Virus record (IMG/VR): IMGVR_UViG_3300044614_000191
Location: 1-32,101 of that record
DNA from: a virus
Length of the DNA stretch: 32,101 nucleotides
Strand: one strand, 5' to 3'
Part shown: positions 1 through 32,101 of the stretch, one piece after another
How positions within the stretch are numbered: the stretch's first letter is position 1
How the letters are laid out: each line of letters starts with the position of its first letter
Translations under genes and position numbers: made by a program
The notes under the pieces: model-generated
Databases searched by the model: none
What the model was told of the DNA's origin: nothing
The model's input: the letters and a program-made list of their open reading frames with translations, nothing else

Positions 1-26
1 GGATCAAGTGATTCTCCGGGGGTTGT

Positions 27-50
27 GGGGGCTACGGCCCCCCGCCCTTT
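27..50. terminator. GC-rich hairpin with UACG tetraloop, terminator-like
   Basis: GGGGGC (27-32) pairs perfectly with GCCCCC (37-42) around a TACG loop. C(UACG)G is a known extra-stable tetraloop. The stem is followed by CGCCCTTT, a weak U-tract, so it may end rightward transcription arriving from left of the window. No gene is visible to its left, so its real role is open. Confidence 0.4.
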
Positions 51-65
51 GATACCAGTTATGTG

Positions 66-614
66 TTTGTGTGCGCGGTTGCGCGTGGGAGGGGGCGTGG
101 CATTGCGTAGTCATGGCTGCGTGGGCGCGGTTTAAACGTCGCGGGGGGTCTTGTGCCATTTCGTAAGTGCACAAATGCGAATGATTATCATTACCTAGTT
201 TTGTGTCGGTTTGTGCGGTTTGTGCCGGGTTTTGTGCCGGTCGTTTTTGCGTTTTGACACAAAATTTGGGCAGGGTAAGTGCTTGATTTTGCTAGGAAAA
301 AAGGCACTTGCTCAAAAGTTTGTGTCATTTGTGCGGTTTTTCTGGAGAGGAGGGTCTCCAAAACGGAATCGGCAGGGGAGAGGGAGGGGAGGCCGCAAGT
401 GAAGGCATAGACCTTTTGGGAGCCGTCCTATCTGAAAATTACCCGCACAAATGACACAAACATAAACTTACTTATAGAATAAATATTAAAAAAATTAGAA
501 AAAACAACGACTTACAAATCCCAAAAACCCGGTTTTTTGTAGAATTCCATAAGTTAGAAAATCGACACAAACCACACAAACAGCACAAAAACCGACACAA
601 AACCTCCGCACAAG
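66..614. repeat. TTTGTG[C/T] iteron-like cluster, candidate origin or control region
   Basis: Positions 1-692 hold no convincing gene. Instead about fifteen copies of TTTGTGC or TTTGTGT occur. Forward copies start at about 66, 200, 210, 219, 231, 319 and 328. Reverse copies (GCACAAA, GACACAAA or ACACAAA) start at 169, 256, 445, 453, 564, 574, 583 and 594, with a near match at 608. Forward copies dominate the left half and reverse copies the right half. A roughly 100-bp AT-rich tract (about 461-560) lies among the reverse copies and could be an unwinding element. Iterons plus an AT-rich tract are typical of phage and plasmid origins. A multi-site operator is the main alternative, because the last copies abut a promoter -35 box. 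Confidence 0.6.
318..461. repeat. Perfect 19-bp inverted repeat with nested inner arms
   Basis: GTTTGTGTCATTTGTGCGG at 318-336 is the exact reverse complement of 443-461. Each arm contains two TTTGTG[C/T] units. Inside the 106-nt spacer, CTCCAAAA (356-363) faces TTTTGGGAG (414-422), so the spacer can fold further. The arrangement could form a cruciform or present symmetric sites to an initiator or repressor. Confidence 0.75.
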
Positions 615-616
615 GC

Positions 617-645
617 TTGACAGGGTTTAAACCATTCCATAAGAT
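617..645 (+). promoter_or_regulatory. Sigma-70-like promoter P1 with palindromic spacer
   Basis: A perfect TTGACA -35 box (617-622) lies 17 nt from TAAGAT (640-645, 4 of 6 to TATAAT). The spacer carries the palindrome GGTTTAAACC (624-633). The first convincing gene starts at 693, so the transcript would have a leader of about 40 nt with the AGGAGA ribosome site at 680-685. It probably drives the rightward small-gene operon. The TTTGTG repeat cluster ends just upstream and could regulate it. Confidence 0.6.
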
Positions 646-692
646 TCCCTACACAACGCAGCGAGGTGCTGCGGACAACAGGAGAAGCAACC

Positions 693-941
693 ATGATCAA
701 CCAAGACATCCAACTCGTCACCCGAGCACTCCGATCCATCGAGCGAGGAGACAAGGAGGTCGCAGCAGCCCTCCTACTAGATGCCCGGAAGCAGACCCGG
801 AACCGTCACATCAAGAGCCTCGCCTTTGCCATCTCCGATCTCCACAACCTCCGGCCATACACCGAGCAAGTCATCAAGGATCGGCAGATCGCCCTCGCCT
901 ACATCATGAAGCAGCACGAACAGACAGGAGAGCAAGCATGA
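693..941 (+). CDS. Small helical phage protein, function unknown
   Basis: This 82-residue protein is the first gene after promoter P1. I chose ATG 693 over the upstream in-frame ATG at 666 because an ACAGGAGA ribosome site sits just before 693 and an identical 15-nt leader (675-689) precedes the gene at 1595. The sequence looks mainly alpha-helical and has no cysteines or recognisable motif. The stop overlaps the next start as ATGA, so it is translationally coupled to the SprT-like gene. I do not recognise a family. Confidence 0.7.
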   Translation: MINQDIQLVTRALRSIERGDKEVAAALLLDARKQTRNRHIKSLAFAISDLHNLRPYTEQVIKDRQIALAYIMKQHEQTGEQA

Positions 942-1537
942 AGACCCAGAACACAACCCAGACCAAACCCGCCAAGACCGTCACCCGCGAAGCATGGCTG
1001 AACCAAGCCCTAGAGAAGCTCCGACCGTGGTTCGAGGATCGAGCAGGTGTTGCCATACCCCAAGACGCTCGCGTTTCTGTTGGGTTCCCGGGAGGCGGTT
1101 CGGCTCGCAAGCGGATCGGGGAGTGTTGGGCGCGTAGCCAGAGCAAGGACAAGGTGAACGAGATTTTTATCAGCCCGGTTCTCTCCGACCCCATCCGGAT
1201 GCTCGACGTCCTAGTCCATGAAGCGGTTCACGCCGTTGACGACTGCCAGAGCGGACACAAGGAAGCATTTAAACGCACCGCGCTAGCCGTTGGCCTAGAG
1301 GGGAAGATGACGGCCACCCATGCCGGGGACAAACTTAAGGCGGAACTCGAACGCATAATAAAAATTCTGCCGCCCCTCACGCACGGAGCCTTGGACTTAT
1401 CGACCCGGAAGAAGCAGCCGACGAGGCTGGTGAAGCTAGAGTGTGATGGCTGCGGCATGATCATCCGAACCACAGCGAAGTGGATCGAGCAGACCGGCAA
1501 CCCGGACTGTGCTTGCGGTGGACACTTTGGGGGTTGA
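938..1537 (+). CDS. SprT-like zinc metallopeptidase
   Basis: The 199-residue protein has the zinc-protease motif HEAVH (H94, E95, H98) and a C-terminal zinc ribbon with CDGC and CACGG. HExxH followed by a C-terminal Cys4 ribbon is the SprT-like layout. SprT/SPRTN relatives cleave proteins, in eukaryotes DNA-protein crosslinks; the phage target is unknown. ATG 938 overlaps the previous stop (ATGA), so the much longer open frame reaching back to 617 is not needed. Its TGA stop (1535-1537) lies inside the -35 box of promoter P2. Family assignment is fairly sure; activity is inferred. Confidence 0.75.
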   Translation: MKTQNTTQTKPAKTVTREAWLNQALEKLRPWFEDRAGVAIPQDARVSVGFPGGGSARKRIGECWARSQSKDKVNEIFISPVLSDPIRMLDVLVHEAVHAVDDCQSGHKEAFKRTALAVGLEGKMTATHAGDKLKAELERIIKILPPLTHGALDLSTRKKQPTRLVKLECDGCGMIIRTTAKWIEQTGNPDCACGGHFGG

Positions 1538-1562
1538 CAGGGATTTAAACCGAGTAGATACT
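1534..1562 (+). promoter_or_regulatory. Sigma-70-like promoter P2, near copy of P1
   Basis: TTGACA (1534-1539) is followed after 17 nt by GATACT (1557-1562, 4 of 6 to consensus). The spacer holds GGATTTAAACC, matching the spacer motif of P1 apart from one extra A. Downstream, ACAACAGGAGAAGCA (1577-1591) duplicates the P1 leader at 675-689. It should drive the gene at 1595 and the rest of the small-gene operon. Confidence 0.6.
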
Positions 1563-1594
1563 GTAAGAAACCTTACACAACAGGAGAAGCAGAC

Positions 1595-1804
1595 ATGAAC
1601 GTATTTGACCGAGTCAATGGACTGAACAAACGAGTCCGAGAATTGGAGTTGGAGTTGCGCGTCCACAAGTTGGAGAAAGTCCTGCGCGAGTTGGTCGAGC
1701 AGATCGATGAGGATGTGCCGGAGGAGAACATCACCCGCCACTTCGCCGACGTACTTTTCGACGCTCGATACCTCATCAAGGAACACACAGGGCAGGGGGT
1801 TTAA
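1595..1804 (+). CDS. Small coiled-coil protein, function unknown
   Basis: This 69-residue protein begins with a leucine- and charge-rich helix of roughly 45 residues with coiled-coil-like spacing (repeated E-L-E-L and K-L-E-K-V-L patterns). A short second helix ends in a basic-acidic tail. ATG 1595 has an AGGAGA ribosome site 8-10 nt upstream and is the first gene after promoter P2. The stop codon lies within GTTTAAAT (1799-1806), one of the dispersed palindromes. No family recognised; an oligomerising accessory role is only a guess. Confidence 0.75.
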   Translation: MNVFDRVNGLNKRVRELELELRVHKLEKVLRELVEQIDEDVPEENITRHFADVLFDARYLIKEHTGQGV

Positions 1805-1807
1805 ATC

Positions 1808-1975
1808 ATGGAAAAGCAATACCCGGTCATGCTGACCCGCAAACAAATCCTATTCCTCTTCAGTTACACGACGGCGGAGGAGATGAAGGCCGAGGAGTTG
1901 AACCGCCCCGAGGCACTCAAGTTTGTGCGAGAAGTTCAGGACGCATTGGTCGAAGCCACATCGGAGGAAAAGTAA
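1808..1975 (+). CDS. Very small protein (55 aa), function unknown
   Basis: ATG 1808 opens a 55-residue frame that fills the gap between its neighbours and ends with TAATG, sharing one base with the next start. The protein has a hydrophobic segment near residues 13-20 (ILFLFSY) followed by an acidic helix rich in Glu and Ala. The start follows the GTTTAAAT palindrome by two bases, and the upstream CAGGGGG could act as the ribosome site. Support is positional and compositional; no family recognised. Confidence 0.6.
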   Translation: MEKQYPVMLTRKQILFLFSYTTAEEMKAEELNRPEALKFVREVQDALVEATSEEK

Positions 1976-2172
1976 TGGACATCGCCATCAAGATCGCAGA
2001 CAAGACCAACCGCCGTGACCCCGGCACGTTGTACGCCAAAGCCCTCGACCGCCACACGCAGATCGAGAAAGACCTTGCCCGGCTGATGAACCGTTGGCAG
2101 AAGAGCCGCGCTGTGTTGAAGCGCATCGAGAAGAAACTGGACGAGGCACAAGCTGCCTCGTGGGAGGTGTGA
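1975..2172 (+). CDS. Small basic helical protein, function unknown
   Basis: The 65-residue protein is rich in Lys, Arg and Ala and is predicted helical through most of its length. Its second half reads like a short basic coiled coil (RLMNRWQKSRAVLKRIEKKL). The start shares one base with the preceding stop (TAATG) and the ribosome site is CGGAGG at about 1962. The stop is followed after one base by the next ATG. Nucleic-acid binding is possible from the charge, but nothing diagnostic is seen. Confidence 0.7.
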   Translation: MDIAIKIADKTNRRDPGTLYAKALDRHTQIEKDLARLMNRWQKSRAVLKRIEKKLDEAQAASWEV

Positions 2173-2173
2173 G

Positions 2174-2365
2174 ATGAAGAAGTTTTTAGTATCACTCGCT
2201 CGCATTGAGCACATCGTGTACCAGATCGAGGTCGAGGCCAACGACAGAGAGGAGGCCGAGGATACCGCGATGGAGGTGTGGGACGAGGACGATGGAGCCT
2301 TCACTAGTCTGGGCTGCGTCCACGCGGAGGAGTTTATTAACGACGTTGAGGAGGTGAAGCCATGA
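2174..2365 (+). CDS. Small acidic protein, VEA-EEA type
   Basis: This 63-residue protein starts with a beta-like segment of alternating hydrophobic residues (FLVSLARIEHIVYQIEVEA) followed by an acidic helix (DREEAEDTAMEVW). The gene at 2813 has the same plan: a beta hairpin ending in VEAEDEE and an acidic helix. They may be paralogues or members of a common small phage family. The ribosome site GGGAGGTGTGAG directly precedes ATG 2174, and the same junction precedes the gene at 2982. The stop overlaps the next start. Function unknown. Confidence 0.7.
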   Translation: MKKFLVSLARIEHIVYQIEVEANDREEAEDTAMEVWDEDDGAFTSLGCVHAEEFINDVEEVKP

Positions 2366-2637
2366 GCGACACAAACGAAACAAACGAAACAAACGAAACA
2401 ACCATGACCGACGAAGAGCAGGTCGAGTATTACAGGGAGAGACTCCGCGCTATTGGGTTCATATCCGCAGCAGCCTTGACCGAGCCAGACGAAGAGGTGT
2501 CCCAGCATCTCGCAGGAATGGCGGAGAGAATGCTCGATATCTTTTTAAGGGCGGTTCCAGATGAGAAGGCGCGAGAGCTAGTGGAACAGAAGATCGAGGA
2601 CTTTGCGGTCGAAGCCTATAAGGAGTTTGAGTTATGA
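2362..2637 (+). CDS. Small acidic protein with N-terminal Thr-Asn-Glu repeat
   Basis: The 91-residue protein opens with three tandem TNE tripeptides (residues 4-12) encoded by exact 9-bp DNA repeats, then continues as an acidic helical protein. ATG 2362 has a GAGGTGAAG ribosome site. An internal ATG at 2404, just after the repeats, lacks one, so the repeats are probably translated. The start overlaps the previous stop by 4 nt and the stop overlaps the next start (ATGA). No family recognised. Confidence 0.7.
   Translation: MSDTNETNETNETTMTDEEQVEYYRERLRAIGFISAAALTEPDEEVSQHLAGMAERMLDIFLRAVPDEKARELVEQKIEDFAVEAYKEFEL
2371..2397 (+). repeat. Three exact copies of ACAAACGAA
   Basis: The 9-mer ACAAACGAA is repeated three times without mismatch, followed by ACAACC. 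It lies inside the coding region just after the start codon and keeps the frame. Being codon-sized and perfect, it is likely to expand or contract by slippage, changing the length of the N-terminal tail. Confidence 0.85.
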
Positions 2638-2816
2638 ACGAGACAGACCTACAGATCATCGAGATGTATTACGAGGACGGCATGAAGGAGGTCGAGATCG
2701 CGGAGAGTTTAAATCTCTCTGAACTGATGGTGCATGAGGTGCTCGCTGCCTTTGAAGAGTCAGATATAACCACGGATACCTACCACAGATGGGACTGTGC
2801 AGGAGAGGAAGAATGA
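2634..2816 (+). CDS. Small HTH-like protein
   Basis: The 60-residue protein contains a helix-turn-helix-like stretch at about residues 6-42: IIEMYYEDGMKEVEIAESLN followed by a second helix (LSELMVHEVLAAF). The pattern resembles sigma-factor region 4 and related HTH folds, where a helix is followed by 'VEIAESLNLS'. It may be a small DNA-binding regulator of the operon. Overlaps of ATGA at both ends indicate coupled translation. The HTH call is from pattern only. Confidence 0.7.
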   Translation: MNETDLQIIEMYYEDGMKEVEIAESLNLSELMVHEVLAAFEESDITTDTYHRWDCAGEEE

Positions 2817-2980
2817 AAGTGTACAAAGTAACCGTTCGAGCGACCATTACAAAGACTTTGTGGGTCGAGGCCGAGGACGAAGAAACCGCTAGCACAGAGG
2901 CACATGAACTGTTCAATCCGTATTCGGGTGAAGCCGAGGAGCGGTACGAGCAAGAAACCCTGCAGATCGAGGAGGTGTGA
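2813..2980 (+). CDS. Small acidic protein, VEA-EEA type (second copy)
   Basis: ATG 2813 overlaps the preceding stop as ATGA and has AGGAGAGGAAG as ribosome site, so I prefer it to the in-frame ATG at 2789. The 55-residue product begins MKVYKVTVRATITKTLWVEA, a beta hairpin, followed by an acidic helical tail. The layout mirrors the gene at 2174. The C-terminal codons (GAGGAGGTGTGA) double as ribosome site for the next gene. Function unknown. Confidence 0.7.
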   Translation: MKVYKVTVRATITKTLWVEAEDEETASTEAHELFNPYSGEAEERYEQETLQIEEV

Positions 2981-2981
2981 G

Positions 2982-3227
2982 ATGCATTGGAACTACCGAG
3001 TATTGAGATTCGAAGAGACCTTTCATGAAGGCCAGAGCGTTCAACGAGAGGAGTGGTATGAGATCGTCGAGGTCTATTACGACGACGAAGGAGAGCCTAT
3101 GTTTTTTGGTCGCCGCACCTTGAGCGCAGAAGATTTAAATGGCTTGCAGGAGATGGCCGACCGGATGCTCAAAGCGGTGTCTAAACCTGTACTGGAGGCT
3201 ACGATCTTTGACGAGCCAGAGGTGTAG
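2982..3227 (+). CDS. Small acidic protein, function unknown
   Basis: ATG 2982 follows the strong ribosome site GGAGG (within GGAGGTGTGAG) at the usual distance. The in-frame ATG at 2904 lies deep in the previous gene and is unlikely. The product is 81 residues, with aromatic beta-like segments (YRVLRFEETF, WYEIVEVYYDDEGEP) and a C-terminal helix. Acidic residues dominate. A 66-nt gap follows, the first real gap since the promoter P2 leader; I see no clear promoter or terminator in it. Confidence 0.7.
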   Translation: MHWNYRVLRFEETFHEGQSVQREEWYEIVEVYYDDEGEPMFFGRRTLSAEDLNGLQEMADRMLKAVSKPVLEATIFDEPEV

Positions 3228-3293
3228 GGCTAGATTTAGAAGAAAGATTATGGTTAGATCGGATCGAATCAATTAACAGCGAGGAAAGCAATC

Positions 3294-3773
3294 ATGGCTA
3301 GAGATCAAGAATGGTGGGAGACTCAAGACGGTGACGATGCGTGGCAGCATCAGCAGATGCAGGAAGCCCTACGCCGTGAAGAGGAAGAGCGGGCAGAGCA
3401 AGAGATCAAAGAGTTAGAAGACAGCCTCCGCAGTTGGGACGAGGAGCACGACGAGGGTGCGCTGTTCGTGCCGGGCTTTGAGTCTGCATTGGTGGGTGTC
3501 GGTGTTCAGTTCTCCCGAGAGATCGCGGTCTACGACTACGACAAGTGCTTGGACGTTCTGATCGAGCGGGATGGGATGGATGTTGAAGATGCCATCGACT
3601 ACATGGAGTACAACGTGCTATGCGCGTATGTGGGCAAGAGCACACCGATCTTTCTGATCCGCAAAGAACCGTACGCTGAATTTGATTTCAGCACCCTAGA
3701 CAACGAAGTACCCCAACCCGAACAGACCAAGCAGTTAAAACAGATCACCATACAACTCGAACTGTTCAAATAG
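3294..3773 (+). CDS. Conserved-looking phage protein with acidic coiled-coil N-terminus
   Basis: The 159-residue protein has a charged helical N-terminus (residues 5-50, rich in Glu, Gln and Trp) and a compact C-terminal part. The core (about residues 58-120) contains GVGVQFSREIAVYDYDKC and a helix with GMDVEDAIDYMEYNV. I recall similar sequences in many phage genomes, without an assigned function. ATG 3294 is preceded by GAGGAAAG, and the leader resembles the ones at 675 and 1577. The C-terminus (QLELF) resembles short clamp- or tail-type motifs, but that is speculative. Confidence 0.75.
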   Translation: MARDQEWWETQDGDDAWQHQQMQEALRREEEERAEQEIKELEDSLRSWDEEHDEGALFVPGFESALVGVGVQFSREIAVYDYDKCLDVLIERDGMDVEDAIDYMEYNVLCAYVGKSTPIFLIRKEPYAEFDFSTLDNEVPQPEQTKQLKQITIQLELFK

Positions 3774-3782
3774 GAGAGCGTC

Positions 3783-4178
3783 ATGGAAGTGGGCAAAGTT
3801 TTCGTGAATGGCGTCGAGATGGAAATGGAGAAGGTGGACTATGACACCTACTACTCGATTGCTAAATTCCAATCGTCCTACCGTGGCTTTATCCATGCGC
3901 GGTATGAAGACCTAGTGGCGGTGTTTGGAGAACCGAGGGAATGTGACGATGGGAAAGTGCAGGTCGAGTGGCTGCTGTTGTTCTACAACCCGGAGACGGA
4001 TCGGTACATCCCGGCGTCGATCTATGACTGGAAGATGGGGACGATGTACTGGCGAGCCGAGGGCATCGGTGGTGTCTCACCCGAGCGGATCGTGTCATGG
4101 CACATCGGCGGTACGAGCTCCGACTCCGTTGACTGTGTGCACGATGCGTTTAAATCATTGGTGAGGAAAGCGGCGTGA
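3783..4178 (+). CDS. Hypothetical phage protein (131 aa)
   Basis: This 131-residue protein is rich in aromatic residues and alternating beta-like segments (YSIAKFQSSYRGFIHARY, VEWLLLFYNPETDRYIPA). It has single cysteines but no metal-binding cluster. A segment around residues 40-75 resembles small phage proteins that compute a 'FGEP' loop after a Tyr-Asp helix, but I cannot name a family. The ribosome site GGAGAG sits 6-11 nt before ATG 3783. The next gene starts at an overlapping GTGA. Confidence 0.7.
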   Translation: MEVGKVFVNGVEMEMEKVDYDTYYSIAKFQSSYRGFIHARYEDLVAVFGEPRECDDGKVQVEWLLLFYNPETDRYIPASIYDWKMGTMYWRAEGIGGVSPERIVSWHIGGTSSDSVDCVHDAFKSLVRKAA

Positions 4179-4393
4179 GCAAGATATTAACGAGAGCAGA
4201 ACTAGAGAAGGGCATCATGGACACGCTCCGAGGCGTCGTTGCCAAGGAGTTTCCCGAGTTACAGGGCAAAGACTATGAGTGGAAAGTGTCGCAGATCATT
4301 GCTGCTATGAGCGGAGCCGTCTTGGTGAACAGCGAGACCGGAGAGGTGGAGTACGACCCCTACGATCCGAAGTATTGGGAGAAGAAGCCGTGA
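4175..4393 (+). CDS. Hypothetical protein (72 aa), GTG start
   Basis: GTG 4175 overlaps the preceding TGA as GTGA and has GAGGAAAG upstream, matching the coupling used throughout this block. The product is 72 residues: an N-terminal helix with mixed charge, a hydrophobic stretch (IIAAMSGAVLV) too short and polar-flanked to be a clear membrane span, and an acidic Tyr-rich tail. It ends in a second GTGA overlap with the nuclease gene. Function unknown. Confidence 0.7.
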   Translation: MSKILTRAELEKGIMDTLRGVVAKEFPELQGKDYEWKVSQIIAAMSGAVLVNSETGEVEYDPYDPKYWEKKP

Positions 4394-4683
4394 CACCCGA
4401 GGGCAAGGTCAAGGCCAAGGTCAAGAAGATACTGGCCGAGATCGGCGCGTACTACGCCATGCCAATGGGAACCGGATACGGTAACGCAGGAACCCCCGAC
4501 TTCCTCGTCTGCTACCGAAACCAGTTCCTAGCAATAGAGACGAAGGCAAAAGGAAACAAGCCCACCGCCTTGCAAGAGGCAACCATGCAAAAAATCAGGG
4601 ACGCAGGTGGGCGCGTCTTTGTTATTGACGAAACAAACGTAGAGAACCTACGCAAGGAGATTGAAAATGACGATGACCGATAA
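4390..4683 (+). CDS. VRR-NUC domain nuclease (PD-(D/E)XK)
   Basis: Starting at GTG 4390 the protein is 97 residues, the typical size of a stand-alone phage VRR-NUC domain. The catalytic pattern is visible: GTPD with D37, then E50-x-K52 in 'AIETKAKGNKP', and a following Gln-containing helix (LQEATMQKIRDAGG) ending in a beta strand (VFVID). VRR-NUC proteins are structure-specific nucleases that can cut branched DNA, so processing of replication or recombination intermediates is likely. The GTGA overlap decides the start; the longer upstream frame from 4279 shadows the previous gene. Confidence 0.8.
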   Translation: MTPEGKVKAKVKKILAEIGAYYAMPMGTGYGNAGTPDFLVCYRNQFLAIETKAKGNKPTALQEATMQKIRDAGGRVFVIDETNVENLRKEIENDDDR

Positions 4684-5326
4684 GATTCGACGCTTTCTCA
4701 AACGAGGCAAGACGCCGGTTGAGATCGCCAAGACGCTCAAGATCGAGCCGAACCGTGTCTACACCGTGAAGTGGTTGGACGCGAAGAAGGTAACGCCCGA
4801 GCAGAGTTCTGATCCCGCTGTGCGCGAAGCAGAGGCACGGTACGTTAAGAAGGCGAAGGCTGCGTACAAGACGAAGAAGCCGTCGAAGATCACCAAAGCG
4901 GTGGCCGAGATGAAGGCTGCACTCGATGCGTTGGACAAGATTAAAGACAAGCCCGTAAAACCCGATCCGAAAGCCGAAGCGTGGGCTAAGAAGAATCCGT
5001 GGTGGGGTGTTGATGAAGACAAGACCGCTCAGGCTCTTGGCTACCACGAAGAGCTCGTCAACAGCGGTGTCGATCCGAAATCAGATGAGTACTGGGAAAA
5101 GATTGACGCCAAGTTCAACCCCGATCCCGTCAACCATCCCCCGCACTACAAGTCTGGTGGCATCGAAACTATCGATTTCATTGAGGCAAAGGATTTAAAT
5201 TACCGCTTGGGTAATGTGGTCAAGTACGTCAGCCGTGCCGGTCGTAAGAACTCTGATCCGGTCGAAGACTTGCAGAAGGCAGCGTGGTATCTGAACCGTG
5301 AGATCGAAGCGAGGAAGAACGCATGA
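4667..5326 (+). CDS. HTH - NPWWG module - DUF3310 fusion protein
   Basis: The 219-residue protein has three parts. Residues 3-35 form an HTH-like segment (RFLKRGKTPVEIAKTLKIEP). After a Lys/Ala-rich linker comes an NPWWG-start module (about 110-150) of a kind I recall from other phage proteins. Residues 153-216 match DUF3310: DPVNHPPHY, ETIDFIEA, GNVVKYVSRAGRK and AAWYLNREIE. DUF3310 proteins are often labelled nucleotide-kinase-like, but their activity is not settled. ATG 4667 lies 7 nt after AAGGAGA; TTG 4661 and ATG 4673 are alternatives. The gene overlaps the nuclease by 17 nt. Confidence 0.75.
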   Translation: MTMTDKIRRFLKRGKTPVEIAKTLKIEPNRVYTVKWLDAKKVTPEQSSDPAVREAEARYVKKAKAAYKTKKPSKITKAVAEMKAALDALDKIKDKPVKPDPKAEAWAKKNPWWGVDEDKTAQALGYHEELVNSGVDPKSDEYWEKIDAKFNPDPVNHPPHYKSGGIETIDFIEAKDLNYRLGNVVKYVSRAGRKNSDPVEDLQKAAWYLNREIEARKNA

Positions 5327-5625
5327 GCACCCAAGCCGAAGCACAACTTGATCGTTTGCGTGAGATGGACATCTCCTCAGATGACTACCGTTATGCGCTA
5401 GCCCTAAACCTGTCGGTATCAATCTCGATGCTCCGCTCGCTCGGAGAGAACGGTGAGAAGCTCCCGGATATGTTGGAGCAGACGCTACAGGATATGGAAA
5501 CTATCCTCGTGATCACGATGAGGAATTTAGGCGACGAACGAATGAGCCGTGGAGTGACGAAATCAGCATTGCTCCTTGCCGCTGCGTTGCGTATTGCCAA
5601 AGAGCCTGTCGAGGGGGCAACATGA
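5323..5625 (+). CDS. Hypothetical helical protein (100 aa)
   Basis: The 100-residue product appears wholly alpha-helical, with leucine-rich amphipathic stretches (YALALNLSVSISMLRSLGEN, MLEQTLQDMETILVITMRNL). It has ATGA overlaps at both ends, so it is coupled to its neighbours. The ribosome site GCGAGGAAG overlaps the end of the DUF3310 gene. No metal site, signal peptide or membrane segment is obvious. Family unknown. Confidence 0.7.
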   Translation: MSTQAEAQLDRLREMDISSDDYRYALALNLSVSISMLRSLGENGEKLPDMLEQTLQDMETILVITMRNLGDERMSRGVTKSALLLAAALRIAKEPVEGAT

Positions 5626-5738
5626 TTCGCTGGGTACTTGAATGGTTTAAACGTCGCGAAGCATTCCGTAAAACAGAATGGGCAAGAGTGCCGCCGCCTG
5701 AATGGGCGGCCAAGCGCGGAGGGAGGGACTACTGGTGA
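5622..5738 (+). CDS. Micro-protein (38 aa), basic and Trp-rich
   Basis: This frame of 38 codons is supported by ATGA overlap with the previous stop and a GTGA overlap with the next start, the standard junctions here. The product starts MIRWVLEWFKRREAFRKTEW, with five tryptophans in 38 residues and strong positive charge. It could be a membrane-surface or nucleic-acid binding peptide, but no function can be assigned. Codons 8-13 contain GGTTTAAACGTCGCG (5644-5658), identical to 129-143 in the left non-coding region. Confidence 0.6.
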   Translation: MIRWVLEWFKRREAFRKTEWARVPPPEWAAKRGGRDYW

Positions 5739-6022
5739 AAGAGTGGGAAAAGATAGACGACATGGGTTGCCGTCGCCTCTGGGCAGCAGTGTTGTACCAA
5801 GCAATTAAAGACGTAGATGATGGCAAAGCACCCGGAATTAACTGGGTCTACGCTCGTAGGAATAGCGTAGGTTCGATGCGGTGGATCTGCGATATGTTGG
5901 ATCTGGACTACAACAAACTACAGATGCTCTGCACCACACGAGATGGTCGCTCCACGATTCTGCGTAGGGCAGAGAGCGGCAAGCGTAGTCCGAGATCAAT
6001 GATCAAGGGCAGGACATTATGA
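5735..6022 (+). CDS. Conserved-looking phage protein (95 aa), GTG start
   Basis: GTG 5735 follows GGAGGGAGG at good distance and overlaps the upstream stop (GTGA). The 95-residue protein contains LWAAVLYQAIKDVDDG, a variable Asn/Tyr/Arg loop and MRWICDMLDLDYNKLQMLC. I recall this layout (helix, insert, 'WICD' helix, Leu-Asp helix) in small proteins of many phages and prophages, without known function. The basic C-terminus (about residues 70-95) may touch nucleic acid. The stop overlaps the next ATG. Confidence 0.7.
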   Translation: MKEWEKIDDMGCRRLWAAVLYQAIKDVDDGKAPGINWVYARRNSVGSMRWICDMLDLDYNKLQMLCTTRDGRSTILRRAESGKRSPRSMIKGRTL

Positions 6023-6408
6023 AGGAGTACGTCAAAGCTTCCCGTTTCAACCCGTCCGTACCGTTTGATCTGTACAAAGTCTTGTTGAGGCGCAAGCAGG
6101 AATCAAAAAACGGGCGCGTCATGTACAAAGATCTTGTTAAGGAATGGGGCGTAGACCAGCAGTACATGGCTAACGCTGTATTCCGAGGGATAAAACAGTA
6201 CGACTACCGTATTTGGAAGGAGAGTCAAGGTGAAGATAGAAATCGAAGCCGACCTGCTGGAGGAGATAACAGCAGCCGAAATAAAACGGATGCTCGCCTC
6301 CTTGCAACAAGACTACAAACTCCGCAAGTCAGGGAAGTGGATGGCGATATTCGATACCGACAAAACCAAAGACTTAGCGGAACTGAAACGTCACATCGAG
6401 GCGTTTAA
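6019..6408 (+). CDS. Hypothetical protein, C-terminus doubtful (possible frameshift readthrough)
   Basis: The first about 73 residues look genuine: a basic N-terminus, a helix with FDLYKVLLRRKQES and a winged-helix-like segment (VMYKDLVKEWGVDQQYMANAVF). After about position 6230 the frame runs for another 58 codons through the next gene and becomes an Arg/Asn/Gln-rich sequence that looks like an out-of-frame shadow. Every other junction in this block is a 4-nt overlap, whereas this one overlaps by 179 nt. A 1-nt indel near 6220-6235, real or a sequencing error, could have removed a stop within GTGA (6230-6233). Confidence 0.6.
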   Translation: MKEYVKASRFNPSVPFDLYKVLLRRKQESKNGRVMYKDLVKEWGVDQQYMANAVFRGIKQYDYRIWKESQGEDRNRSRPAGGDNSSRNKTDARLLATRLQTPQVREVDGDIRYRQNQRLSGTETSHRGV

Positions 6409-6442
6409 ATTGGTTGGAAAGTATTACGGGGTGAAGGTATGA
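6230..6442 (+). CDS. Small protein (70 aa), GTG start
   Basis: GTG 6230 has a clear AAGGAGAG site at 6217-6224. The 70-residue product has an N-terminal acidic helix (IEIEADLLEEITAAEIKRML), a Lys-rich turn, a beta segment (WMAIFDTD) and a C-terminal helix containing FKLVGKYYGV. It looks like a compact alpha/beta protein and is the more credible reading of 6230-6408. An ATGA overlap links it to the next gene. No family recognised. Confidence 0.7.
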   Translation: MKIEIEADLLEEITAAEIKRMLASLQQDYKLRKSGKWMAIFDTDKTKDLAELKRHIEAFKLVGKYYGVKV

Positions 6443-6648
6443 AAACAATAGACGACGAGTCCCCACCGGGGGCATGGAAGGAGGAGATGAAAGCCGCGCC
6501 GTGGGGCTACGGGCAGACTCAGAACAAGAAGGTTGAGGATGCCCTAGCCAGTATGCGGTTACGTGGGTTGTGGCAGGAAGCCTCAATTTTATCCTTAGAA
6601 ATCACGACGTTACGAAGGGAAGTCGAGGCGTTGCGAGGCTCTAAGTAA
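6439..6648 (+). CDS. Small protein with C-terminal coiled coil (69 aa)
   Basis: The start overlaps the preceding stop (ATGA) and follows GGGGTGAAGG. The N-terminal third is Pro/Gly/Trp-rich (SPPGAWKEEMKAAPWGYG) and the rest helical, ending in a heptad-like segment (LEITTLRREVEALRG). Similar small phage proteins with 'ALRLRGLWQEA' patterns occur near replication genes in my recollection, without a function. A 16-nt gap follows before the acetyltransferase. Confidence 0.7.
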   Translation: MKTIDDESPPGAWKEEMKAAPWGYGQTQNKKVEDALASMRLRGLWQEASILSLEITTLRREVEALRGSK

Positions 6649-6664
6649 TGTAAAATCGTGATCT

Positions 6665-7090
6665 ATGAAGATCACTTACGGCCAAGTCGATGCTTCTGAT
6701 CCGGGGGTCAAGCGGCAACTGAAGGTGCTGCAAAAAGCCTGTCTCCCGGCGGATGACCTTTATTTCCCGGAAGATGGGGTGTGGTGGATGGCGTACCACA
6801 AGACTACCCCGGTAGGTTTTAGCTGCTTGTCGCCATCGCAGCAGATGGAGGATGGGATTTATTTAGGACGCTGCGGCGTGCTGAGTGCGTACAGGGGGTA
6901 TGGCATTCAGCGGCAGATGATACGGATACGAGTTCAGTGGGCGAGAAGGCATGGGTATAGATGGGCTGTGTCGGATACAACCGACAATATACCGAGTGCC
7001 AACAACCTGATCTCGTGTGGCTTCAGGCTCTACACCCCCAAAGTTTTGTACTCGTTCGCAAGAGCGTTGTACTGGCGTAAGAGGTTGTAG
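6665..7090 (+). CDS. GNAT-family N-acetyltransferase
   Basis: The 141-residue protein has the expected GNAT length and layout. A beta strand with CGVLSAYRGYGIQRQM contains the acetyl-CoA pyrophosphate loop (R-G-Y-G-I-Q), followed by a helix (IRIRVQWARRHG), a strand and the ANNLISCGF motif typical of the GNAT C-terminal part. Substrate unknown; phage GNATs may modify host proteins or small molecules. No good ribosome site precedes ATG 6665. TAAAAT (6651-6656) lies just upstream, so a leaderless or near-leaderless transcript is conceivable. Confidence 0.75.
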   Translation: MKITYGQVDASDPGVKRQLKVLQKACLPADDLYFPEDGVWWMAYHKTTPVGFSCLSPSQQMEDGIYLGRCGVLSAYRGYGIQRQMIRIRVQWARRHGYRWAVSDTTDNIPSANNLISCGFRLYTPKVLYSFARALYWRKRL

Positions 7091-7098
7091 GGGGTTCG

Positions 7099-7488
7099 AT
7101 GCCGTTCAAAGACGAGGCCGTACGTAAGGCCAAGCAGAAGCTGTACGCACGTAAGTGGTACGAAGGAAACAGACAAGAAGTTATTAGGAAAGCGAGAAAG
7201 GGCAGAGATAAAAACAGAACAGAGTGGGTCGCATACAAGTCGAAGCAGCGATGTAGTCATTGCCAAAAGAAACATCCGGCAATCATTGACTTTCATCATG
7301 TGATCAAAGAAGGTAAGCGATCTGTTAATTACTTGGCTGTCAGGCAGAGAAACATAGCCGAGGCGATCAAAGAGGCAGAGGAGAAGTGCATACCTCTGTG
7401 CTCGAACTGTCATCGAATACTGCACTGGGATTTAACACAGAAAGCAATGCGTAAAAGGAGAAAGAAGTGGATATCGACGGAGACATAA
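7099..7488 (+). CDS. HNH endonuclease
   Basis: The 129-residue protein has a basic helical N-terminus (residues 1-48) and an HNH domain. C52-SH-C55 and C101-SN-C104 form the structural zinc knuckles. H66-H67 in IDFHHV and H105 in CHRILH supply the HNH core. Such free-standing phage HNH enzymes can be homing endonucleases or packaging or host-DNA nickases; without a terminase nearby, homing or host DNA attack is more likely. The 3' end overlaps the next gene by 22 nt. Confidence 0.85.
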   Translation: MPFKDEAVRKAKQKLYARKWYEGNRQEVIRKARKGRDKNRTEWVAYKSKQRCSHCQKKHPAIIDFHHVIKEGKRSVNYLAVRQRNIAEAIKEAEEKCIPLCSNCHRILHWDLTQKAMRKRRKKWISTET

Positions 7489-7712
7489 TAGATTTAATTC
7501 GAGAACTACCGGCGCAAATGAACAGCCCCGAAGTTTCTGCGGAATTTAAATTCATGGTGGCAGGTGCAGTGCTCTGGCGTTGCGCCGACGAGATCAAATT
7601 TCTAAGGGCTGAGCTAGAGAAAGCAAGGAGTGGGGTAAGTGACAAGCGTCGTAAGGGTAAGAAAGTGCACGAACTGCAAGAACACTTTCGCAAATCCGGA
7701 ATCCTTGCGTAG
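7467..7712 (+). CDS. Small helical protein (81 aa), GTG start
   Basis: GTG 7467 follows AAAAGGAGAAAG. The product has an acidic N-terminus (MDIDGDIIDLIRELPAQM), a hydrophobic helix (FKFMVAGAVLWRCADEIKFL) that is probably not a full membrane span, then a basic tail (KRRKGKKVHELQEHFRKS). The last 74 nt overlap in another frame with a convincing zinc-finger gene at 7639. The basic tail may be real or may be tolerated non-homologous sequence. Function unknown. Confidence 0.65.
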   Translation: MDIDGDIIDLIRELPAQMNSPEVSAEFKFMVAGAVLWRCADEIKFLRAELEKARSGVSDKRRKGKKVHELQEHFRKSGILA

Positions 7713-7818
7713 GCATAAGTGTTTCGGAAGCTGCCGTAGCCACGAGGCTTTACGAGCAGCCGGGTTTGTCGAGACCCCCAAAGGGTGGCTGTGCACTAAA
7801 TTCACTAGGTCGATATGA
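7639..7818 (+). CDS. Small C2HC zinc-finger protein (59 aa), GTG start
   Basis: In the frame starting at GTG 7639 (after AAGGAGTGGGG) the peptide reads KCTNCKNTFANPESLRRHKC at residues 9-28. It is a classic finger pattern: C10-x2-C13-x3-F17-x5-L23-x2-H26-x-C28. C32, H35 and C52 follow, with the segment EALRAAGFVETPKGWLC. The TGA stop overlaps the polymerase ATG (ATGA), the standard junction in this operon, which strongly supports it. It fills the otherwise empty stretch 7713-7814. Probable role: small DNA- or protein-binding partner of replication (inferred). Confidence 0.75.
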   Translation: MTSVVRVRKCTNCKNTFANPESLRRHKCFGSCRSHEALRAAGFVETPKGWLCTKFTRSI

Positions 7819-9668
7819 GTATCATCACGTTAGATTTCGAGACGTACTATTCCAAAGAGTTTAGTCTGACTAAGTTCACGACCGAGGAGTACATCCGAGA
7901 CAAGCAATTTGAAGTCATCGGTGTAGCGGTCAAGGTGGATGACGACGAGACCGTGTGGTTTAGCGGTACTCATGACGAGACCAAGGCGTGGCTTAATCAG
8001 TTTGATTGGGAACATTCCGCCATGCTCTGTCATAACACCCTGTTCGACGGGGCGATCCTCGCATGGGTCTTTGATTTAAATCCCGCGTTTTATATGGACA
8101 CGCTCTGCATGGCGCGGGCGATACATGGCGTAGATGCAGGTGGCTCCCTCGCTGCACTCGTCAAACGATACAACTTGGGGGAGAAAGGTACGGAGGTGGT
8201 CAATGCATTGGGTAAGAAAAGGTTGGATTTTGATGGTGGAGATCTTGATCGCTATGCTGGTTATTGCCGCAACGATGTTGATCTTACCTATCATCTTTTT
8301 AATAAACTTGCTACGCGATTCCCGGGAGAAGAGCTTGAGCTAATCGACATGACGCTGCGGATGTTCATTCATCCCACGTTGATGATCGACGATGGACTGT
8401 TGGCCGGGCGACTGGAGGACATCCGAAGAGAGAAGACCGAACTGCTGAACGGATTGAAAGAGACACTGAAAGCGAACGACGAGGAAGAAGTACGCAAGAA
8501 ACTCTGCAGCAATCCGCAGTTCGCCAAGGTTCTCAAGGAGTTTGGAGTCGAGCCGCCCACCAAGACAAGTCCTACGACTGGCAAGCAGACCTTTGCTTTT
8601 GCCAAGAACGACGAAGGGTTTATCGCACTGCAGGAGCATGAAGATCCTGTGATCCAGCAACTCTGCGCGGTGCGTCTGGGTACTAAATCAACACTGGAGG
8701 AAAGCAGAATTGAACGCTTTATTCGTATTCGTGGTAGGAACCGTGGTCGGCTACCTATTCCGCTCAAGTATTACGGTGCTCATACGGGCCGTTGGTCAGG
8801 CATGGACTCCGTCAACCTACAAAACCTTCCATCACGAGATAAGAAAAAGAAGACACTCAAGAATTCGGTGGTCGCTCCGCCCGGTCATGTCGTTATCAAC
8901 AGCGACTCCTCGCAAATCGAAGCCCGAGTCCTTGCTTGGTTGGCCGGGCAAGATGATGTAGTTGAGCAGTTCCGCCGGGGCGAGGATGTGTATTCGATCT
9001 TTGCATCGAAGGTCTACGGCAGGTCGATCAGTAAGGCTGATCCGGTCGAGCGATTTGTCGGTAAGACCTGCGTCCTCGGCCTCGGTTACGGCACGGGCTC
9101 CAAGAAACTCCAGCACACCCTGAAGACGCAGCCTCCCGGGGCTGATTTGTCCGAGGATGAATGCAAGCGCATCGTCAACGTGTACCGGCAGCAGAACGAC
9201 AAGATCCCGAAGCTCTGGGAAGAGTGTGATCATGCTTTAAATGCGTTGATGCAGGGAGTGCGGAGTAGTTTCACTCTGGGTCATGGTGGAGCACTCTGGA
9301 TCACACCAGACGGTATTGGACTACCGAACCACCTGCACATTCGCTACAACAACCTACGCATCGAGAACAGTAAACCCATCTACGATTCACGCAAAGGTCC
9401 AGTGAACATCTGGGGCGGAGCGATGGTCGAGAACGTAGTGCAGGCTCTAGCTCGTATCATCGTGGGTCAACAGATGTTAAAGATCCGGGAAAAATATCGC
9501 CCGGTCTTGACCGTGCATGACGCCGCTGTGATCGTAGTGCCGGAGGGAGAGGTCAAGGAAGCTCTTGATTTTGTAACTAAAGTTATGTCTACTCCTCCTG
9601 ATTGGTGTCCTGATTTGCCCGTCGCTTGCGAAGCGAAGTGGGGTGAGTCTTACGGGAGTTGCGGATGA
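7815..9668 (+). CDS. polA: DNA polymerase, family A, with 3'-5' exonuclease
   Basis: The 617-residue protein replicates DNA. The exonuclease (about 1-165) shows Exo I LDFETYY (D7, E9), Exo II HNTLFDGA (H73-D78) and Exo III Y150-x3-D154. The polymerase shows TGRWSG-NLQNLPS, motif A SDSSQIEAR (D364, E369, R371), motif B R413-x3-K417-x3-L421-x3-Y425 and motif C VHDA (H568, D569). The position equal to E. coli Pol I Phe762 is Leu421, and the Glu after the motif C Asp is Ala. It is shorter than E. coli Pol I and lacks the 5' nuclease, as in many phages. Confidence 0.95.
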   Translation: MSIITLDFETYYSKEFSLTKFTTEEYIRDKQFEVIGVAVKVDDDETVWFSGTHDETKAWLNQFDWEHSAMLCHNTLFDGAILAWVFDLNPAFYMDTLCMARAIHGVDAGGSLAALVKRYNLGEKGTEVVNALGKKRLDFDGGDLDRYAGYCRNDVDLTYHLFNKLATRFPGEELELIDMTLRMFIHPTLMIDDGLLAGRLEDIRREKTELLNGLKETLKANDEEEVRKKLCSNPQFAKVLKEFGVEPPTKTSPTTGKQTFAFAKNDEGFIALQEHEDPVIQQLCAVRLGTKSTLEESRIERFIRIRGRNRGRLPIPLKYYGAHTGRWSGMDSVNLQNLPSRDKKKKTLKNSVVAPPGHVVINSDSSQIEARVLAWLAGQDDVVEQFRRGEDVYSIFASKVYGRSISKADPVERFVGKTCVLGLGYGTGSKKLQHTLKTQPPGADLSEDECKRIVNVYRQQNDKIPKLWEECDHALNALMQGVRSSFTLGHGGALWITPDGIGLPNHLHIRYNNLRIENSKPIYDSRKGPVNIWGGAMVENVVQALARIIVGQQMLKIREKYRPVLTVHDAAVIVVPEGEVKEALDFVTKVMSTPPDWCPDLPVACEAKWGESYGSCG

Positions 9669-10318
9669 TCAAGTGGAGCTACAGTGGCCTGAAGGACTAC
9701 ACGAACTGCCCCCGGCAGTACTACGAAGTCAAGGTCGCAAAGAATTTTATTAAGAAGCCGACGCAGCAGATGCTGTACGGCTCCGCAGTCCATAAGGCTT
9801 TGGAAGATTACGTCGGAGAGAGCAAGCCGCTGGCGAAGAACTATGAGCGGTATCAGCCCATGCTGGACGCTCTGCTGGAGATCGAAGGTGAACGGTTTCC
9901 AGAATACCGCATGGCACTCAACACGGATCTACAACCCTGCTCGTTTGGCGGCGCGGACTACTGGGTCAGAGGCATCGTTGACTTGCTGATCGTCAATGAC
10001 GACACGGCACACATCGTAGACTACAAGACAGGTAGCGCGAAGTATCCGGATGTGAAGCAGTTAAAGCTGATGTCGCTTATGACATACGCCCACTTCCCGG
10101 AAGTTCAGCACATCAAAGCAGGCCTGTTGTTTGTAGCCCACAACACGTTCATCGACGAGACTTACCATCGCGATGACTCCGAATATTTATGGAAGGATTT
10201 CCTTCCTGATCTTGAACGACTAAAGTTGTCCCATGAGTCAGACAAGTGGCCTGAGAATCCAACCCCGTTGTGCGGCTGGTGCCCGGTGACTACCTGTCAA
10301 TTCCAGAAAGTGAGGTAG
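9665..10318 (+). CDS. PD-(D/E)XK nuclease, RecB/Cas4-like with four cysteines
   Basis: The 217-residue protein starts at ATG 9665, overlapping the polymerase stop (ATGA) with GGGAG upstream. TTG 9659 is less likely. The nuclease core is visible: GSAVHKALE (motif with H), D106 in GIVDLL and D119-Y-K121 in VDYKTG. C15 near the N-terminus plus C203-x2-C206-x4-C211 near the C-terminus match the spaced four-cysteine iron-sulphur signature of AddB/Cas4-type nucleases. It probably trims DNA ends in recombination-dependent replication. It is not linked to any CRISPR locus here. Confidence 0.85.
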   Translation: MIKWSYSGLKDYTNCPRQYYEVKVAKNFIKKPTQQMLYGSAVHKALEDYVGESKPLAKNYERYQPMLDALLEIEGERFPEYRMALNTDLQPCSFGGADYWVRGIVDLLIVNDDTAHIVDYKTGSAKYPDVKQLKLMSLMTYAHFPEVQHIKAGLLFVAHNTFIDETYHRDDSEYLWKDFLPDLERLKLSHESDKWPENPTPLCGWCPVTTCQFQKVR

Positions 10319-10321
10319 CAA

Positions 10322-10675
10322 ATGAACTCAGATGAAATTGACCCACTACTGTCGTGGGAATTGGAAGTTAAGCGACTCAGAAAAGAGTTAAAAAAGAAAG
10401 CTGATCGGATAAAGAAGTTTAAGACTGGTGAAGAATATCGTGACATGTATGATGATATCAGCGAGCAACGAAAAATTATTCGCCGCCATCTTGACCGGAT
10501 TAATTCTCTGAGACACGAGATAATTGTCGGTAAAGAGAAGTACGCGAGACTGGAAGCCACACATAAAAAGCTGCAAGAAAAGTTTGAAGCTAACTTTGGA
10601 TTTCATCAATACTTGAGAGATGCCTTGAGCCAGACTGCGAATTTAATGGAGAACCACGATGCCGTACGTCAATAA
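10322..10675 (+). CDS. Coiled-coil protein (117 aa)
   Basis: ATG 10322 follows GTGAGGTAG and lies 3 nt after the nuclease stop. From residue 12 to about 95 the protein is highly charged with regularly spaced Leu/Ile/Met, typical of a long coiled coil (KRLRKELKKKADRIKKF, IIRRHLDRINSLRHEII). Its DNA is visibly richer in A and T than that of the polymerase and nuclease genes beside it, with many AAA and ATT codons, which may indicate a different origin. A scaffold or oligomerisation role is possible; no family recognised. Confidence 0.7.
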   Translation: MNSDEIDPLLSWELEVKRLRKELKKKADRIKKFKTGEEYRDMYDDISEQRKIIRRHLDRINSLRHEIIVGKEKYARLEATHKKLQEKFEANFGFHQYLRDALSQTANLMENHDAVRQ

Positions 10676-10940
10676 ACCCCGTCCTTACAAGAAGGAATAC
10701 CAACAGCAGAAGGCTCGCAAGGAACATGCAGATCGCATGGAGCGTCAACGCGCTCGCCGTACTGTGGATAAGAACGGAAAAGACTTAAACGGTAACGGGA
10801 AAGCAGATCGGCGGGAGGGCAAGGACATTGCCCACAAGAAAGCCCTGTCGAAAGGCGGAACGAATAAGGATGGTTACACCATTCAGTCTCCTCGCCGCAA
10901 CCGCTCATTTAAACGCACATCTAGCGGGGCGATGAAGTAA
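10659..10940 (+). CDS. Small basic HNH-like protein with EF-hand-like loop
   Basis: The 93-residue protein is strongly basic. Residues near 45-60 contain DLNGNGKADRRE, matching an EF-hand/dockerin-type calcium loop (D1, N3, N5, G6, D9, E12). They are followed by KDIAHKKALSKGGTNKDG and NRSFKR, reminiscent of the HNH pattern 'DH-x-PLSxGG...N'. The first HNH Asp-His is Ala-His here, so catalysis may be lost or moved. ATG 10659 overlaps the previous gene by 17 nt, with GGAG 8 nt before. A DNA-binding or nicking role is inferred. Confidence 0.65.
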   Translation: MPYVNKPRPYKKEYQQQKARKEHADRMERQRARRTVDKNGKDLNGNGKADRREGKDIAHKKALSKGGTNKDGYTIQSPRRNRSFKRTSSGAMK

Positions 10941-11096
10941 TTCCCCACAAGGCATGAGTGTGGAGGAATGGGGCGTTTACCCACTTCCGCCCTAGTGGTC
11001 CGACATTACCGCTATAACCATGCCTGTTAGTGACGGCCCTGCTTTATTGCTTTTCCGGGTCGTGCGCTAACCGACTGGCCCCCGTAAGGGGCTTTT
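10941..11096 (+). ncRNA. Hairpin-rich intergenic RNA candidate
   Basis: This 156-nt gap folds by eye into four hairpins. H1 (10941-10968) has 9 pairs with one bulge. H2 (10981-10998) has 5 pairs. H3 pairs 11026-11039 with 11057-11071 over 14 pairs, including two G-U, with a single bulged G at 11064. H4 (11078-11092) is a terminator-like stem. It could be a leader that controls the downstream helicase, a processed mRNA element or an independent small RNA. No known family was recognised, and there is no tRNA signature. Confidence 0.45.
11078..11096 (+). terminator. Rho-independent terminator-like hairpin before SNF2 gene
   Basis: GCCCC (11078-11082) pairs with GGGGC (11088-11092) around CGTAA, followed by TTTT (11093-11096). 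The helicase ATG lies only 4 nt further, so AAGGGG in the 3' arm may also serve as its ribosome site. If so, the hairpin could gate both transcription and translation of the helicase. Confidence 0.55.
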
Positions 11097-11100
11097 AGTA

Positions 11101-12702
11101 ATGGATACAGTTATGAATATAGTAGACAACACAGCCATTCAGATGACCGTCCCCGCTGTCATAGGGGCACAGATTCTCCAAAACATTCAGAAGAGTCACG
11201 CGCTCAAGATCCAGTCTGAGACTCATGACGTACTGATCAACTGGGACTACGACGAAGCAGTTGACTTAGCGATGATGCTGGATGAGCACCAACCAAACCC
11301 AGATATCCCGCAGATTCCGTCGCCCATGCTGCGGGACTACAACTGGCCCGGTATCTTCAAGCCATTCGAGCACCAGAAGGTAACAGCTTCTTTCCTGAGC
11401 CTACGCCCCCGGGCTTTCTGCTTTAACGAAGCAGGTACAGGCAAGACCTCCGCCGCAATTTGGGCTGCGGACTATTTGATGAACCTAGGGGTTATAAAGA
11501 ACGTGCTTGTCATCTGTCCGCTCTCGATCATGCAGTCAGCGTGGCAAGCCGATATCTTTAAGACAGCGATGCACCGTACCTGCGGTGTCGCCCACGGCTC
11601 CCAAGACAAACGCAAGAAGATTATTCGTGGTGGTTACGACTTTACGGTCATTAACTTTGATGGCGTCAACATCATGGCGGATGAGATTACTGCCGCTGGA
11701 TTTGATCTGATCGTCATCGATGAGGCCAACGCCTATAAATCCACTTCAACTCGAAGATGGAAGACGCTGGCGAAGTTGATCAAGCCGTCTACCCGACTCT
11801 GGATGATGACCGGCACACCGGCCTCGCAGTCCCCTGTCGATGCGTTCGGGTTAGCTAAGTTGATTAGTCCATACCGAGTCCCGAAGTTCACGACAGCATG
11901 GCGCGACAAAGTCATGTACCAAGTGACACGATTTAAATGGATACCAAAACCCACATCGCAAATAGATGTGTACAACGCTCTGCAACCTGCTATTCGCTAT
12001 ACGAAGGCCGAGTGCCTTGACTTACCGGATGTGACGTACCAGACCCGCGAGATTCCTCTTAGCACTCAAGTGCAGATCTATTACAAAAAGCTCAAGAATC
12101 AAATGCTTATCGAAGCGGCTGGAGAACAAGTCAGCGCGGTCAATGCGGCGGCTAGCCTTAACAAACTACTTCAGATTTCAGGCGGTGCTGTATATACCGA
12201 CAGCCGTGACGTAGTTGAGTTCGATATCTCTCCACGTTTAAACGCACTGTCAGAAGTACTGGACGAAACCGTAAATAAAGTTGTAGTATTTGTCCCCTTC
12301 ACGCATACTATTACGGTGGTATCCGAGTACTTGGAAAAGCAGGGAATTACGAACGACATCATTCAGGGTTCAGTCAGTGCTACGCAGCGCACTAACATCA
12401 TCAGCAGGTTTCAAACTTCCGATAAACCCCGAGTCCTAGTAATCCAGCCCCAAGCCGCATCGCACGGTATTACTTTGACCGCAGCAGATACGGTAGTGTT
12501 CTGGTCCCCCGTGATGTCAGTAGAGACGTACCTGCAATGTATTGCTCGTATTGACCGTGTTGGACAAAAGAACAGCATGACCGTCGTACACCTGCAAGGC
12601 TCAGAGGTCGAGCGGAAGATGTACCAGATGCTGCAAGGTAAGGTGGACAGTCACCAGAAATTAGTTGACTTGTACAAACAGGAGATGGAAAGCAATGAGT
12701 GA
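11101..12702 (+). CDS. SNF2-family DEAD/DEAH-like helicase
   Basis: The 533-residue protein is a superfamily 2 ATPase. Walker A is AGTGKTS (residues 111-117, K115). Walker B is VIDEAN (D207, E208; DEAN instead of DEAH). Motif III is MMTGTPAS, and motif VI QCIARIDRVGQ has R483 and R486. Helicase C begins near residue 370. SNF2-type phage helicases probably remodel or unwind DNA in replication and recombination. ATG 11101 is followed by a second in-frame ATG at 11113; the first is 4 nt after a terminator-like hairpin, so start choice is uncertain. Confidence 0.9.
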   Translation: MDTVMNIVDNTAIQMTVPAVIGAQILQNIQKSHALKIQSETHDVLINWDYDEAVDLAMMLDEHQPNPDIPQIPSPMLRDYNWPGIFKPFEHQKVTASFLSLRPRAFCFNEAGTGKTSAAIWAADYLMNLGVIKNVLVICPLSIMQSAWQADIFKTAMHRTCGVAHGSQDKRKKIIRGGYDFTVINFDGVNIMADEITAAGFDLIVIDEANAYKSTSTRRWKTLAKLIKPSTRLWMMTGTPASQSPVDAFGLAKLISPYRVPKFTTAWRDKVMYQVTRFKWIPKPTSQIDVYNALQPAIRYTKAECLDLPDVTYQTREIPLSTQVQIYYKKLKNQMLIEAAGEQVSAVNAAASLNKLLQISGGAVYTDSRDVVEFDISPRLNALSEVLDETVNKVVVFVPFTHTITVVSEYLEKQGITNDIIQGSVSATQRTNIISRFQTSDKPRVLVIQPQAASHGITLTAADTVVFWSPVMSVETYLQCIARIDRVGQKNSMTVVHLQGSEVERKMYQMLQGKVDSHQKLVDLYKQEMESNE

Positions 12703-13105
12703 CGTTAATTTAGACGAGTTAGTGAGTGCATTCATCTCGCTCCGTAACGAGCGGGCGAAGCTTAAGGATGAGTACGACGAGAAAGACAACGCGCTGAAGC
12801 AAGACATGGACAGGCTTGAAATGGCAATGCTCGAAGTCTGCAATGGCGTCGGTGCTAGTAGCATCAAGACTTCTCACGGCACGGTCATTCGTAGGCTCAA
12901 CGAGCGGTTTTACTGCACCGACTGGGATAACTTTGGCAAGTTTGTGCTAGAGAACGAGGCGGTGGCGTTATTAGAACGTAGGATTCATCAGGGCAACTTC
13001 AAGCAATACATATCTGAAAACGAGGCAGATGGGTTGCCGCCCGGTGTTAGCGTGATGCGCGAGTATGGCGTCACGGTTCGTAAATCAACCTCGGCAGATC
13101 AGTAA
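12695..13105 (+). CDS. Conserved phage protein of the recombination region
   Basis: ATG 12695 overlaps the helicase stop by 8 nt and has GGAGATGG upstream; an earlier in-frame ATG at 12665 is unlikely. The 136-residue protein has an N-terminal coiled coil (about residues 10-45, including KLKDEYDEKDNALKQDMDRL), then a compact domain with RLNERFYCTDWDNFGKFV, LLERRIHQGNFKQYI and GLPPGVSVMREYGVTVRK. I recall this C-terminal pattern in many phages beside ssDNA-binding or recombination genes. Its biochemical role is unknown. Confidence 0.75.
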   Translation: MSDVNLDELVSAFISLRNERAKLKDEYDEKDNALKQDMDRLEMAMLEVCNGVGASSIKTSHGTVIRRLNERFYCTDWDNFGKFVLENEAVALLERRIHQGNFKQYISENEADGLPPGVSVMREYGVTVRKSTSADQ

Positions 13106-13127
13106 TAATTTAGTTAGGAGTTCAGTC

Positions 13128-13964
13128 ATGAGTAACGATATTATTTTGAGCATTCAGAACAGTCTTTCAGGCCGCAAGGTTGACGACGAGACACTTGCCG
13201 TTGCAGGTAAGAGTGTCATCAGCACGAAGGATTACGCGAAGCGCATTTCGATCAAGGGCGGCGTTTTCCGTAAGTATGTTGGCGGTAAGGAAGTGGCGTC
13301 GATTGAAGATCGGTCGATGAACATCATCTTTGCAAAGATGGCCCCCACCCCGAGCCGTACGTACTACTCCTCGGCATACAAGGAAGGCGAGAAGACTAGT
13401 CCCGGTTGCTGGTCGAGCGATTCGAAGACTCCCGATCCGGAAGTTAAGAACCCGCAAGCCTCATCTTGCGATGCCTGCCCGTGGAGTGTTCAAGGCAGCG
13501 GTAACGGTGGTCGTGGCACGGCCTGCAAACTCTCGTGGCGTACGGCGGTTGTTCTGCCGAATGATCCGTCAGGTGATGTGATGCAGTTGGTTCTCCCGGC
13601 TACGTCAGCGTTTGCCAAGGAAGAGAATGGTAAGTGGGGCTTCCGTCCGTACTGCCAAGCTCTCGCCAATCGCGGCATCGGTGCCAAGGACGTTGTGACG
13701 AAGATGCAGTTCGACACTAAGTTCCCGGTCCCGAAGGTTTGGTTCTCTCCGGTGTCCGCATTGGATGACGAAACTTCCGCGATTGTCCAAGCTCAGGGTC
13801 AGACCCCGGCAGCAGAGAATGCTGTTAAGCTGAATGTCTATCAATCAGACGAAAGCGAAGCACCCGCCGTTGCCGAGCCTGTGTTGCGTAAGGTCGAGAA
13901 GACTGAAGCCGTTCCGGGAGAGGATGTGTCGGATGTCATCAAAAAGTGGTCAAAGAAGAAGTAA
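13128..13964 (+). CDS. Candidate ssDNA-binding protein with four-cysteine zinc site
   Basis: ATG 13128 follows TTAGGAG; the in-frame ATG at 13065 lies inside the upstream gene. The 278-residue protein contains C94, C114-x2-C117 and C133, spaced as a zinc-binding insert in an otherwise beta-rich core (GGVFRKYVGGKEV, WRTAVVLPNDPSGDVMQLVL). The C-terminal 60 residues are disordered and charged, ending KKWSKKK. Position between the SNF2 helicase and the primase fits a single-strand DNA-binding or annealing protein, as zinc insertions occur in T4 gp32. This function is inferred, not shown. Confidence 0.6.
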   Translation: MSNDIILSIQNSLSGRKVDDETLAVAGKSVISTKDYAKRISIKGGVFRKYVGGKEVASIEDRSMNIIFAKMAPTPSRTYYSSAYKEGEKTSPGCWSSDSKTPDPEVKNPQASSCDACPWSVQGSGNGGRGTACKLSWRTAVVLPNDPSGDVMQLVLPATSAFAKEENGKWGFRPYCQALANRGIGAKDVVTKMQFDTKFPVPKVWFSPVSALDDETSAIVQAQGQTPAAENAVKLNVYQSDESEAPAVAEPVLRKVEKTEAVPGEDVSDVIKKWSKKK

Positions 13965-13973
13965 AGGTGCCTC

Positions 13974-14288
13974 ATGCCAAGACCCTACGGTAGTAAGTTT
14001 TTAGTCGCTCTGAACAAAGCCAAAGAAGATCGGCTTGGAATCAGGCTGGCTAAGCTTTGTGTTAGCGCTAATATCCCGGCTACGTTGGTGGCGAAAGCCC
14101 TCAATACGTCATCGACTACGGTCTACAGTTGGTTCCGTGGTCAGGGTATTCGCGAGCATAAACGTAGGGAGGTAGAGGTCTTCATTGACCTGTTGACTGC
14201 GGACATGAATGAAGGACGTTTGCCCGTCACGGATATCGACGATGCAGCGGACTACATCAGTGACATGATCGGGGAACAAGTCCGATAA
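13974..14288 (+). CDS. HTH DNA-binding protein (104 aa)
   Basis: The 104-residue protein contains a helix-turn-helix at about residues 24-60: GIRLAKLCVSANIPATLVAK, then ALNTSSTTVYSWFRGQG, where the second helix reads like a recognition helix. Basic residues follow (REHKRREVEVF). The acidic C-terminal third may be a dimer part. It resembles small Cro/XRE-like phage regulators. ATG 13974 has AAAGGTG upstream and lies 9 nt after the preceding gene. A strong terminator follows, so it is the last gene of its transcript. Confidence 0.75.
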   Translation: MPRPYGSKFLVALNKAKEDRLGIRLAKLCVSANIPATLVAKALNTSSTTVYSWFRGQGIREHKRREVEVFIDLLTADMNEGRLPVTDIDDAADYISDMIGEQVR

Positions 14289-14308
14289 CCATGTCGTCCT
14301 CTTTCAAT

Positions 14309-14338
14309 GGCGGGGGACTAACACCCCGCCTTATTTCT
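14309..14338 (+). terminator. Rho-independent terminator between HTH and primase genes
   Basis: GGCGGGG (14309-14315) pairs perfectly with CCCCGCC (14324-14330) around an 8-nt loop, followed by TTATTTCT. Seven G-C pairs plus a T-rich tail make a convincing intrinsic terminator. It lies 11 nt before the primase-helicase ATG at 14349, so readthrough or a new promoter must supply that gene. It could act as an attenuator. Confidence 0.75.
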
Positions 14339-14348
14339 CCCTGCGGTT

Positions 14349-17216
14349 ATGAGAAAACAATTTTACGAAAAAGCGTTGCCTACACAGGGCGTTTACTGTG
14401 TCGCCTTAATCAACCCGGAGTCAGGGAGGACCCGGCATGAGTACGCGCATTCGCTGGAGGAATTGTTCGGCGTACTAGATAGGTGTTCGCAGCAGACCGA
14501 AAGTAACGTATATGTTACCCCCTGCTCATTCGGTGATGAAGCAAGAACGGCATCAAACGCTGTCTTCTCCAGATCGTTCTTTGTAGACCTCGACGTTAAT
14601 CACGGTAAGGTTTGCTACACGAGTAAGGAAGAAGCAGCCAATGCGCTTGATGAATTCCTAGAGGATTCAGGACTCCCGGCTCCAGTACGGATCGACTCCG
14701 GTGGCGGGTTGCAAGCCTATTGGTTGTTTGAAGAAGACGTTGCGATTGAAGACTGGAAGGTCTACGCCGCTAAATTTAAACAATACTGCGCTGACAAAGG
14801 ACTGCTGATTGATCCTGCAGTGACGGCAGATGCCGCCCGAGTCATGCGTTGCCCGGACACTTTGAACCTCCGGACTCAGACTCAAGCCAGCATACTTAGC
14901 AGTGATATCGATCAGTACGATTTCGGTGCGTTCCAAGAATTCCTCGATGAGAACGTAGCTGATACAGCATCGGTCCTTGCAACCCTCAAACCCAAAGGCC
15001 CCATCGACGAGGAGACTCGGGCGATTGCCATGCTGGATAACTTTGAGGATTCGTTTGCGTGGCTTGCCAAGAACAGTCTGGCTGGGTCCGGCTGCAACCA
15101 GATCAAATACGCTCTGGAGAACGCCGCTACTCTGTCGTACGACCAGTGGCTCGATGCGTTGTCGGTAGCCCATCGGTGTTCAGATCGCGCCGAGGCTATT
15201 CGTTTGGTGTCGGAAGGCCATCCCGGCTACAAGCCTGAAGAGGCAGAATTTAAAGCGAACGAAACCGGCAAGGCGTCCGGCCCTCGTACTTGCGCGACAT
15301 TCGAGAACAACAATCCCGGTGGCTGCGACGGATGTCCCTTCAAGGGCAAGATCACCTCGCCCATTCACTTGGCGCGAAAGCTCCGGGTACCGGCTGCTCC
15401 GACAGGTCCACTACCCCCACCGCTCCCTGTAGCACCTGAAGAAGATACGGTCTGGGGAGAAGGGGACGACCATGATTTGCTAATTTTCCCGGAGTATTTA
15501 GAGCCATATACACGCGGTATACACGGTGGGATCTATTACACTCCCCCGGCCAAGGTAGACAAAGAAGGCAAGGTCACCCAAGAACCACCTGTCCAGATCC
15601 TCAACCGGGCTGTATATCCGTACAAGCGTATGTTCAGCGCGAGGGATGGCGAGTGTTTCATGGTCCGCACCGTGATGCCGCTCGATGGCTACCGTGAGTT
15701 TTTATTGCCGGTCGATAACGTCTACTCGCAGGACTTGCTGTCAAAGGCTCTCGTGCAGAGCGGCGCGACATACGATCCGGACAAAATTAAGCAGGTCATG
15801 AAGTACTTCATACGATGGTCAGAGTACCTATCGTCAACAGTCAGGGCGGAGCAAATGCGGATGCAAATGGGATGGACTGAAAACTTTGACGCATTCATCG
15901 TAGGTAACACTGAGATCAGGAGCACCGGGGAAGCTGTTAAGGCAGCCTCGTCGCCGCTGGTTCGGGCCGTCGCGAAACATTTAAAGACCGAGGGCAGCTA
16001 CGAGATCTGGAAGCGAGCCATCCGGACGTTGAACGAGCCGGGATTTGAGATGCACGCGTTCGGCATGATAACTGGCTTCGGCTCTCCTTTAATGTGCTTC
16101 ACTCCGGTGGCAGGCGCATCCATTTGCTTTACCAGCGCAGACTCTGGTGCAGCTAAGACCGGTGCTCTGTACGCGGCGCTCAGCATCTGGGGACACCCGA
16201 AGAACATGAGCCTTGTCGATCAGGGCGCTACTCAAAACGGTTTCATCGGGCGTTACTTGAATCTGAAGAACCTGCCGTTCGGCATCGACGAAGCGTCAAA
16301 CGCGGACCCGGATGATTTAGCTAAGTTGATCCACGCCGTATCGCACGGTAAGGCCAAGGTCCGTATGCAGTCCTCAGTTAACGCCGAGCGCGAGCATGAA
16401 GACTCAGCCTCGTTGATTGCGTTCTTTACATCGAACCAATCTATCTACGACAGGCTCCGCCTACTTAAGGGCAGCCCGGACGGTGAGATGGCCCGCGTTA
16501 TTGAGTTCACCATCAAGAAGCCGCCGCAGTTGAATACTGAACTCGGTACGATCACCTTCAACGTACTTAAGCAGAACTACGGTTTTGCTGGTATTGAGTA
16601 CATGCAGTACATCGCCAAGGTCGGTCTCCCCCGGGTCAAGGAGTTGGTGAACAAATGGCTGATCCGTTTCATGCAGGAAGTAGGCGACAACACCGGATAC
16701 CGTTTCTATCAGGGTATGGTTGGCGCATCGTTTGCCGGTGCTGAGCTAGCGGTCGAGGCAGGCATCATCGAACTTGATGTCGAGCGAGTATTTAATACGG
16801 TCATCCTAGAGATCATTCAACTGAGGGATCACACGGTTAAGATCAATAGCACCGACTACCCTGCGCTCGTCACCGAGTTCCTGTATCAGAATTGGTCAGG
16901 CATGTTGATCCTTGAAGAACCCAATAAGGTCATTCAGGAGCCGATGGCAGGGCGTCCTCTCATCGCACGATCTGAGATTTATAACAGCACCCAATACATT
17001 TCTAAGAGCGAGTTCCGGAAGTTCTTGGCCGCGAAGCAGGTCAGTAGTCGCGAGTTCGAGAAGGCCATGCAGCAGCACGGGCTGATTACCAAGCTCGACC
17101 GGCACCGCCTATCTACCGGATGGAAGACCGGATTCCATGCCAACCCTGTATCGGTCTACGCCATCAAGGCTGAACTGCCAAAGGACATGATCGACAAGGA
17201 TGCAGCAGTTAACTGA
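14349..17216 (+). CDS. Primase (AEP/Prim-Pol) fused to DUF927-type helicase
   Basis: The 955-residue protein likely primes and unwinds at the fork. Residues about 60-200 resemble an AEP primase: D80-x-D82 in FFVDLDVN, then GGGLQAYW (118-125) and a Thr/Arg-containing segment (TADAARVMRCPDTLN). A zinc-type cluster C315-x10-C326-x2-C329 sits in GGCDGCPFKG. The helicase part (about 560-720) has a Walker A-like ADSGAAKT (K603, T604) and Walker B-like GIDEA (D647, E648). Q122 replaces the usual motif-II His, and Walker A lacks its glycines. No good ribosome site precedes ATG 14349. Confidence 0.85.
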   Translation: MRKQFYEKALPTQGVYCVALINPESGRTRHEYAHSLEELFGVLDRCSQQTESNVYVTPCSFGDEARTASNAVFSRSFFVDLDVNHGKVCYTSKEEAANALDEFLEDSGLPAPVRIDSGGGLQAYWLFEEDVAIEDWKVYAAKFKQYCADKGLLIDPAVTADAARVMRCPDTLNLRTQTQASILSSDIDQYDFGAFQEFLDENVADTASVLATLKPKGPIDEETRAIAMLDNFEDSFAWLAKNSLAGSGCNQIKYALENAATLSYDQWLDALSVAHRCSDRAEAIRLVSEGHPGYKPEEAEFKANETGKASGPRTCATFENNNPGGCDGCPFKGKITSPIHLARKLRVPAAPTGPLPPPLPVAPEEDTVWGEGDDHDLLIFPEYLEPYTRGIHGGIYYTPPAKVDKEGKVTQEPPVQILNRAVYPYKRMFSARDGECFMVRTVMPLDGYREFLLPVDNVYSQDLLSKALVQSGATYDPDKIKQVMKYFIRWSEYLSSTVRAEQMRMQMGWTENFDAFIVGNTEIRSTGEAVKAASSPLVRAVAKHLKTEGSYEIWKRAIRTLNEPGFEMHAFGMITGFGSPLMCFTPVAGASICFTSADSGAAKTGALYAALSIWGHPKNMSLVDQGATQNGFIGRYLNLKNLPFGIDEASNADPDDLAKLIHAVSHGKAKVRMQSSVNAEREHEDSASLIAFFTSNQSIYDRLRLLKGSPDGEMARVIEFTIKKPPQLNTELGTITFNVLKQNYGFAGIEYMQYIAKVGLPRVKELVNKWLIRFMQEVGDNTGYRFYQGMVGASFAGAELAVEAGIIELDVERVFNTVILEIIQLRDHTVKINSTDYPALVTEFLYQNWSGMLILEEPNKVIQEPMAGRPLIARSEIYNSTQYISKSEFRKFLAAKQVSSREFEKAMQQHGLITKLDRHRLSTGWKTGFHANPVSVYAIKAELPKDMIDKDAAVN

Positions 17217-17400
17217 ACCAGAGTGGATCTTCCCGTTTGACGGGATGGAGGTAGGGGACAGCTTTTTTATCCCTACTCTTAAGCCAGCAGAGCTTATCTA
17301 CATCATAGACACGCGCTCCAAGATCGCCGGTATAAAGGCGAAGGCTTACGCCTCATCCAAGGATGGATGTCTTGGGGTGCGGGTATGGAGGGTCGGCTAA
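17200..17400 (+). CDS. Conserved-looking small phage protein (66 aa)
   Basis: The 66-residue protein contains FPFDGMEVGDSFFIPTLKP and ends GVRVWRVG, with a basic middle (AGIKAKAYASS). I recall this pattern (FPF-M-VGDSF ... GVRVWR) in small proteins downstream of primase genes in many phages; function unknown. ATG 17200 overlaps the primase gene by 17 nt. It is the last rightward gene, and its TAA stop overlaps the stop of the convergent 2329-residue gene by 4 nt. No clear bidirectional terminator lies between them. Confidence 0.75.
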   Translation: MQQLTEPEWIFPFDGMEVGDSFFIPTLKPAELIYIIDTRSKIAGIKAKAYASSKDGCLGVRVWRVG

Positions 17401-20400
17401 GGCTCGACCCCGTACTCTTCTGCCATCTTGACGAAGTTTCGTGCGTACATATCGCGGATAGTGCGGTACATATCGACGGTGGGGCGGCGCTGGTTAGGCG
17501 GCAAGTCGCTAGCGCTCATGGTGTTTAGTTTCTCACGAGCGTCACGCATTGGGCCGTTGACTACGTTGTTGTAGTAGTTGACCAGAATGAGGGCTTCCGG
17601 ATTGTCCTGAAGATACTCCAGATACGCTTCGCCGCCGTCCTTACGGTTCTTGAACATGTTGAGAGTGTCACGCATCTTCTCAACTTTCTTCTCGACTTCA
17701 GCAAACTCACGAGCGTCCACACTGCTGCGCTTGCCGATAAACGAATCGAACAACGTCAGGTCACGCTTAGCGTCAAAGTCTTTGTTGTTTGCAACCGTCA
17801 AGCTAAGCCCGTACATATTCGTAACTACACGGGACATACCATCCGCATAGTTATTTGCGAAGAACGCAACAGTCTGAGGCTGCCAATTGATTGCACCGCC
17901 ACTAATCTCTACCAAGAATCGAGTGACCTTCTTGTATGCCTCTGGTACATATTCGCCACCACTGTAGGCATCACCAAAGCGACTGGAGCGGGCGTTGTAA
18001 ATCTGCTTACCAAACGTATCCACGTTCATGACGTACTCAACCGCCGGACGCAGTGCAGAAGGAACCGCACTATCTACAAGCCATGCAGCAGGGTTGTCAG
18101 TCGGGTTGAACCGGGCAACCGGAATTGGGATGAATGAGTCCAGCGTGATACTGACAGAGTTGGCAACAGCGGAACCAAACGAATTACCGCCCATTGCCAC
18201 GCCCATCCACTGAGCGCCCATCGCAGCAAACGCGCCCGCACCGAAGCCCCACGGTACGTTAAAGAAGTCGTTGTCCTTACCCATGATGGGATTCAGGAAC
18301 TTCATGGGGAGTCGCAGGTTACGGGTCCAGATGTCCATGTCGTCAGTCAGGACACGGTTACGTCCTTGCTCATCATCCTCCGCACCCATCACCGCCATGA
18401 AATAAGCAAAAGCTCCAGCACCAGCAAGTGCCATGATGGTCATCTGCGCCGTATTACGACGCTCCTCGTATGTACGTTTAAATTCTTCAACAGCAGCGGG
18501 GTCGTTGCGGACCTGTGCGGGTAAGTGACTCAGCGCCTGTTCCAACGGCTCAAAGGCCGGACGCAGAGCGTCAATCGCACGGACAGCACCTGTTGCTGCA
18601 GGGCGGAAGAACATGAAGGCAGCACCAGCCTCGCGACCATACAGACCCACCTGCTCAAAGTTGGCGAGTTCTTTTGCGTACGCCGCCGCCCGGATCTTGG
18701 ACTCCTTGGTAATGGTGTCGAGTTCAGCCTTAGTCGGCTTACGTCCGGCTCGTTGCTCAAAACGCTTAGTCGATTCAGCGATGTAATTACTCTTCATGGC
18801 AGCGTAGGCCGCAGCACGTGAGGTGAACTCAAACGCGTCAGTCCATACGTCAACGTAGGTATCAAATTGTTCTTTGGTCTGGATGATCTTGCTACGGCCC
18901 ACATCTTTCAGCAGTGACTCTACCTGTCCCTGCATCGCCATACCCATGACGTAGGAAACACGGCCCCCTTCTTCCAGATACTCAAACACGTTGGCAGCAC
19001 CCTCATCCTTCACGGAACCATCAGGGTTAAACGCCATCTTTTTGATCTCATCGACCTTGTTCTGGGCGTAGAGCGCCGAGATCTTACCGGCCTTGTAGAA
19101 GCCGTTGTCTGCAACCTGACGAGCAATCGCACCGATAAAGTTGTAAGCAGCCTTGCCACCCTTCTCCGCACCGACAGTCCACGTGTTAGTCAGTACGTCG
19201 CGCACGAAGTTGTACGGATGGAACGCCGGGTTATATCGGGTATGCATCGCGCCAATCAAACTGGTAAAGGCGTTGGCCTTATCCAAGATCGGGGAGTTAG
19301 CGCGGAACGTACGCCTAATGGATTCGCTGATCGCCTTGTCCTTATCAGAGATCTCGTACACCTCGATGGTGCCGTCCGGCATATAGTGGAAGAACTTGTT
19401 GTTCCCCATCACTTCTGCAGGATCAAACCCGTTGAACCGTTGCTCAAAGGTGATCGTCTTGTAGAGCTTACCGATGATGTACTTCTGATTGATCAGGTTC
19501 TTCAATGACTCCGAAACGCCCTCGCGTCCGGCACGGGTAGCGGCTTTGGCACCGTCCACCATCGTCTGGATTAGTGGGTTGTCAGAGTCAGACAGGCGGC
19601 CTTCCGTGCCGTACGCAAATTCGTTGAAGTCTTTAGATGAGATGCGGCTGTAGCCAAGCTCAAGGGTTTCATCGCCAGCCGTCACATCGGAGGAAGGCTT
19701 ACCCTTAAACGGTACGTAGTTCTTGTATCCGTAGAACGCCGTCAGGTTGGTAGTTGGCTGCGACCAATAGTTCGCCATCTTGTCGAGCTTGATCGTGTTC
19801 TCCTGAATCTTCTTCAGGGCGCTCAACATTTCGCTCAGTTCTTTCTTGTGCGGGTCAGCATCGTACTGAGCCTTCATCTCCGCGATCTGAGTCTTGGTGT
19901 AGCCACCAACCACGTTGTAATCAGGTGAGTCGAGATCCACCGACTTAGTACCCACTGGGCTGAAACCCTTCGGGTCCTTGTATCGCTCGACTATCTCTTC
20001 GAGTCGCGCACGGAGTTTTTCTGCATCCGTCTTGCCGTCCGGACCTTTCTTAGTCAGATCGACGTTTTGCGCCAGCATATCGAAAATAGCCTTACGCGCA
20101 TCGGCAGGAGTCATCTCCTTGCCGCCAAAGTTCAGCTTGGTCTTGTTGTCGAGCGGAACATTCTTTAGATACTTGATCAGGCGGCGCTCTGGCTCGTGCA
20201 GGGCCATGACATACATGTGCAGGCGACCCAACGCAGAGTTGACGTCGATCTTCTCTGCTTTAGCATAATCGTGAATCGCGCTCTGCAGATCCTGTACGTG
20301 CGGCTGAATGTCACGGGTCATCAGGTGGAATGCCTTACCAGACGACAACATGATCAAGTCGTAAATGTTGTTGTAGCCCGGTGCGCCAACGATCATCTTA

Positions 20401-23400
20401 CCCGCATACATCAAAGCATCCTGCAGGCGCTTCAACGGACGACGCTCGTTCTGGAACATGCGAATCAGGTTCTCAGTACCTCGGTAGGATACCTTCTCCT
20501 TGATGGCTTCCTTGATACCGTAGTTCTGTCCAGTCTTCTCGCGGATCTCTTCTGCGAGGCGGGTTTCAATCTCAGCCGGGGTTTCAGGCTTGCCCGCAGG
20601 AGCCTTAATCCGTTGTTCATCCACAAAGCTTCGGAGACCGTTACCGTTTAATTCGTCACGCAACGGTGAGGTATCGATATCACTCCTGAGCGCAGCAGTC
20701 TGCGGTACTACCTCCGGCGACATGATCTGACTACTGACTCGCAGTACTTCAGACAGGGCTGTATCTTCTTTCGGACTTAATCCAAGGAAATCGCGCACGA
20801 TCTCAACGAAGTTATCCCACAGAGTTTTGTCCTGCTTGTAGGGGATGGACTCCAAATAGTCCTGCATGTTCTTGTTGGACAACGCCCAAGCGACAAGCTC
20901 GCGAGGGTTCTTCAGTGCATTTGAACCACCCTTGAACTCACGCTCCAACGGAGAAAGATCTTTGTCCGGGAAATTCTTACGCGCCTTGAAGTGCTTGATG
21001 ACCGCACTAAACAACTTATCCAGATCTTTGCCAGCCTTGTACAGTTTAGTACCGGGCTTAGCGTTTTTCGCCAAAAGGATCGAGTGCGAAGTGACGGCGT
21101 GGACCAATTCATGGAGGACGGTCTCGTAGTCCGTACCAAACTGTCCACTGATTGATAACTCCGGCCCGCGCAGAGCAATAATTGACGAGCCGTTAAGCGG
21201 ATCAAATGTATGAGAACCAAGCGTTCCACTCTTAGCGAGAGTTGGATGATTTTTTAAATTCCCGCGATCAACAACGGTCAGGTTAATTCTGTAGCCTTGA
21301 TCTATGTACTGCTGCAAACGTTCTTTGACGCGCAGAGCGATAACTTCATATGCCTTATTCGGCGCGTTGTCAGCAAGGTATTGAGCAATATCAACAACCG
21401 ACCGCCCACGAATGTCGTCAGCAAACTTTATCGCTTGTGCGAGTCGAGTAAGCACGTTGCTAGTAGGCGTAGAAACGGTCGGCGCTTTAGTAATTGGTGG
21501 TAGCTTCAACTGCTTGCGGAGCACCGAGATGTCGCGATTGATTTCGCTACGGAGTGCAGCACCTTGCTGACGAGTCTCCGGATTCATCTCCATCTGCTGG
21601 GCCTGTTGCAGACGCTGTTTAAATTGCTTAACTGCTGTGGCGTACCCTGCCTCACCCGTCTCCTTGGCAGGCTTCAACGGACGAAGCGCCTTAGCAACGA
21701 TAGTCCGCACACCATCCAGATCAGTCTCTGGGTTAAAGCCCGGTTGTGCCCGAGCCGTACGGATCAGGTTCTGGATGCGGTTGTAATTGAACGGATCAAG
21801 CCGCTTCTCTTTGACGGCGGTCTCTGCTAACTGCTGAATGGCGGCAATATCGGTAGGTACCGCGCTAAGTTCTTTCTTAGTGACCGGAGCTTCGCGGCGG
21901 GCCGCTTGCTGTGCCTGTACTTCAAGCTCTTTGTCTTTAGGCTTTTCTGTAGTGGCCTTAGCAGCAACCTTCTCAACTTCGGAGAGACCGCCTAAAAGTG
22001 CAGAGTATTCCCCCTTGATACGCTCTTGGGTTTCTTTCTCTTGATCTAGTGCACTTGGCTCAGGCGCTTTTCCGCCAGTAGTAGGTTGAGCAGATACCCC
22101 AGCGCCAGCCAATCCTCCTTGTTGAGGTGGCACAGTTCCGGTGTCGGGTCTTTGTCGTTGTACAGGCAGTCCAGTGCCGCCGAGAACTCGTCCTCGCTCA
22201 GTTCCAGCACCCTCCGGTACTTCTCCTTTTTGTATTCCTCTTCCAGCATCTGGAGCGAATGTAGCAGGTGCAGCTACCGGTTGGCGAGTCTGAGGGCGAT
22301 ATATCGGCGGCTGGGGTGTTGTAGTTTGACCAGTAGTCGGTTTAACAAATGCTGTCGGAGCCGCTGGCTCTGCTATCGCCTGCTGAATCTCGTTGAACAG
22401 CTTCGTGTTCTTTTCTATCTGCTTGTTCAGTTTAAATTTATTCGCCTGCGGGTCCTGACGAGCAGCCTTGACTTCTGCAAAGCGCGATGCGAATTCCTGC
22501 AGGGTCTCCGGATCAAACCCAGCGGCGTCAGCAGCCTCAAGCAGCTTAGCCAATCCAGTGTCATCGAGACTTTCCCACTCAGCGATGGCAGGACCACGGA
22601 CTTTCTTACCGGTAGGAGCTGGGGCAGCAGGGGTGGTAGTAGGCGGAGCTTCCCCGCTTACTTGCTCAAAGCCGCCCAGTATCTGAGACAGGTTAACTTC
22701 ACCGGCAGCAATCTCTGGCGTGGGTTCTCCGGCTAGAGCCTTGATAGGCTCTACTTCAGACGTAACCTTTTCGGGTTCGGCTTCTTTGACCTTGTCTGCA
22801 GCCCGCTTACGGAGAATGTCTTCTGCTTCGCGACGTTTGTCAGCGTTCTGAAATACCCCCGACACACCACCGATACCACCGCCGAAGATGGCAGCAGCGG
22901 CACCCGCTTCGAAAAATTCACCCCGAGCATCAGCATCAGATAGGGAAAGCCCAGCCTGCCAGCGTTCTAAAGCCTGCTGTGCAATTTCTTGTGGGATCTC
23001 GAAAGCCACGCCTTTGCCGATACCAGCTACAACTCCTTTACCAGTGGAAAGGGCGTTGTTTTTAAACGCATCGACCAAAACGTCTTCGGCTTCTTTGGCG
23101 GTTTTTTCCGCGCCTTCACCAACCAAATTGTTGAGCAGAGGGAACTTGCTGAACAGCGGTTTAAAAAATTGAAACCCAATCTGATCCAGTTTGGTCTGGC
23201 CGTATGCAGCCACCAAGGCTTTTGGTAGATCAGTCGCTTGAGGATCTTCACCCGCATCGATCTGTTCTTGCTGAGTCTGTGCCTGTCGAGTCAGATTACT
23301 GATTGCGTTTTGAGCGCCAAGGACACCGAAACCGACCAAACCCGCTGGACCCGGAGCCTTAGTAAGAATTTTTGCAAGCTGAGCAGCAGCACCCGGAGCA

Positions 23401-24386
23401 GCGAGATAGCCCGCCATCGCACCGCCAGTACTCTGCACCCAGTCAACAAAATCGCCTGCGCTACGAACCTCTGACAGAGGGATAGATTGGTACTCAGACT
23501 CTTGGGTCTTAAGTAACTCTTCACGCGCAGCGGGACGGTCTTCGCCTTCAGCCACACCAAACTGTGCCGCCGCCGGAAGTCCGAGAATCGTGCCTGCAGC
23601 TTCTTTGGCTGACGAGAAAAACCCAGCACGTTCTTTAGGCGTTTCAGCCGCGCCTTCTTCAGCCGCCGGAGCCGGAGCTTGTGTACCACGCAGCGTACGA
23701 TATGCCTGAGCAACCGCCTTAAATTCCGGCGTCTCAATCTTGTCTTGGTTCTGCATCAGGTACTGGGCGTACCGTACCAAGCGCGTTTGATTGTCGTACT
23801 GGGGCGAAGCCTCTTGAACAGGTTCTTCTAATTGGGTGTTAATCGGCAGAGCAGCAATCTGTTCCGTCGTCAGGCCTGTGAGCTTGGCGATGCGAGGGGC
23901 TTCCTGCAGGGGAACCAATTCAGGTGCAGCGACAGGCTGCTTCGGGTTCTCCGTCACGCCGGGGGCAAGTTCTTTCTGTCCGCTCGCAGACTGAGCCGCC
24001 ATCAGGTATTGGTCTGGGGCGTATGGGTCTTTACCGTTCTCGTGAGCGACGATAGCCGAGCTAAGCTTAGCCAGCATATCTGGATCTTCAAGATTTAAAG
24101 GCTGCGTCGGATCGATACCCAGTTTCTGGGAGACCGAGTTGATATAGGCAGAAGTATTGTTTTCGCTAGCCGGTGCCCACCGAGGAATGATGTCCTCGAT
24201 AGTCTGCAGGCCATACTTGCGAGCGTAGTTGAGAAGATTTAAAGACAACGCCCGAAGGCCGTGCTCCGGGGTTTGGAACGTCTCAAACCGCTCGTCTTCT
24301 CCCGCTATCTTTCCGAGCCAAGGGATGTCAGAAAGAACGATGTTGCCCGGATTGTTATTCCGAAGCCCACGCGGGAGATCTGCCAT
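17397..24386 (-). CDS. Giant polyvalent virion protein (2329 aa), lysozyme-like and HExxH domains
   Basis: The N-terminus (about 5-115) matches the phage lysozyme-like module with RNNNPGNI, ERFETFQTPEHGLRAL and the IPRWAPASENNT segment. Low-complexity linkers (about 560-800) follow. A metallopeptidase motif HELVH (H1092, E1093, H1096) lies mid-protein. The C-terminal third has hydrophobic segments (for example MALAGAGAFAYFMAVMG near 1985) and resembles ends of large phage polyvalent proteins. Such proteins are packed in the virion, may cut peptidoglycan and enter the host with DNA. The upstream ribosome site is GGGAAG. A nested frame overlaps codons 713-780. Confidence 0.8.
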   Translation of the reverse strand: MADLPRGLRNNNPGNIVLSDIPWLGKIAGEDERFETFQTPEHGLRALSLNLLNYARKYGLQTIEDIIPRWAPASENNTSAYINSVSQKLGIDPTQPLNLEDPDMLAKLSSAIVAHENGKDPYAPDQYLMAAQSASGQKELAPGVTENPKQPVAAPELVPLQEAPRIAKLTGLTTEQIAALPINTQLEEPVQEASPQYDNQTRLVRYAQYLMQNQDKIETPEFKAVAQAYRTLRGTQAPAPAAEEGAAETPKERAGFFSSAKEAAGTILGLPAAAQFGVAEGEDRPAAREELLKTQESEYQSIPLSEVRSAGDFVDWVQSTGGAMAGYLAAPGAAAQLAKILTKAPGPAGLVGFGVLGAQNAISNLTRQAQTQQEQIDAGEDPQATDLPKALVAAYGQTKLDQIGFQFFKPLFSKFPLLNNLVGEGAEKTAKEAEDVLVDAFKNNALSTGKGVVAGIGKGVAFEIPQEIAQQALERWQAGLSLSDADARGEFFEAGAAAAIFGGGIGGVSGVFQNADKRREAEDILRKRAADKVKEAEPEKVTSEVEPIKALAGEPTPEIAAGEVNLSQILGGFEQVSGEAPPTTTPAAPAPTGKKVRGPAIAEWESLDDTGLAKLLEAADAAGFDPETLQEFASRFAEVKAARQDPQANKFKLNKQIEKNTKLFNEIQQAIAEPAAPTAFVKPTTGQTTTPQPPIYRPQTRQPVAAPATFAPDAGRGIQKGEVPEGAGTERGRVLGGTGLPVQRQRPDTGTVPPQQGGLAGAGVSAQPTTGGKAPEPSALDQEKETQERIKGEYSALLGGLSEVEKVAAKATTEKPKDKELEVQAQQAARREAPVTKKELSAVPTDIAAIQQLAETAVKEKRLDPFNYNRIQNLIRTARAQPGFNPETDLDGVRTIVAKALRPLKPAKETGEAGYATAVKQFKQRLQQAQQMEMNPETRQQGAALRSEINRDISVLRKQLKLPPITKAPTVSTPTSNVLTRLAQAIKFADDIRGRSVVDIAQYLADNAPNKAYEVIALRVKERLQQYIDQGYRINLTVVDRGNLKNHPTLAKSGTLGSHTFDPLNGSSIIALRGPELSISGQFGTDYETVLHELVHAVTSHSILLAKNAKPGTKLYKAGKDLDKLFSAVIKHFKARKNFPDKDLSPLEREFKGGSNALKNPRELVAWALSNKNMQDYLESIPYKQDKTLWDNFVEIVRDFLGLSPKEDTALSEVLRVSSQIMSPEVVPQTAALRSDIDTSPLRDELNGNGLRSFVDEQRIKAPAGKPETPAEIETRLAEEIREKTGQNYGIKEAIKEKVSYRGTENLIRMFQNERRPLKRLQDALMYAGKMIVGAPGYNNIYDLIMLSSGKAFHLMTRDIQPHVQDLQSAIHDYAKAEKIDVNSALGRLHMYVMALHEPERRLIKYLKNVPLDNKTKLNFGGKEMTPADARKAIFDMLAQNVDLTKKGPDGKTDAEKLRARLEEIVERYKDPKGFSPVGTKSVDLDSPDYNVVGGYTKTQIAEMKAQYDADPHKKELSEMLSALKKIQENTIKLDKMANYWSQPTTNLTAFYGYKNYVPFKGKPSSDVTAGDETLELGYSRISSKDFNEFAYGTEGRLSDSDNPLIQTMVDGAKAATRAGREGVSESLKNLINQKYIIGKLYKTITFEQRFNGFDPAEVMGNNKFFHYMPDGTIEVYEISDKDKAISESIRRTFRANSPILDKANAFTSLIGAMHTRYNPAFHPYNFVRDVLTNTWTVGAEKGGKAAYNFIGAIARQVADNGFYKAGKISALYAQNKVDEIKKMAFNPDGSVKDEGAANVFEYLEEGGRVSYVMGMAMQGQVESLLKDVGRSKIIQTKEQFDTYVDVWTDAFEFTSRAAAYAAMKSNYIAESTKRFEQRAGRKPTKAELDTITKESKIRAAAYAKELANFEQVGLYGREAGAAFMFFRPAATGAVRAIDALRPAFEPLEQALSHLPAQVRNDPAAVEEFKRTYEERRNTAQMTIMALAGAGAFAYFMAVMGAEDDEQGRNRVLTDDMDIWTRNLRLPMKFLNPIMGKDNDFFNVPWGFGAGAFAAMGAQWMGVAMGGNSFGSAVANSVSITLDSFIPIPVARFNPTDNPAAWLVDSAVPSALRPAVEYVMNVDTFGKQIYNARSSRFGDAYSGGEYVPEAYKKVTRFLVEISGGAINWQPQTVAFFANNYADGMSRVVTNMYGLSLTVANNKDFDAKRDLTLFDSFIGKRSSVDAREFAEVEKKVEKMRDTLNMFKNRKDGGEAYLEYLQDNPEALILVNYYNNVVNGPMRDAREKLNTMSASDLPPNQRRPTVDMYRTIRDMYARNFVKMAEEYGVEP
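22046..22249 (-). CDS. Nested overlapping gene candidate (67 aa) inside the giant virion gene
   Basis: On the same strand but shifted by one base, this frame encodes 67 residues with natural composition: LSEDEFSAALDCLYNDKDP, then ELCHLNKEDWLALGYLLNLL. Its codons are CTG-, AAG- and GAG-rich with G/C third positions. The host frame over the same bases is a Gly/Gln/Pro-rich linker using rare-looking AGA, CGA, GGA, CAA and ATA codons. That asymmetry suggests the nested frame is under selection. No strong ribosome site precedes ATG 22249; AAGGAG lies before an internal GTG (about 22213). Function unknown. Confidence 0.55.
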   Translation of the reverse strand: MLEEEYKKEKYRRVLELSEDEFSAALDCLYNDKDPTPELCHLNKEDWLALGYLLNLLLAEKRLSQVH

Positions 24387-24388
24387 AG

Positions 24389-26353
24389 TTACTTCCCAGT
24401 GCCAAGTGCCATGTCCACGATGGCGTCAGTCGGAGAAAAGTCGAGATCGCCACTAGCCGGATTGTACTGGATTCCAGCCATGTAAGACGGAATCTGCATA
24501 TTCATCTGCACCTGCCGCCGGATTAGTTCATCCATTTCAGCAGTGGCAGCCTGTTTTTCTTGTGGGGTTTTGGCTTGTGCGTACTTTACTTGAGCCGCTA
24601 CATAAGCGGGATTGTCAGCGATTTCTTTCTGCGCCTGAGCCGCCAACTGACTCTGTGCTCGGATCTGGGCGTTCTGCAGCGAACTTGCAGCCTTTGCCTG
24701 CGCCAGACCCATACTCGTTTCAAGTTGAGCCTGAACAATCATCAAGCCACGGGCGTTGTCACGAGCCTTTTCAGCGCGGGCTTGAGCATTCTCATATCGC
24801 TTCAATGCAGAGCCACGGAGTTCGCCACGTGAAGCCTCGCGCAGCTGCTCCATGTCCATCGTGAATTTGTCGAGGTCTCTCTGAGCCTTCTCTTGTTCAG
24901 CACCGAGGAACTCTTGAGCCTTCATGTAGCCGCCGAGACCCTCAACTGCAGCAGCGAGGAACTTCTGCGTCTCGTTACCGGGCTGGCCGCCTTTAGCAGC
25001 TTGCTGAGCCATCGCGAGACCTGCGGCCACGAGCGCACGACCAAAGTTGGAGTCTTTACTCTGCTTGAGCTTCTCCATACGTTCAGTCTTGATTCGGTCG
25101 CCTTCAGTAAACATTTTGCTGAACGGGCCAGTACCCTCTGCTTCAGCGCGTTTGAGAAGCTTCTGATATTCACTGTCTTCCGTAACTGCGTTTTCAAGAC
25201 TCGCACGAGCAGACTCAATCGCAATCGGAATGTCGAACATGCCGCCACGGGTTTTGGCGGAGCTAATACTAGGAGCAATACGACGCTCTGGTTTAGCTTC
25301 TTCCTTTGGTTTGGCCGCTTCGGCCTTTTTCTCAGCAACGCGTTCGGATTCACGGTTGCCAAACAGACCAAGAGTCGCTCCGGACAAGAACGAACTAATT
25401 GAATCGCCAACGTTCTCCAAGGCTTTTTTATCTAGATTTATAGCGCCCTGAGCAATTGGACCACGTTGTTCTTGGTATCCAGAGAATCGATCCCCCGGCA
25501 ATGCTAGAGGGTTGACTGGAATGACCGGGCGATCTTTTTCCTCTTCTGCTTCACGTGCAGCTTTTTCACGCAGGTCCGTAATTAGTGCACTCGTGCCACC
25601 AATGCCAGCCAACGCGCCAAGGCCGCTACGAATCCAACTGGACTTCTTAGCAGGAGCAGCCTCAGCCTCAACAGCCGCAGACGGAGAAGCTTTCGGAGTT
25701 TCAGTAGCGTACCCCTGACTCTTACGCCAAGCTTCTGCCTCGCGGCGCACTATGCTCGGGCGATCAGGGTATACGAGTCGGCCACCTTCTATTTTAGCTC
25801 CTTCAAGGCGCTTTCCAGCGGCTTGTCTATATGTGCCGTCTTCTAACTTGTGCCAAAGATTTCCCTTGTCATCAACAATATTAGTGACAACACGCTTCCC
25901 TTCCGGAACGTCTTCAATCACCTCCGGATAGTTTTCAAGGCCGATACCATAATTACCAAGCCCCATTCTTCCTTCGGCTGCTTTTTGCCGCATCATCTGC
26001 ATACGGATTTGCTCCGGAGTCAGACGCGGCATCATGTCATCAACGAGGTCACCCGAAGCAAACGCAACGATGCCGCCTTCGGCAAACTGAGGCTGGAACC
26101 CCGGAGTCGGGAGCGCGGCGATTCCCTGATACGCTTGATTCAGTTGGTCGCGAATAGTGTTCTGTGGGGGCTGTTGCTGCATCTGGCGCAGCTTCGCGGC
26201 CTGAGCCATCATGGTCCCAAGATCAGGGGAAATGTTGTCTAAAAGCAACTGCTGTGCATAAGCGGCTGCCTGATCAGGGGGCATACCACTAGCTTGTTTT
26301 TGATTTATTGATGCTTCAGCAGCACGGCCTAGCGTGCTAATTGGTCCCATCAT
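24389..26353 (-). CDS. Virion protein, probable internal/ejection protein (654 aa)
   Basis: The 654-residue protein is helical, Ala/Gln/Glu-rich and contains long coiled-coil stretches (about 500-620). Near residues 88-100 lies FAEGGIVAFASGD, a motif type also seen in the 840-residue neighbour. A hydrophobic Gly/Ala segment (RSGLGALAGIGGTSALI) lies near 245. Its position between two structural genes and its composition resemble internal virion or ejection proteins of short-tailed phages. The start is ATGATG at 26353, sharing one base with the upstream stop (TAATG); ribosome site GGGAG. Function inferred from context. Confidence 0.65.
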   Translation of the reverse strand: MMGPISTLGRAAEASINQKQASGMPPDQAAAYAQQLLLDNISPDLGTMMAQAAKLRQMQQQPPQNTIRDQLNQAYQGIAALPTPGFQPQFAEGGIVAFASGDLVDDMMPRLTPEQIRMQMMRQKAAEGRMGLGNYGIGLENYPEVIEDVPEGKRVVTNIVDDKGNLWHKLEDGTYRQAAGKRLEGAKIEGGRLVYPDRPSIVRREAEAWRKSQGYATETPKASPSAAVEAEAAPAKKSSWIRSGLGALAGIGGTSALITDLREKAAREAEEEKDRPVIPVNPLALPGDRFSGYQEQRGPIAQGAINLDKKALENVGDSISSFLSGATLGLFGNRESERVAEKKAEAAKPKEEAKPERRIAPSISSAKTRGGMFDIPIAIESARASLENAVTEDSEYQKLLKRAEAEGTGPFSKMFTEGDRIKTERMEKLKQSKDSNFGRALVAAGLAMAQQAAKGGQPGNETQKFLAAAVEGLGGYMKAQEFLGAEQEKAQRDLDKFTMDMEQLREASRGELRGSALKRYENAQARAEKARDNARGLMIVQAQLETSMGLAQAKAASSLQNAQIRAQSQLAAQAQKEIADNPAYVAAQVKYAQAKTPQEKQAATAEMDELIRRQVQMNMQIPSYMAGIQYNPASGDLDFSPTDAIVDMALGTGK

Positions 26354-27498
26354 TACTTGCCACTCCCAAATCCGCCAAGGAGTCCGCCCAATCCTGCCAG
26401 ACCCAGACCACCAATAATACCGCCCATGCTAGGAGGTGCTTGATAACGCTGTTGAATAGCGCCTGAAGCCGGGGTACCACGGAGAATATCCGAGAACCAA
26501 GACAACTGCTGAAACGGCAACTGCTGCTCGTTGAGGAACTGCTGGTAACGGCTAGCAAGATCCTGCTGACCCAGAGCCTGAATCTGCGAACCCGCACCGA
26601 GTTGAGCCTGATTGATACCCATCCGCTGCTGATAGTCGTTCATACCCAAGCCGCCAAGAGCCTGAGCCGCCGCAATCTGCTGCGCCAAACCCTGCATCCC
26701 GAGGCCAGCACCGAACTGACGGGACTGCTCACCCAACTGTGCCCCAGCCAGACCGTATTGAGCGCGTTGACCCGCACCCTGCATACCAAGCTGGTTGAGG
26801 TTCTGAAGCTGGTTGAGTTGCATCTGCTGCATACCCTGACGAGCCTGCTGGTTAGCAAGATTCGCCTGAAGCCGCGCAGCCTGCTCCGTGTTGAATTGCT
26901 GCTGTCCCTGCTGGAACGCGTTCTGCAAACCTGTGGCTTGAATACCACCAAGTTGATCCTGAAGACTGCGCTGCGCTTCCGCTTGGAGCAAAGCCTCACG
27001 AGTACCGCCACGAGCGCCTGAACGAATACCGGCTGACTGGAGTCCCGGAATCTGACGGGAATAGTCCCGAAGTGCCTGTGACTTTTGCTGTTCAACAACG
27101 CCCTGCATATAGGGCGACATGTAATCCTTCGTAGCGCCCGGACGGGTAAACGACTGAGTGCCAACTCTATCGTAGTCAAACCCCATCTCGCGCATCTGCG
27201 GGTCTTGGTAGTAGTTCACCGCTTGGTACGGATTGTATTGCCCCATCTGCTGAGCGCGAAGTCCAGCCAGACCAGCCAAGCCCGTAGCCTGACCAATCTG
27301 CGGAGAAACTTTCATCCCGGCAACGTCTAAGAACGCTTGCTCTTGAAGCGGATTGAATTGCTCAACCATCTGCCCCGGGTAGGCTTGGAATCCACGACGG
27401 GAAAGCCTTTCAGACTCTCCTAGCAGACGCTCAGCGTAAGGCTTAGCCCATTCCGGGATGTTGGAAGTAACTTGAACTGTTTCAGTTGGGGATGCCAT
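26353..27498 (-). CDS. Gln/Gly-rich virion protein with hydrophobic C-terminus (381 aa)
   Basis: The 381-residue protein is extremely rich in Gln, Gly, Leu and Ala, with repeated QQ-L-N/Q-L spacing over residues 150-330. It ends in a Gly-rich hydrophobic stretch (about 357-379, GIIGGLGLAGLGGLLGGFG) that could insert into a membrane. The N-terminal part (EWAKPYAERLLGESERL, and YMSPYMQGVVEQQ) recurs in my memory of short-tailed phage ejection proteins. ATG 27498 has TAGGAG upstream. Likely part of the DNA-ejection apparatus; this is inference from composition and order. Confidence 0.65.
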   Translation of the reverse strand: MASPTETVQVTSNIPEWAKPYAERLLGESERLSRRGFQAYPGQMVEQFNPLQEQAFLDVAGMKVSPQIGQATGLAGLAGLRAQQMGQYNPYQAVNYYQDPQMREMGFDYDRVGTQSFTRPGATKDYMSPYMQGVVEQQKSQALRDYSRQIPGLQSAGIRSGARGGTREALLQAEAQRSLQDQLGGIQATGLQNAFQQGQQQFNTEQAARLQANLANQQARQGMQQMQLNQLQNLNQLGMQGAGQRAQYGLAGAQLGEQSRQFGAGLGMQGLAQQIAAAQALGGLGMNDYQQRMGINQAQLGAGSQIQALGQQDLASRYQQFLNEQQLPFQQLSWFSDILRGTPASGAIQQRYQAPPSMGGIIGGLGLAGLGGLLGGFGSGK

Positions 27499-27510
27499 TT
27501 GTAACTCCTA

Positions 27511-30033
27511 TTAGGCAGGCATGTAGTTCCGGGGATTAACTTCCGGAGCCTGCCTTTCACGACCCGTCCGCACTTTGCGAATCCGGTCCATCATTGCGTA
27601 AAGTTGTTTTGCACCAGCATCGGTTGATCCGTTGCCAAGATGCGACACTACATCTGCAGGAATTACAAACTCGCCGTCTGCAAGTCGGGCTTCCTGTGTC
27701 CCGTTAATATTGGCCTTGATGTCATCAGACATGCCATCGCCAGCCCCGTTGACGAGCTTACCGCCTACAGCGAACTGCTGCAAAGAGCCGATCCCGCCCT
27801 GAGCGTAGCCGGGGACATATCCACCACCCGCGAACCCCTTGTCGTAATCGGTGTTCTCTTCGATGATGTTCCCTTCTTCGTCGTAGATAGTACCGCTATA
27901 GTTCGGGCCAAAAACATCGTCACCCGCTGCCTTAGTTAGGCCGAAGCGTTCTTGGCTCAAGCTGGGCAGGAACGGACTAAAGCCGCCACCGGTACGCCCG
28001 GTAGAAGCAGGAGGCTCAGCGGGTTTTTCTTCTTCCTTCTCTTCTTCAACCGGCTCGTCGGTCTCAATCTTGACCGTAGCCTTCTTTTCGTCAGCGGCCT
28101 TCTTTTCCTCGATAGCCTTTTTGATCTCAAGAATAGTGCCTAACCCCGGAACAGCTAACTTCGCTATTTCCGTAAGTGCCGCCATGCCGAGATCCTTCAT
28201 CTCTTGCTTCTTCTTTTCAGCCTCGGCCTTCTGCTGTTCATCAAAATCTTTAAGGATGTCATCGACAACGGACTTACTTTCGTCCCCGATCTTTTGCGTT
28301 GATGGGGGATTGGTAAAGCCAAGTTCGACAAACTCTGTGCCGATTGGTTGTTCATTAACAGAAACAATTCCCCTGCTAGGCGGAGGCGACGACGCGATTG
28401 GAGGAGCTACACTAGCCGGAGCGCCCGCGTAATCCGAAGCAATATTTTTTGGATCGAACACTTCAATCGAAGTTTCGGTGTCTTTTTCTTTGTCCTTTTG
28501 CGGCTCAGACACAATAGGCGGCAATCCGCCAGCACCGGGAGGGCCGGAGATAGAACCGATTTGTCCCGTGTAGTCCTCGGTCGTAGTGCCCGGCTCCGCA
28601 GTAATTTCTATACCCGGCGTCTTCTCATCCTCTGGCGGAGGCTCAGTCGGGAACTCACCCGGAGTGCCAAACAAAAATCCTAAGTCCTCGGGTCTTGCAC
28701 CCGGAGCAACAGAACTCGGAGGAGTCAATTCTTCCTTGGGAGGTGGAGGCGGAGGAGGGGGCGGGGGAGGTGGCAGCAAATCAATCGGAGTGCCAGTCAC
28801 GCCAGTAGCGAATGGATCATTGCCATCCGGAGTCGGAGAAGTACCGCCAGCACCGCCAGCAGGACCAGTCGGCAACGCAGAAAACTCCCAGCCCGGGCCG
28901 GAAGATTTATATGGCGTCTTCAGGCGGTTACGGAGTTCGTCCAAATAATTTTTCAACGCCGAGGTATCACGTGGCGTCGTATCAGGGGGTACTAGCAAAC
29001 TCTCGTAATAAGCCTTCAACCCTTCCCGGTCTTGAGTGAACTGCGGGTTGACTGTAGTCGTCGTGACTTCAGGCGGGTTATAGATGCTAAGTGGCTGAGG
29101 CAGAACAGCGCCCGGAGACACCATGACCTCACCGCCATCAGCGAACACTTCATCCCCCGGACTGACCATGCCGCCTTCGGCATAACCCGGATAGGTATCA
29201 GAGTAATACCCCGGCTGGAAGTACCACTCGCCGTAGCCTTGACCGTACTTCGGATTGACTGCGCCCGGGATGTAATAACGAGGTTTCGAAAGCCGCTTGC
29301 CCTTCTGATCCTCTTCGTCGTAGTCCGGCATCATCGCCGTTTGAAGACCGATAGTCGTCGCGTACTTAGAAGCAGCCTTACCGAACGGAGAGGTGTAGCC
29401 ACCTTCCAAACCAGATTTAAATGCCTCGCGACCTTTTTCACTCATCAAAGCTTTAATACCGCTCCAAACCCCGGTGTCAGCTTTAGGCTGAGTAGGCGGA
29501 GCAACAGCAGGCATGGGGGTAGTCGGACGGATAACCGGTACACCAAAATCTTCGTACTTTGGATCTAATGGCTTCGTCAGATCACCATAGTCCAGCAATT
29601 CATCTTCCTTCAGACCTAGCTGTTCACTCAGTGTTTTAGGAGCCGTCAAAGCAGATGCGGCTGCCGCTCGACGCAGTCCCTCGCTGATATTCGACCCACT
29701 GTAGGCACTGAACCCTGCGTTAAGGCCCTTCTTGACGCTGCCTTCGATCAAGCCGGTAGCTGCACCGACAATCGCACTAGTAGCGGTAGAGCCGAGGCCC
29801 GGGAAAACTCGATTCAGCGTAAAGCCCGCAATCGCGGGGATCAGGTTCTTGAGCCATCCGGCTTCCGGGAGTCCCGTCTGAGGGTTAATGGTCAGCGACC
29901 CGCCTGAAGCAAGCGCAATAGCCTGTAACCCCTGAACTTCCCCGGGGGTCATGTGGACTAGGACCTTATCTTCGCCACGGCCCTGTGAGGCTAGAAGGGA
30001 GGCGAGGCCGCCCTGCGGATAACCCTGATTCAT
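27511..30033 (-). CDS. Large virion-associated protein with 12-proline run (840 aa)
   Basis: The 840-residue protein begins with a Gly/Ala-rich hydrophobic region (about 60-150). It carries Tyr/Gly-rich tags (PGYAEGGMVSPGDE, FADGGEVMVSPG), twelve consecutive prolines (421-432, coded by mixed codons) and a long disordered acidic/Pro-rich middle. The C-terminus has GAGDGMSDDI and DGEFVIPADVVSHLGNGS (786-803), a motif I recall from phage tail or virion proteins. ATG 30033 follows GGGGGAA. Its order between fibre-like and ejection-like genes suggests a virion or assembly role. The mechanism is unknown. Confidence 0.65.
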   Translation of the reverse strand: MNQGYPQGGLASLLASQGRGEDKVLVHMTPGEVQGLQAIALASGGSLTINPQTGLPEAGWLKNLIPAIAGFTLNRVFPGLGSTATSAIVGAATGLIEGSVKKGLNAGFSAYSGSNISEGLRRAAAASALTAPKTLSEQLGLKEDELLDYGDLTKPLDPKYEDFGVPVIRPTTPMPAVAPPTQPKADTGVWSGIKALMSEKGREAFKSGLEGGYTSPFGKAASKYATTIGLQTAMMPDYDEEDQKGKRLSKPRYYIPGAVNPKYGQGYGEWYFQPGYYSDTYPGYAEGGMVSPGDEVFADGGEVMVSPGAVLPQPLSIYNPPEVTTTTVNPQFTQDREGLKAYYESLLVPPDTTPRDTSALKNYLDELRNRLKTPYKSSGPGWEFSALPTGPAGGAGGTSPTPDGNDPFATGVTGTPIDLLPPPPPPPPPPPPKEELTPPSSVAPGARPEDLGFLFGTPGEFPTEPPPEDEKTPGIEITAEPGTTTEDYTGQIGSISGPPGAGGLPPIVSEPQKDKEKDTETSIEVFDPKNIASDYAGAPASVAPPIASSPPPSRGIVSVNEQPIGTEFVELGFTNPPSTQKIGDESKSVVDDILKDFDEQQKAEAEKKKQEMKDLGMAALTEIAKLAVPGLGTILEIKKAIEEKKAADEKKATVKIETDEPVEEEKEEEKPAEPPASTGRTGGGFSPFLPSLSQERFGLTKAAGDDVFGPNYSGTIYDEEGNIIEENTDYDKGFAGGGYVPGYAQGGIGSLQQFAVGGKLVNGAGDGMSDDIKANINGTQEARLADGEFVIPADVVSHLGNGSTDAGAKQLYAMMDRIRKVRTGRERQAPEVNPRNYMPA

Positions 30034-30057
30034 AATTCCCCCACGGGGTCAACTTGT

Positions 30058-30669
30058 TTAAATAGTACCATCACGTACGTTCTCATTCGATACCCACGTA
30101 ACCGTCAGGATTACAGAGGGAATCTCTGGAATATTGCCCGAAGCGGCGGCAGCGGCGATGATTACGTTGGGGTCAGAGGACTGCCATGCAATCTGAAAAT
30201 AATCCCCGCCACGAAGGGATACTACCCAGTTCCAAGCCGGAACAATCTCATTGTTTGGACCGTCAATCACCACTTTGGTAGCGGAGTGAGGCACATTTGC
30301 CCCGTTGATCATCAACCAGATAAATACATCCGACGCGCTACCCCCGGTCTTGTCTAACTGAGCCGAGAACTGAATGTTGTATACACCCGTCTCAGATATG
30401 AAGATCCTATCGGTATCTTTCTTGATGCTCTCGATGCTGTCTGTATAGACGCTATTAACTTTCATGTAGTTAACGGCACCGGCCACCGGGTTGGTCTGCG
30501 TCAGCGTGTCATAGAACGAGGCGTGCGGCTTCGGTGCGTTTATTGCGTTTGCTACGAGCGTAAAGAAAAGACGTAATACGTTAGAGAACTGATCGAAATA
30601 CCGACGTTCGTACTGCGCGGGGGCGACCGGCAGATTAGGCGCAGCGATATTTCGGATCTTGTTTGCCAT
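30058..30669 (-). CDS. Beta-rich virion protein, C1q/TNF-like jelly-roll type (203 aa)
   Basis: The C-terminal part (about 85-195) has alternating strands typical of a TNF/C1q-like jelly roll: TGVYNIQFSAQLDKTGGSAS, VFIWLMINGANVPHSATKVV, AWNWVVSLRGGDYFQIAW and VILTVTWV. The N-terminal 60 residues look helical (YFDQFSNVLRLFFTLVAN). Such trimerising domains occur in phage decoration, tail-spike or tail-fibre proteins, including cyanophage structural proteins. The start overlaps the upstream stop (ATGA). The stop codon lies in the TTTAAA palindrome at 30057-30062. Confidence 0.7.
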   Translation of the reverse strand: MANKIRNIAAPNLPVAPAQYERRYFDQFSNVLRLFFTLVANAINAPKPHASFYDTLTQTNPVAGAVNYMKVNSVYTDSIESIKKDTDRIFISETGVYNIQFSAQLDKTGGSASDVFIWLMINGANVPHSATKVVIDGPNNEIVPAWNWVVSLRGGDYFQIAWQSSDPNVIIAAAAASGNIPEIPSVILTVTWVSNENVRDGTI

Positions 30670-32101
30670 CAGCGGCGTCCGTCTGGTCTAATATCAATAC
30701 GCATCGCGCCCATCTGCCAACCGACTCCTAAGTCTGATGAGGCCAAACGGAAGGACATCTGTCTCCCCCTGATGCGGGTATAGACCTGCCCGGTATAAAG
30801 CTCAATCGGAATAGCAGTAGTTTCCTGAACAGTAGGCGAGTCACCCACGCCATACGGAGTACCGGAGTTCTGTCGGGCTTTAACTGTCAATGTGACGGCG
30901 GGCGTATTAGAAGTTGACCCGATGAACGTCAAGTCAGGCAGGATACGCCAGACATATCCAAAGTTGTGTCCATCACCGATATCAAAGTCCGACGACTCTA
31001 CGTATGCCTCAATCGGCAGTGTGGTTGCAGTAGAACGGTCATCGTTACCAAACTCGTGGTTCATGACCTGATTTGGAACTTGGTACACAACTGGGGTGTA
31101 CTGAATGTGAGTAGTAGCAGAAGTGCCGTCATACCCACGAGTGCATCCAGTTAGCGACGTTGAAGTCTTGCCCGTATATCGAATCTTCTCAAAGTCAATC
31201 GTCACCACGCCCTCGTTTGGATAGGACGCAGTATTGACCACCGGAATGATGTCAGCGGTCGAAGTGATCTGGGGGATTTCGATCGTGCCATATACCGTCA
31301 CCGGGGCAGTCGTAGCATTTGCAAACGTGACCGAAGAAGTAGTAGCAGATAATATTTGGTAAGTACCGTTGTATCCTGCGGGCTGCACTTCTTTGACGGT
31401 AACGTATGTGCCCGGTATTGGGGCTTCGGTCTGTGGGGGGAACGTAATGGTCACGTTAGTGCCGTTACCCGATATCGTCAGCGTTTGCAGAGCAGTGGGT
31501 CCGACATACGATTTTTGATAGCTAAACGCAGCCATCGGGAACTGACGTAGCGGCGAGTCAAGCCAATACCCACGCTCAAGGCTGCCATATGCCCACGTGT
31601 TTTCCACGTAGTTGTAGATGATGTAGCGGTTGTTGATAAGGCTGTCGGCAGTGGGGTAGAACCACCACACTTCGTTATAACCTTCGTTAGAACCGCAAAC
31701 GATCTGGGCTAATTGGTCAGTGTTAATGTTTGTGAAGATGAACTGACGAAGTGCACAAGGCAGTGTCTCAACACGGCCAGAATAGACGTAGAACTTGTCC
31801 ACACCCATCCAGTAGGTCACGTTGTTAACGGTGTACGCCGCGTTAGGCGAAGCGATAGAAATGTTATCCAACAACAGGTTTACGCCCCACACGTACGGAG
31901 GACCGAGATACTGCATGGAGAAGATAGCCGCGTCCGTCCATATAAGAATTTCTTGACGGGTATCGGTTGCGGTAACAATGTAAGAACCGTATGAAAGACG
32001 AGTTTCACCGGATTGATTAAGCGTAGATGGTACCCACTCGAACGGGTTATCTGCATCCGACCAGCGAACTAACAACGGATCAAAGTCTTCAGAGAAGTTG
32101 A
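30669..32101 (-). CDS. Tail protein, P22 gp10-like stabilisation/hub type, 5' end cut off
   Basis: The frame is open to the window edge: codons before the TTG at 32075 read NFSEDFDPL and continue, so the apparent start is not the real one. The 476 visible residues begin with a segment like packaged-DNA stabilisation proteins of short-tailed phages (WSDADNPFEWVPS, GSYIVTATDTRQEILIWTD, VTYWMGVDKFYVYSGR). A central insert (about 195-330 from the edge) holds Ig-like strands and an EKIRYTGKTSTSLTGCTRGY domain found in phage tail proteins. Closing the head-tail portal after packaging is the inferred role. Confidence 0.75.
   Translation of the reverse strand, partial: NFSEDFDPLLVRWSDADNPFEWVPSTLNQSGETRLSYGSYIVTATDTRQEILIWTDAAIFSMQYLGPPYVWGVNLLLDNISIASPNAAYTVNNVTYWMGVDKFYVYSGRVETLPCALRQFIFTNINTDQLAQIVCGSNEGYNEVWWFYPTADSLINNRYIIYNYVENTWAYGSLERGYWLDSPLRQFPMAAFSYQKSYVGPTALQTLTISGNGTNVTITFPPQTEAPIPGTYVTVKEVQPAGYNGTYQILSATTSSVTFANATTAPVTVYGTIEIPQITSTADIIPVVNTASYPNEGVVTIDFEKIRYTGKTSTSLTGCTRGYDGTSATTHIQYTPVVYQVPNQVMNHEFGNDDRSTATTLPIEAYVESSDFDIGDGHNFGYVWRILPDLTFIGSTSNTPAVTLTVKARQNSGTPYGVGDSPTVQETTAIPIELYTGQVYTRIRGRQMSFRLASSDLGVGWQMGAMRIDIRPDGRR

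Follow-up and report, generated by a model that had tools for sequence, protein, structure and literature searches.

A conserved small gene probably nested in frame +1 of a giant ejection-type protein gene in uncultured podovirus-like phages

The 32,101-nucleotide stretch of viral DNA analysed here (the window) contains a minus-strand gene (17397 to 24386) for a giant virion protein of 2329 amino acids with PHROG and Pfam matches. An earlier note on this DNA had described, inside that gene and on the same strand, an open reading frame running from ATG to TAG (22046 to 22249) and coding for 67 residues, and it is present as described, in frame +1 relative to the host gene. We believe, with a probability of about 0.93, that this stretch is dual-coding and that the nested gene is real, its translation being inferred in the absence of expression or proteomic data. 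The reading that we prefer is shorter (22046 to 22210, minus strand), with GTG at 22210, TAG at 22046-22048 and a predicted product of 54 amino acids (MLELSEDEFSAALDCLYNDKDPTPELCHLNKEDWLALGYLLNLLLAEKRLSQVH), and it is based on the family alignment, the comparison of starts and Shine-Dalgarno (SD) sequences and the frame-specific selection described below. In this reading, internal initiation within the mRNA that encodes the giant ejection protein, at a ribosome-binding site belonging to the nested gene itself, would yield a separate protein of about 54 amino acids translated in frame +1 from GTG 22210 to TAG 22046. This small product would be produced alongside the ejection protein, and the host frame would read the same bases as a flexible linker rich in Gly, Ala and Pro. 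Since the hidden gene persists in about 155 uncultured viral relatives, the sequence comparisons indicate that it is a real gene missed by standard annotation. It represents a strongly supported overlapping gene of tailed dsDNA phages, located in the interior of a virion gene that is annotated as a single protein.

The nature of the host gene was inferred from its matches and its neighbours. Residues 4-189 of the protein match the phage head/endolysin family phrog_873 (E 3e-53), which gives it an endolysin/transglycosylase-like N-terminus, its C-terminal region matches LPD38, and a neighbouring gene (26353-27498) matches a DNA ejection protein (phrog_4287). Because of these matches, what the earlier note had called a virion gene is best read as encoding an ejection-type protein; its transglycosylase-like N-terminus and the adjacent DNA ejection protein gene are the features by which gp16-like proteins are recognized, and the window gene meets both. 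The genes at 24389-26353 (654 amino acids) and 27511-30033 (840 amino acids), which lie beside it, had no PHROG match at E 0.001. Three relatives were scanned (L014, L043 and L048); LPD38 was found in them and the transglycosylase-like N-terminal match was not. The host proteins of two of these relatives (L043:4050-9905 and L048:5759-12379) match part of the virion RNA polymerase family phrog_2206, namely profile positions 2004-2272 and 2082-2250 of 3406, and the PHROG search found no match to that family for the host protein of the window. The nested ORF overlaps host codons 713-780. Throughout the family, the part of the host protein encoded by the overlap abounds in Gly, Ala, Pro, Val and Thr and nearly lacks aromatic residues, a composition that would fit a flexible linker.

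The region was found in three IMG/VR contigs, and the nested frame is kept in all of them, with the start and the stop of the nested ORF common to the two complete relatives and the third one truncated by the contig end. Open length alone is nevertheless weak evidence because, when the host residues were recoded with the codon usage of the gene, the nested frame stayed open in 69% (window) and 48% (a relative) of the trials. This survival is what would be expected of a chance shadow ORF without any product, generated by a host composition rich in Gly, Pro and Gln, and other shadow ORFs of the gene (for example 23027-23257) are also open in the relatives. The distribution of substitutions, however, speaks against chance. 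Between the window and relative B, the changes at host codon positions 1, 2 and 3 were 165, 88 and 650 over the full gene, but 21, 13 and 7 in the 67 codons of the overlap (chi-square P 9e-15 for the contrast), and a sliding scan of 67 codons located the most extreme inversion of the host gene exactly at codons 712-713, that is, at the nested ORF. The inversion was absent from the other alternative-frame ORFs of the host gene with at least 45 codons, except for antisense frames overlapping the nested ORF. A 216-residue ORF in antisense orientation (22086-22736, plus strand) was considered and rejected; the relatives carry stops in it. The nested protein accumulated 15 amino acid changes between the window and the relative, against 24.7 +/- 2.4 expected, and the host protein 26 in the overlap, against 24.2 expected without amino acid constraint, so that the host residues are nearly unconstrained there. 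Moreover, the 334 differences between relatives B and C in this gene all fall outside the overlap. The earlier note had accepted that stops or indels of the nested frame in relatives, or a lack of excess conservation at host synonymous sites, would refute its proposal. Neither was found: start, stop and open nested frame are kept, and the host synonymous sites of the overlap are unusually conserved, with a substitution pattern inverted to suit the nested frame. Its description of the host segment as a tolerant linker was also borne out, both by the nearly unconstrained rate of change and by the family-wide composition.

To delimit the family, about 60 homologues, mostly 37-48% identical, and some distant prophage proteins were retrieved with an alignment of the host C-terminus. 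An iterated HMM of the nested protein then yielded 51 loci (E <= 8e-14), each of which lies at the equivalent position, in frame +1 of a host ORF that runs on without interruption. Later alignments of the nested proteins alone, without the host gene, produced 80 and 40 loci, and the frame was +1 in a long host ORF for 79 of the former (the other one was cut by the contig end) and for all of the latter. After repeated contigs had been removed by hand, the nested protein was present in about 155 IMG/VR contigs; wherever the context was readable, it lay within the homologous giant ORF and in frame +1, and no stand-alone copy of the gene was found. A host homologue in another contig (L061:2649-9710) has a different middle segment and no nested gene, which makes it informative as to when that gene was gained or lost, and the gene is likewise absent from distant prophage and Vibrio host homologues. 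For most members the nested proteins align at 24-39% identity, with the consensus xLxxLxxxQxExALxxLxxPxxxxxPxxLxxLxxxEWxxLxxxLxxLLxEKxxSxLH. A terminase encoded on the contig of L014 shares 49-52% identity with its counterparts in Pelagibacter phages HTVC027P and HTVC023P, phage DSL-LC04 and phage 023Pt_psg01, and the nested HMM had no match in the sequence covered for HTVC027P, DSL-LC04, 023Pt_psg01 and Synechococcus phage MinM2, the last three in part only. The carriers form a large, diverse set of uncultured podovirus-like phages, through which the nested gene and its host gene are inherited together, and, as far as these collections show, the family is known only from uncultured viruses.

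Selection on both frames was then assessed in 35 separate close pairs in which each sequence was used once. The substitutions at nested positions 1, 2 and 3 amounted to 240, 116 and 420, and in every one of the 35 pairs conservation was higher for the nested protein than for the host protein read from the same bases (overall identity, 0.88 versus 0.72); outside the overlap, the same host genes displayed the usual excess at host position 3. Taken with the inverted codon-position pattern, the conservation of the protein in distant relatives and that of the start and its SD sequence, we give practically no weight to a chance shadow ORF and regard it as already refuted by the frame-specific selection. 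Conserved host synonymous sites could also reflect an RNA structure (not tested) or another cis-acting element acting on the bases rather than through a protein. This is very improbable: the changes respect the nested codons, being most frequent at position 3 and least at position 2, and an element of this kind would not explain an amino acid alignment at the low identities noted above. As to the host frame, it is open across the overlap in 104 of 105 members, versus 5.6% expected from recodings that preserve the nested proteins. This figure and the selection on the nested protein show that both frames are maintained, the host frame being functional across the overlap too. The sole member with a host-frame stop inside the overlap (L134:8087) has an intact nested frame, and the stop, which is close to the contig end, is possibly an assembly error for that reason. 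In two pairs of host genes (L034/L036 and L042/L044) the middle is far more diverged than both ends, with amino acid identities that are often 12-50% per 50 residues while the nested protein is 93-98% identical; around the nested gene, the host gene thus has the look of a mosaic or of a fast-evolving sequence.

The length of the product depends on the start codon. The ATG at 22249 lacks an SD sequence (+1.9 kcal/mol), whereas the GTG at 22210, 13 codons downstream in the same frame, is preceded by a putative ribosome-binding region (22211 to 22230, minus strand) with a duplex energy of -8.7 kcal/mol and aligns with the start codon of the remaining family members. For these two reasons we prefer the GTG, and the 67 residues of the earlier note are probably too many. 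The three nearest relatives retain the 13 additional codons, which are absent across the wider family; however, the use of ATG 22249 is not excluded, because the alignment shows that both changes of relative D within these upstream codons leave the nested residues unaltered. The spacing in the window is not ideal, since its two SD elements, AAGGAG (22228-22223) and GGAGG (22215-22211), lie 12 nt from the GTG and abutting it, respectively, and the family mostly has 6-7 nt (80 of 105 members). A start codon is present in all 104 members scored (87 ATG, 16 GTG and 1 TTG), and in all of them the SD duplex energy is -5.3 kcal/mol or better, a value reached by 21% of the matched background windows, likewise scored by their best start. 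This regularity bears on programmed +1 frameshifting, by which ribosomes would append an alternative C-terminus to an N-terminal host fragment and no separate protein would exist. The same strand, the +1 frame and the long host part upstream would all fit such an event, and some members have no stop in the nested frame for tens of codons ahead of the start. Yet an in-frame stop immediately precedes the start codon in 11 of 105 members, which makes entry by frameshifting impossible in these, and lies within 10 codons of it in 37; together with the start and SD sequence kept in 104/104, this leaves frameshifting highly improbable, and internal initiation at the start of the nested gene remains the preferred explanation.

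The earlier note had also argued from codon usage, considering that a random shadow frame would not show normal codons at the expense of the host frame. This holds for the window, where the codon adaptation index (CAI) is 0.80 for the nested ORF, 0.79 for the gene mean and 0.56 for the host frame in the overlap, the latter below every sampled host-frame window (minimum 0.57), and where the nested ORF has the best codon likelihood among the +1-frame windows of the gene. Family-wide it does not, as the mean CAI in 104 relatives is 0.62 for the nested frame and 0.60 for the host frame in the overlap, even though the latter is below the 5th percentile of its own gene in 98 of the 104. Native codon usage in the nested frame of the window and not in the host frame, a criterion reviewed in PMC8227390, could indicate a reverse origin, in which the small gene is the older one, captured by ORF fusion, and the host linker is newly read. 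But the difference vanishes across the family, old de novo genes also gain native codon usage (PMC8227390), no stand-alone copy was found in the IMG/VR contigs and distant host homologues lack the nested gene. Therefore, a reverse origin is unlikely, although not negligible, and the codon-usage argument on origin was dropped because it fails family-wide. Of the overprinting proposed earlier, dual coding within a tolerant linker is supported, but it has not been shown that the nested frame is younger than the linker frame.

The predicted 54-residue protein (6.2 kDa, pI 4.4; family median pI 4.6) is rich in Leu and Glu, acidic, helical and soluble-looking. AlphaFold2 modelled the 67-residue reading as three helices (mean pLDDT 88) and the 54-residue reading, with 43 sequences, as two (mean pLDDT 81), so that the N-terminal helix of the longer model is unreliable. 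No convincing match to the nested protein was found in PHROGs, Pfam, NCBIfam or PDB sequences or structures, and every match in fold searches was insignificant. The window protein as a single-sequence query had no match in phages, plasmids, PHROGs or Pfam because the relatives are too divergent, a problem that the alignment of the host gene overcame; scans of bacterial genome contigs with the nested alignments gave no match. A hit in a Microcystis phage (H31, E 1), antisense to its transglycosylase gene, was rejected as chance, and so was a PADLOC match to PDC-M16B (best E 2e-4 over 43 members), which is weak and internal to a profile of 471 positions. We found neither a hydrophobic signal nor a lipobox at the protein start and no match to spanin families, and an Rz/Rz1-type spanin, which would have to be a nested lipoprotein with a signal peptide, was thus discarded. 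Neither the nested protein family nor its placement was found in the libraries or the literature searched (open-licence papers only), and the terms "overlapping" and "nested" are absent from a review of ejection proteins (PMC8954989).

With regard to function, only tentative proposals can be made. Genomic linkage alone suggests that the product might be a co-expressed partner of the ejection protein, acting as an assembly or loading factor or as a minor core protein, and we favour this role since the nested gene was never found away from the ejection-protein gene. The stronger version, that this undescribed family is an obligate partner, co-translated with the giant ejection protein and required for its assembly or loading, is more doubtful. 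Bacterial enzymes are frequent targets of small acidic phage proteins, and no homology points to assembly, so the product might instead act on the bacterium, in takeover or counter-defence. Such a target is possible rather than likely, as the nested gene stays with a single virion gene across about 155 contigs, unlike mobile accessory genes, and the PADLOC match is too weak to lend support; even so, a role directed at the bacterium and one as partner of the ejection protein are about equally open. Whatever the role, a nested gene within a flexible host linker provides a clean system to study how two frames share bases, and frame-specific selection scans of viral metagenomes can uncover missed proteins.

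Nested overlapping genes are already known as a kind, and in the spanins of phage lambda Rz1 lies in the +1 frame of Rz. Rz1, embedded in Rz, is a small same-strand gene in another frame (PMC5295617, PMC6139136) and, like the gene described here, it is nested in a gene of a dsDNA tailed phage, has its own start and is conserved across phages. In contrast, Rz1 belongs to the lysis cassette and is a lipoprotein of the outer membrane, whereas the present product is a soluble-looking, acidic, helical protein encoded inside a giant ejection protein, and no sequence relation was found. As Rz and Rz1 illustrate, a nested phage gene can specify a partner of the protein whose gene contains it (PMC5295617), a precedent for the partner role by analogy only. 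Internal overlap with the nested frame at +1 is the common arrangement among the overprinted viral genes of one review (PMC8227390), with which our family shares both this frame and a partner segment that looks disordered. That dataset comes mainly from eukaryotic viruses, however, and its +1 de novo proteins are depleted in acidic residues, while the family described here is prokaryotic and its proteins are acidic and rich in Leu and Glu. Finally, the host protein resembles the T7 gp16-like and P22-like ejection proteins (PMC8954989) in its transglycosylase-like N-terminus and adjacent ejection protein gene, although with 2329 amino acids it is much longer than the gp16-like proteins of that review (609-1337 amino acids).
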